The position numbers were made by a program, and so were the translations under genes. From Thermococcus guaymasensis DSM 11113 (GTDB lineage Archaea > Methanobacteriota_B > Thermococci > Thermococcales > Thermococcaceae), in NCBI RefSeq assembly GCF_000816105.1, contig NZ_CP007140.1:248001-312000 (forward strand): a DNA stretch of 64,000 nt. Direction: 5' to 3'. The notes below the pieces were generated by a model. The model made no database searches and was not told where the DNA came from. It was given only the letters and a program-made list of their open reading frames with translations. Below are positions 1 through 64,000 of this stretch, in pieces (the first letter of the stretch is position 1; each line of letters begins with the position of its first letter).

Positions 1-1
1 G

Positions 2-1279
2 GGGTTCATCACAACTCTCCTCGGCCGCGACCTTGGAATCCTCTACTCCTGGAAGGCGATTCTCCTGGCTCATGCGTTTTACAACTTCCCCGTTGTCGTC
101 AGAATGGTATCATCTCTCTGGGAGAGGATAAACCCCCATTACGAGGAAGCCGCGATGAGCCTTGGGGCAAAGGGCTTCACCCTCTTTCGGAAGGTAACAC
201 TCCCAATGCTCTCACCCGCGATCTTTGCCTCCGCGATGCTCACATTCGTGTTCTGCTTCCTGAGCTTCTCAATCCCCCTGATACTTGGCGGCTATAAGTA
301 CAGCACGATAGAAGTTGCCATATTCACCGCAATAATCACCATGCTTGACTTCAGGACGGGTGCAGCGCTGGCAGTTATTCAGATGGCGCTCAGTTTCGCC
401 TTCATGTACTTATACCTCAAGAGCCTCGAAAAGTACGCGAAAGCTGAGGAGCAGAGGGTCTTGAGAAAGCCCAAGAAGCTGACCCTGAGGGAGATGTTAA
501 GCCTCAAAGGCCTCGCGATAGCCCTCTACTCCGTGGTCGTCTTCGTCTTCATTCTAGCACCACTCCTCGCCGTCGTCTATGACTCCCTTACGTGGAACGG
601 AAACTTTACCCTGGAGTTCTACCGCCGGCTCTTCGACAGCTCCTACAACCCAATTTTCGGATCGGACAGCCTCCACGCTATCATCTGGAGCTTCACCTTT
701 GGCTTTACAACGGTTCTGCTGGCGACTCTCATAGCTCTCGCAATGGCTTACTCCTCTCTCAGGTGGGATCTGCCGGGGAAGACCTTCATGGACGTCCTCG
801 TGACCCTCCCATTGGGATCCTCGGCAATAATCATTGGTCTTGGATACATCAAAGCTTTCCACAAGCCGCCCCTCATCTTGCTTGGAAGTCCGTACCTAAT
901 CATTGCAGCCCACACGGTGATAGCGTATCCCTTCGCCCTGAGGGCGATCTCCTCCTCTCTCAAGAAGATAAAGGCCAGCCTCCGGGAGGCGGCAATGAGC
1001 CTCGGAGCGACGGACTTCAAGGCGTTCCTAAAGGTTGAGCTGCCCTTAGCATTTGGAGGTGTCCTCGTTGGGGCAGTCTTTTCCTTCGCAATGAGCATAG
1101 CTGAACTCGGTGCAACGTATATGATCTACCAGCCCAAGTACACGACGATAACAATAGCAATCTACCGGTACCTTGGATCGAGGCAGTTCAATTCGGCCTC
1201 CGCTATGGCCGTCGTCCTTATGATCGTCAGCCTTGTGGGCTTTCTCCTGATAGAGAGGACGGGTGAGGAAGTATGGTAA
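2..1279 (+). CDS. ABC transporter permease, thiamine/iron type (5' partial)
   Basis: Inner-membrane permease of a binding-protein-dependent importer. The reading frame is open from the first bases of the window, so the N-terminus lies outside it. Two permease halves are fused: each has the EAA loop ([12 protein letters not shown] near the start and [12 protein letters not shown] near the C-terminus) that docks on the ATPase. This twin-domain form is typical of the ThiP/FbpB family. The stop codon overlaps the start of the ATPase gene (ATGGTAA), so the two are co-translated. The substrate is inferred from the ThiB-like binding protein on the opposite strand just downstream; iron(III) is the alternative for this permease family. 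Confidence 0.88.
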
Positions 1280-2277
1280 GGCTCCTCCTTAAGAACGTGA
1301 GGCTATCAAGGGAGGGCTTTGAGCTCAACATCCCCGAGCTTGAAGTGAAAGAAGGAGAGTTCTTTACGCTCCTCGGGCCAAGCGGGTGCGGAAAGACGAC
1401 CACGCTGAGGATCATAGCCGGCTTTGAAAAAGCCAAAGGAAGGGTCTATTTCGACGACGAGGACGTAACCGACAAGCCCCCATACGAGAGGAACATTGGG
1501 ATAGTCTTTCAGGACTACGCGCTATTTCCCCATATGACGGTCTTTGAGAACGTGGCCTTTGGCCTGAGGATGAGGAAGGTTCCCGAGGGCGAGATCAAGA
1601 AGATGGTAAAGGAAGTTTTATCGCTCGTCGGCCTGGAGGGCTTCGAAAACCGCTATCCCGAGCAGCTCAGCGGCGGCCAGCAGCAGCGCGTTGCTCTCGC
1701 GAGGGCGCTCGTTATAAAGCCCAGACTGCTCCTCTTAGACGAACCCCTGAGCAACCTCGACGCCAAGATCAGGGAGAGGCTCAGGGGGATTGTGAAGAGG
1801 ATCCAGCGCGAGCTCGGCATAACGACGATATACGTCACGCACGACCAAGAGGAAGCGATGGCAATAAGCGACAGGATAGCGATAATGAAGGACGGGAAAA
1901 TAGTCCAGATCGGAGAGCCGCTTGAGCTGTACTACCACCCAAGAGACGAGTTCGTGGCGACTTTCCTCGGCATCGGGAACCTCCTTGAGCTGAAGGCAGT
2001 AAACGGGAAGGCGTGCATCGGCGAACTTTGCTTCGAAACCGAGAGAGAGGGAGACGTGAAAGTCTTCTTCCGGCCTGAGAGCGTCGCCGTCGGAGAAGGA
2101 GCTACTGCGGAGGTAATTGACTACGAACTCCTGCCCGGGAGAATTAGGCTGTTTCTCCGCGTGGGGAATGCAAGGATCACCGCCGAAAGGTTCATCAACG
2201 AGCTCCCCTTCGACCCGCGAAACGTTCCAAAAAAAGTTGGAATAAAGGTGGAAAACTACGTCATCCTCTCTCCTTGA
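1273..2277 (+). CDS. ABC transporter ATP-binding protein (thiamine/iron type)
   Basis: Cytoplasmic ATPase that powers the importer. Visible motifs in order: Walker [10 protein letters not shown] (about residue 36), Q-loop in [11 protein letters not shown], signature LSGGQQQR, Walker [13 protein letters not shown] and the H-loop in [11 protein letters not shown]-terminal TOBE-like extension of about 100 residues follows, as in the PotA/FbpC/ThiQ group. It overlaps the permease by 7 bases and its 3' end overlaps by 17 bases the 3' end of the convergent binding-protein gene. Confidence 0.9.
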
Positions 2278-3328
2278 TTACCTCCTCCGGAGACTTGCCC
2301 TCTATCATTAGTTCTATCCACTCTTGAAGCCAGCGGTTGTGGTTGGCCTTTATTTCCTCGGGATCTGGATTGATGATCTTTTCTGGCTTTACCGCATACT
2401 TGTAGACGTCAGGAAGAGTGGCGTTCTTGCTCGCCGGGAACATCCAGTTGTTCAGGGGTATCTCGTCCTGGAAGTCGTTGGTGAGCATGAACTCAATGAA
2501 CTTCTCGGCGAGCTCCCTGTGCTTGGTTCCCTTAACTATGCCCACACCCTCGATCTGGACGTAAGCGGTTCCGTTGAGGAGTATGACCCCTATGTTTGGC
2601 TCACTTCCGTTGCTGTAGTAGGCACTGTAAGCAGGATCAGTGGCGTAGCTGACGAAGAGAGGGGCTTCGCCTTTGTCCCACATCTCCCAGCCGGCGTCCC
2701 AGCCCTCGGTTATCTGGTAGATCTGCGGCTTGAGCTTCTCCCAGTAGTAGAGCCAGCCGGGGTCGCCGTAGGCCCCTATCGTCCAGAGGAGGAAGGCCAT
2801 TCCCGTTGAGCTCGTCCTCGGATCCTCAACAATGAGGCTCTTTGCCCACTCGGGCTTAAGCAGGTCTTCGAAGGTCTGCGGCGGGTTCTGGACTTCATCT
2901 TTCTTGTAGACTATCGCTATCGCTCCGTAGTCATAGGGAATAAGATGGTAAGTCGGATCCAGCGCTTGGATGAGTTCTTCTGGCACGACATCAATGTTCT
3001 TCGGCTTGTAGACTTCAAGGACACCTGCCTCTATTGCCTTCGCCGCGAGGCTGTTGTCAATCCCGATCACGACGTCTGCCCTTGGGTTATCCTTCTCAAG
3101 GATAAGCCTGTTGAGAACCTCTCCCGCGTCCCCGAGGGTTATCAACTTAACCTTGACGTTGTACTTCTCCTCAAACTTCGGTATCGTGGCCTTTGCAAGG
3201 CTCTGGAAGCTGTCATATGTGTAGATTGTCAGCGTCTCTTTTTCCTCCCTGTTCGTCAAGCCTATGTACACGAGACCGAGAATTATCACAGCTATGACAA
3301 GCAGTCCAAGTATATTCTTGGTCTTCAT
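2261..3328 (-). CDS. Thiamine-type ABC transporter substrate-binding protein (ThiB-like)
   Basis: Extracytoplasmic solute-binding protein, about 355 residues. The N-terminus has a single hydrophobic segment ([19 protein letters not shown]) that acts as a membrane anchor or signal. The mature part begins LTIYTYDSF and carries the motif [15 protein letters not shown], both hallmarks of the thiamine-binding ThiB/TbpA family. I chose ATG 3328 because GGTGGTGA lies directly upstream; the in-frame GTG codons at 3337 and 3334 are part of that ribosome binding site. It is transcribed towards the permease/ATPase pair, an unusual layout, but those are its only plausible partners here. Pyrimidine or another thiamine precursor cannot be excluded as ligand. 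Confidence 0.85.
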
Positions 3329-3548
3329 CGTCACCACCCTAAAATGTGGTTTTGAATTTCAATAACTGATTCAAGAGACCTGTTAATAAAAATTGCTGGC
3401 CAGATGTGACCTACCCAATTCTCAAGCAGGATAAATTTTGAAAATGATTCAAAATAGTAACAAAACACCGTGATTTAAACGGAATTTGTGACGTGGTGCC
3501 GAAACCATTTTAAGGTAGTTCGTCATAGTATTGCAGTGTCCAATCTTG

Positions 3549-3577
3549 TCCCGGCCTGCCATTTTAATTTTCCGGGA
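3549..3577 (+). promoter_or_regulatory. NSS transporter promoter with inverted repeat flanking the TATA box
   Basis: TATA-like ATTTTAATTT at 3561-3570 lies about 35 bases before ATG 3601. It sits between TCCCGG (3549-3554) and CCGGGA (3572-3577), a perfect 6-base inverted repeat with a 17-base spacer. A dimeric regulator bound there would cover the TATA box. The ribosome binding site is GGGGGTGAT just before the ATG. The 260-base gap back to the binding-protein gene also holds an AT-rich promoter-like element for the minus strand near 3390 and three scattered TTGAAT/ATTCAA half-sites. Confidence 0.5.
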
Positions 3578-3600
3578 TGCCCAACAATGGGGGTGATTGA

Positions 3601-5190
3601 ATGGAGCAAAGGGATCAATGGGCGACTAAGATTGGTTTGATTTTAGCGATGGCAGGAAATGCCATTGGTCTTGGTAATTTCTGGAGGTTCCCCTACCAGG
3701 CAGCCAAGTACGGTGGCGGCGCGTTCATGATACCGTACTTCGTCGCATTGTTCCTCCTTGGAATCCCAGTCATGTGGATTGAGTGGGTCGAGGGAAGGTA
3801 CGGCGGCAAGTATGGGCACGGAACACTTGGACCAACGTTCTACCTCATGGCCAGAGAAAGCGTCAAGCCAAGGACAGCAGTTATCTTCGGTATGATCGGC
3901 GGTATGCTGGCCTTCTCGGTCACATCGCTCCTGAACGGCTATTACCTTCACATAGTCGGCTGGTCCGCGGCCTACACCTACTTCAGCGCCGCCGGCTCAT
4001 ACATGAATACAACCAGCACCTACGACTTCTTCGTTAATTACATAAAGAACACACCGCAGGTGCTCTTGTTCTGGGCAATCTCAGTGGGCCTTCTCGGGAT
4101 AGCAGTCGCTCAGGGTGTCAGCAAAGGTATCGAGAGATGGGTCAAGGTAATGATGCCACTGCTTTACGTGGCGGCAATACTCCTCGTTATAAGGTCGTTC
4201 ACCCTCGGCTCACCGGTCAAGCCGGAGTGGAGCTCGATCAAGGGATTCGAGTACCTGTGGGAGCCAAGGTTCAGCGACGTGACGTGGGAGTCAGCCCTTG
4301 CGGCAGCAGGACAGATATTCTTCACGCTCTCGCTCGGTATGGGTATCATCCAGAACTATGCCAGCTACCTCGGTCCGGAGGACGATGTCGCCCTCAGCGG
4401 CCTGGCCACCGTCTCACTCAACGAGTTTGCTGAGGTTATTCTCGGTGGTTCAATAGCCATACCGATAGCCTTTGCTTACCTCGGCGAAGAGGGCATCAAG
4501 TCGGGTGTTAGCCTCGCGTACTTGGCCCTGCCAAACGTCTTCATACACATGCCCGCCGGAAGGTTCTTCGGCTCACTGTGGTTCCTGCTCCTGTGGTTCG
4601 CTGGCTTCACATCGGCAATAGCAATGTACAACTATCTCACCGCCCTCCTCGAGGAGGATCTCAAGATCGATAGGAAGGTAGGCTCTGCAATAGTCTTTGC
4701 TCTATACTTCATTATAGGACTCCCAATAGCCCTCGACAAGACACTGCTGCTCCTCACCGACCTCGACAAGTGGGTCGGCAGCTACCTGCTCGTTGTACTT
4801 GGGCTCTTTGACATCATAGTTGGCGTCTGGCTATTCAAACCGAAGAACTTCTGGGAGGAGCTTCACAAGGGGTCTTACATTAAGCTTCCAGAATGGATCA
4901 TGGTGATAATCAAGTACATAGCGCCACTCTACATCCTGATACTCCTCGGCAAGAACACCTGGGACTACATCACCAACGGCACCATAACGATGAGCCAGAA
5001 GTACCTTGAGTACCTTGTAAGCGATGAGGCCCTGATAAGCACGACTACAGAGTACGCCAAGAAAATGGTCATTGAATCGAGGATTCTCATAATCTTTGTG
5101 CTCATCATAGGTGCCATTGAGGCATACCTGGCAATCAAGAAGAAGTACGGCGAAGAGCTAGAGAAGAACGAGGTCATCATAAAGGTCTGA
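3601..5190 (+). CDS. Sodium-dependent symporter, NSS/SNF family
   Basis: Sodium-coupled amino-acid-type transporter of 529 residues. The N-terminus WATKIGLILAMAGNAIGLGNFWRFPYQAAKYGGGAF is the diagnostic first helix of the neurotransmitter:sodium symporter family, containing the unwound GNAIGLGNFWRFP sodium/substrate site. About 11-12 membrane helices follow (LeuT fold). A 34-codon gene for a one-helix peptide lies 10 bases downstream, as in the MetP/MetS pairs of bacteria, which points to methionine, alanine or another neutral amino acid as substrate. The substrate itself is inference. Confidence 0.9.
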   Translation: MEQRDQWATKIGLILAMAGNAIGLGNFWRFPYQAAKYGGGAFMIPYFVALFLLGIPVMWIEWVEGRYGGKYGHGTLGPTFYLMARESVKPRTAVIFGMIGGMLAFSVTSLLNGYYLHIVGWSAAYTYFSAAGSYMNTTSTYDFFVNYIKNTPQVLLFWAISVGLLGIAVAQGVSKGIERWVKVMMPLLYVAAILLVIRSFTLGSPVKPEWSSIKGFEYLWEPRFSDVTWESALAAAGQIFFTLSLGMGIIQNYASYLGPEDDVALSGLATVSLNEFAEVILGGSIAIPIAFAYLGEEGIKSGVSLAYLALPNVFIHMPAGRFFGSLWFLLLWFAGFTSAIAMYNYLTALLEEDLKIDRKVGSAIVFALYFIIGLPIALDKTLLLLTDLDKWVGSYLLVVLGLFDIIVGVWLFKPKNFWEELHKGSYIKLPEWIMVIIKYIAPLYILILLGKNTWDYITNGTITMSQKYLEYLVSDEALISTTTEYAKKMVIESRILIIFVLIIGAIEAYLAIKKKYGEELEKNEVIIKV

Positions 5191-5200
5191 GGTGATGAAG

Positions 5201-5305
5201 ATGAAGGCAAGCGCTCTGGCTTTCATGCTCTTGGCCTGGGGAATAATCCTCGTGTGGATGTCTCTGGCAATTAGCAAACTTATAAAGGCCGAGAGAAAGG
5301 CTTAA
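5201..5305 (+). CDS. MetS-like small membrane subunit of the NSS transporter (34 aa)
   Basis: Short gene in the same transcript as the NSS transporter, starting 10 bases after its stop. GGTGATG directly precedes ATG 5201; an ATG at 5195 would add two residues. The product starts MKASALAFMLLAWGIILVWM and consists of one membrane helix followed by a basic tail ending LIKAERKA. Size, the W-G-x(5)-W pattern in the helix and the position behind an NSS gene match the small subunit of bacterial methionine/alanine importers (MetS family). Function as an obligate partner is inferred. Its stop codon lies in the loop of a terminator hairpin. Confidence 0.75.
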   Translation: MKASALAFMLLAWGIILVWMSLAISKLIKAERKA

Positions 5306-5327
5306 AGCCTTTCATTTTTTCTTTTAC
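5295..5327 (+). terminator. Hairpin plus T-tract terminator after the NSS operon
   Basis: GAAAGGCT (5295-5302), loop TAA (5303-5305), AGCCTTTC (5306-5313) is a perfect 8-base stem, followed by ATTTTTTCTTTT. The three-base loop is exactly the stop codon of the small subunit gene. It separates the NSS unit from the gene that starts at 5344. Confidence 0.65.
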
Positions 5328-5343
5328 ATTAGGAGGTGTTTCT

Positions 5344-6072
5344 GTGAAGAGTCCAAAGATTCTCAAAGAGACAGCAGAGGTTCTGAAGGAAGTTGAAGAA
5401 CGCCTAAAAGAGGTAACCGCGCTCTCTCCGAGGAAAAAACAGCGTGCGCTTGAGGAAATCAGGGAAGCTAGGGAGAACTTTCTTAGACTTTCGGAAGAGG
5501 CCGTCATAGACAATGAAGAGCTTGCAAACTTCTTCCTGAAAAGAGCTACCAAGCTGAAGAACTCCACCAGCAATAAAGTCATAGAGAAGCTGGGCGAAGG
5601 GGAATACATGAAGGACGTCAACGCCATGCTGAGATACTCCCGCGCCGCCCCTTACGACTTCGCGGGGGAGATAAAACACCTGAACAGAGCGCACAAGGCG
5701 TACGTATGGGGGATGGTCTCCTACTTCGCCGTGACGGCGTTTCTGCCGGTAGCGTTCAAAATAACGTCCCTTATCCTTGTCATTCCGATACTGCTCTCCC
5801 TTCTGAGCCTGAAAAGAAGGGGATATATGGGCTTTCTGCTCGCAATGTCATCCATACCGATACCCATGATAACGGGGGCCATCGCAACAAGGGTTTACAT
5901 AGACGTGTTCCTGAGCCCCAACGGCATTCAGGAGGCCGCGGAAGGGCTTGGGGTCTCGACTACAACGGCCATGGTTATAGCGGCCATAATGCTTGTATTC
6001 GGAGTCGCAAGCGTTGTGCTCCTTGGCTACGCTGCCTACATGCTCTACAAGCACAGGCACGCCTTCCTCTGA
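5344..6072 (+). CDS. Conserved-type membrane protein with N-terminal helical domain, unknown function
   Basis: Not recognised. It is 242 residues long. Residues 1-110 are charged and predicted helical, with possible coiled coil (KILKETAEVLKEVEERLKEV). Three or four hydrophobic segments follow (about 119-153, 157-173 and 206-232), ending in a short basic tail YKHRHAFL. The start is GTG 5344, chosen because a very strong AGGAGGTG site precedes it. It lies behind the NSS terminator and converges on the PII gene, with a shared hairpin between the two. No enzymatic motif is visible. Confidence 0.65.
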   Translation: MKSPKILKETAEVLKEVEERLKEVTALSPRKKQRALEEIREARENFLRLSEEAVIDNEELANFFLKRATKLKNSTSNKVIEKLGEGEYMKDVNAMLRYSRAAPYDFAGEIKHLNRAHKAYVWGMVSYFAVTAFLPVAFKITSLILVIPILLSLLSLKRRGYMGFLLAMSSIPIPMITGAIATRVYIDVFLSPNGIQEAAEGLGVSTTTAMVIAAIMLVFGVASVVLLGYAAYMLYKHRHAFL

Positions 6073-6079
6073 AAAGAAA

Positions 6080-6097
6080 AGCCCTCAGTAGAGGGCT
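6080..6097. terminator. Hairpin between convergent genes
   Basis: AGCCCTC (6080-6086), loop AGTA, GAGGGCT (6091-6097) forms a perfect 7-base stem between the membrane-protein gene (+) and the PII gene (-), overlapping the PII stop codon. Flanking A- and T-rich runs would serve both directions. Confidence 0.5.
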
Positions 6098-6402
6098 TCG
6101 TTCCCGTTTTCTCCCGTTCTTATCCTTATCGCGTCCTCAACGGGCAGTATGAATATCTTACCGTCGCCCGGCGTCCCGCTCCTTGCGCTCATGATAATGG
6201 CGTCAATTACCTTCTCAAGGTCTTCGTCCTTGACGACAAGCTCAATCTTAATCTTCGGGAGAAGGTCGTAGGGCGGGACTCCACCTTGAACTCCCCTGCC
6301 CTGAACCGGATAAGCAGTTAGAGGCACAATGCCAATCTGCTTGAGGGCGTTCTTTACGCGGTCAAAATCGTTTCCCCTGATAATCGCCTCGACCTTTTTC
6401 AT
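6085..6402 (-). CDS. PII-family nitrogen regulatory protein with short T-loop
   Basis: Trimeric PII (GlnB/GlnK) signal protein, 105 residues. The N-terminus MKKVEAIIRGNDFDRVKNAL and the ATP-binding segment SGTPGDGKIFILPVEDAIRIRTGE are canonical. The T-loop region (about 34-50) reads QGRGVQGGVPPYDLLPK, about eight residues shorter than in E. coli GlnB. It lacks the TELYRGAEY segment with the modifiable tyrosine, so uridylylation is not possible. Start ATG 6402 follows GTGGTGACC. No amtB or glutamine synthetase gene is adjacent; the gene lies 60 bases downstream of the branching-enzyme gene, so its partner is unknown. Confidence 0.85.
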   Translation of the reverse strand: MKKVEAIIRGNDFDRVKNALKQIGIVPLTAYPVQGRGVQGGVPPYDLLPKIKIELVVKDEDLEKVIDAIIMSARSGTPGDGKIFILPVEDAIRIRTGENGNEALY

Positions 6403-6462
6403 GGTCACCACATAGATAATTTGTCAAAAGTCCAAAAAAGACTTTCGAAAGGAAAAGGAAAC

Positions 6463-8478
6463 TCAGGAAATCTGGGCAAGGAACTTCCTTAACCTCTTGA
6501 GGGAGATGCGGGTCTTTTTGGCCAGCTCCTCAAGGTCTGCCTTAAGAAGGTCTTCGGGCGTCTTTATGCCGGCATCGTTCAGCTTTGCGAGCGTTTTGGG
6601 ACCGATGCCCTTGATGTCTATGAGGCTTTTCACTTTCGGTGTCGGTTTTTCTTTAGGCTTTTTGACCTTTTTAGGGGCCCCTTTAGCCCGCTTAGTGAGC
6701 CTCGTATCAACTCTCTCCCTCAGAGGAACCTTCGGCTTCCTCCTCTTCACAAAGGCTAGGGATGCAGCATAGAACCTACCGCCGTCCCTCAGTACTTCAG
6801 CGTCTTCTTCCTTTTCCTCGGACTCTTCCGGCGGAACTTCGGGGGGCCCAACGTAATCTGGAATCTCCGGCGGGTTTTCACTCACATAGTAGGAGACCAC
6901 CACAGGTCTAAAGGCATTGTCCCTCTCCTCAAGTTCCTCAAGGAGCTTAACGTCGAAGCTTCCCGTCTTCACGTACTTCACGAGCTCATTTGCCAGCCTG
7001 TGGAAGTCCCTGCTGTGTATGAGGAGTCTTCTCTTCCCGTATTCCTTCGCCTGCCCGGTCGTTATCAGGAACTGCCAGTCACTCGCTTCAAGTATCAGAA
7101 GCTCTCTCGCGAGCTGTTCAAGGATTCTATCGGCTATTCTGTCCCTTCCGTAGTACTTGCTCGCCAGCGCCACCATCCTCTCCTCAGCGCGGTAGACGTG
7201 GTCCCAGGTCCATCTGGTCTCCTCATTCCACCACGTCGAGTGGTCTGCGTTGGCTCCCCACGAGCCCTCCGGAAGCTCAACCTCGTACCTCTCCCCGGCA
7301 TAGTTGTCAAGGAAAGCCGAGATGGTCGTGGTGACGATTCCATTCTGTGCCATCAGCTCAAGGACCCTGCCGAGCCACTTGACGCCCTCAAACCACCAGT
7401 GGCCAAAGAGCTCGGTGTCGTAGGGAGAAACGATTATTCCCTTCTCCCCGAACCTCTCCTCGAACTCACCCAGCAGCCTCTCCGCCAACGAGACGAAGTG
7501 CCTCGCGTGCTCCTCCACGCGCTCCATAGCCTTGTCGGGGTCGTAGAACTCCTTCTGGCCAAGGTCGACGTCCTTACCGGTAACGCGCCAGTACTGGCCG
7601 CCGCTCTTTTCGGCCTTCCTGTGGAACTCCCTGTACCAGAAGTCGCCGGGGTAGCCGTAGTGCGCGCTCCATACCTGGTGACCCGTCTCCCTGTTGCGGG
7701 CAAAGACGGCAACCTTAGAGCCCTTAATCCAGTAGGGCCTTAGCGTGCTCTTCTCTCCCTTGTAGAGCGGAATCTCGCCGTAGCCCTTCGTCACCGGACC
7801 CTCATCGATCAGGTTGCTCTCCACGAAGAAGTATTCGAGGCCGAACTCCTCCAGGAACTTTTCTATGCCCCGCCTCTTAACCTTCCTCCCGTCCGGCAGC
7901 TCCCACTCTCCGGCCGGCCGGTAGGCGCACTCCGGCAGCCATATCCCCCTCGGCCTCCTGCCGAAGTGCTTTTCGTAAGTAACAACTCCATTGGCGAGCT
8001 GTGCCCTTATTGCCTCGTCCCTAGCCAGGAGAGGGAGGTAGCCGTGGGTCGCGGCGGAGGTTATTACTTCTATGTAACCGGCGTCCTGGAACTCCCGGAA
8101 CTTGCCGACGATGTCCCCATTTATGGCCTTCCAGTAGTCGTAGACCTTCCTGAAGTGGTCAAGAGAAGCTTTAACCGCCTTTTCGTCGTACTTTCCTGAT
8201 TTTAGATCCTCCTCAGTCGCCTTGATTTTCCTTAGGAGGTACTTCTCAAACTCGGCCTTGATGTAGTCGTCTGCAAGCTGTTCCGCCAGTACGGGCGTTA
8301 TGTTGATTACGAGCTGGAAACGGACTCCCGAGGAGCGGAGGCGCTCAAACTCCATCAGAAGGGGCAGATAGGTCTCAGCCATTGCCTCGTAGAGCCATTC
8401 CTCCCCAAAAGGCCACTTCCCGTGTTTTCTAACGTACGGGATGTGGGTGTGGAGGACGAACGTGAAGTAGCCTTTCAT
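6463..8478 (-). CDS. GH57 1,4-alpha-glucan branching enzyme
   Basis: Transfers alpha-1,4 glucan segments to form alpha-1,6 branches in storage glycogen. The 671-residue length and architecture match the GH57 branching enzyme of Thermococcus kodakarensis. The N-terminal (beta/alpha)7 domain has VLHTHIPY. The nucleophile is E183 in GIWLPECAY and the acid/base is D354 in SPYDTELFGHWWF, the same numbers as in the characterised enzyme. A flexible acidic/basic linker (about 550-620) leads to a C-terminal helix-hairpin-helix unit (DIKGIGPKTLAKL), an odd nucleic-acid-type module typical of Thermococcales orthologues. A glycolytic-motif-like operator overlaps its predicted transcription start. Confidence 0.93.
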   Translation of the reverse strand: MKGYFTFVLHTHIPYVRKHGKWPFGEEWLYEAMAETYLPLLMEFERLRSSGVRFQLVINITPVLAEQLADDYIKAEFEKYLLRKIKATEEDLKSGKYDEKAVKASLDHFRKVYDYWKAINGDIVGKFREFQDAGYIEVITSAATHGYLPLLARDEAIRAQLANGVVTYEKHFGRRPRGIWLPECAYRPAGEWELPDGRKVKRRGIEKFLEEFGLEYFFVESNLIDEGPVTKGYGEIPLYKGEKSTLRPYWIKGSKVAVFARNRETGHQVWSAHYGYPGDFWYREFHRKAEKSGGQYWRVTGKDVDLGQKEFYDPDKAMERVEEHARHFVSLAERLLGEFEERFGEKGIIVSPYDTELFGHWWFEGVKWLGRVLELMAQNGIVTTTISAFLDNYAGERYEVELPEGSWGANADHSTWWNEETRWTWDHVYRAEERMVALASKYYGRDRIADRILEQLARELLILEASDWQFLITTGQAKEYGKRRLLIHSRDFHRLANELVKYVKTGSFDVKLLEELEERDNAFRPVVVSYYVSENPPEIPDYVGPPEVPPEESEEKEEDAEVLRDGGRFYAASLAFVKRRKPKVPLRERVDTRLTKRAKGAPKKVKKPKEKPTPKVKSLIDIKGIGPKTLAKLNDAGIKTPEDLLKADLEELAKKTRISLKRLRKFLAQIS

Positions 8479-8482
8479 TTAG

Positions 8483-8520
8483 TATCACCCGGAGTGTTAT
8501 TGGGCAGGGAGTATTTAACG
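8483..8520 (-). promoter_or_regulatory. Branching-enzyme promoter with TGM-like operator
   Basis: On the minus strand the TATA box CGTTAAATAC lies at 8520-8511, about 37 bases before ATG 8478. Across the predicted start, 8483-8499 reads TATCAC-CCGGA-GTGTTA. This is the Thermococcales glycolytic motif TATCAC-N5-GTGATA with one mismatch. In Thermococcus kodakarensis the TrmB-type regulator Tgr represses genes whose motif lies downstream of the TATA box, the arrangement seen here. Confidence 0.55.
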
Positions 8521-8641
8521 TTAGCGTGCTCCCACCTGGTCGTCGGCTAAAAAGTGTACATTGGAGGAGCAAACTACTTTTAAGTAAAGAAGCATCGTAT
8601 CTTAGGTGATAGGTACTCCAATAATTGGGAAGGTGGTCTGG

Positions 8642-8896
8642 ATGGAGGTCTTAAAACGAGAGTCCGGAAGCGGATTCCTGGCGGGGATAGTGGGGATACT
8701 GCTGTTAGGGGAGATAATAACGGTTCTCGGAATGCCCATAGACGATGCAGTAAAGTTCGGAAAGGTGATTTTTGACATAGGTATCGCTGGAGCAATCTGG
8801 GTTTTCCTACAGGAGCTCTTTGAAGGTGAAGGGAGCGACGTCTATAAGGCGGCGCTTGCGATAGCCGTGGCAGTGCTCATGGCTTTTGCTTGGTAG
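8642..8896 (+). CDS. Small membrane protein, unknown function (84 aa)
   Basis: Not recognised. GGTGGTCTGG precedes ATG 8642; the frame is open back to 8606 but lacks a better start. The product has a short charged N-terminus (MEVLKRESG) and three hydrophobic segments (about 12-30, 38-60 and 68-84), consistent with a small integral membrane protein. A TATA-like ACTTTTAAGT lies near 8573-8582. It ends about 50 bases before the RqcH gene, which has its own promoter. Confidence 0.6.
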   Translation: MEVLKRESGSGFLAGIVGILLLGEIITVLGMPIDDAVKFGKVIFDIGIAGAIWVFLQELFEGEGSDVYKAALAIAVAVLMAFAW

Positions 8897-8946
8897 TGAA
8901 AGACAACGCTTTAAACCTCTTTTTTGACTCTTTTTTGGGTGAGAGA

Positions 8947-10899
8947 ATGAAGGAAGAGATGAGTTCCGTTGACATACGCTACGTCGTGAGAGAGCTTCAG
9001 TGGCTCCTCGGTTCTCGCGTTGATAAGGTCTACCACGACGGCGACGAGATAAGGATTAAGCTCCGCACCAAGGAGGGAAGGGCGGATTTAATACTGCAGG
9101 CCGGCAAGAGGTTCCACCTCACGAGCTACGTCAAGGAGGCCCCAAAACAGCCTTCGAGCTTCACCATGCTCCTCAGGAAGCACCTCGGCGGGGGCTTCAT
9201 AGACGCGATAGAACAGCACCAGTTCGACAGGATTGTTAAAATCAAGGTGGGAGACTACACTCTCATCGGTGAGCTCTTCAGAAAAGGGAACATCGTCCTC
9301 GTTGATTCGGAGAACAGGATTGTGGCGGCGCTCCGCTATGAGGAGTACAAAGACAGGGCGATAAAGCCGAAGGCGGAGTACAAGTTTCCACCCGCCAGGG
9401 AAAACCCCCTTGAGGTCTCTTTCGAGCGCTTTCTTGAACTGATGAGGGAAGATGAGGAGCTTGAGCTCGTCCGTGCTTTAGCCAGGAAGCTCAACATGGG
9501 CGGCATGTACGCAGAGGAGATTTCCCTCAGGGCGGGCTTCGAGAAGACGACGCCAGTGAAGGAGCTGAGCGATGAGGATTTGAAGAAGGTTTACGAGGCT
9601 ATGATGAGGACGTTCAACGACGAGCCGAGGCCGAACATCGTCTACAAGGACGGCAACATGCACGACGTCGTTCCGATAGAGCTGAAAATCTACGAGGGCC
9701 TTGAGAAGCGCTATTTTAAAACCTTCAGCGAGGCCCTTGACGAGTACTTTGGAAAGCTCACCATCGAGAAGGCAAAAATCGAGCAGACGAAGAAGCTTGA
9801 GTCAAAGAAAAGAGGACTTCTTGCAACCCTCAGAAAGCAGGAGGAGATGCTCAAGGGCTTCGAAAAGGCCATGAACGAGAACCAGGAGATAGGCGACCTG
9901 ATCTACGCGAACTACGCCCTCGTAGAGAAACTTCTCGAAGAGTTCAGGAAAGCAACTGAAAAGCTCGGCTGGGACGAGTTCAAGAAGCGCATAGAGGAGG
10001 GCAAGAAGGCCGGAAACAGGGTCGCGCTGATGGTGAAAGTGATTGACCCGAAGGAAAAATCAGTCACGATTGAGCTGGAAGGAAAGAAGGTCAAACTCTA
10101 CCTGAACAAAAGCATAGGAGAGAACGCCGAGCTCTACTACGAGAAGGCCAAAAAGTTCCGCCACAAGTACGAGGGAGCTCTGAAGGCCTACGAGGACACA
10201 AAGAGGAAGCTCGATGAAGTTGAGAAGCTCATCGAGGAGGAGATGAAGAAGGAACTGAACGTGAAGAAAATCGAGAGGAGAAAGAAGAAATGGTTCGAGA
10301 AGTTCCGCTGGTTCGTTTCGAGCGAGGGCTTCCTGGTTTTGGCCGGAAAGGACGCGAGCACAAACGAAACGCTCATCAAAAAGCACATGGCCGAGAACGA
10401 CCTCTACTGTCACGCCGACGTTTACGGTGCACCCCACGTCGTAATCAAGGACGGGCAGAAGGCCGGAGAAAAGACTATTTTCGAGGCCTGCCAGTTCGCG
10501 GTCTCGATGAGCAGAGCGTGGAGTCAGGGGCTGTATGGAGCGGACGCCTACTGGACTTACCCGAACCAAGTAACGAAGCAGGCCCCGAGCGGTGAATACC
10601 TCGGCAAAGGCGCCTTCATGGTCTACGGGAAGAGGAACTGGCTTCACGGCCTGCCGCTCAAGCTGGCGGTCGGTGTGATAAACTACGAGGGAGAAGACTA
10701 CGTCGTCTGCGCGCCCGTTGATGCCATCAAGGCCCACACGGACAAGTACATCATTATAAGGCCGGGAAAGCTCAAGAAGGGCGAGCTCGTGAAGAAGATA
10801 CGCGGAATTTTGGAGAAGTGGGGTTACAAGGTCAGGGAAGAAGACCTCAACGCAATCCTTCCTCCCGGAGGGGGAGAAATAGTTGAGGTGGTGGGGTGA
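8947..10899 (+). CDS. rqcH: NFACT/RqcH family protein, ribosome-associated quality control
   Basis: Archaeal member of the NEMF/Rqc2/RqcH family, which binds the peptidyl-tRNA-obstructed large ribosomal subunit and adds C-terminal tails to stalled chains. Seen: NFACT-N domain (about 1-200) with the DR dipeptide in HQFDRIVKI; a long central coiled-coil region rich in K/E (about 280-430); and a C-terminal NFACT-R domain (ASTNETLIKKHMAENDLYCHADVYG). I chose ATG 8947 behind GGGTGAGAGA, giving 650 residues; the upstream frame to 8890 runs through a TATA element (GCTTTAAACC, about 8908-8917). Function is assigned from the family; the tail residue added by the archaeal protein is not deducible here. 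Confidence 0.88.
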   Translation: MKEEMSSVDIRYVVRELQWLLGSRVDKVYHDGDEIRIKLRTKEGRADLILQAGKRFHLTSYVKEAPKQPSSFTMLLRKHLGGGFIDAIEQHQFDRIVKIKVGDYTLIGELFRKGNIVLVDSENRIVAALRYEEYKDRAIKPKAEYKFPPARENPLEVSFERFLELMREDEELELVRALARKLNMGGMYAEEISLRAGFEKTTPVKELSDEDLKKVYEAMMRTFNDEPRPNIVYKDGNMHDVVPIELKIYEGLEKRYFKTFSEALDEYFGKLTIEKAKIEQTKKLESKKRGLLATLRKQEEMLKGFEKAMNENQEIGDLIYANYALVEKLLEEFRKATEKLGWDEFKKRIEEGKKAGNRVALMVKVIDPKEKSVTIELEGKKVKLYLNKSIGENAELYYEKAKKFRHKYEGALKAYEDTKRKLDEVEKLIEEEMKKELNVKKIERRKKKWFEKFRWFVSSEGFLVLAGKDASTNETLIKKHMAENDLYCHADVYGAPHVVIKDGQKAGEKTIFEACQFAVSMSRAWSQGLYGADAYWTYPNQVTKQAPSGEYLGKGAFMVYGKRNWLHGLPLKLAVGVINYEGEDYVVCAPVDAIKAHTDKYIIIRPGKLKKGELVKKIRGILEKWGYKVREEDLNAILPPGGGEIVEVVG

Positions 10900-11008
10900 T
10901 TATTCCCTTCCCGTTTTCACAATTCTTTCCGGTCAGAAACAACTCAAAATAGGCTTGCGTTCTAAACCCTTTTAAAAGCCCCAGCCAAGTATCCCTGGAG
11001 GTGACCCA

Positions 11009-11923
11009 ATGCTGGTTAGAGCCTTCGTCCCTGCACACATAACGGCCTTCTTCGTCCCGGTATTTCACGATGATCCGCTGAAAACAGGCTCACTTGGGGC
11101 TGGAATCAACCTCACCAAAGGGACAAACGTCTTTGTGAGCATAGAAACTGGGACGCTGGAGAGGCACATACACGTTGCCTTCAACGGCGAGCCCGTGAAG
11201 AGGGAAAACGCTGTAATCAGTTACTCCGTCGCAGAACGGCTCGTCCCGGAGGGGTTCATAGGCGAGGTCGAAATCTGGCAGTACTTCGACTTCCCCAACG
11301 GCTACGGATTTGGCAACAGTGCCGGCGGTGCCCTGGGGACTGCCCTGACACTGAGCTACAGGTTCGGGGGGACGTGGCTCAGGGCGGCTCAAATTGCCCA
11401 CGAAGCCGAGGTAAGGCACAGGGGCGGGCTCGGGGACGTCATAGCCCAGCTCGCAGGCGGAATTGAGGTCAGGGTTAAAGCGGGCGGGCCAGGGATAGGC
11501 GTCGTTGACAACCTGTTCTTTGGGGACTACAAGGTTCTGGTCGTGCCCCTCGGGAAGCTCTCAACGAGGGAAGTCCTCGACGGGGACGTCGTTAAGGCGA
11601 TAGAGGCAGAAGGCTCAAAAGCCCTTGAGAAGCTCCTGGCGGAGCCGACGCCCGAGCGCATGATGGCCCTCGCAAGGGAATTCGCCGAAAAAACCGGCCT
11701 CCTGAGCGGTGAACTCCTTGAGCTGGCGAGGGAGCTGGACAAAGTCATTTCCACCCCCAGCTCGATGATAATGCTCGGAAAAGGTCTCTTCGCGCTCGTA
11801 AGGGGAGAAGAGGTCGAGAGCGCCAAGAGACTCTTAACTGATCTGGGCGTTCCATATGACGTGACGGAAATATATGAAGGAAAGCCAAAGGTTGGAAGAT
11901 GGTTTGAAGGTGATGCAAAATGA
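11009..11923 (+). CDS. Pantoate kinase (GHMP family)
   Basis: Phosphorylates pantoate to 4-phosphopantoate in the archaeal coenzyme A pathway, upstream of phosphopantothenate synthetase. The 304-residue protein starts MLVRAFVPAHITAFFVPVFHDD and contains the GHMP ATP loop GYGFGNSAGGALGTAL (about residue 98), as in the experimentally defined Thermococcus enzyme. GGAGGTGACCCA precedes ATG 11009 and a TATA-like CTTTTAAAAG lies about 35 bases upstream. It overlaps the following small membrane gene by 4 bases and is close to DNA ligase, an order I recall from T. kodakarensis. Confidence 0.9.
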   Translation: MLVRAFVPAHITAFFVPVFHDDPLKTGSLGAGINLTKGTNVFVSIETGTLERHIHVAFNGEPVKRENAVISYSVAERLVPEGFIGEVEIWQYFDFPNGYGFGNSAGGALGTALTLSYRFGGTWLRAAQIAHEAEVRHRGGLGDVIAQLAGGIEVRVKAGGPGIGVVDNLFFGDYKVLVVPLGKLSTREVLDGDVVKAIEAEGSKALEKLLAEPTPERMMALAREFAEKTGLLSGELLELARELDKVISTPSSMIMLGKGLFALVRGEEVESAKRLLTDLGVPYDVTEIYEGKPKVGRWFEGDAK

Positions 11924-12144
11924 ATGCAACGCTCTTCGCTCTTGCAGTTGTTTTTATAGTAGCCGCTACTTATGTCAACATGAAAGGCTCCCGCAAGCTT
12001 GGACTTGTGCTGTCAGGAATCGCAGGAGGACTTGCGGCGTCGATATTGCTCCACGATAGGCTCAACCAGCTCATAGCATTTGCCGTTGGGTTTGCACTCA
12101 CAGTTGCCGTTGAAGAAATAAAACTCATCCGGATAAAACGCTGA
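11920..12144 (+). CDS. Small hydrophobic membrane protein, unknown function (74 aa)
   Basis: Not recognised. ATG 11920 overlaps the pantoate kinase stop, indicating translational coupling. Two or three hydrophobic segments (LFALAVVFIVAATYV, LGLVLSGIAGGLAASILL, LIAFAVGFALTVAV) are followed by a basic tail LIRIKR. It sits between pantoate kinase and DNA ligase on the same strand. No motif suggests a role. Confidence 0.65.
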   Translation: MNATLFALAVVFIVAATYVNMKGSRKLGLVLSGIAGGLAASILLHDRLNQLIAFAVGFALTVAVEEIKLIRIKR

Positions 12145-12183
12145 GTTTTTATCTCCTTTGCCGTATTCTTTTTGGTGGTGACA

Positions 12184-13872
12184 GTGGGAGACATGAAATA
12201 CGCAGAGCTGGCTAACCTCTACAGGAGGCTTGAGAAGACAACACTCAAGACCCTCAAGACCAAGTTCGTTGCAGACTTTCTGAAGAAGACGCCGGACGAA
12301 CTTCTTGAGATAGTCCCGTACCTTATCCTTGGCAAGGTCTTTCCTGACTGGGACGAGAGGGAGCTTGGAGTCGGCGAGAAGCTCCTGATAAAGGCAGTCT
12401 CCATGGCAACGGGCGTGCCCGAAAAGGAAATCGAGGACTCTGTTAGGGACACTGGCGATTTGGGTGAGAGCGTTGCACTCGCTCTAAAGAAAAAGAAGCA
12501 GAAGAGCTTCTTCAGCCAGCCGCTCACCATAAAGCGCGTTTACGACACGTTCGTCAAGGTCGCAGAAGCAAGCGGTGAGGGAAGCCAGGACAGGAAGATG
12601 AAGTACCTGGCGAACCTCTTCATGGACGCCGGGCCGGAGGAGGGCAAGTACATAGCGAGAACCGTTCTTGGAACCATGAGGACGGGCGTGGCGGAGGGAA
12701 TCCTTAGAGATGCAATAGCTGAGGCTTTCAAAGTGAAGCCTGAACTCGTCGAGAGGGCCTACATGCTCACGAGCGACTTCGGCTACGTGGCAAAGGTGGC
12801 AAAGCTTGAGGGCAACGGGGGCCTCTCGAAGGTCAGCATACAGATTGGGAAGCCGATAAGGCCGATGCTCGCACAGAACGCCGCCAGCGTCAAGGAAGCA
12901 CTTATGGAGATGGGCGGCGAGGCGGCCTTCGAGATAAAGTACGACGGAGCGAGGGTTCAGGTCCACCGCGACGGCGATAAAGTGATAATCTACTCGAGGA
13001 GGCTTGAGAACGTCACCCGCTCGATTCCGGAGATAGTCGAGGCCGTGAAGGCCTCGCTGAAGCCAGAGAAGGCCATAGTCGAGGGCGAGCTTGTGGCCGT
13101 TGGGGAAGGCGGCAGGCCAAGGCCCTTCCAGTACGTCCTGAGGAGGTTTAGGAGGAAGTACAACATCGAGGAAATGATAGAGAAAATCCCCCTCGAGCTG
13201 AACCTCTTCGACATACTCTACGTTGACGGTGAGAGCCTCATAGACACTGAGTTCGTTGAGAGGAGGAAGAGGTTGGAGGAGAGCGTTGCCGAGAGCGAGA
13301 AGATAAAGCTGGCGGAACAGCTCGTTACGAAGAAGGGTGAAGAGGCAGAGAAGTTCTACAAGAGGGCCCTAGAGCTAGGCCACGAAGGGCTGATGGCCAA
13401 GAGGCTCGACTCCGTCTACGAGCCCGGAAACCGAGGAAAGAAGTGGCTCAAGATTAAGCCCACGATGGAGAACCTCGATTTGGTTATCATCGGGGCGGAG
13501 TGGGGCGAAGGAAGGAGGGCGCACCTCCTCGGCTCGTTCCTCGTGGCGGCATACAACCCAGAGAGCGGTGAGTTCCTGCCGGTCGGGAAAGTCGGCAGCG
13601 GCTTCACCGACGAGGACTTAGTGGAGTTCACAAAGATGCTCAAGCCCCTGATAATCCGGGAGGAGGGCAAGTTCGTCAAGATTGAGCCCAAGGTCGTCAT
13701 CGAGGTTACCTACCAGGAGATACAGAAGAGCCCGAAGTACAGGAGCGGCTTCGCGCTCCGCTTCCCGCGCTACGTGGCGTTGAGGGAAGATAAAAGCCCG
13801 GAGGAAGCGGACACGATAGAGAGGGTTGCCCAGCTCTACGAGCTCCAGGAGAAGTTCAAGGCAAAGAGGTAA
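12184..13872 (+). CDS. lig: ATP-dependent DNA ligase
   Basis: Seals nicks in duplex DNA (Okazaki fragment joining, repair). With GTG 12184 as start (GGTGGTGACA upstream) the protein is 562 residues, the length of the T. kodakarensis enzyme, and begins MGDMKYAEL. Domains: DNA-binding domain (1-220), adenylation domain with the active-site lysine in EIKYDGARV (about residue 252), EGELVA motif, [10 protein letters not shown] motif, and OB domain with motif [12 protein letters not shown]. Its 3' end overlaps the convergent PrsW-like gene by 17 bases. Confidence 0.95.
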
Positions 13873-14653
13873 AGCCCTCCGGGTTTTCTTTCTCGTTTTT
13901 GTCTTTCTGATCCGCTTTTTCGGGTTCTTCAGCTCCAGACGCTTCTCCATTACTGTATTCGAAAGTCTTGTACATCTCCTGCCTCAGCGCTGCCACCCTC
14001 CTGGCGTAGTTCACCGCGGATCCAAAGACCTCATCAACAGAGTTGTGGATGTAGATAAGGGCAACCATACTCAGGGGTGCAACGAAACCTGCGAGGTCTC
14101 CCATGATGTAAAGCAACAGAGCTGGTGCATCATAGAGGCTGTGGAGCAGTGCTGCCTTCAGGTAGCCTTCCCATAGGGAGCCCCTGAGAGCCCCTTCCAA
14201 TGCTATCGCAGTAAATACAACGTGGAACATCACGACTACAAACCTGAATATGGCACCGAGGAGGTTGCCCATTGAAACTAGAGGCCAAAAATACAGGAGC
14301 GCCTCAAGGATTCCGAAGACTAAGGCCGTTCTTATTGTAAGGTGCCATCGAACCAGCGTGCTTTCGCGTTCCTTGGCCACAAAGGGGAGTAACTTTGCAC
14401 CTTCCTCAATGGGGCCAACTAAAAACGTCAAAATCAACATACCCGTAGTCATTCCACTGGAAAACAAGATGAGTCCTTCAAGACCAAGCGCGAGGAGAAA
14501 CGCCACAATCCCCCAGCCGATGGCGGAGTGTAATGGTACTGGGGGGACTAGTCCCTCCGTCTTCGAAAGCCATGAGCTGGTCTTAAAAAATACCTTGATT
14601 CCAACGACAACGGCAAGAAGTGTATAGATCACAACGAGAAATACCCCTATCAT
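13856..14653 (-). CDS. PrsW-family intramembrane protease
   Basis: Multi-helix membrane protein of 265 residues. It has the motif set of the PrsW/CAAX-protease-like metalloenzymes: E83-E84-x-x-K87 ([10 protein letters not shown]), F-G-I-L-E117, H144 in a membrane helix, and H171-x-x-x-D175 (LLHSLYDAP). All lie in or near predicted membrane segments. The substrate is unknown; bacterial PrsW cleaves an anti-sigma factor, which cannot apply directly in an archaeon. The C-terminal 50 residues are soluble and charged. It overlaps the ligase gene tail to tail by 17 bases. Confidence 0.8.
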
Positions 14654-14773
14654 ATAATCACCACTTAACTTTCACACGTTGTAATTTTAAAGTTTTTGGT
14701 TCAGTTTAATCCAGTAAGGCTGGCCATGGTTTAAGTTATCAAAAGAGAGCAGAGAAAGAGAAAACTGAAAATT

Positions 14774-16729
14774 TCACTTCAGCCTTATGGCATCGAGGTT
14801 GTGCGGTGCCCTCGTCGAGAGGTTGAACTTCTTGTGGATGCTGGATGCGAGGTCAAGGCACTTGTTGGGCTCACCGTGGACGGTTATGACGCGCTCAGGC
14901 CGAGGCCTGAGCCTTGCCACATAGCTCATTAGCTCCCTCCTGTCGGCGTGACCGGAGAAGCCGTCTATCGTGTGGACTTCCATGTTGACCTGGACGACCT
15001 CGGTTCTTCCATCCTCGCCGACCAGTGGTATCTCGCGTAGACCGCGCTGGATCTGTCTTCCGAGAGTTCCCTCCGCCTGGTAGCTGACGAAGATTATGCT
15101 GTTCTTCGGATCCGGAGCAAGCTGCTTGAAATACTCGACGCTCGGCCCACCGACGAGCATGCCCGAGGTGGCTATGATGATTGCAGGCTCGCCGCTGTCT
15201 ATAATGTCCTGCCTCTCGCGGGAGTTGGCGACGCTCTTGAAGATCGGGTTGAGGAACGGGTTGTAGCCCTCGTGGAAGATCTGCTCGCGCAGGCGCCTGC
15301 TCAGGTACTCGGGATAAGCCGTATGGATCGCAGTTGCTTCCCAGATCATTCCGTCGAGGTATATAGGGACATCTATACCGCCGACACGCGCGTACTCCTC
15401 AAGGACCATCATTATCTCCTGGGCCCTTCCAACGGCCATAGCTGGAATTAGAACCTTTCCGCCGCGCTTTATCGTGTGGTGTATGACCTCTATGAGCCTC
15501 TTCTCCGCTTCCTCCCTCGGCATCTGGTAGTCGTTGCTCCCACCGTAGGTGGATTCCATGACGAGGGTCTCGACGCGCGGGAACCTGCTCACTGCGGGCT
15601 CAAGCAACCTCGTGGGTATGAACTTGAAGTCTCCAGTCACCGCTATGTTGTGGAGCCCGTTGCCTATGTGGAGGTGAACTATTGCAGAGCCGAGAATGTG
15701 ACCGGCGTTGTGGAGGGTCAGCCTTATGTCTGGGGCGATGTCTCTGACTTCACCGTAGTCGAGGGTTATGGTGTGCTTGACAACCTCCTTTATGTCCCTC
15801 GGGCGGTAGAGGGGCTCGACGCCGTTCATGTGCTGGATTTCAATGAAGTCCTGCTGGAGAAGGGTCATCAGATCCCTAGTCGGCGGGGTTGTGTAAATAG
15901 GCCCGTCGAAGAGCTTGTAGCGGAAGAGGTAGGGCAGCATTCCGCTGTGGTCAAGGTGAGCGTGGGTTATGATGATTGCATCGAGGAGGCCTTCATCAAG
16001 GACGTAGCGGAATTCAGGGGCATCGAAGTGCGGAAACGCCTTTAGCGGATCCTTGAGGGCCGCCACGTTCACTCCAAAGTCCACCAAAACGTAGCTCTCG
16101 TCAGTCTGAACTAGGAGGGCGCTCCTGCCGACCTCGCGGAAGCCTCCAAGGCCGGTAATCCTAATCCACCTGCTCTTGTACTCTGGCTTGCGGTAGATGT
16201 TCCTGCCAACCTGTCTGAGGAACTTCCTCCTGTCCCTGCTCTCCGTCTGGAGGATCTGTCTTATCGAGTAGATCGTCTGACTCTGGATAGGAGGCGTCCT
16301 AACGGCTTTAGGCGCCCAGTGAACCTTCTGAGTGATGAGGCGGAGCGTTTCCCCGTTCTTCCCGATCACGAGGCCCGGCTTTTTGGCCTCAATTATGACC
16401 TCGCCAACGGAGGGGTCGAAGCTTATGTTGGTTATCTCCGCCTCGGGTGGGACAATCTGCTTTATCATCTCCTCCGCCTTCTCCGGCGGGAGGAGGATAT
16501 CGGGATCGGGCCGAACGCTTATCCTCTTCTTCAAAACCTTGGCAAGGTTCCTAATTAGGTCGCCGTCGCGCATTATTGCCTCGGGATTCTTGACGTAAAT
16601 GACAAGCTCCGGCCCCTCAAACTCTACTTCTGTTACATTGGCTTCTTTTGGCACCATCTGGTTGATGACTGCCTGTATGTCCCTTAGTATGTCCTCGACA
16701 AACGTTTCTCTCCTGATCAAGTCCACCAC
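14774..16729 (-). CDS. fttA: aCPSF1/FttA: KH-domain beta-CASP ribonuclease, transcription termination factor
   Basis: Archaeal homologue of CPSF73. It cleaves nascent RNA 3' ends and terminates transcription, with Spt4-Spt5. Order: two KH-type domains (about 1-150; GxxG in VIGKNGETLRL), metallo-beta-lactamase domain with HAHLDHSGML, beta-CASP domain, and C-terminal DGFSGHADRRELM and TVHGEP metal ligands. GTG 16729 is given, but TTG 16720 (IRRETFVEDI) has better spacing from GAGGTGGTG. It starts 1 base after the stop of the proteasome beta gene, so the two form an operon coupling RNA 3'-end formation with protein turnover. Confidence 0.93.
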   Translation of the reverse strand: MVDLIRRETFVEDILRDIQAVINQMVPKEANVTEVEFEGPELVIYVKNPEAIMRDGDLIRNLAKVLKKRISVRPDPDILLPPEKAEEMIKQIVPPEAEITNISFDPSVGEVIIEAKKPGLVIGKNGETLRLITQKVHWAPKAVRTPPIQSQTIYSIRQILQTESRDRRKFLRQVGRNIYRKPEYKSRWIRITGLGGFREVGRSALLVQTDESYVLVDFGVNVAALKDPLKAFPHFDAPEFRYVLDEGLLDAIIITHAHLDHSGMLPYLFRYKLFDGPIYTTPPTRDLMTLLQQDFIEIQHMNGVEPLYRPRDIKEVVKHTITLDYGEVRDIAPDIRLTLHNAGHILGSAIVHLHIGNGLHNIAVTGDFKFIPTRLLEPAVSRFPRVETLVMESTYGGSNDYQMPREEAEKRLIEVIHHTIKRGGKVLIPAMAVGRAQEIMMVLEEYARVGGIDVPIYLDGMIWEATAIHTAYPEYLSRRLREQIFHEGYNPFLNPIFKSVANSRERQDIIDSGEPAIIIATSGMLVGGPSVEYFKQLAPDPKNSIIFVSYQAEGTLGRQIQRGLREIPLVGEDGRTEVVQVNMEVHTIDGFSGHADRRELMSYVARLRPRPERVITVHGEPNKCLDLASSIHKKFNLSTRAPHNLDAIRLK

Positions 16730-16730
16730 C

Positions 16731-17345
16731 TCACTTCAGAACCGGTTCAAGCTCACGGTATCCTTCCTTCGTGATCGTGACAACCGTAACTCCCTCACCT
16801 GTGTAGACATCCCTCTTAATGGCAGCCTTAACCGCCCTAACAGCCAGATCAACGCCCTCCTTAAGGCTCAGCCCCTCTGAGAAGTTCTCCTCAAGGATAG
16901 CGAGGGCAAATTCCATGCCAGAACCGGCCACCACAAAACGCTCTTCGGTTACACCTCCGGCGGCGTCTATCGAATAAAGCCTCGGCACAACGTCATACCC
17001 CCCAACCAGGAACCAGGCAAAGTACGGGAGGTGCCTGTTTCCGTGCAGGATGTTTGACACCAGCATTGCCAGTGCCTTCACTGACATTTCCCTGCCAACC
17101 TCAGCACGATAAAGCTTTGCCTCTGCCCTGAGAAGCCTGACGAGACTCAGGATATCCCCGACAAGCCCTGCACCCGCTATGCCCAGATGATCGTCTATCT
17201 GAAAAACCTTGGTTACTTCCTTCGAAGTCACCATGTTGCCAAGTGTAGCCCTCCTGTCCGCTGCCAGCACGACGCCGTCCTTACATACCACTCCAACGGT
17301 GGTGGTACCTTTCGTTGCACTCAGACTCCCTTTCAACAGTAACAC
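16731..17345 (-). CDS. psmB: Proteasome subunit beta
   Basis: Catalytic subunit of the 20S proteasome. A propeptide of about ten residues (KGSLSATKG) precedes [21 protein letters not shown]. Cleavage after the Gly exposes the N-terminal Thr nucleophile; the Lys and Asp of the active site (D in AADRR) follow. Its 204 residues match the family. GTG 17345 is given; TTG 17336 behind GGGGTG would shorten it by three residues. First gene of a two-gene operon with the FttA gene. Archaea of this group usually carry two beta genes; only one is in this window. Confidence 0.93.
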
Positions 17346-17420
17346 CCCTGATGGTCTGTGTAGAACAGAAAAACCTCAACCCCCGCTTTGAAAAAAGGGT
17401 ATTTAAAGATTTCGAAAAGC

Positions 17421-19937
17421 TCAGAAGGTGTAGTAGTCCACCCCTCCAGTCTCCTTGCCACCCTTTCTCCTCCTGCTCTCCTCGAAGTTTCTGTAGTACT
17501 CGACCATGTACGGCGTTATGCTGGGCTTAACTTTCTTTAGGGCCATCTCAAAGTCCTTCCTTGACACCTTCAGGCTCTCAAGGAACTCCTCACTCTGCTG
17601 CTCAACGAGTTCCCGCGGGAGCTTTGACACCGCGCGCCTCAGTGCTATCAACGCTGCCTCTCTCACGAGGGCCTCAATATCGGCTCCAGAGTAACCTTCG
17701 GTTCTCTTGGCGAGCTCTTCGAGGCTGATATCGTCTGCAAGTGGGACGCGTCTCGTGTGCACCTTGAATATTTCCAGCCTGGCTTTCTCGTCGGGTGCTG
17801 GCACGAGTATCAGCCTGTCAAACCTACCAGGCCTGAGCAGTGCTGGATCAATGATGTCCGGCCTGTTCGTGGCTCCAATGACAACCACGCCACTGTTCTC
17901 CTGAATACCATCCATCTCGGTGAGAAGCTGGTTGATCAGGGTATCGAGGTGTCTTCCTCCCTCGTAGCTTCCTCTAGCCGGTGCTATCGCGTCAATCTCG
18001 TCGATGAACACCACAGTAGGAGCGGCCTGCCTTGCCTTCCTGAATATCTCCCTCACCCTCTTCTCGGTCTCACCGACCCATTTGCTGAGCACTTCAGGCC
18101 CCCTGATGGCGATGAAGTTGGCCTGGCTCTCGTTGGCTACCGCTTTAGCGAGGAGCGTCTTACCAGTTCCGGGCGGGCCGTAGAGGAGTATTCCCTTTGG
18201 CGGTGTGATTCCAAGCCTCTCAAAGGCTTTTGGATACTTGAGGGGCCATTCTACTGCTTCTCTGAGTTCCTGTTTGACGTCCTCAAGCCCACCGATGTCG
18301 TCCCAGTGGACGTTCGGGACTTCTATCAAAACTTCCCTGAGGGCTGAGGGCTCGACCATCTTGAGGGCCTCGTAGAAGTCCTCTTCTCTGACCCTGAGCT
18401 CCTGAAGAACCTCCGGCGGAATGCGTTCCTGCTCAGGGCTCACCTTACCCTCCTGGATGAGCCGCCTAAGAACGACCATGGCCGCTTCCCTCGCGAGGGC
18501 AGCAAGGTCAGCACCAACGAACCCGTGTGTTCTATCCGCTATCCTGTCGAGCATCCTGTCTATCAGCTTAGCCTTCACCTCGGAGTAAAGCTCACCGTTT
18601 CTCTTCAGGATCTCCCTGACGTCCTCCCCGCTCTGGGCCCCCTCAATGAGAGGCCTTATCCTGGTAACCTCTTCGGCAAATTTATCTCCCCTCTTGGCCA
18701 GCTGGTCAAGCACTGCCAGAACCTCTTCCTTGTTAAAGGAGGGCTCCAGGGGCATTCCTCTGGTGTGTATCTGGAGGATCTCCTTCCTGCCCTGCTTGTC
18801 TGGGACGCCGACCTCAATCTCCCTGTCAAACCTTCCCGGCCTCCTCAGGGCCGGGTCAAGGGCGTCGGGCCTGTTTGTTGCTGCTATGACGATGACCTTG
18901 CCCCTGCTCTTGAGGCCGTCCATCAGCGTAAGGAGCTGACTGACAACACGCTTCTCGACTTCTCCAACAACTTCCTCCCTCTTTGGTGCTATGGCATCAA
19001 TCTCATCGATGAATATGATGCTCGGAGCGTTTTCCTCAGCTTCCTTGAAGATCTCCCTAAGCCTTTCCTCACTCTCGCCGTAGAACTTGCTCATTATTTC
19101 GGGGCCGTTGATGGCTATGAAGTGGGCGTTCGCCTCGTTTGCTACTGCTTTGGCGAGGAGTGTCTTGCCAGTTCCGGGCGGGCCGTAGAGGAGCACCCCC
19201 TTTGGCGGCTCTATTCCAAGCCTCTCAAAGAGCTCAGGGTGCTTGAGCGGGAGCTCAACCATCTCGCGGATCTTCTGAATGGCGTCACTGAGGCCGCCGA
19301 TGTCCTCGTAAGTGACCTCTGGGATGCTCTCCTCGCGGACCTCAACTGCCTGGGGGAGAACCTCCACTTCCGTGTTGTAGGTTATCTGGACAATGCCCTT
19401 GGGAACCGTGTTCACAACCACGAACTTTAGCTCGCCAAAACCTATTGGCATGGCCTCGAAGAGACCCCTGATGAGGTCGTCGAGCGGGCTTCCGTAATAA
19501 CCGGTTTCGCCCCTGCCGCTCGCTACGATTATGTCTCCCTTTACAACCGGCCGCCCTAGAAGGTTCTGCTTGACTATATCGCCTGGTATCTGGAGGATGA
19601 CGCCTTTCTGGGCAGGGGCCAGGACAACTTTCTTCGCCTCCTGCACCTGAGCCTTTCTAATGGTGATGTAGTCGCCTATGCTGACACCGGCGTTTTTCCT
19701 GATGTAGCCGTCCATTCTTATTATGTCGAGACCTCTGTCGTCTGGGTGGGCGTTGGCGACTATCGCGGCAGTCGAGCGGGAACCTATGAGCTCAACGATG
19801 TCGCCCACACTGACCCCCAGCTTACGCTGGTACGGTCTGTCAAAGCGGACTATGCCCCTCCCAACATCAACTTTCAATGCCTCTGCAACCCTGAGCTTTA
19901 TCTCCTCAACTCTCTCCTCGCCCTTTCCAAAAATCAC
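17421..19937 (-). CDS. cdc48: Cdc48/VAT AAA+ ATPase
   Basis: Hexameric unfoldase that feeds substrates to the proteasome. Order: N-domain (about 1-200, double-psi barrel [18 protein letters not shown]), D1 ATPase with [17 protein letters not shown] and [14 protein letters not shown], and D2 ATPase with a second identical Walker A and [16 protein letters not shown]1 contains about 58 extra helical residues between GMPL and THGFVGADL, at the start of its lid. The C-terminus ends in VDYYTF, an aromatic tail (the archaeal hydrophobic-Tyr-X type) expected to dock on the 20S proteasome. Start GTG 19937 is set by GGAGGTG six bases upstream. The proteasome beta gene lies just downstream on the same strand. 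Confidence 0.94.
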
Positions 19938-20004
19938 AGCCTACACCTCCCACGCTTTTTTAACGACGATTATCGTACAACCCAATGGTATAAAAACCTC
20001 TCCA

Positions 20005-20763
20005 CTATTTCTTTCTCCTCTGCCGCTCTATTGCCTCCTCAAGGGTCATGTTGCCTATGGCGACTTCCCTCGCAAGCTTTGTGGAAATTGTAATGTTGCC
20101 GCTTAACTCCCTGCTCCTCCTCTTGATATCCTCGATCTCGCGTTTGGTTGGCTCTCTAACTTCCAGAAGGTCTTTGATAGCGACCTCCCGTCCTCCCCTA
20201 AGGCCTATGTTTATGGACGCCACTATGTCCTGAACACCGGGAGCCTCCGTGTTTCCGACCCTGGGTGTTGTCCTGGCTTCATTTACAAGTATAACCCTGT
20301 AGTCATAGCCGAGCTCCCGCCCCAAGGCCTTAAGGGTCAGAGTCCTCTGCCTCTTGGCCCCATGCCCGATCTTTATTCTCGCCCCCGGATACTTTTCGAG
20401 GAGCTCAAGAACTATGGAAACGTCCCTCGGGTCTTTCATTCTGTGGACTTCAAGGACGCGGTTGTCGGCCACGACGCTAACGCCGGGCCTCTCCCCGGGA
20501 TCGATGGCTATGAACACCTGTTTGAACCTCTCCCTCCCCTCAAGAAACGCCAGAAGTTCGTCTATAAAGCCCTCGTCCTCAACAAGGATTTTAGCGGGAA
20601 AATCAACCTTCTCCCAGCTGGCCTCGTCTACAAGAACTACCTCGACATCGAAAGGTATCTTCTCACCCGGCCTGAGGCTGTAAAATCCTATCCTGTAAGC
20701 CTTCAGAGTCTTCACGATCAGGTAGTACTTCCTCGCATCCTCGGTGATTACTGCAACTCTCAT
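20005..20763 (-). CDS. RNase H-fold (RuvC/YqgF-like) protein, unknown function
   Basis: 252 residues, not assigned to a named enzyme. A receiver-like N-terminal part (RVAVITEDARKYYLIVKTLK, about 1-75) is followed by a domain with RuvC-type signatures: VFIAIDPGERPGVSVV (D88), IGHGAKRQR, ILVNEARTTPRVG (E162) and EAPGVQDIVASINIGLRGG (D179). The D-E-D set, spacing and glycine-rich first strand fit a metal-dependent RNase H-fold nuclease. A helical, basic C-terminus (REIEDIKRRSREL) could bind nucleic acid. ATG 20763 shares a symmetrical TATA region with the divergent microprotein gene. Catalysis is inference from motif order. Confidence 0.7.
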   Translation of the reverse strand: MRVAVITEDARKYYLIVKTLKAYRIGFYSLRPGEKIPFDVEVVLVDEASWEKVDFPAKILVEDEGFIDELLAFLEGRERFKQVFIAIDPGERPGVSVVADNRVLEVHRMKDPRDVSIVLELLEKYPGARIKIGHGAKRQRTLTLKALGRELGYDYRVILVNEARTTPRVGNTEAPGVQDIVASINIGLRGGREVAIKDLLEVREPTKREIEDIKRRSRELSGNITISTKLAREVAIGNMTLEEAIERQRRKK

Positions 20764-20796
20764 TCTTAACCCCTGCCAGGATGTCGGGGAAAAGCC

Positions 20797-20828
20797 TTAA
20801 ATCTTTCACCCCAAATATGTTTTGGGGT
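20797..20828 (+). promoter_or_regulatory. Divergent promoter with a perfect 8-5-8 palindrome
   Basis: TTAAATC (20797-20803) reads as a TATA-like box in both directions (CCTTAAAT / ATTTAAGG). On the + side, ACCCCAAA (20808-20815), spacer TATGT, TTTGGGGT (20821-20828) is a perfect inverted repeat. It covers the expected transcription start of the 47-residue acidic gene and lies upstream of the TATA box for the RuvC-like gene. I recognise no named regulator for this motif. Confidence 0.6.
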
Positions 20829-20835
20829 AAGTGGT

Positions 20836-20979
20836 ATGTTCCAGCCTAAAAAGAAGCTGAGAAAGGTCGAGGAAGAGGACGAGGACTACCTTGAAGAAGA
20901 GCTCTGGGAGGAAGAGTTCGAAGACGAGGACTGGGAGGAAGAATGGGAGGAGGACTGGGAAGAGGAAGAGGACTGGTAA
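20836..20979 (+). CDS. Acidic, tryptophan-rich microprotein (47 aa)
   Basis: Not recognised. ATG 20836 follows GGGGTAAGTGGT and a TATA box plus palindrome. The first ten residues are basic (MFQPKKKLRK). The rest is almost only E and D, with aromatic residues at Y18, W24, F28, W33, W37, W41 and W47, and stops at TAA 20977. Aromatics every four to five residues would line one side of an acidic helix. The last 94 bases are antisense to the 3' end of the helical-repeat gene. Could be a nucleic-acid mimic, a chaperone-like or charge-shield peptide, or a ribosomal/RNA-polymerase accessory; none is shown. Confidence 0.6.
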   Translation: MFQPKKKLRKVEEEDEDYLEEELWEEEFEDEDWEEEWEEDWEEEEDW

Positions 20980-22055
20980 AGAAGCCGGTCCTCAAACTCC
21001 CTCTGGATTTTTACGCCCATCTCAAATATTTTGCGGGACTTTCTTAAGAGTTCTTCACTGCCGGTTTTCTTCGCCTCGCCAAGCATCTCAAAGGCGAGGA
21101 ACTTGAGCAGACGGGCGAGGAGATACTCACTCCGGGGTTTAAGGATAACTTCAACGAGTTTCCGATCCAGAGGTGTTCTCATAGCGAGCTCCCTCAGAAG
21201 AACCAGACTCTTAACGGGATCCCGGAATTTAGGTGAGAGCACATAAACTTTTTCCAGCTCTCCCCTTTCAACAAACCTGAGCGCCAGCAGGTAAGCCAGA
21301 TTTTCAGCCACTTCCGCACTCTTGACTGCTTCAAAGGCCCTCCCCACTAAGCCTGCATCGAAGTAAATCATCCCCGCCGATTCAATAAGCTCACTTCTGA
21401 GGGGTTCCTCCACAAGCCCTGCCCAGTATTCGAGCTCATCAACTTTGGCTAGCTCCCTAATGAGGTGGAGGTAGTCTAAAAAGTAGCTAGCTTGTCGGAG
21501 CTCAACGCCAAAAGCAGGCTTCTCAGGAACTTTTTTGGGGACTTCACCAAGCGGAATGACTTCATTACGAAATTCGCCCTTTATTTTGAGTATCTCCCCA
21601 CCGGGCATCAGCTTGTTGCCCTTGAGGCTTATCCCTCCAGGTAGGGGCTTCAATGCTTCGACATCGCTCTCGTCAAGTCCGAGTTCGCTAAGGCTTACTT
21701 CAGCTCCCCTCTCAACTATTGCCTTGGCCAAGACCGTTGCAACTGCTCTGAGCGCCTTTTTCCGAGTAAATTCGCTCCTTATCTTCTTAGCAACTTCTAT
21801 GGCCAGCTTGAAATTCCCTTCCCTTGAAAAAAGGTAGGAAAGGCTTGCAAAGGCCTCGTCCCTCAGGGACTCTGTGGAGATGACCTCCGCTATCTTCAAG
21901 GCCATCTCTGGATCCTTCTTGGAATAAGCCTCAGCCACCCACTTGAGGGCGTAGTCACGCCAGTAGGGCTCCTTAATGCTCTCAGCAAGGAGCAGAGCCG
22001 TTTCAACCTGTCCCTTGTCTATAAGGCTTCTGACATCAATCAGCCTCTCATCCAT
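20886..22055 (-). CDS. Helical-repeat (TPR-like) protein, unknown function
   Basis: 389 residues made of paired alpha helices of about 33 residues each (VETALLLAESIKEPYWRDYALKWV, PEMALKIAEVISTESLRDEAF, FKLAIEVAKKIRSEFTRKKAL), a TPR-like solenoid for protein binding. ATG 22055 has GGGGTAGAA upstream and overlaps the uridine phosphorylase stop by 8 bases, so the two are one operon. The last 32 or so residues are a low-complexity run of Ser/Gln (from LLYQSS on) that is antisense to the microprotein gene; this tail probably is not a folded part and may be a by-product of the antisense coding constraint. Confidence 0.75.
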   Translation of the reverse strand: MDERLIDVRSLIDKGQVETALLLAESIKEPYWRDYALKWVAEAYSKKDPEMALKIAEVISTESLRDEAFASLSYLFSREGNFKLAIEVAKKIRSEFTRKKALRAVATVLAKAIVERGAEVSLSELGLDESDVEALKPLPGGISLKGNKLMPGGEILKIKGEFRNEVIPLGEVPKKVPEKPAFGVELRQASYFLDYLHLIRELAKVDELEYWAGLVEEPLRSELIESAGMIYFDAGLVGRAFEAVKSAEVAENLAYLLALRFVERGELEKVYVLSPKFRDPVKSLVLLRELAMRTPLDRKLVEVILKPRSEYLLARLLKFLAFEMLGEAKKTGSEELLRKSRKIFEMGVKIQREFEDRLLYQSSSSSQSSSHSSSQSSSSNSSSQSSSSR

Positions 22056-22890
22056 TTCTACCCCTCAGCCCCGGGAACCACACCTTCTTGCCTGCCTTCT
22101 CTTTCTCCTCGTCCCACTCGGCGAGTATTTTCACGGCCTCGCTGGCAACCAGTGCCGCTTCCTTCTCCCCTGCCTTACCGAACTCGTTGGTGACGCGGTT
22201 GGCGAAGACAGCACAGACACAGCCAGCCCTGAGGCCGTAGATGTTGGCAAGCGTGTAGAGAGTAGCTGCTTCCATCTCGAAGTTTGTGACCCTGGCCTGT
22301 CTCAGGTCGTCTATTATGTTCTTCGCAAAGCTCGGGAAGTAGCCGTTAAGGCCCGGCCTGCCCTGGCCGAGGTAGAAGCTGTCGGTCGAGGCGGTGATTC
22401 CGAGGTGGTAGCGCACGCCGAGGGTCTCGGCGGCCTCGATCAACGCGAGGGTGACCTCAAGGTCCGCACTCGCCGGATACTCGACCCTGACGTACTGTTT
22501 TGAGGTGCCCTCAAGCCTCACCGCCGCCTTGGCTATTATCAGGTCGCCGATTTCTATTCCCGGCTGGATTGCACCGGTGGAGCCGACCCTTATGAAGGTG
22601 TCAGCCCCAATGGCGGCGAGCTCCTCTATCGCTATGGCCGTTGAGGGCCCGCCTATTCCGGTCGAGGTGACGCTTATCGGCACGCCCTTGTACTTCCCGG
22701 TGTGCGTCCTGTATTCGCGGTGGAACGCTATTTCCCTGGCCTCGTCCCAGAGGGCACTTATCTTGGGCACCCTCTCGGGGTCGCCCGGCAGGAGGACGTA
22801 GCGCGCAACGTCGCCGGGCTTGCAGGCTATGTGGTACTGGTAACCTTCCTCAGTCTGGGGCCTCTCAGCGGATATGAACTTCTCACCCAT
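22048..22890 (-). CDS. udp: Uridine phosphorylase
   Basis: Phosphorolysis of uridine to uracil and ribose 1-phosphate (nucleoside salvage). 280 residues, NP-1 family: LLPGDPERVPKIS phosphate-binding loop, GIGGPSTAIAIEEL, IRVGSTGAIQPGIEIGDLIIA, and the substrate-site FEMEAATLYTLA. ATG 22890 is preceded by GGTGGTCGCC; GTG 22899 is part of that site. Ribose 1-phosphate released here could feed the pentose-bisphosphate/RuBisCO route of Thermococcales. First gene of a two-gene unit with the helical-repeat gene. Confidence 0.92.
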   Translation of the reverse strand: MGEKFISAERPQTEEGYQYHIACKPGDVARYVLLPGDPERVPKISALWDEAREIAFHREYRTHTGKYKGVPISVTSTGIGGPSTAIAIEELAAIGADTFIRVGSTGAIQPGIEIGDLIIAKAAVRLEGTSKQYVRVEYPASADLEVTLALIEAAETLGVRYHLGITASTDSFYLGQGRPGLNGYFPSFAKNIIDDLRQARVTNFEMEAATLYTLANIYGLRAGCVCAVFANRVTNEFGKAGEKEAALVASEAVKILAEWDEEKEKAGKKVWFPGLRGRNG

Positions 22891-22952
22891 GGCGACCACC
22901 TTTTTAAGTTTGATGTCATATGTTCAACACCAGCCCTAAAAAAGGTGATGGT

Positions 22953-24005
22953 ATGCTGCGCTGTTCCCGCTGCGGGAAGACGTATCCCGAGACCTTCCGT
23001 TTAACCTGCGAGTGCGGCGGAACGCTCCTCGTTGAGGGGTACTCAGAGACCTTCACACCAGGGCCGTTCCTCGATGTGAGGCGCTACCTCAACCACCTGC
23101 CCATCGAGAACTATGTAATCCCCGTCCCAGCGATAACCCCCATCAGCGAGATGGAGATAAACGGCGTTAAAGCTGTTTTCAAGCTGGAATACCTTCAGTC
23201 CAGCGGATCTTTTAAGGACAGGGGGACGTGGGTCACGGTCTCAAAGCTGCTCGAAGAAGGCATTCGCGAGGTCGTACTCGACAGCTCCGGTAACGCCGCT
23301 ATAAGCTTAGCGCTCTACGGCCTTTCCGCGGGAATCAAGGTGCACACCTTCGTCTCCTATGACACGAGCCCCGGCAAGCTGGCGCTCCTTCAAAAGCTCG
23401 GTGCAGTTATTCACTACGTTGATGGTGACAGGATGGCCGTCCACGAGCGTGCTGTTGAGTTCTCTGAGAGGGAAGGCATTACCTACGTTTCCCACTGGCT
23501 CAACCCCTACTTCTTAGAGGGCACTAAGACAGTTGCCTTTGAGGTTTACGAGCAGGTAGGCGTTCCCGACTACGTTATTGCTCCAGCCGGAAGCGGAACG
23601 CTCTTCCTCGGCCTCTGGAAGGGCTTCTCCGAGCTGAAGGCCATGGGCGAAATTGAGAGACTTCCGAGGCTCGTCGCTGTTCAGGCTTCCGGCTACGAGA
23701 GCCTTTGCGAGCGCTCCCATGCCAGAAACGCCCTCGCGGAGGGGATAGCGATTCCAGAGCCACCGAGGCTGAATGAGATGAAGCGGGCACTCCGGAAAAC
23801 AGACGGGCTCTGCGTGAGCGTCAACGAGCCCGAAACGAGGGAAGCGCTCAACTGGCTCAAGAGGCACGGCTTCATCGTTGAACCGACCTCAGCGGTTGTG
23901 CTCTCGGCCCTCTGGAAGCTCATCGAAATGGGCGAAATCAAGCGGGGTGAAAAAGCTGTCCTGCCCCTGACGGGGTCGGGACTTAAACTAACCCAAGGTA
24001 TTTAA
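22953..24005 (+). CDS. thrC: Threonine synthase
   Basis: PLP enzyme converting O-phosphohomoserine to threonine. The N-terminus carries a zinc-ribbon-like part ([22 protein letters not shown]) found in one thrC branch. The PLP lysine is in SSGSFKDRG, the substrate/PLP-phosphate motif is [13 protein letters not shown], and the glycine loop is [14 protein letters not shown] chose ATG 22953 after GGTGATGGT (350 residues); the frame is open to 22920. Divergent from uridine phosphorylase with only about 60 bases between starts. Confidence 0.92.
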
Positions 24006-24039
24006 ACTCTTGCACCAACTAATTTTGGAGGTGGTGGCG

Positions 24040-24915
24040 GTGATAAGGTACCCCACTGTTGCAGGGAGCTTCTATCCGTCGGACGAAGCTCTCATCGAGA
24101 TGCTGGAGGAGTTTTTCAAAGATCTCGGAGAAGAGGGGAGCAAGAGGAGGATAACGGCCGGAGTAGCGCCTCACGCTGGCTACGTCTTCTCGGGCTACAC
24201 CGCGTCGAGGACATACAAGGCCATCTTTGAGGACGGCCTTCCTGAGACCTTTGTAATACTCGGGCCGAACCACACGGGCCTCGGTTCGCCGATAGCAGTC
24301 TATCCTGAGGGCGAGTGGCTGACACCGCTCGGGAGCATAGAAGTTGACGCCGAGATGGCCAAGGCGATAGCGAAGCTTTCCGGAATAGCCGACCTCGATG
24401 AGCTCGCCCACAAATACGAGCACTCCATTGAGGTGCAGGTGCCGTTCATTCAGTACCTCAGCGAGCTGGCCGGCAAAGACGTCAGGATAGTCCCCATAAC
24501 CCTCGGAATCCAGGACGAGGACGTTTCGAAGGCCCTCGGAAAGGCTATCTTCGAGGCCAGTGAAGAGCTCGGCAGGGATGTGGTCGTAATAGCGAGCACG
24601 GACTTCATGCACTACGGCCCGGCCTACGGCTACGTTCCGTTCAGGGCGAGGGCCGATGAGCTCCCGCACAGGATAAAGGAGTGGGACTTCCGGCTGATAA
24701 GGAGAGTCCTCGACTTCGACGTTGACGGCCTGTTTAGAGAGCTCCGCGAGATGAGGCACACGATGTGCGGGCCTGGAGCGGTTGGGACGGCGATAGTTTA
24801 CTCTCGCCTTGCTGGGGCTCTTGAAACGGAGCTCCTCCACTACACGACGAGCTTTGAGGTAAGCAGGAGCACTGAGGCTATAGTTGGTTACGCGAGCATC
24901 GTGATGAGGAAGTGA
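24040..24915 (+). CDS. MEMO1-family protein
   Basis: 291-residue member of the MEMO1 family, related in fold to extradiol dioxygenases (LigB class). Typical motifs: [10 protein letters not shown] at the N-terminus, [44 protein letters not shown] and CGPGAVGTA. His residues in APHAGY, PNHTG and FMHYG correspond to the metal-site region. GTG 24040 is used because GGAGGTGG lies just upstream. In archaea this gene is often next to mevalonate-pathway genes, as here (mevalonate kinase 370 bases downstream). Biochemical role not established from sequence. Confidence 0.88.
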
Positions 24916-24952
24916 ACGAAAAGGCCATAAGGGGCTTTTCTTATTTTCCACC

Positions 24953-25261
24953 ATGCAGATCAAGCGCGTTAGAACACTTGAGGATGTTCAAAAAATCCTA
25001 AGGGCCCACAGGAAGGAACTGCGTGAAAAATACTGTGTTAAGCATATTGGCATATTTGGCTCTTATTCACGAAACGAGCAGAGGATGGACAGCGACGTTG
25101 ACATTCTCGTGGAGTTCGAGCGGCCCGTTGGGTTAATGACGTTCGTTCGTCTTCAGGAATACCTGGAGGAACTCCTTGGGGTTAAGGTTGATCTTGTAAC
25201 CAAGGGCGCCCTGAAGAGACGCATCAGGGAACGGATCCTTAAAGAGGTGAAATACGTATGA
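24953..25261 (+). CDS. MNT-type minimal nucleotidyltransferase (orphan antitoxin-like)
   Basis: 102 residues with the nucleotidyltransferase signature GSYSR (G36-S37) and D48-x-D50 in [10 protein letters not shown]. This is the minimal NTase (MNT) fold that, in MNT-HEPN pairs, modifies and silences a HEPN RNase toxin. No HEPN gene follows. Instead the stop overlaps (ATGA) a nine-codon frame that ends in another ATGA at the mevalonate kinase start. The gene sits in the mevalonate operon region and could be a domesticated or decaying half of a toxin-antitoxin module. Confidence 0.85.
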
Positions 25262-25287
25262 GAAACCTTCTGGAGGGTCGAAGATGA
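25258..25287 (+). other. Nine-codon bridging ORF, possible HEPN gene stub
   Basis: ATG 25258 overlaps the MNT stop (ATGA), reads MRNLLEGRR, and its TGA overlaps the mevalonate kinase ATG (ATGA). It could be the remnant of the HEPN gene that normally follows an MNT gene with exactly this overlap, or simply a leader that couples translation. It contains GGAGGGT, the ribosome binding site for mevalonate kinase. Confidence 0.35.
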
Positions 25288-26288
25288 GGGTTCTCGCGTC
25301 AGCTCCGGCTAAAATTATCCTCTTTGGCGAGCACAGCGTTGTATATGGAAAGCCCGCTATAGCTGCCGCGATAAACCTGAGGACGTACGTCTGGGCGGAG
25401 TTCAACGAGACGGGAGCAATAAAGATAGAGGCCAAGGACATACGCGTTCCCGGTTTGACCGTTTCGTTCTCCGAAGACGAGATTTACTTCGAGAGCGACT
25501 ACGGAAAGGCCGCAGAGGTGTTGAGCTACGTTAGGGAGGCGATAGAGCTGGTGAGAGAGGAGGCGGACAAGAGAGACAAGGGAATAACCGTCTCGATAAC
25601 CTCCCAGATTCCTGTTGGGGCTGGCCTCGGCTCTTCCGCCGCCGTTGCCGTCGCTACAATTGGCGCAGTCTCAAAGCTCCTCGGCCTTGAGCTGACCAAC
25701 GAGGAGATAGGGAAGCTCGGTCACAAGGTTGAGCTTCTCGTTCAAGGTGCTTCCAGCGGCATTGACCCAACGGTCTCCGCCATAGGCGGCTTCATCCACT
25801 ACGAGAAGGGGAGGTTCGAGCACCTTCCCTTCATGGAGCTCCCCATAGTCGTCGGATACACGGGCTCCAGCGGTTCGACGAAGGAGCTCGTTGCGATGGT
25901 GAGGAAGACGAAGGAAGAAATGCCTGAGATAATAGAGCCAATACTCTTCTCGATGGGCAAGGTCGTTGAGAAAGCCAGGGAAATACTGCTCTCGGACCTT
26001 GACGATGATGTACGCTTCGAGAGGCTCGGAAGGCTGATGAACATCAACCACGGTCTCCTCGACGCGCTCGGCGTCTCGACCAAGAAGCTGAGCGAGCTGG
26101 TCTACGCCGCGAGAACAGCTGGAGCCCTCGGGGCAAAGATAACAGGAGCCGGCGGCGGAGGCTGTATGTACGCCCTCGCGCCCGGCAGGCAGAGGGAGGT
26201 CGCGACGGCCATAACCATAGCCGGCGGGACGCCGATGATAACCGAGATAAGCAGGGAGGGCCTCAGGATAGAGGAGGTGATTCCGTGA
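25284..26288 (+). CDS. mvk: Mevalonate kinase
   Basis: Phosphorylates mevalonate in the archaeal isoprenoid (membrane lipid) pathway. 334 residues, GHMP family: [27 protein letters not shown]-terminal motif, [21 protein letters not shown] loop, [14 protein letters not shown] with the catalytic Asp, and C-terminal [28 protein letters not shown] precedes ATG 25284. Overlaps the next gene, isopentenyl phosphate kinase, by 4 bases; together they represent two steps of the modified mevalonate pathway. Confidence 0.95.
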
Positions 26289-27076
26289 TAATCGTCAAGA
26301 TCGGCGGCAGTGTCTTCAGCGACAAAAAGGGCAAGCCAGAAAACTTCGACCACGAGACCGTGAGGCAGATAGCAAAGGAAATCGCGAACTTTTACCCGGG
26401 CAAAAGCTTCATTGTAGTCCACGGGGGCGGGAGCTTCGGCCACCACTACGCCAAAAAATATCGGATCAGAGAGGGCCTTCCACAGGACTTTGAGGCCGCG
26501 AGGGAGAAAATGATCGGCTTTACCCGAACTCACCAGTCAATGCTCAGGGCAAACGGCAACTTCCTCGACCACTTTTTGGGGGAAGGCCTTCCCGCGTTCC
26601 CGGTTTCAACGTCCTCGGTCTTTATAACCGAGAACGGGGGGGTGGCTTACGGCGACGTGGAGGTCATTAAAAAGCTCCTCGAATTGAGGTTCATCCCGGT
26701 TTTATTCGGCGACGTCTCCCTTGACCTCGCAAAGGGAATAGACATTCTCTCCGGCGACCAGATAATATCCTACCTTGCCAAGATGCTCAACCCGGAGAAG
26801 GTGATCTTTCTCATGGACGTTGACGGGATCTATGACGGAGATCCGGGGGAAGGACGGCTCTTGCAGAACATCAGCGTAGATGAGATCGACTCGCTCCTTA
26901 AAAGGCTTCACTGCACGGCCGCAGGGACGGACGTGACGGGAGGGATCTGCAACAAGCTGGAGGAGGCGAAGAAGATAGCAGAGTACTCTGAGGTCTGGTT
27001 CGTAAACGGAAAGATCCCGGGAAGATTAAGCGGGGCGATAAGGGGAGACGGATTTGGGACGAGGATTGTACATTAG
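26285..27076 (+). CDS. ipk: Isopentenyl phosphate kinase
   Basis: Converts isopentenyl phosphate to isopentenyl diphosphate, the last step of the archaeal mevalonate route. 263 residues of the amino-acid-kinase fold: [29 protein letters not shown] with the catalytic/diagnostic His, [33 protein letters not shown] and [18 protein letters not shown] 26285 overlaps the mevalonate kinase stop (GTGA). The co-operon placement supports the assignment over fosfomycin-kinase-type relatives. Confidence 0.94.
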
Positions 27077-27120
27077 CTGGGACGAAATCCTTTTATTTTT
27101 CTTTGACGTTGATAACTTTG

Positions 27121-27870
27121 ATGACCATGTTGCGTAAGACTTTAGCCTTCGTGGTGCTCTTTATCCTCGCTCTCTGGGGGCTTCAGAAGGCATCTTCCGG
27201 TGGCTACCTGAGTGCTTTCGACGCATCCCCTGATAACCTGAACCTAAGCGTTCAATCTGAGAACAACACCGTTATTGTTGAATGGGAGCTTCAAGGCGGA
27301 AGCATAGTTAGAACTCTCGCCGGCGGAAGGGACGCGGTTATTCTGGTTTATCCAGGCTGGGTGGAGGACAGCGAGGGCTCGTGGCTTGTGCTGGGTGATG
27401 CCGAAAACCTGTCCTTGGCATTGAACGGTGAAAGCCCGAGGAATCTCACGATTATTTACCACCCGTTCCAGGTCTTAGCTTCCAATGGGAGCGCTCAGGC
27501 TAAATTGAGAGTCTTTGTAGTTCCCATCGATTTTCCGTCAACGGTTCAGTCCGGAAAAATCGAACTTAAACTGGTAACCTACTACGGAACCTGCAACAAC
27601 ATCACCCTCGATGTAATTTACTTCCACAGTACGGGTAAAGGGGACTACCGGGACCTCGTGCTCCCCCTCTCAGTTGACTTTGGCAAAGGATTCCCCATAC
27701 TCCCGGGTTTCAGGTCGAGGTTTAACCTCACAATCGGGGCATCTGAAGTGCCGAACTTCCTCAGCTCGGCCGTGAACGCCCGCTACCTGGGCAACTGGAT
27801 TGATGAACCGAAGGGCTGGCTGGTCGTGAAAAAAGTGAACGTCACCGTCTGCCCACCCAAAACCTCTTAA
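27121..27870 (+). CDS. Secreted or membrane-anchored protein, unknown function
   Basis: Not recognised. About 249 residues. N-terminal hydrophobic helix (LAFVVLFILALWGLQ) is a signal or anchor; the rest is extracellular in character, rich in beta-strand-like segments, with several N-x-S/T sequons (ENNT, ENLS, PRNLT, SNGS, CNNIT). Two Cys pairs are possible. A TATA-like CCTTTTATTTTT (27089-27100) lies about 25 bases before ATG 27121, so the mRNA may be nearly leaderless. ATG 27127 is an alternative start. Confidence 0.65.
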   Translation: MTMLRKTLAFVVLFILALWGLQKASSGGYLSAFDASPDNLNLSVQSENNTVIVEWELQGGSIVRTLAGGRDAVILVYPGWVEDSEGSWLVLGDAENLSLALNGESPRNLTIIYHPFQVLASNGSAQAKLRVFVVPIDFPSTVQSGKIELKLVTYYGTCNNITLDVIYFHSTGKGDYRDLVLPLSVDFGKGFPILPGFRSRFNLTIGASEVPNFLSSAVNARYLGNWIDEPKGWLVVKKVNVTVCPPKTS

Positions 27871-27902
27871 CTTTTTTCGTCTTCTCTTTCCCGGTGGTCT
27901 TA

Positions 27903-27992
27903 ATGAAGGCTTTTGATAAAGAGGAGCTCACGGTCATCAGGGAGTTTGAGCACATCGAGCACTGCATAAAGGGGAAGATCCGGAAAGGTTAA
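27903..27992 (+). CDS. Short ORF with good ribosome binding site (29 aa)
   Basis: GGTGGTCTTA precedes ATG 27903. Product MKAFDKEELTVIREFEHIEH continues to 29 residues and ends in a basic tail (KGKIRKG). Amphipathic helix with charged ends. It reads like the N-terminal helix of a longer protein cut short, or a small independent peptide; no in-frame continuation follows. It lies between the secreted-protein gene and the CinA-like gene on the same strand. Confidence 0.35.
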   Translation: MKAFDKEELTVIREFEHIEHCIKGKIRKG

Positions 27993-28041
27993 GTTAAGTG
28001 ATCAGGGAAGACAGTTTTGAGAGTGTGATTGGGTGATGGAT

Positions 28042-28803
28042 ATGTTCGCTGAGATTATAACCGTGGGAGATGAACTTCTCACAGGGAACACGGTTGACAG
28101 CAACTCCGCGTTTATAGCCAAAAGGCTCACCGAGCGCGGCTACTGGGTGAGGAGGATAACCACTGTCGGAGACGACGTTAAGGAGATAAAGGCCGTCATA
28201 AGGGAAGCCCTCGGTAGAAAGCCAGAGGTCCTCGTAATTTCCGGCGGTCTGGGGCCGACTCACGATGACGTCACCATGCTGGCGGTTGCAGAGGCACTCG
28301 AAAGAAGGCTTGTTCTCTGTGAGGGGTGCCTTGAAAGGATAAAGGAATTTTACAGGCTTCTCCACGAAAAAGGGCTGATTGACGACCCCGAGCTGAACGA
28401 GGCGCGGAAAAAGATGGCATACCTACCAGAGGGAGCAGAGCCCCTCAAGAACAGCGAAGGCGCCGCCCCCGGAGCGTACATAGTCCACGATGGCGTCAAG
28501 ATCTTTGTCCTTCCAGGGATGCCGCGCGAGATGAAGGCGATGCTCGAAAACGAGGTTCTGCCGAGGCTGGGGGAGAAAAAGTTCGTCCAGCTCAAGTTCC
28601 TGGCAGAGATCACAGACGAGAGCAAACTTGCTCCACTCCTGAGGGAGGCCATTAAAAGGTTCAAAGTTAGAATACATTCCTCACCCAAGGGCTTTGGCAG
28701 GTATATAGGAGTAATTATCTTTGCAGAATCAGAGGGTGAGGCGGAGAAGGCGACAAAGTTCCTGAATGAAAATGGAGTCTCCCTCCAGCGGTGGAAGCTC
28801 TGA
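28042..28803 (+). CDS. CinA/MoaB-like (molybdopterin-binding domain) protein
   Basis: 253 residues with the MoCF-type fold of CinA N-domains: AEIITVGDELLTGNTVDSNSAFIAKRL, TTVGDDVKEIKAVIREAL, VISGGLGPTHDDVT and FVLPGMPREMKAMLENEVLP. In bacteria this domain of CinA acts on pyridine-nucleotide by-products; the deamidase C-domain is absent here, as is usual in archaeal versions. ATG 28042 follows GGGTGATGGAT; GTG 28033 is upstream in frame. The precise substrate is unknown. Confidence 0.88.
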   Translation: MFAEIITVGDELLTGNTVDSNSAFIAKRLTERGYWVRRITTVGDDVKEIKAVIREALGRKPEVLVISGGLGPTHDDVTMLAVAEALERRLVLCEGCLERIKEFYRLLHEKGLIDDPELNEARKKMAYLPEGAEPLKNSEGAAPGAYIVHDGVKIFVLPGMPREMKAMLENEVLPRLGEKKFVQLKFLAEITDESKLAPLLREAIKRFKVRIHSSPKGFGRYIGVIIFAESEGEAEKATKFLNENGVSLQRWKL

Positions 28804-28961
28804 GGGGAAGTTCAACGTTTTCAGCCTTTTTCTGCAAAAATTTTTCGTCATTCCTGTGAAATCTGAAGGTTCTCTCCCTCCACTTTCGAAAGCTGGAAGC
28901 TTCTTTGCCCTTTTTCGTTAAACGGGAGTGTTTTAGGATTTTGAAAAAATTAAAGCTATTT

Positions 28962-28994
28962 GTGAACCCAAAAGGTTTATTAGAAATAGTTCAC
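28962..28994 (+). promoter_or_regulatory. Promoter of the tungsten oxidoreductase with flanking half-sites
   Basis: TATA-like GGTTTATTAG (28974-28983) about 38 bases before ATG 29017. GTGAAC (28962-28967) and GTTCAC (28989-28994) form a perfect 6-base inverted repeat spanning the TATA box with a 21-base spacer. The rest of the 213-base gap (28804-28961) is AT-rich with no gene or RNA that I can see. Confidence 0.45.
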
Positions 28995-29016
28995 TACTGA
29001 TCGTTGGTGATCCACC

Positions 29017-30909
29017 ATGAATGGTTACTGGGGAAAGATTCTGCGCGTTGACCTTACGACCGGGGAGATAAAGGTTGAACCACTCCCGGAGGAGTTCCCG
29101 AGGAAGTACCTCGGTGGCGTTGGTTTTGGAACGAGACTTCTCTACGACGAGGTTCCGGCAGGAGCCGACCCACTCGGGCCGGAGAACAAGATGATTATCA
29201 CACCGGGCCTCTTCGTTGCCACGGGCATAGGAACCGGTTCAAAGACCGCGTTCAACTTCAAGAGCCCGCTCACCGGCGGCTACGGCAGAGCGATGGCCGG
29301 TGCCAAGATGGGTGAGGAGCTGAAAAAAGCGGGCTACGACGTCCTAATCATCGAGGGCAAGAGCGAGGAGCCCGTTCTTCTCGTAATTGAAGACGATAAC
29401 GTCAAGCTCGTTCCGGCCAAGGAGTACTGGGGACTCACCACAGGCGAGGCGAGGGAGAAGGCCAAGAAGGAGTATCCGGGCTTCGCTACCGCTTTTATCG
29501 GCCCCGCTGGCGAGAACCTTAGCCTCATTTCAATCATAGACACCGACGAGAGGCAGGCCGCTCGCGGTGGCCCCGGTGCCGTCCTCGGGAGCAAGAAGCT
29601 CAAGGGAATCCTCGTCAAGGGAACCAAGAAGGTACCGATTGCCCAGCCTGAGAAGCTCCGCGAGCTCATCAAAAAGTGGGCGCTCGTCTTCAAGGACCAC
29701 CCGGCAACTAAAGCGGACATGGAGTACGGAAGCGGTGAGTTCCTCGACTGGATGAACAGGGAAAGGGGAACCTTCCCAACGAGGAACTGGCAGATGGGCT
29801 TCTTCAAGAAGGCCTACGAGAGGGCCAAGGAGGAGGGCAGGGAGCACATTGGAATCGACCCGTACTACTGGGCCCCCAAGTACCGCGCCGGCAGGAAGCC
29901 GTGCCCGATGTGTAACAAGCCGTGCAGCCAGTACGTCAAGGTCGAGAGCGAGAAGTGGGGCACCTTCATGGTGGACGGCCCCGAGTACGAGACGTTATAC
30001 TCCTTCGGTGGCGTCCTTGAGATAGACGACTTCGAGACTGTCGCGTATCTCAACTACATCGCCGACCAGCTCGGCCTCGATTCAATTTCAGCTGGTGTCA
30101 CCATCGCCTGGGCCATGGAGGCCTATGAGAGGGGCATTCTCACCAAGGAGGAAGCTGATGGCCTTGAGCTGACCTTCGGAAACGGCGAGGCCGCTGTGGA
30201 GGCCCTCAAGAAGATGGCCTACCGTGAGGGCAACCTCGGAAAGCTCTTAGCAGATGGTGTAAAGAGGGCAAGCGAGAGGCTCGGCAGGGGAAGCGAGAAG
30301 TTCGCCGTGCACGTCAAGGGTATGGAGCCTCCAGCCTACGACGTCCGCGGTATAAAGGGAATGGCCTTAGCTTTCGCGGTCAGCGTCCGCGGTGCCGACC
30401 ACCTTACCAGCGGTGCCTACGGAACCGAGCTGGTCGGCAAGTGGTGGAAGTTCGAGGGCGTTGACAGGACGAAGGGCGAGAACAAGGGATTTGAGATCGC
30501 TTTCCACGAGAACCTCATGGCGGTCTACGATGCAACGGGAACGTGCAAGTTCTCAAGGCACATGTACTTCCTTGAGGGCTTCCCAGAGCTCATCGAGGCG
30601 GTAACTGGAATGAAGGTCGGAGAGGCCGAGCTGATGGTCATCGGCGAGAGGATAATGAACATAGCGAGGGCCTTCAACGTCCGCGAGGGCTTCAGCAGGA
30701 AGGACGACACCCTGCCGTACAGGATTATGTGGGAGCCGATTCCAGAGGGGCCGAGCAAAGGTCTCCACGTCCCGCCCTGGGAGCTCGACAGGATGCTCGA
30801 CGAGTACTACCAGGCAAGGGGCTGGAGCAGGGACGGAATCCCGACTAAGGCCAAGCTCATGGCCCTCGACCTGCCGGACATCGCGGAGGACATCGGGGCT
30901 GGAGTTTGA
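29017..30909 (+). CDS. Tungsten-containing aldehyde:ferredoxin oxidoreductase family enzyme
   Basis: Oxidises aldehydes (or a related substrate) with ferredoxin as acceptor, using tungstopterin and a [4Fe-4S] cluster. 630 residues, close to the family's 605-630. N-terminal GYWGKILRVDLTTGEI; SPLTGGYGRAMAGAKMGEELK; pterin motif DERQAARGGPGAVLGSKKLKGI; cluster ligands CPMCNKPC (about residues 296-303) plus a later Cys in ATGTCKFSRHMYF; DTLPYRIMWEPIPEGPSKG near the C-terminus. Which paralogue (AOR, FOR, GAPOR, WOR4 or WOR5) cannot be fixed by eye; the sequence is clearly distinct from AOR itself. No accessory ferredoxin gene is adjacent. Confidence 0.9.
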   Translation: MNGYWGKILRVDLTTGEIKVEPLPEEFPRKYLGGVGFGTRLLYDEVPAGADPLGPENKMIITPGLFVATGIGTGSKTAFNFKSPLTGGYGRAMAGAKMGEELKKAGYDVLIIEGKSEEPVLLVIEDDNVKLVPAKEYWGLTTGEAREKAKKEYPGFATAFIGPAGENLSLISIIDTDERQAARGGPGAVLGSKKLKGILVKGTKKVPIAQPEKLRELIKKWALVFKDHPATKADMEYGSGEFLDWMNRERGTFPTRNWQMGFFKKAYERAKEEGREHIGIDPYYWAPKYRAGRKPCPMCNKPCSQYVKVESEKWGTFMVDGPEYETLYSFGGVLEIDDFETVAYLNYIADQLGLDSISAGVTIAWAMEAYERGILTKEEADGLELTFGNGEAAVEALKKMAYREGNLGKLLADGVKRASERLGRGSEKFAVHVKGMEPPAYDVRGIKGMALAFAVSVRGADHLTSGAYGTELVGKWWKFEGVDRTKGENKGFEIAFHENLMAVYDATGTCKFSRHMYFLEGFPELIEAVTGMKVGEAELMVIGERIMNIARAFNVREGFSRKDDTLPYRIMWEPIPEGPSKGLHVPPWELDRMLDEYYQARGWSRDGIPTKAKLMALDLPDIAEDIGAGV

Positions 30910-30950
30910 AGCTTTTTATCTCCCTCTTCTTATTCCCATCGGTGAACAAA

Positions 30951-31124
30951 ATGGACGAGAACCTCAAGGCATGTAAAAACTGCCGCTGGTTCGGGCCGAT
31001 TGACTCCTACTTTCTGACCTACGGGATGTGCAGGAAGCACATGAGGACAGTCCACATGAACTTCGTCTGCGACGACTGGGAGCCGTTATGGAGCAAGGAA
31101 CAGGAAGAAAAAGAAATGAGCTGA
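30951..31124 (+). CDS. Small cysteine-rich (zinc-binding-like) protein (57 aa)
   Basis: Not recognised. ATG 30951 follows TCGGTGAACAAA and a TATA-like GCTTTTTATC. Cys at 8, 11, 27 and 40 (CKNCRWF, GMCRKH, NFVCDDWEP) are spaced as in a small zinc-binding or iron-sulphur fold; CxxCxWFG...C...C..W also occurs in other small archaeal proteins. It follows the tungsten oxidoreductase by 41 bases but has its own promoter-like element. Confidence 0.65.
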   Translation: MDENLKACKNCRWFGPIDSYFLTYGMCRKHMRTVHMNFVCDDWEPLWSKEQEEKEMS

Positions 31125-31129
31125 AGAAG

Positions 31130-32464
31130 TCACTTTAACAACTTTGACTTGATGCCCTTTTTCTGCTGAACGACCCTCTTCTTTCTCTCGGAGATCTGGC
31201 TCTTCCTCGTCTCGACCTTTTCAGCGATCGTGCTCTCGATGTCCCTCCTGAAGGCCCACTTGAGGAGGGGCGGCGTTATCAGCACGGAGACAGTTATGAA
31301 TATCAGCGTCGCTGCTATGAACTCCGGCGCGTCCTCCTGAGGGATAGCTCCACCCTGTATCGCAACCATCAGATCGACGAGGGCAACTTCAGTCCTCGGG
31401 ATCGAGCCTATTCCCATCTGGAGGGACATCCAGAAGTTTTCCTTTGTGAACAGGAAGTCCCTGCCGCGTCCCCACGCGGTTATCCACGCTCCAAAGCCCC
31501 TGCCCAAGACCTTTCCGATTATCGCCACCGCTGAGAGCACCGCTGCGAGCGTAATCGCGTTCCCGTTCTCGAAGACCCTTAGGTCGAGCATCGCCCCGGT
31601 ATGCACGAAGAAGAAAGGCACGAGGAGGCCGTAGCCTATGGCCCTGACGTCCTCCATTATCCTCTTGCCCTCTGGGAGCTTGGACAGGATCAAGCCCATC
31701 ATGAAGGCGCCCTCGATGGCCGCGGCGAACCAGCCTTCAGCCAGGGCCGCGAATAGGAACATCATGCCTACGGCCATTCCGAGGATTCCCTTCTCCACAT
31801 GAAGCCGCTCGGCAAAGCGGATGTAGTAGTCAATGAGGTACCAGCCAAGGACGCCGGTTATTATGAAGAACGCCACTATCTTGACGCTCAGGTCGAGCAA
31901 ACTGCCACTTCCAACCGCGAAGATGACCAGCGCTATGCCAAGGAAGTCGTCCATGACGCTCGCGCTCAATGATGCCGCCCCAACCTCACTCCTCAGAACG
32001 CCGAGATCCATCATGACCCTGACTGTCAGGCCTATGCTTGTAGCCGTCAGCAGGACACCGCCGGCGAAGGCCTCCCTGCTCGGGTAGCCCATAGCCATGA
32101 GGGCCTGCCAGCCTATTATCAGTGGAACGAAAACGCCCAACACAGTTGAAACGGTTGCCGTCAGGCCGGTTTTTTTCAGCTGCTCAACGTCAGTATCGAG
32201 GGCGCCCAGAAAGAGGAGGAATATTATACCGAGCTTCGCCAGAAAATCCGAGATCTGGGTGGCCACCGTTTCAAGGCCCTCTCCCGTTGTTATAGGCAGG
32301 TAGTGAGGGGGCACTATTCCAAAGTAAACGAGGTTTCCGAGGAGCATTCCCATGAGGAGCTCCCCGAGGACACCGGGCAGTTCAAACCTCTCGATTATGC
32401 TATCCCCGATCTTGGCTAGTATCAGGGAGATTCCGATTGTGAAGAGGAGCCATGTTGCATCCAT
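31130..32464 (-). CDS. Sodium/proton antiporter, CPA2 (KefB/NapA) type
   Basis: 444 residues, about 12-13 membrane helices. Features: N-terminal GISLILAKIGDSIIERFELPGVLGELLMGMLLG, FLLFLGALDTDVEQLKK, and a conserved ASVMDDFLGIALVI with the paired acidic residues of the ion site. The C-terminal cytoplasmic tail is strongly basic (ERKKRVVQQKKGIKSK). ATG 32464 follows GGGTGATGTAAA. It overlaps the CBS-domain gene upstream by 43 bases, implying that the CBS protein senses nucleotides and gates the antiporter. Confidence 0.87.
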   Translation of the reverse strand: MDATWLLFTIGISLILAKIGDSIIERFELPGVLGELLMGMLLGNLVYFGIVPPHYLPITTGEGLETVATQISDFLAKLGIIFLLFLGALDTDVEQLKKTGLTATVSTVLGVFVPLIIGWQALMAMGYPSREAFAGGVLLTATSIGLTVRVMMDLGVLRSEVGAASLSASVMDDFLGIALVIFAVGSGSLLDLSVKIVAFFIITGVLGWYLIDYYIRFAERLHVEKGILGMAVGMMFLFAALAEGWFAAAIEGAFMMGLILSKLPEGKRIMEDVRAIGYGLLVPFFFVHTGAMLDLRVFENGNAITLAAVLSAVAIIGKVLGRGFGAWITAWGRGRDFLFTKENFWMSLQMGIGSIPRTEVALVDLMVAIQGGAIPQEDAPEFIAATLIFITVSVLITPPLLKWAFRRDIESTIAEKVETRKSQISERKKRVVQQKKGIKSKLLK

Positions 32465-32952
32465 TTTACATCACCCACCCTCAGCAGTCTAAGGAACTCG
32501 TTGATAAGGAGGCGAAGGCTGACCTCTCCGACCAGACGATCGCCGTCAACGACCGCGAGCACCTGAGCCCTGTACCTCCTCATCTTGAGCAGGGCGTCGA
32601 GAACCGTCGAGTCCTTCTCGATCGTGAGAACGTCCCTCTCGGCGACGTCGATTGCTTTCTCAGCCCCTCCCAGTATTGACCTCAGACTCCTGCTGGTCAT
32701 CCCGAGCTTGAACTTGTAGGCCTCGGGGGGTAGGAGTATGTCTATGACGTCCAGGTACCTGATGACGCCTTTGAGCCTCATGCTCTCCTTGTCCCTCACG
32801 ACCCAGACATGGTGCCTCGTCTTCAGGATCTTGAGAACAGACAGTATTGGGGTATCAGCGGTAACTACTGGCATCGAGGTTATTGGTGGCATTATGTCCT
32901 CCAGCCTCAATGAATGGAAACTCTGAAGGGCCCTTTCAATGTCATACACGGC
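32422..32952 (-). CDS. CBS-domain protein, probable regulator of the adjacent antiporter
   Basis: About 176 residues with two CBS motifs: LEDIMPPITSMPVVTADTPILSVLKILKTRHHVWVVRDKESMRLKGVI-type (residues 18-70) and VLTIEKDSTVLDALLKMRRYRAQVLAVVDGDRLVGEV (about 105-145). Such pairs bind adenosyl ligands. GTG 32952 lies right behind GGTGGTGG; GTG 32958 is the alternative. Its last 43 bases overlap the antiporter start, so translation is coupled. Confidence 0.85.
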   Translation of the reverse strand, partial: AVYDIERALQSFHSLRLEDIMPPITSMPVVTADTPILSVLKILKTRHHVWVVRDKESMRLKGVIRYLDVIDILLPPEAYKFKLGMTSRSLRSILGGAEKAIDVAERDVLTIEKDSTVLDALLKMRRYRAQVLAVVDGDRLVGEVSLRLLINEFLRLLRVGDVKWMQHGSSSQSESP

Positions 32953-33103
32953 CACCACCGTCTTTTAACTCCAAAAAACTCCCTTTAAGATTTTCTGACC
33001 ATTCAAAGGACATAATGAACATTTAGGATCATTTTGGGTACAATTGTGTCTTTCAAACCTTTCCGTTTAAGATTAGGGTTGAGAAAAGTAGAAACAGAAA
33101 AGT

Positions 33104-34816
33104 TCACTCCCCAAAAATCAGCTCCCTGAGCTTTGAAGGTAGCTTCTCGATGCTCACCCTCACCTGCTCCCTCGTGTCGCGGTCGCGAATCGTCACCGTG
33201 TTGTCCTCTGGTGTCTGGTTGTCGATGGTCACGCAGTAGGGCGTTCCAATCTCGTCGTAGCGGAGGTAGCGCCTTCCGATTGTATCTTTCTCGTCGTAGA
33301 CGGCTATAAAGCCCGCCTTCTGGAGCTTCCTGAAGACGTCGTAGGCTATGCTCTTCAGCGGCTCCTTGGCGACGAGGGGCAAAACGGCGACCTCAATCGG
33401 TGCCATGTCCTTCTTGAGCTTGAGGTATGTCCTGTCCTCCTCTATGACGAGGCTGTTCTCAAGGAGCAGGTAGAAGGGCCTGTCTATTCCGAAACTCGGC
33501 TCGAGGACGTGCGGAACTATCTTCTCGCCGGTAATCTTCTCCTCGACTTCCCTTATTATGAAGTCGTCCTTCTCAAGCTCGTAGCCCTCTATCGTGATTT
33601 TGCCCTCTTTCTCAAGGATTTCAACCAGCTCGCGCTTCTTCTCCTCGTTCCAGCCTTTGATGAGCTCGTTTATCCTCTTCGCGTCCTTCCTCAGCTTCGG
33701 GCCGACGCGCTTGAGGTTGAGGGAAACCTCGAGTCTCTTCACGATTTTCGGCTCGTCGTAGTGGATGAGAACCGTAAGGTCGGCCCCGCTCTCGCGCATG
33801 TGCCTGCTCAGGTCGTAGTCCCCGCGGTTGGCTATGCCAACGCACTCGACCCAGCCGAAGCGCTCGCTGTGGATTTCCGCGTCCCAGGTGTCGCGCGAGT
33901 AGTGGGCGCGCTCCTCAGGTAACTGCTGGCGGAAGCGTATCTTGTCCTCGGGGATGCCGATGTCGAGGAGGACGCGCTTCACCATGACCATGTAGTAGGC
34001 GAAGAAGGTGTTCATTATGTAGCCCTTCTTTACGGCCTCCTCTGCGGTGAGCTCAATCTCGCCAAGGCCCTTGAGCTGGTGCTCTATCGGGTAGAGCCTC
34101 AAAACCTCGTCCTTGACCTCGTCGAAGTGCGGGTGCTCGGTCTCGTTGGGGTTGAAGAATATCTCCGCCTCGGCCTGCGTGAACTCCCTGAGGCGTAACA
34201 TGCCTTGCCTCGGCGAAATCTCGTTGCGGTAGGCCTTTCCAATCTGGAAGACGCCGAAGGGGAGTTTGTTTCTCGCGAAGGCGTTCAACCTCTTGAAGTT
34301 CACGAAGATGCCCTGGGCGGTCTCGGGCCTCAGGTAGCCCTTCTGGTCGCCGTAGGGGCCGATTTTCGTCTCGAACATGAGGTTGAAGTACCAGACATCG
34401 GAGAGCTCTCCGCCGCACTCGGGACAGCGGATGTCGTGCTCGCGGATGAGCTTTGTGAGTTCTTCAGCAGATAAACCTTCAACATCCATTCCGAGGGCTT
34501 CTTCAATGATGTGGTCGGCCCTGAAGCGGGCACCGCACTTCTTACACTCGACGAGCGGGTCAACGAACTTTTCGACGTGACCGCTCGCTATAAAGACCTT
34601 TTCGGGCGTTATGTCCGGGGTCTCAAGCTCGAAGAAGCCCTCCCTCTGGAAGGCCTCGCGTATCTTCTGCTCTATCTTCCTCTTTATAGTCGCGCCGAGC
34701 GGGCCGTAGTCGTAGAATCCGCGTGAGCCACCATAGATTTCAAAGCTACCCCACGCAAAGCCTCGCCTTCTCATCAAATCCTGAAGTATCTCGTACTTGT
34801 CGGGCTTCTCTCCCAT
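33104..34816 (-). CDS. glyS: Glycyl-tRNA synthetase
   Basis: Class II alpha2-type enzyme charging tRNA-Gly, 570 residues. DLMRRRGFAWGSFEIYGGSRGFYDYGPLG at the N-terminus is diagnostic. Zinc-type pairs CKKCGARF and CPECGG lie in the insertion; motif 2 FQIGKAYRNEISPRQGMLRLREFTQAE and motif 3 VEPSFGIDRPFYLLLE are clear; an anticodon-binding domain ends the protein. ATG 34816 with GGTGGTGAGCA upstream and a TATA-like CCTTTTTATG at 34860-34851 (minus). The 145-base gap downstream to the CBS gene holds nothing I can identify. Confidence 0.96.
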   Translation of the reverse strand: MGEKPDKYEILQDLMRRRGFAWGSFEIYGGSRGFYDYGPLGATIKRKIEQKIREAFQREGFFELETPDITPEKVFIASGHVEKFVDPLVECKKCGARFRADHIIEEALGMDVEGLSAEELTKLIREHDIRCPECGGELSDVWYFNLMFETKIGPYGDQKGYLRPETAQGIFVNFKRLNAFARNKLPFGVFQIGKAYRNEISPRQGMLRLREFTQAEAEIFFNPNETEHPHFDEVKDEVLRLYPIEHQLKGLGEIELTAEEAVKKGYIMNTFFAYYMVMVKRVLLDIGIPEDKIRFRQQLPEERAHYSRDTWDAEIHSERFGWVECVGIANRGDYDLSRHMRESGADLTVLIHYDEPKIVKRLEVSLNLKRVGPKLRKDAKRINELIKGWNEEKKRELVEILEKEGKITIEGYELEKDDFIIREVEEKITGEKIVPHVLEPSFGIDRPFYLLLENSLVIEEDRTYLKLKKDMAPIEVAVLPLVAKEPLKSIAYDVFRKLQKAGFIAVYDEKDTIGRRYLRYDEIGTPYCVTIDNQTPEDNTVTIRDRDTREQVRVSIEKLPSKLRELIFGE

Positions 34817-34906
34817 TGCTCACCACCTGAGAGTTGAGCGGGGCAAATTTCATAAAAAGGTTTTGGGGATGCTTTGGAACTTTAACCGGGGGAAAAACGG
34901 AAAGAG

Positions 34907-34913
34907 TTATAAA
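34907..34913 (+). promoter_or_regulatory. TATA box of the Lsm-L37e operon
   Basis: GTTATAAACC with a purine-rich BRE-like stretch upstream (GGAAAGA), about 52 bases before the Lsm ATG at 34965. Confidence 0.6.
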
Positions 34914-34964
34914 CCGTTTCCCTCGTTTAGGCTATGAGCTTTGATTATTTGGAGGTGCGTGAAA

Positions 34965-35195
34965 ATGGCGGAAAGACCACTCGACGTTATTCACAGGTCC
35001 CTTGACAAGGACGTCCTCGTGCTCCTCAAGAGGGGTGGCGAGTTCAGGGGCAAGCTTATCGGTTACGACATCCACCTGAACGTCGTCCTCGCCGGAGCCG
35101 ACTACATCCAGGACGGCGAGGTCGTTAAGAGCTACGGTAAAATCGTTGTGAGGGGAGACAACGTCCTCGCGATCTCCCCGGTCGATATAGAGTGA
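34965..35195 (+). CDS. Lsm/Sm-like archaeal protein (SmAP)
   Basis: RNA-binding ring-forming protein of 76 residues. Sm1 motif (DVLVLLKRGGEFRGKLIGYDIHLNVVLAGA) and Sm2 motif (KIVVRGDNVLAISP) are complete. ATG 34965 behind GGAGGTGCGTGAAA. L37e follows 25 bases downstream, the usual archaeal SmAP1-L37e pairing, which indicates a role in RNA metabolism or ribosome biogenesis. Confidence 0.95.
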   Translation: MAERPLDVIHRSLDKDVLVLLKRGGEFRGKLIGYDIHLNVVLAGADYIQDGEVVKSYGKIVVRGDNVLAISPVDIE

Positions 35196-35220
35196 GCACA
35201 AACCTTAGCGGGGTGAGAGC

Positions 35221-35409
35221 ATGGGAGCCGGAACCGCGCCGAAGGGCAAGCGCAACAGGACTCCAACTCACATCAGGTGCAGGCGTTGCGGCAGGAGGGC
35301 CTTCAACGTTAAGAAGGGCTACTGTGCCGCCTGCGGCTTCGGCAGGAGCAGGAGAATGAGGAAGTACAGCTGGAGCCACAAGTGGAAGAAGAAGAGGAAC
35401 CTCCTCTGA
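35221..35409 (+). CDS. rpl37e: Ribosomal protein L37e
   Basis: Zinc-ribbon large-subunit protein, 62 residues: [41 protein letters not shown]-type pattern with C-x2-C and C-x2-C zinc ligands and a very basic C-terminus. GGGGTGAGAGC precedes the ATG. Second gene of the Lsm operon; a box C/D sRNA candidate lies 25 bases after its stop. Confidence 0.97.
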
Positions 35410-35431
35410 ACCTTTTCTTTTCTCTTATCAT

Positions 35432-35487
35432 GCGATGATGACGACACCCTCGTCTGAATCGTGATGAGCTGGACCCGTGCCTGAGCT
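35432..35487 (+). ncRNA. Box C/D sRNA candidate (canonical boxes)
   Basis: C box ATGATGA 35435-35441, guide 35442-35453 (12 nt), D' box CTGA 35454-35457, three-base spacer, C' box GTGATGA 35461-35467, guide 35468-35480 (13 nt), D box CTGA 35481-35484, with short GC flanks. All spacings are those of archaeal 2'-O-methylation guides. It fills the gap between L37e (+) and the convergent DUF72 gene, and could be processed from the Lsm-L37e transcript. Targets not identified; by the five-nucleotide rule both predicted methylated residues would be G. Confidence 0.8.
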
Positions 35488-36201
35488 CTACAGGATTTCC
35501 TTGAACCTCTTTGCGTCCCTGCACATATCGGAGTTGTTGAAGAAGACGAAGCTTTCTCCGCGATTCCAGCCGAGGACGCGCTCCCTGATTTTCCGCAGTT
35601 CCTCATCACTGTAGGAGTGCCTGTAGATTATCCTCCCCTTCTCATAGCGCCCGTGAAGGCGGTAGTAGTTGGTCTCGCCCCTGTGGAGCGGAATCCTCAC
35701 GAGAGGGTCGGTCACGTCTATGACGTCAAAAGCTCTAACGAAGCGCTTGATGCCTCTCTCGCTCCAGCCCCTGAGCTCGACGGCTATCTCAAAATCTTTC
35801 CTCTCCACCATCTCAAAGAACTTTTCGGCGTTGGCAAAGCTCTCCTCGATTTCTTTGAAGCTCTTAGGAAGCTGGATGAGTATAAAGCGAGCCCCCAAAA
35901 CCTCGGCTTCCCTCAGCGTTATCCTCCAGAAGTGAAGGACTTCGCTGGTCGGCCTGAGAAGCCCAACGTTTTTACTTGGCCTCACGTTGCTCCTACGCCA
36001 CGTGGGGCTGTTTGGCGGATGGGTAACACCTTGAAAGGCTTTTATTGAGAAAGTAAAGCCTTCAGGCGCTTCCTTGCGCCAGCGTTCGAGGGTCTTCTCC
36101 TGGAGTATCCGGTAGAATGTCTGCTGTACCTCCACTGCATCGAAGTCCCTGAAGTACTTTGAACGCGCTTCACAGAACCCACAGGTTCCAACCCTAATCA
36201 T
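35488..36201 (-). CDS. DUF72-family protein
   Basis: 237 residues, TIM-barrel-like DUF72 family: IRVGTCGFCEARSKYFRDFDAVEVQQTFYRI, PEGFTFSIKAFQGVTHP, FILIQLPKSF, YYRLHGRYEKGRIIYRHSYSDEEL and FVFFNNSDMCRDAKRF. Function not established. ATG 36201 follows GGAGTGATAGA, which overlaps the nurA stop, so it is the last gene of the herA-mre11-rad50-nurA operon. Confidence 0.88.
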   Translation of the reverse strand: MIRVGTCGFCEARSKYFRDFDAVEVQQTFYRILQEKTLERWRKEAPEGFTFSIKAFQGVTHPPNSPTWRRSNVRPSKNVGLLRPTSEVLHFWRITLREAEVLGARFILIQLPKSFKEIEESFANAEKFFEMVERKDFEIAVELRGWSERGIKRFVRAFDVIDVTDPLVRIPLHRGETNYYRLHGRYEKGRIIYRHSYSDEELRKIRERVLGWNRGESFVFFNNSDMCRDAKRFKEIL

Positions 36202-36206
36202 TTCTA

Positions 36207-37445
36207 TCACTCCAGCGGTTCTCTTCCGTAGCGCAGGAAGTTAAGGTAGCCCTCATCCTCACCCACTATGGCGCTCAGGATCGCGTCAACGTAGGCGTCA
36301 AACTCCCGCTTCTTGATAACAACCGAGTGGTGCGCGTATTCGAGGGGGATCACGTACTCGTCCTCCGCAACGGAGAGTATCTTTGCCAGCGTCTCCTCAA
36401 AGTCCTGCTTCTCCGGAACTTCTAAGAGATAAATCAACCCGCCGTCGGCGAAGCGGACGTAGGCTGGCCTTATCCTCGCCCCCTCGATCTTCCGCCCGTC
36501 CAAAACGAGAATATCGCGGAGGTTCTCAAAGAACCCGTGCTCCATGAGGTCGAGGATCAGCTGGGCGAGCGTGTCTTTCTTTCCTGCCTTTGATGAAAAG
36601 CGCATGTAACCCTTCCTGTCCGTTAGGGAAGCAACGACGGGGGTGTCAACCATTATTGGGACTTTCTTCAGCTTCTCTTTCTCGGCAACATCCCCTATAA
36701 TGTCCGAGCGGTAGAAGGTTTTTGCTATTGACGCCACTTCACCCTCCAGAAGCCTGTCAAGGGCGTGGAGGTACTCCAGGTACTCGAAGAGGACTATGAG
36801 GTTCTCCTCGTCCACGACCCACCAGATTTTCCCTCTAATACTCCTCGAACCTTTCTCCGCGAGTATCTGGAAGATAGTCTTTCCCTCCCTCCCGCGCGCG
36901 AGCAGGGAGGGACCGGATATAACGCCCTTCTGAAGTTCCTTTCTCCACTCCTTCCATCTGCTGTTCAGTTCATCAAGGAAGTCCAGCGAGGCTTCGAGGA
37001 GGGTCGTCCCGTGCCTTGAATAGAGTTCCTGGGTTGTGGAATTTGCGTAGCTGGGCGGCCTTATGAGGGCACCGCTTATCGTCCCATCCATGAGCACGAG
37101 GTCAGACTTCTCACCCACAAGGGCACCCATCCTCTTCTCAAGGGTGTCCATGTGAACCCTTATCCTGTCGTCCGCGTTGGCGTAGGGGAAGAGTGCCCCT
37201 ATATCGTTCCAGTAGTAGATGTCGTCGCCAACAGCGGAGGCAGAAACTGCGTAGATTATCGCCCCGCTGAGCCTTTTGGCCATTCTACTGCCGTCAACGG
37301 CGTAAACTCTGGCCTTTTTGGGCTCTGGCAGGTTTCTCCATTCGTAGTGTTTTCTCACAAGGGGAACTAGCTTCCCGAGCTCCTTCCTGCTCTCCATGAG
37401 GAAGTGCCTGATCTCTTCGAGATGGCGGTCATCAATACGCTCCAA
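36207..37445 (-). CDS. nurA: NurA 5'-3' nuclease
   Basis: Works with the HerA translocase to resect DNA ends for recombination. NurA fold with VYAVDGSRMAKRLSGAI (first catalytic Asp) and late motif YPLEYAHHSVVI-like (VIPLEYAHHSVVIKKREFDAYV) close to the end. The frame is open to 37508, but I start at TTG 37445: GGAGGTGG ends seven bases upstream, and the residues before it are a shadow of the rad50 C-terminus. This gives 412 residues and a 14-base overlap with rad50. Confidence 0.88.
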   Translation of the reverse strand: MERIDDRHLEEIRHFLMESRKELGKLVPLVRKHYEWRNLPEPKKARVYAVDGSRMAKRLSGAIIYAVSASAVGDDIYYWNDIGALFPYANADDRIRVHMDTLEKRMGALVGEKSDLVLMDGTISGALIRPPSYANSTTQELYSRHGTTLLEASLDFLDELNSRWKEWRKELQKGVISGPSLLARGREGKTIFQILAEKGSRSIRGKIWWVVDEENLIVLFEYLEYLHALDRLLEGEVASIAKTFYRSDIIGDVAEKEKLKKVPIMVDTPVVASLTDRKGYMRFSSKAGKKDTLAQLILDLMEHGFFENLRDILVLDGRKIEGARIRPAYVRFADGGLIYLLEVPEKQDFEETLAKILSVAEDEYVIPLEYAHHSVVIKKREFDAYVDAILSAIVGEDEGYLNFLRYGREPLE

Positions 37446-40089
37446 GGCTCTCCACCTCCACTTTGGCCTCGCCGGCGTTGGTGACGCGTATGACGTAATC
37501 GGCCGCATCTTTTAGCTCCTCGTCGTGGGAGACTATTATGACCTGAGGTATCCTCCTCAGCTGGCCCGATATTATCTCCACAAGCTTCTTCCTCCTTTCC
37601 TCGTCGAGGAACGGGGTCGGCTCATCCAGGATGAGGAGCTCAAGGTTACCCACCTTGTAGAGCGAGAGCGCCAGACGGAATGCCAGACCGAGCGCTATCC
37701 TCTCTCCACCGCTCAGGAAGTCTATCCCGACCTCGTTGCCAGCGTAGAGTACTTTGAGCTCTATCTTCTCCTTCCCGTACTTCTTCTCGCGCCTGAGCTT
37801 TATTCCCTGGTACTTGCCCTCGGTCATCTCAGAGAACATCTCCCCGGCTAACTTCTGGACTTCCTCAAGCCCCCTGAGCTCCTCCTCAGTCTTCAGCCTG
37901 GCAACCTTCTCCCTAAAGGCGGCCATGTCGGCAAGGGCCTTTTCAACTAGCTCAAGCTCGCTTTCGGCCTTTTCAATCTCCTTCAAATTCCCCTTAAGCT
38001 CCTCAATAAGCCGCGTTATCTCGTCCCTCAGCTTCTCAGTGCCTTCGAGCTCGGCGCGAGTCCTTTCGAGGGACTTCGACTTCTCCATGTACTCTTTTTC
38101 AGCCCTCTCAAAGTCCTCCTCTGAAAAGCCCTTTCTCGTCTCCTCCAACTCTTTTTGAGCCTTCTCCAGCTCCTCCTCCAGTTCGGCTATCCTGTTTTTC
38201 GCTTCTTCTACCTTCTTCCTCTCAAAGGCTAGCTTTTTCTCAATGGCCGCGGCCCGCTTTGGAACGTCCTTCAGCGAGAGGAACTCACGGTAGGGCTTTT
38301 CAAGCTCCTTAAGCCTCTCCTCAACTTCCTCAAAGGACTGGAAGCCCCTATCTGAGAGTCTTTTCATGAGCTCTCCCTTCTTCTCTTCAATGGCGCTTAG
38401 TGACGCTTCAACGTCCTTTTTCTCCTTCTCAAGGTTTTTAAGCTCTTCAATCCTCTCTCTAACGCTCCTTATCTCCTTCTTGAGGCCAATGAGCTTTTCT
38501 CTTGTCTCATCAAAAAGCTCAGCGTCCCTCTCAAGCTCCTCAAGACCGAGTTCGTTGAGCTTGTCCTCAGCCTCCCGCAGGAGGTCGGCCGTCTTCTTGA
38601 GGCGGATCAACCTGGGCTCTCTCGCGAGAAGCCTCTTGAGCTCAGCCTCGCGCTCCCCCATTTTTTCGAGCTTCCGCTTGAGCTCAGTTATCTCAGTGTC
38701 GATCCTCTCAATCTCCGCCCGATATTCTTCCAGGATTTCGCCCTCTTCGTGCTCGTCTATCGGCCGCCTGCAGAGCGGACAGACCTTTGCACCTTCAAGT
38801 CTCTCCATGTTGGCCTCAAGCTCCGTCTTCTTGCCCGAGAGCGAGGCGATTCTCTCTCTGACCTTTGAGATCTCCTCCCTAAGCATTTCGAGCTCCTCTC
38901 TGGAGTTTCCAACTTCATCCAGCTCTTTCTCAAGCTTCTCAACTGTATAGCCTGCCCTCTCCAGCTCTTTCCGGTACCTTTCAACCTCGCCGAGAAGGGT
39001 GAGCGCATGCTGGTAGAGCCTGTGCCTCTCCTTGAGCCTCTCGTACTCTTTCCTGGTCTCTGCTTCGAGTTTCTTCAGCTCGTCTAGTTTCTTCCCAAGC
39101 TCTACCTTCTTGGATATCTCTTTTTCAAGCGACCGGAGCTTTTCCATGAGCGCGGACTTCTGGACTTCAATCCTCGAAAGCTCGTCTTTGAGCTTCAGCA
39201 ATCTGCCGAGCTCCACGTACTCCTCTGCCAAGGGCCTCAGCTCATCGAGCCTCTTCAACTTTCCCCCAAGCTCTTTGAGCTCCTCCCCAAGCTCTTCGAT
39301 TCTTTTCTCGTGTTCGCCAAGGAGCTTTCTCTCGCTCGCAAGGGATTTTTCGAGCAACGCGGCCCGCTTTTCGAGAGTGGCGATTAGGTCTTTTTTCTCC
39401 TTCATTTCGCGGTAGCGCCTGGCCAACTCTTCAACCTCGCCGGAGAGGGCCCGCTCCCTTCCTCTAAGCTCGCTTATCCTCCTCAGCGTTTCAGCGAACC
39501 TCTTCTCGGCGTCGCGGAGGTTCTCCTTGACCTCGACCTCCCTCTCTATGAGTTTCTTTAGGCTCTCTTTTCTCCGCCTCAGCTCCCGCATCACGTCCAT
39601 AGCGTTCCTCTCGGCGTTCTCGTAGTCCTCTATGCCCAAGACCTTGCGCAGAACCTTTTCCATTATCTCGCGGTTGGTTATTATGCCCTCAATCTCACCC
39701 TGCCTTATGTAGAGGGCGTTGGTGTAAACTTGAAGCGGATAAACGTTTCTCTCGACCCAGCGCGCTATGTCCGAGCTTTTCTCCGCTATGGGCCTCCCGT
39801 CTTCGAGGAGCTCATTTTTCTGGGATGTTCTCGTTATGCGGTAGCTCTTCCCGTTGTGCTCAAACTCAAGGGTAAGGGAGAGCTCCCCACTTCCAACACG
39901 GGCATTGGCCTTCAGGTATCCTTTGGGAAAGCTCGGGTGGCCGAGATAGAGCGACGCAAATATAGCCTCAAGGATTGAACTCTTTCCAGCGCCGTTCTGG
40001 CCGACTATCAGGTTTATTCCGTCGGCGAACTCGACGACGCTCTTCCGGTGGGCCCTAAAGTTTCTGATTTCTATCTTCCTGACCCTCAT
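37432..40089 (-). CDS. rad50: DNA double-strand break repair ATPase Rad50
   Basis: SMC-like ATPase of the Mre11-Rad50 complex, 885 residues. N-terminal Walker A VGQNGAGKSSILEAI; long antiparallel coiled coils (about 150-430 and 450-720) interrupted by the zinc hook CPLCRRPI near residue 434; C-terminal signature FLSGGERIALGLAFRLAL, Walker B LLILDEPTPFLDEERR and D-loop. ATG 40089 overlaps the mre11 stop by 4 bases. Confidence 0.96.
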   Translation of the reverse strand: MRVRKIEIRNFRAHRKSVVEFADGINLIVGQNGAGKSSILEAIFASLYLGHPSFPKGYLKANARVGSGELSLTLEFEHNGKSYRITRTSQKNELLEDGRPIAEKSSDIARWVERNVYPLQVYTNALYIRQGEIEGIITNREIMEKVLRKVLGIEDYENAERNAMDVMRELRRRKESLKKLIEREVEVKENLRDAEKRFAETLRRISELRGRERALSGEVEELARRYREMKEKKDLIATLEKRAALLEKSLASERKLLGEHEKRIEELGEELKELGGKLKRLDELRPLAEEYVELGRLLKLKDELSRIEVQKSALMEKLRSLEKEISKKVELGKKLDELKKLEAETRKEYERLKERHRLYQHALTLLGEVERYRKELERAGYTVEKLEKELDEVGNSREELEMLREEISKVRERIASLSGKKTELEANMERLEGAKVCPLCRRPIDEHEEGEILEEYRAEIERIDTEITELKRKLEKMGEREAELKRLLAREPRLIRLKKTADLLREAEDKLNELGLEELERDAELFDETREKLIGLKKEIRSVRERIEELKNLEKEKKDVEASLSAIEEKKGELMKRLSDRGFQSFEEVEERLKELEKPYREFLSLKDVPKRAAAIEKKLAFERKKVEEAKNRIAELEEELEKAQKELEETRKGFSEEDFERAEKEYMEKSKSLERTRAELEGTEKLRDEITRLIEELKGNLKEIEKAESELELVEKALADMAAFREKVARLKTEEELRGLEEVQKLAGEMFSEMTEGKYQGIKLRREKKYGKEKIELKVLYAGNEVGIDFLSGGERIALGLAFRLALSLYKVGNLELLILDEPTPFLDEERRKKLVEIISGQLRRIPQVIIVSHDEELKDAADYVIRVTNAGEAKVEVESLGAY

Positions 40090-41492
40090 ATCTTACCCCC
40101 CAGCCACGCGTCGAGGCTTGACGGCTTGGCGGGCCTGGGCCTCTTTTCCTTCTTCTCGACCTTTGGCTTTCCGGCTTTTTCTTTCTCTTCCTTCTTCTCC
40201 GTCTCCTTCGTTTTCTCCGCCACTATGGGCTTGATTTCCTCGGTTTTCTCAAGCTTCTTCGACTCTTCTGCAGGTTTCGGCAGTCTCACATTCATCTTTG
40301 ATGGGACTCCCTGCCTGTACTTTTCGAGCAACCAGTCCATGAACTCGTCTAGCGGGAACTTCTTGGGCTCCTCCCTGAGGTGCAGGAGCAGCTCCTTCTC
40401 CCAGTCGGTCAGCACTTCCTCGCCCACGAGCTCCTTCGAGATTATCGCCTCTCCCGTGACCCTGCTCCTGAAGGCGTAGTACGCTATTCCCGAGCCTTTG
40501 AGCAGGTCGTTGAACTCGGCCAGGCTTATTCCACCCTTGACAGTTCCCTCAAGGTAGATTATCGCGACAGCTTCCTTCGGGATGAGTCCAGCAACTTCCT
40601 CTACCTTGCGCTTCAGCTCCGCTTTTGAGCTGGCCGAGACCGTGACGCGGTAGAACGGCCTCGTTTTTACCTCGACGAACTCGGGCTGGAAGTCCTCAAC
40701 GATGTAGAACCCCTTGGGGCCATCTCTGTTCTCCTTGACTTTGGGCCTTTTGTCTCTCTCGCCGTAGATTATCAGGTGGCTCGCCTCTCTGACGTCAGTC
40801 CTCTCCAGCGAGCCAGGGTAAGCTATCGACCCCCTTAGACCGGTTTGCTCCGGTTCTGCAACCCTTCTCACGTGGATGTGGCCGAAGGCGTAGTAGGAAA
40901 ATCCATCCGGAAGCTCGCTCAGCTTGAGGTCAAAGGCGTCCTGGTAGGGAGTGTCCTTTGCGAGATAGTCCACCGCCTGGTGGAGCATGAGGATGTCCCC
41001 ACCTCTGAAAAGTGCCTTTAGGACGTTGGTGTTGCCCCTTATGAGCTGCCAGCGCGTGTGGTGCCTCAGGCCGTAGATTCTGGTATCACCGACTTCTGCC
41101 CAGACGAGATAGCGGTCGGCTACCCTCTTGCTCCTCAGGAACTCGTCCCGCTTCTCTTCCCTCCTGAGGCCGAGGGTTCTGATTAGCCCGAGGTGCTCAA
41201 GCAGGTCGAAGACAGAGGCTTCCCTTATCGTCTTGTCGTGGTTGCCCTCTATCGCGAAGACGGGGATTTCCTTCTTCCGCGGGATTTCTAGTATCTCCAC
41301 CGCGTCGCGCAGTGCCTTTGGCGACGGCCTGCTCACGTGGAAGAGGTCGCCAGCGATGAGGATAAAGTCCACCCGCTCTGATACGGCCTTCTCCACGGCC
41401 TCGCGGAATGCCTTGACGTAGTCATCGTAGCGGAAGGGCTGGTTGAACTGCTCCCTCCCGAGGTGGACATCGGCAATATGGGCGAACTTCAT
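40086..41492 (-). CDS. mre11: DNA double-strand break repair nuclease Mre11
   Basis: Manganese-dependent nuclease partner of Rad50. Phosphoesterase motifs MKFAHIADVHLGREQF, LIAGDLFHVSRPS, AIEGNHDKTIREAS and FGHIHVRR are in order. A charged, low-complexity linker (EKTEEIKPIVAEKTKETEKKE, about residues 420-450) precedes a short C-terminal helix. ATG 41492 is used; the GTG-GTG before it belongs to the ribosome binding site. Confidence 0.96.
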   Translation of the reverse strand: MKFAHIADVHLGREQFNQPFRYDDYVKAFREAVEKAVSERVDFILIAGDLFHVSRPSPKALRDAVEILEIPRKKEIPVFAIEGNHDKTIREASVFDLLEHLGLIRTLGLRREEKRDEFLRSKRVADRYLVWAEVGDTRIYGLRHHTRWQLIRGNTNVLKALFRGGDILMLHQAVDYLAKDTPYQDAFDLKLSELPDGFSYYAFGHIHVRRVAEPEQTGLRGSIAYPGSLERTDVREASHLIIYGERDKRPKVKENRDGPKGFYIVEDFQPEFVEVKTRPFYRVTVSASSKAELKRKVEEVAGLIPKEAVAIIYLEGTVKGGISLAEFNDLLKGSGIAYYAFRSRVTGEAIISKELVGEEVLTDWEKELLLHLREEPKKFPLDEFMDWLLEKYRQGVPSKMNVRLPKPAEESKKLEKTEEIKPIVAEKTKETEKKEEKEKAGKPKVEKKEKRPRPAKPSSLDAWLGGKI

Positions 41493-41504
41493 CACCACAA
41501 CACC

Positions 41505-43184
41505 TCACAGCGGAAGGGCGGCTATTGCCTCTTCCTCGGTCATATCCTCTTCGTCCTTTCCTTCCATCCACTCCTCCACGATGTCTATGTCCCTGCCACC
41601 GTAGTGCCCGTTGAAGTCCTTCTCGAAGTTGTATATCTTGACCATGGCCGGAATCGTTATCGCGTAGCCAACTATAACCGCCTCGCCGACGCCCAGCGAG
41701 GCTATATCGCTCAGCAGGTCCTCGCTTATCTGCTCGCTCGCCTGCTGGACGTAGCGCTGGTCGTTCGGCTCGACGAGCTTGAGGATTATCTTTGTGTTCG
41801 TCTGGCTGAGTATGTCGTCGTCCAGCTTCTTCGGTCTCTGGGACACTATTCCAAGGCCAACGCCAAACTTTCTCCCCTCTCGGGCTATCTTGCCGAGCCA
41901 TAGAGTTGCCGGGTTCTTTTCTCCCCTCGGCGCGAATATGTGGGCCTCCTCGACTATAACTAGGATGGGCTTCTTGACGGCTGGGTACGCCTCAAGTATC
42001 TCCCTCGCGGTGAGCCTGTCGTTGGTTCTGACGGCCTTGAGGTACTCGATGCGGTTCTTGAGGATGCCGCGCAGGACGAAGCTCGCAAGGGTTATCATCT
42101 GCTCTTCTTCCATCCCGCTCAGGTCTATGACGTTCACCATGCCGGGCCTTATCTCGCCGAGAACATCTACCGGGCTTATGAACTCGCCGAAGTTGGCTTT
42201 CAGCTCGCCTATGTAGTCCTTCAGTCTTATCAAGGCCTCCAAATCTCTCTGCTGTATCTTCCTTGGCGTCTCTATGCCCTTCTCGTTGTAGTAGTAGATG
42301 ACCCTATCTTCTTTGCTCTCCGAGTTCTCGTAGACCCTTATCCACTCCTCTATCTTGTCCTCCATCGCCTCAAGGAACGGCAGTCCACCGACGACCTTTC
42401 CGTCTCTCCTAATTTCCTCCTTGACCGTCCTGTAGACCAGCCCAAGGAAGCGCCTCTGGAGGCTCGCGTTTTCGGCTATACCTAAAAGCGTCGCCAGCTC
42501 GCTCAGCCTTATCCTGCCGGGGTCTATCGTTGCCTTTATTGGGTTGACCCTTGCTCCCGGCCAGCTCAGCCTCTGGTACTCGCCGTGGGGGTCGAGTATC
42601 ACCACCGTGGCGTTGACGTTGTCAACGAGCTCCTTCGTGAGAACCGCTATCGTGTTGGACTTACCTGCTCCGGTAACGGCCAAAACCGCAAAGTGCCTCG
42701 AAACGAGCCTGTTGGCGTCGAGACGAACCTCGATGTCCCCCCTCGCTATCAGCCTTCCAATCCTGAGGTGGCCGTTTGCGAATATTTTCTCCAAGTCTTC
42801 ATCTCTCGCAAGGTAGACCTTTTCCCCCGGCTTTATCGGGACGCGGTTTGGAACGGGCTTCACCATGAACTCGCCGTCTCTCGTCCTGATCACGCCGAGA
42901 ACCTTTGCCGTCGCCAGGATGGCCTCGCTCTTGTCGAGGATGCCACGTGAAAAGACGTTCACTGTCTTCTCAACGTAGTCGTAGCTCCCCCTTCCCGCTT
43001 CCATCAGCCAGTTAAGGTTCCGTATTGACTTGAGCAGGGCCAAAACTTCGTCGCCCTCTCTGTTCTTAACGACGAGGAACTCACCAAAGCGCGGAAGATC
43101 GTTTTTGGGGTTCACTATAAAAGTGAAGTGATCTGTGCTGGATTCACCGAACACTATTCCAACCGAAGCATCGTGCCCCTCCAT
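41505..43184 (-). CDS. herA: HerA DNA translocase/helicase
   Basis: Hexameric bipolar DNA translocase that partners NurA in end resection. 559 residues: HAS-barrel N-domain, Walker A VTGAGKSNTIAVLTKEL (about residue 168), Walker B region KPILVIVEEAHIFAPRGE, arginine/finger segment GLGIVSQRPKKLDDDILSQTNTKIILK. First gene of herA-mre11-rad50-nurA-DUF72; ATG 43184 has AAGGTGGTAAT upstream. Confidence 0.95.
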   Translation of the reverse strand: MEGHDASVGIVFGESSTDHFTFIVNPKNDLPRFGEFLVVKNREGDEVLALLKSIRNLNWLMEAGRGSYDYVEKTVNVFSRGILDKSEAILATAKVLGVIRTRDGEFMVKPVPNRVPIKPGEKVYLARDEDLEKIFANGHLRIGRLIARGDIEVRLDANRLVSRHFAVLAVTGAGKSNTIAVLTKELVDNVNATVVILDPHGEYQRLSWPGARVNPIKATIDPGRIRLSELATLLGIAENASLQRRFLGLVYRTVKEEIRRDGKVVGGLPFLEAMEDKIEEWIRVYENSESKEDRVIYYYNEKGIETPRKIQQRDLEALIRLKDYIGELKANFGEFISPVDVLGEIRPGMVNVIDLSGMEEEQMITLASFVLRGILKNRIEYLKAVRTNDRLTAREILEAYPAVKKPILVIVEEAHIFAPRGEKNPATLWLGKIAREGRKFGVGLGIVSQRPKKLDDDILSQTNTKIILKLVEPNDQRYVQQASEQISEDLLSDIASLGVGEAVIVGYAITIPAMVKIYNFEKDFNGHYGGRDIDIVEEWMEGKDEEDMTEEEAIAALPL

Positions 43185-43271
43185 ATTACCACCTTAAGTT
43201 GACTTGCCGTGCAGAGACAAAAACCTTTCGATTACCAAAGGATTTTTTAGTCACGTCTTCAACAGTCCCAC

Positions 43272-43328
43272 GCCCGATGACGAGCTACTCCCGGCCGAGC
43301 GGTGACGAACCACCTACCGGCCGAGGGC
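43272..43328 (+). ncRNA. Box C/D sRNA candidate with variant boxes (AUGACGA/CCGA)
   Basis: Terminal stem GCCC (43272-43275) / GGGC (43325-43328). C box ATGACGA 43277-43283, guide 43284-43294 (11 nt), D' CCGA 43295-43298, three-base spacer, C' GTGACGA 43302-43308, guide 43309-43320 (12 nt), D CCGA 43321-43324. Geometry is identical to the canonical sRNA at 35432, but every box has C where U is expected (UGAUGA to UGACGA, CUGA to CCGA). These positions pair with each other in the kink-turn, so both U-U pairs become C-C. Lies in the 172-base divergent gap between herA and the DHPS-like gene. Confidence 0.6.
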
Positions 43329-43356
43329 TTTTAAACTCAAGCCCGAAGGGACTATC

Positions 43357-44892
43357 ATGAGAATCCTCCTCATCACCGGCAAACTTGCCGAACCCCTCGT
43401 GAAAAAGTATGGGAAAGGCTGTGATGTATTTGTAACGCCGATCAGCGTCGCTGCTTTCCTGACTCCAGAACTTATAGCAGGATATTTGAAAAAAGCAGGC
43501 GTAAAGAGCGAGGACTATGACCTTATACTCATCCCCGGCCTCGTCAGGGGTTCCGCCCAGATAATTGAAGACGAGCTCGGAATCCCCACATTTAAGGGGC
43601 CAAGAAACGCTATGGACATTCCCCAGACTCTCAGAGCCCTGAAAGAGGGCTTTAAACTGAGCAAAGAAATTCCAGCCGACGAGCTATTTTCCTTTGACGC
43701 CCTCAAGAGAGTGGAAGACATCAGGAACAGGGCCAGAAACAAGCACTACATCGAGAAGGCCCTCAAAAGGCCGTGGAACGTCCTCATCGGGAACCTGCCG
43801 GCTGGAAAGGACTTTCCGGCGAGGATTCTGGGGGAGGTGGTTGACGCTCCAAGGCTCGGCGCCGAAAAGACCCTCGAAAAGGCCATCTACTACCTCCGCG
43901 AGGGGGCTGACATAATTGATATCGGAATGGTTGCCGGCAAAGAAAACCTTGATTTCATCGAGTCCATCCCAGAAATCCGCGAGAGGCTCAAAGAGAAAGG
44001 CTTCGATGTCCCAATAAGCTTTGATTCCCTAAACACGAAGGAAATTGAAAAAGCCCTAGACTACTCGGATCTGTTTCTGAGCGTTGATGCGAGTAACCTT
44101 GAGGAGCTCGTGACGGAAAAGCCCGTCGTCCTAATCCCCACCAACCAAAAGGAGGGCTTTTTTCCCACCAAGCCGCTGGAGAGGGCCGAGTTTCTCGAAA
44201 AGCTAAAGGAGATGGCCCTCGATCTGGGCTACAGGACAGTAATCCCGGACTTAATCCTTGAGCACATCCCCCATCTGGCGCGCTCGGTCACTGCCTTCCA
44301 GCTCTACCGGGGGAGGAATCCAGACGACGTTCTTTTGGCGGGAGTTGGGAACGTTGTCGAGCTCTACGACGCGGACAGCATTGGGATTAACGCCCTTCTG
44401 GCAGGGATTGCAAAGGAACTTTCCATTAACCTCCTCCTCACGACGGAAGTTAGCACGAAGGCAAAGGGCTCGGTCAGGGAGTTGAGGAGGGCGGTTGATA
44501 TGAACCTCTTCGACATGCCAAAAGATCTCGGCCTCGATCTGCTAATACTGAAGGAAAAAAGAGCCAGCAACTGGAGGTTTGAGCCTGCCGAGGAAATCAT
44601 CGAGGCAGAAGAAAAGCCCGTGAAGCTTGAACCGATTTACTTCAGGATATGGGTCGAGGACGGAAAAATCTGGGTAAACGCCCACCGAGGGACTGCGGCA
44701 ATCCTTACGATAGTCGGCGAGGAGCCGAACGCGATAATCGACACAATCCTTGAGCGCTTTGAGATTTCGCCGAGGCATGCCTTCTACCTTGGACGAGAGC
44801 TTGAGAAAGCCCACACCGCGCTGAGGCTACGGAGGAGCTATGTCCAAGAGGTGGAGCTCTTCCCGAACTTCTATGCCGATCGCAACCTCTAA
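43357..44892 (+). CDS. Dihydropteroate synthase-like protein (archaeal family)
   Basis: 511 residues. N-terminal domain (about 1-150: RILLITGKLAEPLVKKYGKGCDVFVTPI) precedes a TIM-barrel with pterin-binding-like motifs GADIIDIGMVAGKENL, VPISFDSLNTKEIEKAL and VIPDLILEHIPH; a C-terminal DUF4346-like domain follows (DGKIWVNAHRGTAAILTIVGEEP). The family is thought to act in the archaeal pterin (methanopterin-like) pathway, joining a pterin to the ribofuranosyl-aminobenzene unit. A TATA-like GCTTTTAAAC (43327-43336) overlaps the end of the sRNA candidate. Confidence 0.82.
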   Translation: MRILLITGKLAEPLVKKYGKGCDVFVTPISVAAFLTPELIAGYLKKAGVKSEDYDLILIPGLVRGSAQIIEDELGIPTFKGPRNAMDIPQTLRALKEGFKLSKEIPADELFSFDALKRVEDIRNRARNKHYIEKALKRPWNVLIGNLPAGKDFPARILGEVVDAPRLGAEKTLEKAIYYLREGADIIDIGMVAGKENLDFIESIPEIRERLKEKGFDVPISFDSLNTKEIEKALDYSDLFLSVDASNLEELVTEKPVVLIPTNQKEGFFPTKPLERAEFLEKLKEMALDLGYRTVIPDLILEHIPHLARSVTAFQLYRGRNPDDVLLAGVGNVVELYDADSIGINALLAGIAKELSINLLLTTEVSTKAKGSVRELRRAVDMNLFDMPKDLGLDLLILKEKRASNWRFEPAEEIIEAEEKPVKLEPIYFRIWVEDGKIWVNAHRGTAAILTIVGEEPNAIIDTILERFEISPRHAFYLGRELEKAHTALRLRRSYVQEVELFPNFYADRNL

Positions 44893-45050
44893 CGTCCGCT
44901 GAGGCCCCCCTCTCTGACCCTGGGCAGGGATGCCATCGAAGGTATAAGGAAAACCTTGAGAGCTGAAGGCATTATAACAAGAGACCTCCGATGCAGTCAG
45001 GTTCCCTAAAATTTTTCTAGCCAAACTCCGAGAGTAAAAAAGGTGGGAGT

Positions 45051-46139
45051 ATGGAGGAGATAAAGCTCGCAAAAAAGTTCTATGAGGATGAGTACCAGGA
45101 CTCCGTTCTGTACTCCGGCCTAGCGAAGGCCGAAAAAGATCGGAAACTAAAGGAAGAGTTCGCAAGGCTGGCGGGCATTGAGGCAAAACACTCAACGTTC
45201 TGGCGCGAGTTTTTGAAGAGGAGGAACGCGGAAGTCCCCCGCGTTAAGGTTAGCCGGCTCAAGCTGTTCTCGGTCCGGCTGCTCAGGAAAATCCTCGGCC
45301 CCGGAGCAGTTGCATCGCTCCTTGAAATGGGGGAGAACTCGGCAATTGAGAAGTACTACCGCTTTCTCACGAGCTTCGATTTGAGCGAGGAAGAAAAGAT
45401 CGAGCTGTCCAGGGTGATCCTCGACGAGCTTGAGCACGAGCGCTTCTTTGCCGAAACCAAGAGGCTCTTCCATGCAGAAAACGTCAGGGATCTCGTACTC
45501 GGGATGAACGACGGTCTGGTTGAGCTCCTTGGGACCGTCACCGGACTTTCCGCAGTCTACGTGAACTCGCCCAGGATTGTTGGGATAAGTGGTCTAATTG
45601 TTGGGGTAGCTGGAGCCCTCTCAATGGGGATAGGCGCCTTCATCTCCGTGCGGTCTCAGAGGCAGGTCAACGAGAGCGTGAGACGGAGAATGGAGGTTCT
45701 CTTCAAAGTCTCGCCAGAGCGCGCGAGGGAGGAGATCTTTGAAAAGCTGAGCGAAGTTGGAATACCAGAGGAAGTCGCGAAGGAAGTTGCTGAAAGGCTG
45801 TCCTCCAACCACAAGGCTATCATGAAGCTTCTCGTCGGCGAAGGAGAGGGAGAAAACGAGATCAGATCCGCAGTTTACACCGGACTTGCCTACCTGCTCG
45901 GAGTCCTCTTCCCGGTGCTGCCCTACTTCCTCACCTCAAGTTCGCTCGTCGCCCTACCATTCTCGATAGCCCTAGCAGGCACTGCCCTCGCGGTCGTTGC
46001 AACGCTGATAGCCCTGCTCTCCGGAATTTCCATTAAAACTAAGATCGCAGAGATGGTGTCAACGGGACTTGGAGCGGCTTTCCTGAGCTACCTCTTCGGC
46101 AGGCTGATGGAGGGCATCTTTCACGTTTCCGCTCTCTGA
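45051..46139 (+). CDS. Ferritin-like/VIT1 fusion protein (membrane iron transporter)
   Basis: 362 residues in two parts. N-terminal ferritin-like four-helix domain (1-140) with diiron ligands in FYEDEYQDSVLYS, GIEAKHSTFW, ENSAIEKYYRF and ILDELEHERFF. C-terminal VIT1/CCC1 domain (from NVRDLVLGMNDGLVELLGTVTGLSA) with about five membrane helices and the GMNDGLVE signature. This membrane-bound ferritin architecture exports or sequesters Fe(II)/Mn(II) in other organisms. AAAGGTGGGAGT precedes ATG 45051. The 158-base gap upstream shows no gene. Confidence 0.9.
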   Translation: MEEIKLAKKFYEDEYQDSVLYSGLAKAEKDRKLKEEFARLAGIEAKHSTFWREFLKRRNAEVPRVKVSRLKLFSVRLLRKILGPGAVASLLEMGENSAIEKYYRFLTSFDLSEEEKIELSRVILDELEHERFFAETKRLFHAENVRDLVLGMNDGLVELLGTVTGLSAVYVNSPRIVGISGLIVGVAGALSMGIGAFISVRSQRQVNESVRRRMEVLFKVSPERAREEIFEKLSEVGIPEEVAKEVAERLSSNHKAIMKLLVGEGEGENEIRSAVYTGLAYLLGVLFPVLPYFLTSSSLVALPFSIALAGTALAVVATLIALLSGISIKTKIAEMVSTGLGAAFLSYLFGRLMEGIFHVSAL

Positions 46140-46168
46140 TTCTTTTTTACCCGAGAGAAATCCAGACT

Positions 46169-46330
46169 GACCTCCTCCCCGCCCTGAAGGGCTAACCCCT
46201 CGCCATTGATGGGGAGGTTTGAGGGGCCTCATTCAAACCCACTAAAAAGTGGGTCTTCGACCCCTCTGGCCGGGTCTCCGGCCAGTTACCCCCCTCTGAG
46301 CGTAAAGACCACTCAGATTCGGGGTTATGG
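46169..46330 (-). ncRNA. Possible omega-RNA (reRNA) region of the TnpB element
   Basis: TnpB elements encode their guide RNA across the tnpB 3' end and the right element end. Here that region contains two stable stems: ACCCACT (46237-46243) / AGTGGGT (46248-46254), overlapping the tnpB stop, and GCCCT (46181-46185) / AGGGC (46188-46192). The guide would be read from the flank below about 46170. Boundaries are inference from family knowledge. Confidence 0.35.
46177..46192. repeat. Left-coordinate end hairpin of the IS element
   Basis: CCCCGCCCTGAAGGGC, stem GCCCT/AGGGC with GA loop; matches 14 of 16 bases of the copy at 47581-47596, and the two differing bases are paired with each other in the stem. 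Confidence 0.7.
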
Positions 46331-47501
46331 TTCTCACAACCTTCTTCAAAATATTAAAAGCACCAACTAAATCCGCGTTAAAAACAAGCCCCGTCACGGG
46401 ACACTTAAACAAACCACGAACAAAGCGAGCCCCTTCATGAGGCTTCCCGCAAACGGGACAAACCTTAGAAGTGAAAACCTCATTAACAACAAAAACCTCA
46501 ATACCATACTCCTCAGCAACTTCCCTAAGACGCTTAATAACCGTATTGAACCGCCAAACGTGGGAGAGAATAAAATTCTGCTTACTGCCCTTATCAGAGT
46601 TTCTGGTGATTCCCTTTGGGTAGCCAACCACTATTCTACTAACACCAAGCTCGTAAAGCTTCCTAACAGTTTGCCTTACGGCGGTATTAATGTAGTGTTT
46701 AGCCTGAAGTTTAGCCCTCTCATACATTCTCCTGAGTTTTCTACTCGCTTTAGCTCCTGACTTGTTAAGTTTTGACTGGTAATCAGCAATCTTCTTCCTC
46801 CAGTAGAAGTCAATGCTTTTCAGCGGTCTTCCATTGACCAGAAAACTCTCCCCATTCTCCACATAAACGGCCATGAGATTATTCACTCCCAAGTCAATGC
46901 CAGCCGAGAGGCTTCCCTTTGGAGTTCTCGGAACGCTCACCCATTCCTCGCCTTCAAGTTTTTCCTCGACAGTAAGGCTAACGTGAGCATACCATTTCCG
47001 TCTAACGGGGTCGTAGGTTATCTCTAACCGCCCCTGCTTGCCCTTCAGGTGAATCCTGCCCTTGAATTGGATTTCAAGGCGTTTAAACTTGCCAAGACCC
47101 TTGAGGATTAGTTTGTTCCCTTCAACCTTGTACTGGTCGTTTCTGAGAACGATTAAGGGGTTCCTCTTCCCGTCTTCTTTGAGATAGTTTGGCGGTTTTG
47201 GCTTAAGCCAAGTGGGGAGTTCACCATTCCGCTTTTTGCGAAGGAGGGAGAAGAATGAACGCCAGGCTTCGGCGTTTTTACGAGAAATTTGCTGAACCGT
47301 GGCAGAACCGATTTCTCGCTTGAATTCCTCATAAACGGTTTTCTCTGTGCCCTTGAAGTCCACGATTTGCTCTTGGAAGTATTGTTGTCTTCTCAAGTAG
47401 TTTACTCGGTTCCAGGTTTTAGCTCCAAGGTCGGCTAACTTGGAGAGGATTCTCTCAGCTTCTTTTGAGGGTTGGAGTTTTACTGTTACTGTTCTCTTCA
47501 T
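46242..47501 (-). CDS. tnpB: TnpB (OrfB) RNA-guided nuclease-type protein
   Basis: 419 residues. N-terminal helix-turn-helix/wedge region, then a split RuvC domain: D203 in GIDLGVNNL and D377 in FNADLVGAFNIL. The usual RuvC-II Glu (in V-x-x-E-D-L) is replaced by VVGYPKGI; an alternative Glu, E341, stands in VVNEVFTSKVCPVCG. Zinc ligands are C348, C351 and C367; the expected fourth Cys is Thr (CPVTG, T370), with H355 a possible substitute. This matches a known archaeal TnpB subgroup. TATA-like CTGTTTTAAAGCC lies upstream on the minus strand. Apparently intact. Confidence 0.9.
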   Translation of the reverse strand: MKRTVTVKLQPSKEAERILSKLADLGAKTWNRVNYLRRQQYFQEQIVDFKGTEKTVYEEFKREIGSATVQQISRKNAEAWRSFFSLLRKKRNGELPTWLKPKPPNYLKEDGKRNPLIVLRNDQYKVEGNKLILKGLGKFKRLEIQFKGRIHLKGKQGRLEITYDPVRRKWYAHVSLTVEEKLEGEEWVSVPRTPKGSLSAGIDLGVNNLMAVYVENGESFLVNGRPLKSIDFYWRKKIADYQSKLNKSGAKASRKLRRMYERAKLQAKHYINTAVRQTVRKLYELGVSRIVVGYPKGITRNSDKGSKQNFILSHVWRFNTVIKRLREVAEEYGIEVFVVNEVFTSKVCPVCGKPHEGARFVRGLFKCPVTGLVFNADLVGAFNILKKVVRTITPNLSGLYAQRGVTGRRPGQRGRRPTF

Positions 47502-47580
47502 TTCAAGGTATGGTATGGTTTTTAGGCTTTAAAACAGTTTTGCTTTCCTGTTTGAAGGCCGGTTGGGTGGTTTACTGCAT

Positions 47581-47596
47581 CCCCGCCGTGAACGGC
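47581..47596. repeat. Right-coordinate end hairpin of the IS element
   Basis: CCCCGCCGTGAACGGC, stem CGCCGT/ACGGCG with GA loop; same orientation as the copy at 46177-46192 and followed by GAGGCCTTC. It lies about 80 bases upstream of the tnpB start. Confidence 0.7.
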
Positions 47597-47648
47597 GAGG
47601 CCTTCAAAAGAAAAATGTAAGACAAAACACAAGGAAAAGGAGAAAGAA

Positions 47649-48983
47649 TCAGACCGGGGTGACGTGGCCCCACTTCTCGAGGGCGCGGGCGAGCTCCTTG
47701 TGGGTCTTGGCGTACTCGTCGAGCGGGATGCCCTGCATAATCGCGTCTATCGCCTGCCTGACCGCCCTTGCACCAGCAGCCGGTCCGTCCGGGTGCCCCA
47801 TGGTTCCACCGCCGAGCTGGAGGACGATGTCCTTTCCGAGGGCGTCTATGACCGGCTGGATGTTGCCGGGATGAAGGCCGCCGGAGCTCGTCGGGAAGAC
47901 GGGCTTGATGTGGTAGAATTTCTGCTCAAGGTGGAAGACGTCGTTCTCGTCCGGAACGTAGTGGTCTTCCGTGATTATCCTCTTGTACTGGATGACCTCC
48001 CACTTCTCCCCTTCCATCTTGCCCGCACCGGCGGTTCCGATGTGGAGCTGGTCAACGCCTATGACGCGGTAGAGCTTTGCCAGGACGAACATCGAGATGC
48101 CGTGGTAGGGGTTCCTAGCGAAGGCAGTGTGCATGGCCCTGTGGGCGTGGAGGGCAATGCCGTAGTCCTCAGCAAGCTCCCTCACGTAGTCGAGAACGCC
48201 CCAGCCAAGGACGACGACGTCAATCATTGCGTGCGGGACTCCGTAGTCCGCGAGTATCTCAAGCCTCCTCTCAAGCTCCAGTATTGGCGCTGTAATGTTG
48301 GCGAACCAGGTCTTCTTCTCGCCGGTCTCGTTCTCGGCCTTTTCCATAGCCTTCGTGACGACCTTGACCCTATCCTCGAAGCGGTTGTACCAGGGGCTCG
48401 TGAGGTTCTCGTCGTCCTTGAGGTAGTCAGCGCCACCCATGAAGAGGTCGAGGGCGAGTTTGTAAAGCTCCTCCGGAGAATAGCCAACCTTCGGCTTTGG
48501 AACGACACCGTAGAGGGGCCTGTCGTATATCCCCAGCTTCTTTCTAACGCCCTCGATACCGAAGTTTGGGCCCGGGTAGTTGCGGAGGAACCTCTCAGGG
48601 AGGTATATGTCCTCCAAGCGGAGCCACTCGACGCGCTTCATTCCAAAGACGTTGCCCGCCACGCTCGCGAGGAAGCCGGGCATGTTTCCGTCCTCAAACG
48701 CGTGAACGGGGTAAGCTATCTTCACTATCCAGCTACCGTCGCCCATGTCGTGGAAGTCATAGGCTTTGGCGGAAAGGTCTGCCCAGCGCTCCTGCTCGTA
48801 CCAGGGGTAGAGGGTCGTCCAGGTTCCAGTTGAGCTTTCCGCGGCAACCGCACCTGCGGCCGCTTCGATGCTGTAGCCCTTAGCTGGGGTTATGCGGAAC
48901 ACAGCCACAACGTCCCGCTTCTTGTTCGGCTCGTAGCTCTTGTCCACGTAGTAGTCGTATATCTTGTCGAACTTCTCCACCAT
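47649..48983 (-). CDS. rbcL: Ribulose 1,5-bisphosphate carboxylase, form III
   Basis: Archaeal RuBisCO that converts ribulose 1,5-bisphosphate from nucleotide degradation into 3-phosphoglycerate. With ATG 48983 (GAGGTGAAAGAG upstream) it is 444 residues, the length of the T. kodakarensis enzyme, beginning MVEKFDKIYDYYVDKSYEP. Active-site features: VVPKPKVGYSPEE, the carbamylated Lys in GADYLKDDENLTSPW, HAHRAMHTAFARNPYHG, loop 6 region GTAGAGKMEG and LQLGGGTMGHPDGPAAGA. A symmetrical TATA-like GTTTATTAAAC lies at 49059-49069. Its AMP-pathway partners are not in the window. Confidence 0.95.
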   Translation of the reverse strand: MVEKFDKIYDYYVDKSYEPNKKRDVVAVFRITPAKGYSIEAAAGAVAAESSTGTWTTLYPWYEQERWADLSAKAYDFHDMGDGSWIVKIAYPVHAFEDGNMPGFLASVAGNVFGMKRVEWLRLEDIYLPERFLRNYPGPNFGIEGVRKKLGIYDRPLYGVVPKPKVGYSPEELYKLALDLFMGGADYLKDDENLTSPWYNRFEDRVKVVTKAMEKAENETGEKKTWFANITAPILELERRLEILADYGVPHAMIDVVVLGWGVLDYVRELAEDYGIALHAHRAMHTAFARNPYHGISMFVLAKLYRVIGVDQLHIGTAGAGKMEGEKWEVIQYKRIITEDHYVPDENDVFHLEQKFYHIKPVFPTSSGGLHPGNIQPVIDALGKDIVLQLGGGTMGHPDGPAAGARAVRQAIDAIMQGIPLDEYAKTHKELARALEKWGHVTPV

Positions 48984-49058
48984 CTCTTTCACCTCAACGG
49001 TTTTTCTCCCCAAGGCTATTAAGCCTTCTGGCAGGGGGCTAAAGACTTGGAGAAGGGA

Positions 49059-49069
49059 GTTTATTAAAC
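49059..49069 (-). promoter_or_regulatory. TATA-like element upstream of RuBisCO
   Basis: GTTTATTAAAC, itself a perfect palindrome, about 75 bases before the chosen ATG 48983, implying a 5' leader of about 50 bases containing a weak AGCC...GGCT stem. Confidence 0.4.
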
Positions 49070-49115
49070 TTACGCCCCAGACCTGTGCAGATGGAAAGGG
49101 AAAAGAAAGGTGAAG

Positions 49116-51464
49116 TCAGCTCCGCTGGAGGACTATCACACTCACTGGCGGAACCTCGATGCTCCCCTCGTAGCTACCGTCTCCGGGCCACACTTCCTTC
49201 CACGTTCCGGTGGGGAGATCAATTGACGTTGCTGAGTCTTTGTTGTTTGCTATGACAAGAACCTCGTTCTCGTGTCCACGGAAGAAGGCTATCACACCCT
49301 CCTTCGCAGTGTAAAAGCTTATCTTGCTGCTTGTCAATGCCGGCAGGCCCTCCCTGAGCCGTCCAAGGCTTCTGTAGTGCTCGACCAGATCCATGTTGCA
49401 CTCCTCCCACTGGAGCGGGTAGCGGTGCTCGTCGTAGTGACTCTTGTCGCCGAGGAAGCCGCACTCGTCTCCCTGGAAGGTCACGGGCATACCCGGCAGC
49501 GTGTAAAGGAGCGTGGAAAGGAGTTTGAGCCTCCTCATGGCCTCTGGCTTTGGCTCGTCTCCCAGTTTGCCTCCGCCGAGGTCGGTAAGGACGCGCGAAG
49601 TGTCGTGGGAATCAACTAGGTTAAAGCCCATCGCAACGACGTTCTCACCGTAAGAGGCGTAGTACTTTCCTAGCAGATTGAGGGCTGTTTTTCCGCTGAA
49701 GACCCCTGCGGCATAGGGCAGGAGGATGTCCCTTCCGAGGGCGTAGTTCATGAGTGAGTCGAACTTGTCACCCTTAACCCACTCGGGTGAAAGATCCCAG
49801 ATCTCGCCAACGAGGTAGGCATCCGGATGCTCCGCCTTGATTCTCTCCCTGAACTCGCGGAAGAACTCGTCAGAGTTCGGCAGGTCTGCGGGAGTGTCAA
49901 CCCTGATGCCGTCAAACCCAAAGTCAAGCCACTTCATGGCCGCGCCCATAAGGTACTCCTTGACCTCAGGGTTTGTCGTGTTCAGCTTTGGAAGGCTTCC
50001 GAGGCCCCACCAGCCCTCATAGGCGCTCCCATCGCCAAGCTTGAAGGGCCACTGCTTAACGAAGTACCAGTCCCAGTAAGGACTGTTTCTGCCGTTCTTC
50101 CAGACGTCTAAGAACTGCTCCGCACCGATGCCGGTGTGGTCCGGGACGAAGTCGAAGATGACCTTTATCCCTCTCCTGTGGGCCTCGTCGAGGAAAGTCC
50201 TGAGTTCTGCCTCCGTTCCAAATTTCGGATCGAGCTGGTAATAGTCATACGTATCATAGCCGTGGACGCTGCCTGACAGGAAGATCGGGTTCAGGTAGAT
50301 GAGCTTAACGCCGAGGGAGCTGAGGTAGTCGAGTTTCTCCGTTATGCCCGCTATGTCTCCCCCAAAGTACTGGTGGCAACAGTGGAGCGGCGTTATCGGG
50401 TCGCTCCAGTTCGAGAGGATGGGCTTCTCGTTCGTCAGCTCGTTATAGACAAGCTCATCGTGGTTGAGGGCAAATATGTCGTTGCTGTGGTTCCCGTTGA
50501 AGAACCTGTCGGGGAAGATCTGGTAACCAATTGCCCTGCTGACCCACTCGATCTGGGGGAACCGGTCAACGCCGTCAAAATGGAGCTCGGGGCTCTCGGA
50601 GCTGTTGAAGACCATGAACTCTGTATCGTTTACGTTGAGGACAAAGTGATAGTCGAAGGACGCTACCGGGAGCTCCGCACGCCACACCTCTCCTGAATCC
50701 CACCACACCTGCTTTTCCATCGTGAAGTTTCCGAGGGTGGTGACGAGGACTGCAGAATCCACGACCCCGGGGTTCACCTTAAAGCGCACAACTGTTCTGT
50801 TGTCTGCGACGGAGAGATAAGCCGGGTCAGCGGGGTTGTGCTCGACCGTCAGCGATGAGGTTCCTCCGACTATTTTAACCGCGTTCTTTCCGCCGTGTCC
50901 GTCGTCAACGTACCCATCAGCAGTTGGGTCCACCTGCGACATATCTTTTATCCACTCTCCGTCAACGTAGAACTTGTACTGGTACGCCCCCGGGGCAAGA
51001 CAGATCGTGAGAACCCACTTCCCGTCCGGCTTTTTGTGCATCAACCACTGGCTCCAGTCGTTGAACGTTCCCCTGAGGCTCACCCGCTTTACGGTCTCGT
51101 TCCCGGGGTCATAGACGAACTCCACCGGGAGTTTTCCAGCAGGGCAGGAACCAGAGGAGGTCGTCAAGTAGATAACCTTATATTCCTGCTCCTCTGGGAT
51201 TGGGGAAGGAGTTGACGCTGTTGTAGTTGTCGTTGTGGTTGTAGTTGTTTGGGTCGTCGTAGTAAAAGCACTGGAAGTAGTTGTGGAGGGATAAGAAGAA
51301 CTTGTGGTGGTTGGAGCTGTACTGATGGTGCTTGAAGCAGCTGGAGAGCTTGCCATACTTGAACTGGTCGCTGATGTCCCTTCAGAGCCGCCACCGAGAC
51401 ATCCAGCGGCGACGACCCCACCGAGGAGGATAAGGAGGAGCACCAAGCCAATCCTCTTAGACAC
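49116..51464 (-). CDS. Secreted lipoprotein-type GH13 amylase, pullulan hydrolase (type III-like)
   Basis: Extracellular starch/pullulan-degrading enzyme of about 782 residues. Signal helix IGLVLLLILLGGVVAAGC ends in a lipobox-like Cys, then a Ser/Thr linker of about 70 residues. A CBM48-type starch-binding domain follows (RVSLRGTFNDWSQWLMHKKPDG), then a second beta domain and the GH13 catalytic barrel: VIFDFVPDHTG, nucleophile in GFDGIRVDTPAD, acid/base in AYLVGEIWDL and NLVDSHDTSR. Architecture matches the Thermococcus pullulan hydrolase that cuts both alpha-1,4 and alpha-1,6 bonds. GTG 51464 follows GGTGATACAT; GTG 51473 is upstream. Confidence 0.88.
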   Translation of the reverse strand: MSKRIGLVLLLILLGGVVAAGCLGGGSEGTSATSSSMASSPAASSTISTAPTTTSSSYPSTTTSSAFTTTTQTTTTTTTTTTASTPSPIPEEQEYKVIYLTTSSGSCPAGKLPVEFVYDPGNETVKRVSLRGTFNDWSQWLMHKKPDGKWVLTICLAPGAYQYKFYVDGEWIKDMSQVDPTADGYVDDGHGGKNAVKIVGGTSSLTVEHNPADPAYLSVADNRTVVRFKVNPGVVDSAVLVTTLGNFTMEKQVWWDSGEVWRAELPVASFDYHFVLNVNDTEFMVFNSSESPELHFDGVDRFPQIEWVSRAIGYQIFPDRFFNGNHSNDIFALNHDELVYNELTNEKPILSNWSDPITPLHCCHQYFGGDIAGITEKLDYLSSLGVKLIYLNPIFLSGSVHGYDTYDYYQLDPKFGTEAELRTFLDEAHRRGIKVIFDFVPDHTGIGAEQFLDVWKNGRNSPYWDWYFVKQWPFKLGDGSAYEGWWGLGSLPKLNTTNPEVKEYLMGAAMKWLDFGFDGIRVDTPADLPNSDEFFREFRERIKAEHPDAYLVGEIWDLSPEWVKGDKFDSLMNYALGRDILLPYAAGVFSGKTALNLLGKYYASYGENVVAMGFNLVDSHDTSRVLTDLGGGKLGDEPKPEAMRRLKLLSTLLYTLPGMPVTFQGDECGFLGDKSHYDEHRYPLQWEECNMDLVEHYRSLGRLREGLPALTSSKISFYTAKEGVIAFFRGHENEVLVIANNKDSATSIDLPTGTWKEVWPGDGSYEGSIEVPPVSVIVLQRS

Positions 51465-51467
51465 ATG

Positions 51468-51502
51468 TATCACCGGGGGTGAATAAAGAAAAGGGTATAT
51501 TA
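51468..51502 (-). promoter_or_regulatory. Pullulan hydrolase promoter with TGM-like operator
   Basis: On the minus strand a TATA-like CTAATATACC lies at about 51503-51494. Overlapping the predicted start, 51468-51484 reads TATCAC-CGGGG-GTGAAT on the + strand. Compared with the Thermococcales glycolytic motif TATCAC-N5-GTGATA, the first half is perfect and the second has two differences. Position downstream of the TATA box suggests repression in the absence of maltooligosaccharides. Confidence 0.5.
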
Positions 51503-51583
51503 GGGTTTTGCCCGCTCAAACCTCGGAGATTCCAGCAATTTTTCCAATAAACATGAAAACTCAGAGGGGCCAAATAACGAGAA

Positions 51584-52237
51584 TTAAGACGAAAACGGGC
51601 TCTCCTTTATTTTCTGGTTTACAAAGCGGACAATTTTTTCAACGTCTTCGCCGATTGTATCCGGTTCTGGCTTCATCAGGACGTAGAAGACGTTGGTCTT
51701 GGGCGCCAGAGAGACGTGCTTGACGTTGTGGGGCTTTGAAAGGCTCTCGACGAGCTCCTTGAGCTTTTCGACGTCCCTCTTTTTCTCGTAGAGGGCCTCG
51801 TACTGCTTCCCGGCAATCTCAACGGTTTCCCTCTGGAGAAAGTCCTCATTCTCGATGTCGGGCTTGAGCCTGTAATAGCCCTTCTGGATGAGGTGGGCCT
51901 CGCGTCTAATCTCGGCGAAGGGTCTGATTACGAAGTAAATCTTGTCGTATCTGCTCGTGAGCAGGGAAATGGGGAAGTAGAGGATGCTGTGCCTTGGGAG
52001 GAGCGTTAGGGTGTACTCGAACTTCCTGATGTTTCCCCGGTTGACCTTGTATTCAGCGCGAAAGCCGATGTAGCCGCCGAGCCACGTGTAGTTCTCATCC
52101 TCGGGTTTCACGATCTCCTTGACTTCCTTTATGTAGTGCTCCATCAGAAGCAGGTTAAGCTTTCTTCCGCGGTAGTACTGGATAACGGAGATTCCTGCCA
52201 AGACAAATATTATCGTAAACAGCACCTGATTGTTCAT
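51584..52237 (-). CDS. Membrane-anchored protein, unknown function (217 aa)
   Basis: Not recognised. One N-terminal membrane helix (QVLFTIIFVLAGISVIQYY) and a cytoplasmic or external soluble domain of about 190 residues (EYTLTLLPRHSILYFPISLLTSRYDKIYFV). ATG 52237 starts two bases after the MIP18-like gene stop (GGAGGACTGAA before it). Last gene of the unit cstA - 96 aa - Get3-like ATPase - MIP18-like - this gene, so it may be the membrane partner of the ATPase. Not a DUF106/EMC3-type Get1 homologue by eye. Confidence 0.65.
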   Translation of the reverse strand: MNNQVLFTIIFVLAGISVIQYYRGRKLNLLLMEHYIKEVKEIVKPEDENYTWLGGYIGFRAEYKVNRGNIRKFEYTLTLLPRHSILYFPISLLTSRYDKIYFVIRPFAEIRREAHLIQKGYYRLKPDIENEDFLQRETVEIAGKQYEALYEKKRDVEKLKELVESLSKPHNVKHVSLAPKTNVFYVLMKPEPDTIGEDVEKIVRFVNQKIKESPFSS

Positions 52238-52238
52238 T

Positions 52239-52526
52239 TCAGTCCTCCTCCAGCGGGTAGTACCTTTCAAGGGTTTTCGAGTCCAGTATCTCAAGGGGGA
52301 CGACGTCATCGAGGGCAGCGACAATGTCCCTAACGATTCTCCACTTCACGGGCCAGCTGAGGGCGTGTTGAAACGGGTGACGGAGTCCCTCAGAGAGACG
52401 CAGGTAAACCCTCACGCCGTCCTCGTCAGCGATAACCTTCTCAACGAGCCCAAGGCTCACCACATCCACCTCTGTTATGGGCTCCTTTACCTTTTTAAGT
52501 CTCTCGTATATTTCTTCAACCTTCAA
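52239..52526 (-). CDS. MIP18/DUF59-like protein lacking the usual Cys
   Basis: 95 residues. Family pattern is visible in LKKVKEPITEVDVVSLGLVEKVIADEDGVRVYLRL (compare V-x-D-P-E-I...D-L-G-L-V of SufT/MIP18 proteins, which help assemble iron-sulphur clusters). The T-x-P-x-C-P cysteine is absent: the corresponding stretch reads SEGLRHPFQHALSW. Overlaps the ATPase gene by 11 bases. In other genomes MIP18 proteins pair with Mrp-type ATPases, so pairing here with a Get3/ArsA-like ATPase is suggestive. Confidence 0.65.
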   Translation of the reverse strand: MKVEEIYERLKKVKEPITEVDVVSLGLVEKVIADEDGVRVYLRLSEGLRHPFQHALSWPVKWRIVRDIVAALDDVVPLEILDSKTLERYYPLEED

Positions 52527-53508
52527 CTATAGTTCCCCCGAGTTCTCTAAGCCTTTCAACTCCTCTAGGTTCCTCCGAAAAAACTGGTATCTTCACGATT
52601 TCAAGACCTTTGAACTTCCTCGCCACTTCTCTGAGCACCTTCTCCTGCGCCTCAAGCTTGGCCTTCAACTCTGGGACGTCACCTTTTAGCTCAAGGACTT
52701 TGTTCATGACGATCATGTTAAAGGGGACTTTGAACTTTTTCAGGGTCTCGTAGGCCCTCTCCGTCTCGTAGAGTGGGAGCATTTCAGGGTTCATAACTGC
52801 CACAACGCTCGTCTTCTCTGGATCCGTCAGCACGCTCTCTACGAAGGCAACTTCTTCCCTGTAGGCTTTGAGCTCCTTCATCACGGCGTCCTCTTCTTCC
52901 CTCGTCGGGAGCTTGAACTTCTCGCCCTCCACAACAAACTCCTGCTCGCCGTGGATGTTGGCTATCGCAGCGCGTTTGTCGAGGATCGCCCTCCTTATTT
53001 CTATGAGCTTGTCAGTCCAGATGAGAGATATTTTAGGGAGCGCGAGGACGCGTAGAGTCAGGCCGGTTGGGGGGGTGTCGAAGACTATAACGTCCCACTC
53101 GTCACCCTTCTTCAGTATGTCCCTTATCGCTTCGAGCGTGGCGTACTCCTCTATCCCAGGGGAATACCGGAGAACCTCAAAGTACTTCTCGAGGTTTATG
53201 ACAGTAAGATAGCGGTAGGTGTGCTTCATGCTCTCCTCAAGGTGCTTTAGGTAAGCCTTTATCAGCTTCTCCATATCAAGCTCGGCCGCGTAGAGGTTTT
53301 CGGTTATCTTTTTCGGTTTATCCGAGAGCTTTTCCATAAGCACGTCCCCGAGATTATGGGCAGGATCAAGAGATACTATCAGCGTTTTGTAACCTCTCTC
53401 AGCGAGGGCGATTGCTGCCGCGGCGGAGCTGGTGGTTTTGCCAACTCCCCCTTTTCCGATGAAAAAGATGACGCGATAGCCTTTTTTGGGTCGCAGAAAG
53501 TCGAGCAT
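52516..53508 (-). CDS. ArsA/Get3-like P-loop ATPase
   Basis: 330-residue dimeric SIMIBI-class ATPase. Deviant Walker A FIGKGGVGKTTSSAAAAIALA (residues 15-35), switch I VSLDPAHNLGDVL, switch II VIVFDTPPTGLTLRVLALP and base-recognition MNPEMLPLYETERA. The arsenite cysteines and the CxxC of eukaryotic Get3 are absent. I start at ATG 53508 (GAGGTGGTGGAT upstream); the frame is open to 53571. Related archaeal proteins can bind tail-anchored membrane proteins, but context with a MIP18-like protein also allows a metal/cluster role. Confidence 0.85.
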   Translation of the reverse strand: MLDFLRPKKGYRVIFFIGKGGVGKTTSSAAAAIALAERGYKTLIVSLDPAHNLGDVLMEKLSDKPKKITENLYAAELDMEKLIKAYLKHLEESMKHTYRYLTVINLEKYFEVLRYSPGIEEYATLEAIRDILKKGDEWDVIVFDTPPTGLTLRVLALPKISLIWTDKLIEIRRAILDKRAAIANIHGEQEFVVEGEKFKLPTREEEDAVMKELKAYREEVAFVESVLTDPEKTSVVAVMNPEMLPLYETERAYETLKKFKVPFNMIVMNKVLELKGDVPELKAKLEAQEKVLREVARKFKGLEIVKIPVFSEEPRGVERLRELGGTIVEG

Positions 53509-53518
53509 ATCCACCACC

Positions 53519-53809
53519 TCAGTCAATGTCAAACATTCCCGCAAGTTCGCCGAGGATATCATCCATATCAACTGCCCGCCTCTGCATTACGTAGAGCTCC
53601 CTTGTCATATGGGGAAGAAGCCGTATAACGAGCGTCGTTGGCGGGCTGGGTATTCCTATAAACTCCCCCATAAGGATGAGCGCGAAGACATTCTCAAGCT
53701 CCCTCAGCTCGAATTCAAGATACTCTGTTGAGGTATGCTTAAATGTCCCGAAAAAGCCCTTTAAAAAGGCTCTAATGTCCTCTAAGGGGTCTTTCTCCCT
53801 GTTCCTCAT
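53519..53809 (-). CDS. Small helical protein, unknown function (96 aa)
   Basis: Not recognised. ATG 53809 follows GGTGGTGAGG. Charged N-terminus (MRNREKDPLEDIRAFLKGFF), a central hydrophobic stretch (ENVFALILMGEFIGIPSPPTTLVIRLLPHM) and an acidic C-terminus ending FDID. Lies 44 bases after cstA and 10 bases before the ATPase gene. It is not the DUF466 small protein that accompanies bacterial CstA, but it occupies the same position. Confidence 0.7.
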   Translation of the reverse strand: MRNREKDPLEDIRAFLKGFFGTFKHTSTEYLEFELRELENVFALILMGEFIGIPSPPTTLVIRLLPHMTRELYVMQRRAVDMDDILGELAGMFDID

Positions 53810-53853
53810 CCTCACCACCTAACCGCGCAGAACGTAAAGAATAAAGGAAAGGG

Positions 53854-55593
53854 TCATGCCGCGGCCGCGGCGTACTCTTCCTCTGGCTTCTTCCAGGCGA
53901 GGTAGAAGTCCCACGCCAGCAGAAGATTTAAGAGCAAGCCAATGAGGAGCGAGCCCTTGACTGCCACGAGGGTGGCTCCGCTGAGTGGCACCACTGCTAT
54001 GTACCATATCAAAGCGACAGTCACTGTTATCCAGAGGAAGAGCGCTGGTATGAGGACTGCCCAGCTCCACTTTCCTGCCCTCTGAACCTTGGCAGCCCAA
54101 AGGGCACCCGTCATCATGGCTATACTCGCGAGGAGCTGGTTCATTCCGGCGAATGCTGGCCACAGGGTCTTGTAGCTGGCACCCCACGCAAGCAGGGTTC
54201 CAAGGCCCGCTATGAGGATAGACGCGACCCATTTGTTGGTTATGAACTTCCATACTCCCTCGCTGGTATCAACAACCATTCCAAAGACTTCCTGCCAGGC
54301 GAAACGGCCGAGCCTCGTAGCAGTGTCCAGGGAAGTCAGGGTGAAGGCTGAGACCCACAGGGTCGCGAAAGTCTTTCCAAAGGTTTCGCTGACTCCGTAG
54401 AACTCGCTGACACCCTTGGCATAGCCTCCGATGAAGGTTCCAAGACCTCCCTTGGTTATGTACTCGGTGGCCCATTTGGCGGGCTCGAGACCAGTGAGCT
54501 GGACACCGTACACCGCTATGGCCGTTATAACTATAGTTGAGAGGAAGCCCTCGGTAAACATTCCCCCGTAGCCAACGAGGAGGCCGTGTATCTCGTTGTC
54601 AAGCTGTTTTGAGGACGTTCCCGACCCCACGAGAGAGTGGAAGCCACTCAACGCACCACACGCTATTACCAGCGGCACGGTTGGCCAGAACGGTGAGGCA
54701 ACTGGTTTAGTACCTTTGATTACGTGAGCACTCCATGACGTGAACGCTGGGGCAGTGAAGTCCTTGGCGAGAAGCACGAAGGCAAGTCCTCCAAAGAGGA
54801 GTCCGAACCACAGGATGTAGGCGTTGAGATAGTCCCTAGGCTGGAGAAGCACCCAGACCGGCAGAGACGAAGCTGCAATTATGTAAATCATCAGGATTAT
54901 GTTCCAGTAGTGGTAGGCGGTGGTGTATTCGGCAGTATCCACCGTGGTCTGGCCCTCCACGAAGACCAGCGGGTGGTTGAGACCGATCCAGACAGCTATG
55001 GCGAGGAGGATTATGCCTATAATTGTTCCCAGCTTGAAGTCAATCTTGACCTTGTAGAGCAGCCAGCCGAGGAGCACTGCAATGATGAGGAATAGGATTG
55101 TCGCAGTTGCCGCCTCTGGGGTTGTGGTGAGAAGCTTCGCGGTTACTGCAACGAACGCCGCAACGACGAGCAACAGGGTAAACCATATGTACAGCTCAAA
55201 GGCGATTCCGGTTCTCTTGCTCATAAGCTTTCCTGCAATCCACTGGACGGACTTACCATCGTAGCGCACCGATGACATCAGTGCCAGATAGTCGTGAACT
55301 GCACCGATGAAGACGTTTCCGAACCAGACCCACAGCAGTCCCGGGAGCCATCCCCAGGCCATTGCCACCGCTGGACCGACTATTGGCCCAGCACCTGCAA
55401 TACTTGCAAAGTGGTGGCCATACAGAACTAGCGGGTGCGCCGGAACGTAGTCAACGCCGTCGTAGAGCCTGTGCGCGGGGGTCGGCCTGTTTGGATCGGC
55501 TTTGACAACTTTGTTCTGGAGTGCTTTTCCGTAGGTGTAGTACATGCTGACATATATAGCAGCAGCTATCAGGATTACAACAGCGGAGTTCAT
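53854..55593 (-). CDS. cstA: CstA-family transporter (carbon starvation protein A)
   Basis: Polytopic membrane protein of about 579 residues with some 16 helices. Typical motif RPTPAHRLYDGVDYVPAHPLVLYGHHFASIAGAGPIVGPAVA near the N-terminus, GALSGFHSLVGSGTSSKQL in the middle. Family members import peptides or pyruvate. ATG 55593 is used because GGAGGCGCAGAA precedes it; the frame extends to 55632 through the leader. First gene of a five-gene unit; a palindrome covers its core promoter. Confidence 0.92.
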   Translation of the reverse strand: MNSAVVILIAAAIYVSMYYTYGKALQNKVVKADPNRPTPAHRLYDGVDYVPAHPLVLYGHHFASIAGAGPIVGPAVAMAWGWLPGLLWVWFGNVFIGAVHDYLALMSSVRYDGKSVQWIAGKLMSKRTGIAFELYIWFTLLLVVAAFVAVTAKLLTTTPEAATATILFLIIAVLLGWLLYKVKIDFKLGTIIGIILLAIAVWIGLNHPLVFVEGQTTVDTAEYTTAYHYWNIILMIYIIAASSLPVWVLLQPRDYLNAYILWFGLLFGGLAFVLLAKDFTAPAFTSWSAHVIKGTKPVASPFWPTVPLVIACGALSGFHSLVGSGTSSKQLDNEIHGLLVGYGGMFTEGFLSTIVITAIAVYGVQLTGLEPAKWATEYITKGGLGTFIGGYAKGVSEFYGVSETFGKTFATLWVSAFTLTSLDTATRLGRFAWQEVFGMVVDTSEGVWKFITNKWVASILIAGLGTLLAWGASYKTLWPAFAGMNQLLASIAMMTGALWAAKVQRAGKWSWAVLIPALFLWITVTVALIWYIAVVPLSGATLVAVKGSLLIGLLLNLLLAWDFYLAWKKPEEEYAAAAA

Positions 55594-55626
55594 TTCTGCG
55601 CCTCCATCAAAGTTTTGCACTTTAAT

Positions 55627-55648
55627 GTACATATTCTGTACTTAAATG
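55627..55648 (-). promoter_or_regulatory. cstA promoter and palindromic operator
   Basis: Minus-strand TATA-like ATTTAAG ends at about 55642. Directly downstream, GTACA (55627-55631), spacer TATTC, TGTAC (55637-55641) is a perfect 5-5-5 palindrome, extended by TTTAAT / TTAAA on the two sides. Its position between TATA box and expected start fits a repressor site. No sequence-level clue to the regulator. Confidence 0.6.
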
Positions 55649-55743
55649 CCTTTCGGCAAAAAACTGAAAATATTTCGGCTTTTCACTAAAAAAAGGAGGA
55701 GAGAGGAGAGTTTAGATAAAGAAAAAGTTAACACGGTTCTTCG

Positions 55744-57546
55744 TCAATCCAGTTCTATCAGTGGGTCGCCGGTGTTTACTGCGTCGCCTTCCTTCACGTA
55801 GATTTTCTTCACAACGCCATCTTTTGGAGCCGGAATCTCGTTCTCCATTTTCATAGCCTCAAGCACTAACAAGCCCTGACCAGTCTTGACTTCTTGACCC
55901 TCGCTCACAAGGATTCTAACAACCTTACCCGGCATTGGGGCCGTAACCGTATTCGGAGAAGCCTGCGCAGGGGCCGGTGAAGGGGCACTCAGAGCAGGAG
56001 CCGAAGCAGGCGCTGGAGCAGGAACAGAAACACTCGGAGCCGGAGCACTTGGAGTGGACGGAACTGGAGCAGTAGCCCCAGCGCCTGCTATCTGGGGCAG
56101 ATACCTGAGGGCGCTGAGGTCAACTCCCTCGACCCCAACCTCGAACTCCACGCCATCAACGTACAGCCTGAACTTCTGGGCGGTCTTCGGGATTTCTGGC
56201 CTTTTGAGCCCCCTAGCCCTTGCCTTGAAGAACTCAAGGGCAACCTGTGGGAAGAGGCAGTAAGTGAGAACGTCTTCCTCCTTCTGGAGGTAGCCGAGTT
56301 CTTCAAGCTCCTTCCTGCACTTCTCCAGCTGGGGTTCGAGCAGTTCACCTGGCCTTACCGTTATCGGCTCCTCGTCGCCGAGGACGAGCTTCTTGAGCTC
56401 CGGGTTTATCTCCCCCGGCGGCCTGCCGTAGAGGCCCTTGATGTAGTTCTTGACCTCGTTGGTTATCCTCTCGTACCTTCCGAAGAGAACGTTGAGGACG
56501 GCCTGCGTCCCGACTATCTGGCTCGTTGGAGTGACCAGCGGGGGCCAGCCTAGGTCTTCTCTAACGCGCGGGATTTCGTTCAGAACTTCGTCGAGCTTGT
56601 CGAGCGCGTTCATCTCCTTGAGCTGGGCTATGAGGTTGGAGTACATCCCGCCGGGAACCTGATACTTCAGGACGTAGGGGTTGACCATGAGGGCTTCCTT
56701 GTGGAGCAGGCCCCAGTACTTCTCCTCAAGCAGTTTCTTGAGGTAGCGGGAGACCTCGTGGATTAGCTCCCTGTCGAGGTGGCTTCCGACGGCCTCTGGA
56801 AGGGCGTGCCATACCGTCTGGATTCCAGGCTGGGCCGTTCCGAAGGCGAGCGGGCTTATAGAGGTGTCAATGTAGTCTGCACCGGCTTCAACAGCCTTGA
56901 GGTAGGTTGCCACAGCCATTCCAGTTGTTGAGTGGGTGTGGACGTTAACGGGGACTCCGTAGGCTTCCTTTATCTCGCTTACGAGTTCGTAAGCTTTCCA
57001 GGGCGTCAGCAGGCCGGCCATGTCCTTGATGGTTATGACGTCAACGTCGAGCTGGAGGAGCTCTTCGACCTTCTTCATGTAGTACTCCAGCGTGAATATC
57101 TTGCCGGTGGTGTATGCTATGACTCCCTGAACCTCGGCGCCGACTTCCTTCGCCTTCCTTATCGCAACCTCCATGTTCCTTACGTCGTTGAGCGCATCGA
57201 AGACGCGGAAGATGTCAATTCCGTTCCTGTGGGCCAGCTCCACAAACTTCTCGACGACGTCGTCCGGGTAGTGCCTGTATCCAACGACGTTCTGTCCCCT
57301 GAGGAGCATCTGAAGCTTGGTCTTCTTTATGTGCTCCCTCAAAAGTCTGAGCCTTTCCCATGGGTCTTCTTTCAGATAGCGTATGCAAACATCGAAAGTG
57401 GCTCCCCCCCAGACCTCCATCGAGTAGAAGCCGATTTTGTCCATGGTCTCAGCGATTTTCAGCATATCCTCTGTTGTTAGTCTGGTGGCTATGAGTGACT
57501 GGTGAGCGTCCCTAAAAGTTGTGTCAATTATATCAACCCTTGCCAT
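55744..57546 (-). CDS. Biotin-dependent carboxyltransferase (pyruvate carboxylase B / oxaloacetate decarboxylase alpha)
   Basis: 600 residues. N-terminal TIM-barrel carboxyltransferase: VDIIDTTFRDAHQSLIATRL, metal/carbamate motif DVITIKDMAGLLTPW, and VNVHTHSTTGMA. A conserved region follows, then a Pro/Ala-rich flexible linker of about 45 residues and a C-terminal biotinyl domain with the biotin lysine in LEAMKMENEI. ATG 57546 follows AGGGTGAAGAAA. No biotin carboxylase (PycA) or membrane beta subunit is adjacent, so direction (carboxylation of pyruvate or decarboxylation of oxaloacetate) is open. The biotin ligase that would load it is 1 kb away. Confidence 0.9.
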   Translation of the reverse strand: MARVDIIDTTFRDAHQSLIATRLTTEDMLKIAETMDKIGFYSMEVWGGATFDVCIRYLKEDPWERLRLLREHIKKTKLQMLLRGQNVVGYRHYPDDVVEKFVELAHRNGIDIFRVFDALNDVRNMEVAIRKAKEVGAEVQGVIAYTTGKIFTLEYYMKKVEELLQLDVDVITIKDMAGLLTPWKAYELVSEIKEAYGVPVNVHTHSTTGMAVATYLKAVEAGADYIDTSISPLAFGTAQPGIQTVWHALPEAVGSHLDRELIHEVSRYLKKLLEEKYWGLLHKEALMVNPYVLKYQVPGGMYSNLIAQLKEMNALDKLDEVLNEIPRVREDLGWPPLVTPTSQIVGTQAVLNVLFGRYERITNEVKNYIKGLYGRPPGEINPELKKLVLGDEEPITVRPGELLEPQLEKCRKELEELGYLQKEEDVLTYCLFPQVALEFFKARARGLKRPEIPKTAQKFRLYVDGVEFEVGVEGVDLSALRYLPQIAGAGATAPVPSTPSAPAPSVSVPAPAPASAPALSAPSPAPAQASPNTVTAPMPGKVVRILVSEGQEVKTGQGLLVLEAMKMENEIPAPKDGVVKKIYVKEGDAVNTGDPLIELD

Positions 57547-57632
57547 TTTCTTCACCCTTTAATGCCCACAGAAGTGAGTGTCTTTAAAAGCCTTACGACG
57601 AGGAAAGAAGAAGAGTTAGACAACTGTCGAAA

Positions 57633-58478
57633 TCAGAGCAGGCCCTCGGCCTTGGCGGCCTCCTCCGGATCCTCGTTGCGGTGAACAACGCGGAGGAGGG
57701 CCTTGATGAAGGGCTCAGGGTTCTCACGCTGGAAGATGTTCCTGCCAACAACCGCCCCGGCGCCGCCTGCCTCTATGACCTCCCACACCACCTTCAGGAA
57801 GTCAACTGGGTTCTCGGTCTTTGCACCACCGCTGAGCAGGACCGGGACTCCAGCGGCGGCGTCAACGACCTTCGCGAAGGTCTCCCTTGAGCCGGTCCAG
57901 TAGGTCTTTATCATGTCCGCGCCGCTCTCGGCAGCGGCTCTCGCTCCGTACATGACGACGCGGTAGTCCTCCTTTTTACCATAGCGCTCGTTGATGTAGG
58001 GCCCGCGCGGGTAGGCGAACTGAACGACCGGGAAGCCGAGGTCGTGGGCGTAGCTCGCTATCTCGGCGAACTGGCGCATCATAACGTCCTCCTGGGGCGA
58101 ACCCCAGTAAACGGTGGCCGCTATCGCGTCGGCGCCGAGCTTAACCGCGTCCTCAACGAAGCCGAGCTGGCTCTGGAGGAGCTGGTCTTCCTTCGGGCGG
58201 AGGTTGGTCTTGCTGGTGAGCTTTATCATGAGGCCGACGTTGGGCTTGACCTCGTCGCCGGCTATCCTTGCGATGCCGGGGAGCATCATAACGCCGTCGA
58301 TTCCGGCCCTTACGACCTTCCTTACAATGACCTTCGGGTTAACATGCTCCCAGACAGGCTCAAAGTCCGTCGGCCCGTGCTCAAAGCCGTGGTCCATGGC
58401 GAATATAAGGGCCCTTCCGTCCCTCCTGAAAAAGCGCCTCATCCTCCTCTTTATGCCTGCGTTCTGGTACGCGTCCAT
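57633..58478 (-). CDS. fba: Fructose-bisphosphate aldolase, archaeal class I (DhnA type)
   Basis: Condenses or splits fructose 1,6-bisphosphate in the modified Embden-Meyerhof pathway. 281 residues, DhnA family: [27 protein letters not shown], Schiff-base K191 in [27 protein letters not shown] and [16 protein letters not shown] phosphate loop. ATG 58478 is preceded by GGTGATTAGT; GTG 58487 belongs to the site. The promoter carries a glycolytic motif. Divergent from birA with 95 bases between starts. Confidence 0.94.
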
Positions 58479-58481
58479 ACT

Positions 58482-58517
58482 AATCACCGAGGGTGATATA
58501 CTTTTTCAGGATTTAAG
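58482..58517 (-). promoter_or_regulatory. Aldolase promoter with Thermococcales glycolytic motif
   Basis: Minus-strand TATA CTTAAAT at 58517-58511. Downstream of it, 58482-58498 reads AATCAC-CGAGG-GTGATA on +, i.e. TATCAC-CCTCG-GTGATT on the coding strand: the motif TATCAC-N5-GTGATA with one mismatch. Covering the expected start, it fits repression by Tgr/TrmBL1 when maltooligosaccharides are absent. The divergent birA TATA (GTGTTTAAG, about 58537-58544) is 40 bases away. Confidence 0.75.
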
Positions 58518-58573
58518 GTTTTCCTTGACGGAAAGGTGTTTAAGCCCAAGGTCGAGCTGTGAACGGTGGTTGG

Positions 58574-59293
58574 ATGGAGAAAATGAAGCGGATTGTAGGG
58601 GTCAAGGTTATCCAGCTCGACGAGGTGGGATCAACAAACGAATACGCCAAGGCCATTGCCCATGAGGTTCCGGAAGGAACTGTCGTCGTTGCTAAGAGGC
58701 AGACTGCTGGACGGGGCCGGAAGGGGCGTTCATGGGCTTCTCCCGAGGGGGGCCTCTGGATGAGCGTGATTTTAAAGCCCCCGCGGGTTGACCCGAGGCT
58801 GGCCTTCGTCGGGGCACTGGCGGTGGTGGACACCCTCGCTGACTTCGGGATTTCCGCAGGGATAAAGTGGCCCAACGACGTGTGGGTCGGTGGAAGGAAG
58901 ATATCCGGCATACTGGTAGAAGGAAAGGCAGGGGAATACAGCATACTGGGAATAGGCCTCAACGTGAACAATCCCATCCCCAATGAGCTGAGGAAGAACG
59001 CAATTTCGATGATAGAATTCATAGGCTCGAAGCTCCCTCTCGAAAGTGTCATGAACAGGCTCCTCATGCACCTGGACGGCTGGTACCGGGTCTTCCTTGA
59101 GAGGCCCGACCTGCTGATGGCGAAAGTCCGCGAGAAGACGTTCATACTTGGGAAGCCCGTTATAGTAATCGAGGGGGATGAAAGAATCTCCGGCATAGCA
59201 CTGGACGTACTGGACGACGGCTCTTTGCTTATGGACATCGGTGGACAGTTAAGGAGAATCACGTATGGAGATGTCTCGTTAAGGCTTTTCTGA
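58574..59293 (+). CDS. birA: Biotin-[protein] ligase
   Basis: Attaches biotin to the lysine of carrier domains via biotinyl-AMP. 239 residues: QLDEVGSTNEYAKA, biotin/AMP loop KRQTAGRGRKGRSWASPEGGLWMSV, IKWPNDVWVGGRKISGILVE and LGIGLNVNNP, then a small C-terminal SH3-like domain. It lacks the DNA-binding N-domain of bacterial BirA. ATG 58574 is preceded by GGTGGTTGG. The adjacent carboxyltransferase is its obvious substrate. Confidence 0.94.
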   Translation: MEKMKRIVGVKVIQLDEVGSTNEYAKAIAHEVPEGTVVVAKRQTAGRGRKGRSWASPEGGLWMSVILKPPRVDPRLAFVGALAVVDTLADFGISAGIKWPNDVWVGGRKISGILVEGKAGEYSILGIGLNVNNPIPNELRKNAISMIEFIGSKLPLESVMNRLLMHLDGWYRVFLERPDLLMAKVREKTFILGKPVIVIEGDERISGIALDVLDDGSLLMDIGGQLRRITYGDVSLRLF

Positions 59294-59331
59294 GTTTTTG
59301 TCATTTTGGGATCCGGGGATAAGAACTATGA

Positions 59332-59469
59332 TTCAGTAGAGGCAATGCACCAATAAGGGCATTCTCGCAGATATCCCCCATGTCACCCTTGGGAGTTAAG
59401 GTCAGTGGCCCACTCCTCATGGTCGCCAAGACCGAGGGGGAACTCGACGAGAGCAAGTGGCGCGACTGA
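59332..59469 (+). pseudogene. Possible gene remnant in the birA to CGP-CTERM gap
   Basis: An open stretch ends ...SPLGVKVSGPLLMVAKTEGE..., TGA 59467-59469; an internal ATG is at 59380. Composition and codon use look coding, but there is no ribosome binding site and no match I recognise, and the upstream part hits a stop at 59329. Most likely the tail of a lost gene. The rest of this 256-base gap holds the promoter of the next gene. Confidence 0.25.
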
Positions 59470-59549
59470 TTCTTCCTTCCTTTAATTTTGGGCAAACTTA
59501 ATATACTCTCTCCCATTTTTAGTGGCAGGACAACTGGGGGTAAAGCTAC

Positions 59550-60944
59550 ATGAAGAAGTTTGGATTTTTGATAGCTGCTATTCTGCTCGTCGGAACTCTT
59601 GGGGGAGTTTTGGCTTCAGAAGAATACAAAGAGGTCCAGGAAAACGAGTACTGGGTCTCATGGGACGGGAGCGCAAATGTTACGCTGAAGACAGTCCTCT
59701 ACAGCCCGGAAGACCTCGTGAACAAGACCAGAGAGGGCATACTCAAAATGGGCCTAGAAAACGCGACAAAAATGTTCTTACTCCAAAAACAGCAGGCCCT
59801 CTCTCAGATAGGAATTACCCTAGAAAACACAAGCGTAGAGTTTCCTGGGTATGATACCACCGGGCCCTTTGTTGGTGTGATACACGGCAAAATAACGGGT
59901 CTTGCACGCTATTACTCCTACGATGACACTTGGGAAATTCTGCTGGATGTCCTGCGCATACTTGATCTTTCGGGGATCGACCCAACCACTATCAACAGTT
60001 CGATGCACCTTGAGAACTACTTCACTGTACATCTCCCCCCTGGAGCCAAAGTCGAAAATATAACTAAAGGATTCAAAGCCGAGTCCAACGGCAGTTACAT
60101 TCAGCTGGACGTCAATGTAACTGGTGATGTAATCGAGGCTCACTCGATAATATATTTTAAGGATGGGATTACGAAGGACGACTTTGAAGCCCTCTACTCA
60201 GAACTTAGACCGCTCATTATCAAATACACCGGAAAGACGGGCATTGAGAACTACACAACCTGGGACATGAGGATCTACAACAACATAACAATCGAAGGCG
60301 ACAAAACGTTCCTCAGTACCGTGGAGGAGTACGTTAAACCTGAGGACTACGTCAATTACCTAAAGCTCCAGTTTGTTTACCAGGGTATCCAGCAGGTGGA
60401 GCAGAGCCTCTACAACGGATACGCCCAACAGTTCCAGAACAGCGGAATAAAAGTCCTATCAGGCAACGTTTCCGTAACTAACGTAGAGTCCGATGGCCCC
60501 TTGATTGTAAAATATCAATGGGCTCTCCAAGGGCTTGTCAGCAAAGTCAACAACACTTACATCTATAGTTACAACCCGAAACTCGAATTTGGAGACATGA
60601 ACTTCTCCCGTAGGCTCAACGCGGCAATCAACGAGACCAAAGTTACCAGGATCAAACTTCCTGAGGGCTACGAGTTCATTGAACTTCCTCAGAGTATCGA
60701 CACCAAGACAGATGCTGGAAGCGTTGTAATGAAGGTCACTAAACTCAATGACCGTGAAATCCTTATTGAAAGCAACGTATACCTCCGGTATGGCATTCCA
60801 GCCGAGGCGTACCAGGAACTCATGAGCCAAGTTCCAAGCAATGTGGAGTTCAAATACACGAGCAGCGGAGAAGGAAACAGTATCTGCGGACCAGCCGCGA
60901 TAGCGTTTCTGGCGGTGCTTCCGCTGTTCCTCAGGAAGCACTGA
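59550..60944 (+). CDS. CGP-CTERM surface protein, unknown function
   Basis: 464 residues. Signal peptide MKKFGFLIAAILLVGTLGGVLA, a large extracellular part with many N-x-S/T sites (NVT, NKT, NAT, NTS, NSS, NIT, NGS, NVS), and a C-terminus SICGPAAIAFLAVLPLFLRKH. That tail (Cys-Gly-Pro, hydrophobic helix, basic end) is the CGP-CTERM sorting signal of Thermococcales, probably processed and lipid-anchored at the Cys. The body shows repeated beta-strand patterns (YKEVQENEYWVSWDGSANVT) but no catalytic motif. ATG 59550 follows GGGGGTAAAGCTAC. Confidence 0.85.
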   Translation: MKKFGFLIAAILLVGTLGGVLASEEYKEVQENEYWVSWDGSANVTLKTVLYSPEDLVNKTREGILKMGLENATKMFLLQKQQALSQIGITLENTSVEFPGYDTTGPFVGVIHGKITGLARYYSYDDTWEILLDVLRILDLSGIDPTTINSSMHLENYFTVHLPPGAKVENITKGFKAESNGSYIQLDVNVTGDVIEAHSIIYFKDGITKDDFEALYSELRPLIIKYTGKTGIENYTTWDMRIYNNITIEGDKTFLSTVEEYVKPEDYVNYLKLQFVYQGIQQVEQSLYNGYAQQFQNSGIKVLSGNVSVTNVESDGPLIVKYQWALQGLVSKVNNTYIYSYNPKLEFGDMNFSRRLNAAINETKVTRIKLPEGYEFIELPQSIDTKTDAGSVVMKVTKLNDREILIESNVYLRYGIPAEAYQELMSQVPSNVEFKYTSSGEGNSICGPAAIAFLAVLPLFLRKH

Positions 60945-60993
60945 ACCAGCAAACTTTATTTATTTTCCCCCCTATTCTTTCAGGGTGAAAATC

Positions 60994-61581
60994 ATGGGAC
61001 TGCTTGAAGACAAGGCCCTCGTCGAGGCGGCTCTCTTCGTTTCTGGGAGACCGTTGAGCCTTAAAGAACTCTCAAAAGCCCTCGGGATAAAATCCCTTGA
61101 CTACCTCGAAAAGCTCATTGAGCTCATAGCCGCTGAGTACGCGGAGAGGAAGAGCGCCATAGAGGTCGTCAGGGTTCTCGGCGATAAGTTCGTCATGCAG
61201 GTAAAGCAAGAGTACAGCCAGAGGGTGATACACCTCATGCCCAGGCCGGACCTGAGAACCGGCGAGCTGAAGACGCTCGCTCTGATAGCTTACCTCCAGC
61301 CGATAGAGCAGAGCAAGATCGTCAAGCTCCGCGGGAGCCAAGCCTACGAGCATATAAAGAAGCTCATCCAGATGGGTCTAATCTACGCCGAACCCTACGA
61401 GAGGACTAAGATCCTCGGAACGACTCAGAAGTTCGCAGAACTCTACGGTTTCCCCGAGAACGACCCCAACATCATAAAAGAGGCGTTCAAAAAGGTGGTT
61501 CATGCTGAGTACACGGACATAATAGAGAAGCTTGAAGGTAAGTATGAAGAGGACACAAAAGCCGAGGTTCAAGATTCCTGA
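60994..61581 (+). CDS. scpB: Segregation and condensation protein B (ScpB)
   Basis: Partner of SMC/ScpA-type chromosome organisers; two winged-helix domains. 195 residues: LVEAALFVSGRPLSLKELSKAL (first wing), FVMQVKQEYSQRVIHL, LKTLALIAYLQPIEQSKIVKLRGSQAYEHIKKLIQMGLI (second wing), LGTTQKFAELYGFP. ATG 60994 follows GGGTGAAAATC; a TATA-like ACTTTATTTATTTT is about 35 bases upstream. No scpA or smc gene is in the window. Confidence 0.9.
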   Translation: MGLLEDKALVEAALFVSGRPLSLKELSKALGIKSLDYLEKLIELIAAEYAERKSAIEVVRVLGDKFVMQVKQEYSQRVIHLMPRPDLRTGELKTLALIAYLQPIEQSKIVKLRGSQAYEHIKKLIQMGLIYAEPYERTKILGTTQKFAELYGFPENDPNIIKEAFKKVVHAEYTDIIEKLEGKYEEDTKAEVQDS

Positions 61582-61656
61582 GCCTTTCAGTTATCTTTTT
61601 TCTCTGTAGGGGGCAAGAACTCCCTCCTATTGGGCCTGGAAACCCGCAGAGAAAGG

Positions 61657-61664
61657 TTTAAATA
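61657..61664 (+). promoter_or_regulatory. TATA box of the RPA operon
   Basis: AAAGGTTTAAATACC, a near-ideal archaeal BRE-TATA, centred about 38 bases before ATG 61699. Confidence 0.7.
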
Positions 61665-61698
61665 CCCCAATCCATCAATTACCATTTAGGTGAGTTTT

Positions 61699-62778
61699 AT
61701 GGCGGTGCTCACAAAGGAGGCAATCCTTGAGCTCATCCGGTCTAAAACCGGGATGAGCGAGAAGGAGATAGCCCAAAAGATAAAAGAGATCATGAAGCGC
61801 GAGGGCATTGGAGAGCATGCCGCTGCGCTCCTTCTTGCAGAAGAACTCGGCATAAACCTGGAAGGGGAGGAAGAGGCCCTCCACATAGGAGACCTTGTCC
61901 CCGGGATGAGTGGTGTCAACATCGTCGGAAGGGTTCTCAGAAAGTATCCCCCAAGGGAGTACACCAGGAGGGATGGAGAAAAGGGCGTCGTTGCCAACCT
62001 GATAATCTACGATGCAACGGGCAAGGCAAGGCTAGTCCTCTGGGACTCCCAGGTCGGCAAGTATTACAACGAGATCAACGTCGGAGATGTTGTCAAGGTA
62101 ATAAACCCGAGCGTAAGGGAAGGCAGGAACGGGATTGAGCTTCACGTGAACTTCAGAAGCAGGGTCATACTCAACCCGACCGACGATCCAAGGATCGAGG
62201 AGATACCCCCCTTGGAGGAAGTCAGGAGCTATAACTACAGGCGCGTCAAGATAGAAGAGCTTGAGGGTGGCGAACGCTTCATCGAACTGAGGGGAACCAT
62301 TGCAAGGGTTTACCGCGTGACTGTTTACAACGCCTGCCCCCAGTGCAGGAGAAAGGTTGACTACGACCCGGCAACCGATTCATGGACGTGCATAGAGCAC
62401 GGAGAGGTTAAGCCCGTAAAAATGACAGTCCTTGACTTCGGGCTTGACGACGGTAGCGGCTATATCAGGGTGACCTTGTTTGGCGACGAGGCCGCTGACC
62501 TCCTCGGTGAGGATCCAGAGGTAATAGAGGAGATGCAGAAAGAGCTCGTTGAGGCAGGGGCCACTCCAAAGGAAGCTGCGAGAAAGCTTGCCGAGGAGAA
62601 GTTCTACACCATACTAGGAAAGGAGATAGTGGTCAGGGGCAACGTCATTGACGACAAGTTCTTCGGACTTATGCTCAAGGCGTTCACGTGGGATGAGATC
62701 GACTTCAAGCGCGAGATAGCCAGGGAGAGGGAAGGGCTCAAGAAGGCCCTCAAGATGCTCGAGGAGAGCGAGGGGTGA
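61699..62778 (+). CDS. rpa41: Replication protein A, 41-kDa subunit
   Basis: Single-stranded DNA-binding subunit of heterotrimeric RPA. 359 residues: N-terminal helical segment (VLTKEAILELIRSKTGMSEKEIAQKI), OB fold (VNIVGRVLRKYPPREYTRRDGEKGVVANLIIYDATG), a second domain with a zinc finger (CPQCRRKVDYDPATDSWTC plus HG) and a C-terminal OB part. ATG 61699 follows AGGTGAGTTTT. First of three overlapping or abutting rpa genes. Confidence 0.95.
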   Translation: MAVLTKEAILELIRSKTGMSEKEIAQKIKEIMKREGIGEHAAALLLAEELGINLEGEEEALHIGDLVPGMSGVNIVGRVLRKYPPREYTRRDGEKGVVANLIIYDATGKARLVLWDSQVGKYYNEINVGDVVKVINPSVREGRNGIELHVNFRSRVILNPTDDPRIEEIPPLEEVRSYNYRRVKIEELEGGERFIELRGTIARVYRVTVYNACPQCRRKVDYDPATDSWTCIEHGEVKPVKMTVLDFGLDDGSGYIRVTLFGDEAADLLGEDPEVIEEMQKELVEAGATPKEAARKLAEEKFYTILGKEIVVRGNVIDDKFFGLMLKAFTWDEIDFKREIAREREGLKKALKMLEESEG

Positions 62779-62783
62779 TGTAG

Positions 62784-63161
62784 ATGGAAGTTGAAACCCG
62801 CTTCAGGAGGAGAAAACCTGCCGTAGAGAGGAAAATAGCCGAGATACGCGAGGACGACACAAGGGTCGCGCTCATCGGAAAGGCATTCAAGATAGACAAG
62901 ATGGACTACACATTCTGGCTCGACGATGGAACGGGAGTCATACTCGTTGAGAGCGAGGACAACGTCCTGCCCGAGAACGGCCAGCTCGTTAGAGTCATAG
63001 GCAGGGTCATCAGAAACGAAAACGTCCACATCTACGGCGAGGTAGTGCAGGACTTCACCGGCGTCGATCTGGAGGCTCTTGAAGAAATAAGAGAACTCGA
63101 AAGAAAGTACCTCCCCAAGATAGAAGAGATTGGCAGCTTCTTTGGGGGTGAGGGAGAATGA
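62784..63161 (+). CDS. rpa14: Replication protein A, 14-kDa subunit
   Basis: 125-residue single OB-fold subunit (RVALIGKAFKIDKMDYTFWLDDGTGVILVESEDNVLPENGQLVRVIGRV). ATG 62784 is 5 bases after the rpa41 stop with GGGGTGATGT before it; its stop overlaps the rpa32 start (ATGA). Confidence 0.93.
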   Translation: MEVETRFRRRKPAVERKIAEIREDDTRVALIGKAFKIDKMDYTFWLDDGTGVILVESEDNVLPENGQLVRVIGRVIRNENVHIYGEVVQDFTGVDLEALEEIRELERKYLPKIEEIGSFFGGEGE

Positions 63162-63961
63162 AGAAGAGACTCCCGGCGAGCAGAGTCTACCTCAAGGACG
63201 TCATAGAAGGCTATTACGTCAAGAGCGACGGAGACCTCGAGCCCAACTACCTCATCACCAAGGACGCCAGAAAAGTTTACCGCGTTAAAGTAGTCGCGAC
63301 CGTTGTGAGAGAGCCTTTCCTCAGCGACGACGAAACTTACGGCAAGTTCCAGATTGATGACGGAACTGGAACGATATGGGTGCTCGCCTTCAGGGACAAC
63401 ACCAAGTTTGTGAAGCTGGTCAAGAAGGGCGACCTCGTTCAGGTCATAGGGAAGGTCGCCGAGTGGCGCGACGACAAGCAGATACTGGTTGAAGGAGTTT
63501 CCAAGGTTCACCCGAACATGATGGTGCTCCACAGGTTCGAGACCCTCAAGGAGAAGGCCGAGCACGTCCGCAAAGCCAGGATCGCCTTCGATATCTACGA
63601 CCGCTACGGCATAACCGCAAAGGCAAAGGTCATCGCGAAGAACAAGGGGATAAGCGAAGACCTCCTCATGACTATTGACGAGCTGTACACGCTCATGCTC
63701 GAACAGAGGAGCACGGAGCTTGAGGAGGAGCTCTTTGAAGAGGAGATCGAAGAGAAGCCCGCAGAGAACCCAGAGCTGGAGAAGGCCAAGGAGGCCGTTA
63801 TGAACCTCCTCCGGGAGAAGGGGAAGCCGCTGTCCCACAAGTTCATAGTGAAGAAGCTCTCCAAGGAATTCGATGAGGAAATAATCGAGGAAGCAATAAC
63901 AAAACTTCTGGCGGAGGGAGAAATATACGAGCCGGAGACTGGCTACTATGAGCCTCTCTAA
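63158..63961 (+). CDS. rpa32: Replication protein A, 32-kDa subunit
   Basis: 267 residues: OB fold (YRVKVVATVVREPFLSDDETYGKFQIDDGTGTIWVLAFRDN) followed by a C-terminal winged-helix (KAKEAVMNLLREKGKPLSHKFIVKKLSKEFDEEIIEEAI) for protein contacts, joined by an acidic linker of about 30 residues. Overlaps rpa14 by 4 bases; completes the operon. Confidence 0.94.
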   Translation: MKKRLPASRVYLKDVIEGYYVKSDGDLEPNYLITKDARKVYRVKVVATVVREPFLSDDETYGKFQIDDGTGTIWVLAFRDNTKFVKLVKKGDLVQVIGKVAEWRDDKQILVEGVSKVHPNMMVLHRFETLKEKAEHVRKARIAFDIYDRYGITAKAKVIAKNKGISEDLLMTIDELYTLMLEQRSTELEEELFEEEIEEKPAENPELEKAKEAVMNLLREKGKPLSHKFIVKKLSKEFDEEIIEEAITKLLAEGEIYEPETGYYEPL

Positions 63962-63977
63962 CTCCGGCCGAATCTTG

Positions 63978-63997
63978 ACTCTTTTTCCTTTCTCTTG
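63978..63997 (+). terminator. Pyrimidine-rich terminator after rpa32
   Basis: CTCTTTTTCCTTTCTCTTG just past the rpa32 stop; T-rich tracts of this kind are the usual 3' end signal in Thermococcales. Cut by the window end. Confidence 0.35.
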
Positions 63998-64000
63998 ATC

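Follow-up and report, generated by a model that had tools for sequence, protein, structure and literature searches.

A small acidic, tryptophan-rich protein conserved in Thermococcaceae is a candidate flexible ligand of basic partner proteins

Acidic tails that carry aromatic residues are found in Chz1, FACT and similar proteins. Among other small and strongly charged proteins, the known DNA mimics present a folded charged surface, and the partners of Sem1/DSS1, namely the proteasome lid and BRCA2, are eukaryotic. In APLF an acidic disordered domain that carries aromatic anchors at intervals binds entire histone octamers (PMC9328677), and the acidic-exposure model describes how mutually repelling acids hold aromatic residues exposed for binding (PMC10550315). 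The chromatin of Thermococcus kodakarensis contains Alba, histones and TrmBL2 (PMC11946384). Here we describe a microprotein gene of Thermococcus guaymasensis DSM 11113 located in a stretch of 64,000 nucleotides, hereafter the window, which belongs to the single 1.92 Mb contig of a genome estimated to be 99.7% complete (Table 1).

The frame is open from ATG to TAA and its 47-aa product is MFQPKKKLRKVEEEDEDYLEEELWEEEFEDEDWEEEWEEDWEEEEDW. A preliminary description had pointed out a 47-codon frame with a basic head and an E/D tail carrying seven aromatic residues, and re-reading the frame gave all of these features. The head, MFQPKKKLRK, is slightly diverged from the M-x-PPKKKK head of the family defined below, and the tail is nearly all E/D except for Y18, W24, F28, W33, W37, W41 and W47, which lie 6, 4, 5, 4, 4 and 6 residues apart. 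Family members are composed of D+E for about 60%, with a net charge of -22 to -35. The stretch encoding the tail contains imperfect 6- and 12-bp repeats, and the 12-bp tandem repeat is a possible source of the length variation in the family (44-71 aa for complete members of types A, B and D).

Table 1 Features of the microprotein locus and its surroundings, with positions in the window.
Feature	Position	Strand	Remarks
Proteasome subunit gene	16731-17345		
CDC48 gene	17421-19937		
252-aa gene	20005..20763	-	Divergent from the microprotein gene; syntenic anchor of type A
A-rich BRE-like stretch	about 20788-20795	+	Just upstream of the TATA-like box
TATA-like box CTTAAAT	about 20796-20802	+	Putative, from sequence
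Palindrome ACCCCAAA-TATGT-TTTGGGGT	20808..20828	.	Perfect arms of 8 bp
Shine-Dalgarno-like stretch GGGGTAAGTG (ribosome site GGGGTAAGTGG)	20824..20833	+	Plausible but weak
Type-A microprotein gene	20836..20979	+	47 codons and a stop; basic head in codons 1-10, acidic/aromatic tail in codons 11-47 with W as last residue
389-aa gene	20886-22055	-	Converges on the microprotein gene
Antisense overlap, 94 nt	20886..20979	-	3' end of the 389-aa gene over the microprotein gene
12-bp imperfect tandem repeat GAGGACTGGGAG	20926..20966	+	Within the microprotein tail

The 252-aa gene is present in 91 of the 94 Thermococcaceae genomes and matches neither Pfam nor NCBIfam; judging by motifs such as AIDPGERPG, its product may have an RNase-H/RuvC-like fold. 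On the other side, the product of the 389-aa gene closes with a Ser/Gln tail (QSSSSSQSSSHSSSQ...) encoded antisense to the E/D/W codons of the microprotein, and a convergent overlap of 94-100 nt is kept in the source genome (G000) and in two relatives (G019 and G032). Homologues of the 389-aa gene at other loci in the genus are mostly about 357-366 aa long, and its tail is probably a stop-loss extension across the coding antisense.

Profile and pattern searches found at least one family member in 88 of the 94 Thermococcaceae genomes, and in 74 of the 75 genomes that are at least 90% complete, the exception being G012. The members occupy at least four genomic contexts, which we call types A to D, and some genomes have two copies. 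Type A adjoins the 252-aa gene, as in the window; type B (MYYPPKKKVQPKK... or MQPPKKKKKVEDY...) has a divergent threonine-synthase-like gene on one side and an MFS transporter on the other; type C is flanked by a lipoprotein gene and by a PiT phosphate transporter; and type D is found beside a DHPS-like gene in genus g3, which is probably Pyrococcus. The neighbour names given for types B, C and D were read from translations and not from profile matches. As the gene is free-standing in four or more unrelated contexts, we favour a function that is trans-acting and independent of any operon. Within the genus of the window (g1), 38 genomes have only type A, 11 only type B, 8 both, and 4 incomplete genomes neither, an alternation beyond what is expected by chance (Fisher p = 1e-4, relatedness not corrected for). 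In G015 the start codon of the A copy is gone, and in G078 (genus g4) the B copy is cut short; one copy may thus decay where A and B once coexisted, and the alternation together with these decayed copies fits functional redundancy. Searching 21 other genomes of the phylum gave no match at E <= 0.1, with a sensitivity limited by low complexity, and histone-bearing archaea outside Thermococcaceae seem to have no family member. The MQPPKKKK pattern was also searched for viral relatives, but the hits on six contigs were all short unrelated ORFs of 13-29 aa with no acidic tail. Likewise a tail-like match in a larger protein encoded by the source genome (G000:C1:450481) turned out to be a chance match inside an amidohydrolase-like ORF.

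To survey type A we examined the region upstream of the 252-aa gene in 89 other genomes for an ORF, and the microprotein was present at 60 loci that encode 58 distinct proteins. Their consensus is close to MQPPKKKKKVEEFEEEELFEEEEEWELEEDWEDEDWEEEWEEEDWEEEEEW, with a near-invariant PPKKK head and a terminal W in 57 of the 60 members (55 of the 58 distinct sequences). Across the whole family the start, the M-x-PPKKKK head and the acidic/W tail are kept, as is the C-terminal W in types A, C and D; the window copy belongs to this family by its head, tail composition, selection and synteny. Codon alignment of the window copy with three relatives (G019, G032 and G029) gave a pS of 0.93-1.00 and a pN of 0.06-0.11, the values for the nearest relative being 0.93 and 0.06, and the pooled pN/pS was 0.15 over all type-A pairs and 0.165 over type-B pairs. 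Synonymous sites are saturated and replacements are few, and the protein sequence is under strong selection. Compared with controls in which the tail was shuffled, alignment scores were higher by 8 sd among near relatives and by about 3-6 sd among the others, with about 3 sd for the other types, which indicates that the order of the tail is conserved beyond its composition. The conservation that the preliminary description had asked for in relatives, of start, stop and aromatic spacing with synonymous drift, was therefore found.

Some members depart from this picture. G041 (L039) and G067 (L044) have strongly diverged type-A copies with only 1-2 W, a MPPKRRP head and a C-terminus reading DDVELDEEID or DDSDLEDEVI; their divergence possibly reflects a changed partner or relaxed selection. 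We also observed that the first Pro codon (codon 3) is CCT in 39 of the 42 distinct MQPP heads, in several genera. Of all Pro codons CCT is the one used least (17%), and the other synonymous sites are saturated. Pairing of this codon with the Shine-Dalgarno sequence was tested and does not explain the preference. Folds had also hinted that the Pro-Pro codons (CCTCC) might sequester the Shine-Dalgarno sequence, but the native sequences were no more stable than synonymous variants and their Shine-Dalgarno sequence was no more paired.

Upstream of the gene, TATA-like and Shine-Dalgarno-like signals were detected with loose patterns in 92 of 92 family members, and the promoter of the window copy is recognisable in G019, G032 and G029. 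The TATA box and the ribosome site proposed in the preliminary description are thus both in place, the latter being weak. The same description saw a regulated-looking promoter and a palindrome at the expected start, and this held only in part. The palindrome is real: its score was matched by none of 200 mononucleotide shuffles, its folding z was -1.96 against dinucleotide shuffles, and, beginning about five bases past the TATA box, it covers the transcription start predicted at about 20820-20826 from the typical TATA-to-start distance (PMC4247193). However, in the three relatives the TATA box is kept and the surrounding promoter aligns while the palindrome is broken, which rules it out as a conserved operator. 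Since the nearest relatives keep the box and not the palindrome, the latter is probably non-functional or specific to the lineage.

A different element was found in other leaders. In 33 of them, all 21 of type B and 12 of type A from genera g4 and g6, GCCC begins 21-23 nt past the TATA box, which is the typical start distance (PMC4247193), and in 32 of these 33 a stem of at least 4 bp can form with the G-rich arm that follows. One paralogue pair shows a two-sided change, from CGCCCC/GGGGCG in G074 to CGCCCT/AGGGCG in G080, and GCCCC(N3-7)GGGGC elements number only 5-6 per genome in g4. This conserved GCCC(C)...(G)GGGC element lies exactly at the predicted start and abuts the Shine-Dalgarno sequence in the type-B leaders L141-L143 and L169-L190 and in the g4/g6 type-A leaders. 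Such an element could act either as an RNA hairpin that caps the 5' end beside the Shine-Dalgarno sequence or as a start-site operator.

The preliminary description knew of no related family, and indeed none of the family types has a Pfam or NCBIfam match above the curated cut-off. Scanning 35 member sequences up to E 5-10 gave no Pfam-A match to Sem1/DSS1, and a profile search of the PDB returned no credible relative but only a spurious match to a centrin N-terminus (E 0.029). The helix proposed in the preliminary description, with aromatics lining one face and acids the other, was not borne out. The most common gaps between aromatics are 4-6 residues, and aromatics placed at random give an aromatic moment at 100 degrees per residue that is at least as high; with aromatics about 5 residues apart and no 100-degree periodicity in any type tested, a single aromatic face fails. 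AlphaFold proposes one helix over residues 6-44 at modest confidence (mean pLDDT 72, pTM 0.36), an outcome often seen with Glu-rich peptides that weighs little in either direction. A 39-aa tile with a charge of at most -9 and at least 7 W+F+Y+L was present in 92 of 92 members, which is the sequence rule of the acidic-exposure model (PMC10550315).

The preliminary description proposed that the protein could mimic nucleic acid or bind a basic partner, and both are plausible candidate roles. We consider it likely that the microprotein is an acidic-aromatic ligand of some basic partner. Our preferred reading, to which we give a probability of about 0.45, is a flexible acidic-aromatic ligand or chaperone with a chromatin protein as the leading, though not certain, partner; that it acts as a chromatin chaperone specifically is rather doubtful. 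The protein would be a free-standing, probably disordered polyampholyte. Behind a short Pro-Lys head, its tail of some 40 residues would carry aromatic stickers (W, F, Y) at intervals of 4-6 residues, kept exposed by continuous Glu/Asp. It would bind a basic protein surface in a fuzzy, multivalent manner, the aromatics anchoring the partner and the acids neutralising it, and would shield it, hand it over or displace it from nucleic acid in the manner of acidic-aromatic histone-chaperone tails. Its most probable partners would be the chromatin proteins that are basic and abundant in the family, namely histones, Alba and TrmBL2. A ligand acting in trans on a basic and plentiful partner fits the basic head, the stickers spaced evenly in acid, the independence of genomic context and the near-universality of the gene. 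That the protein is disordered in vivo, that it binds and what it binds are inferences. Against the chromatin role, the neighbouring genes (CDC48, proteasome subunit, threonine-synthase-like, MFS, PiT and DHPS-like) give no pointer to chromatin, and the family is apparently absent from histone-bearing archaea outside Thermococcaceae; against disorder stands the single long helix of AlphaFold, at its modest confidence.

The main rival to this reading keeps the same flexible ligand and changes its partner to the machinery of transcription or translation (RNA polymerase, ribosomal proteins or an initiation factor), for which it would be a displacement or hibernation factor. Charge and aromatics would suit any basic groove, and the putative 5'-terminal GC hairpin or operator beside the Shine-Dalgarno sequence in type B and in type A of other genera recalls autoregulated machinery genes, which often carry such elements; yet in the contexts read the gene never adjoins ribosomal or RNA-polymerase genes, and we hold this alternative to be possible but rather unlikely. 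A Sem1/DSS1-like cofactor of the proteasome/CDC48 system, small, acidic and disordered, with binding sites that combine aromatic and acidic residues, is the weaker proposal. It gains from the CDC48 and proteasome subunit genes nearby in the window, but the Pfam DSS1/Sem1 model is unmatched in the members scanned, types B, C and D lie elsewhere and the DNA read around them contains no proteasome gene, and archaea lack, to our knowledge, the 26S lid that Sem1 staples, all of which makes it very improbable.

Two further explanations dispense with a specific protein partner. A polyanion that buffers polyamines or divalent metal ions at high temperature would need only the D+E content and net charge given above; however, the aromatics are kept in number and spacing and the terminal W is near-invariant in type A, and because they would be needless for a pure buffer we regard this as improbable. 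Finally, the stretch might be no gene but a purine-rich low-complexity sequence, as its imperfect repeats could suggest, or simply the antisense of the 3' end of the 389-aa gene, which reads through it on the minus strand with its Ser/Gln tail. Conservation refutes this: synonymous sites have reached saturation but replacement sites are under constraint, and the antisense gene cannot explain it, since the 389-aa gene adjoins the microprotein in its closest relatives only and the start, stop, TATA box and Shine-Dalgarno sequence of the microprotein are kept family-wide. The ORF is almost certainly a real conserved gene.

Returning to the preferred reading of a flexible ligand of chromatin proteins, its furthest extension would make the microprotein the first free-standing acidic-aromatic chaperone of histones (or of Alba or TrmBL2) in Archaea, near-universal in Thermococcaceae, with partly interchangeable A and B paralogues whose dosage, in type B and in some lineages of type A, would be set through the conserved hairpin or operator at the 5' end of the mRNA. 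This is a speculation that we think unlikely to hold in full. Were it a chaperone of chromatin proteins, acidic-aromatic disordered tails thought to be eukaryotic would exist as stand-alone proteins in archaea. In any case, a tiny gene under strong selection in nearly all genomes of a heavily studied family has no Pfam or NCBIfam model. Genetic tools exist for Thermococcus kodakarensis, which makes essentiality and partners open to direct testing.

Compared with known systems, the microprotein resembles Sem1/DSS1 in being small, acidic, tryptophan-containing and, presumably, disordered and multi-partner, but it has no profile match to it, the genomic contexts of its family are unrelated and DSS1 has, as far as we know, no basic Pro-Lys head. 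It shares small size and high negative charge with DNA-mimic proteins but has no evident fold or helical charge face. Eukaryotic acidic activation domains of the acidic-exposure class follow the charge and W+F+Y+L rule that all members obey, and a similar sticker-spacer logic; the microprotein is far more acidic and its 47 residues leave no room for a DNA-binding domain, we know of no homologous coactivator in archaea, and the likeness is compositional only. The histone-chaperone feature of spaced aromatics in acid is seen in the gaps of 4-6 residues and the D+E content, while AlphaFold proposes a helix. The tails and domains of APLF, Chz1 and FACT are parts of eukaryotic proteins with few aromatics, whereas the microprotein is a whole archaeal protein that usually has 4-8 W plus a PPKKKK head, and homology to such tails is not seen in the sequence. 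The closest working analogue is the acidic domain of APLF, a disordered stretch that is likewise short and very acidic and binds through spaced aromatics (PMC9328677); the microprotein is probably disordered as well.
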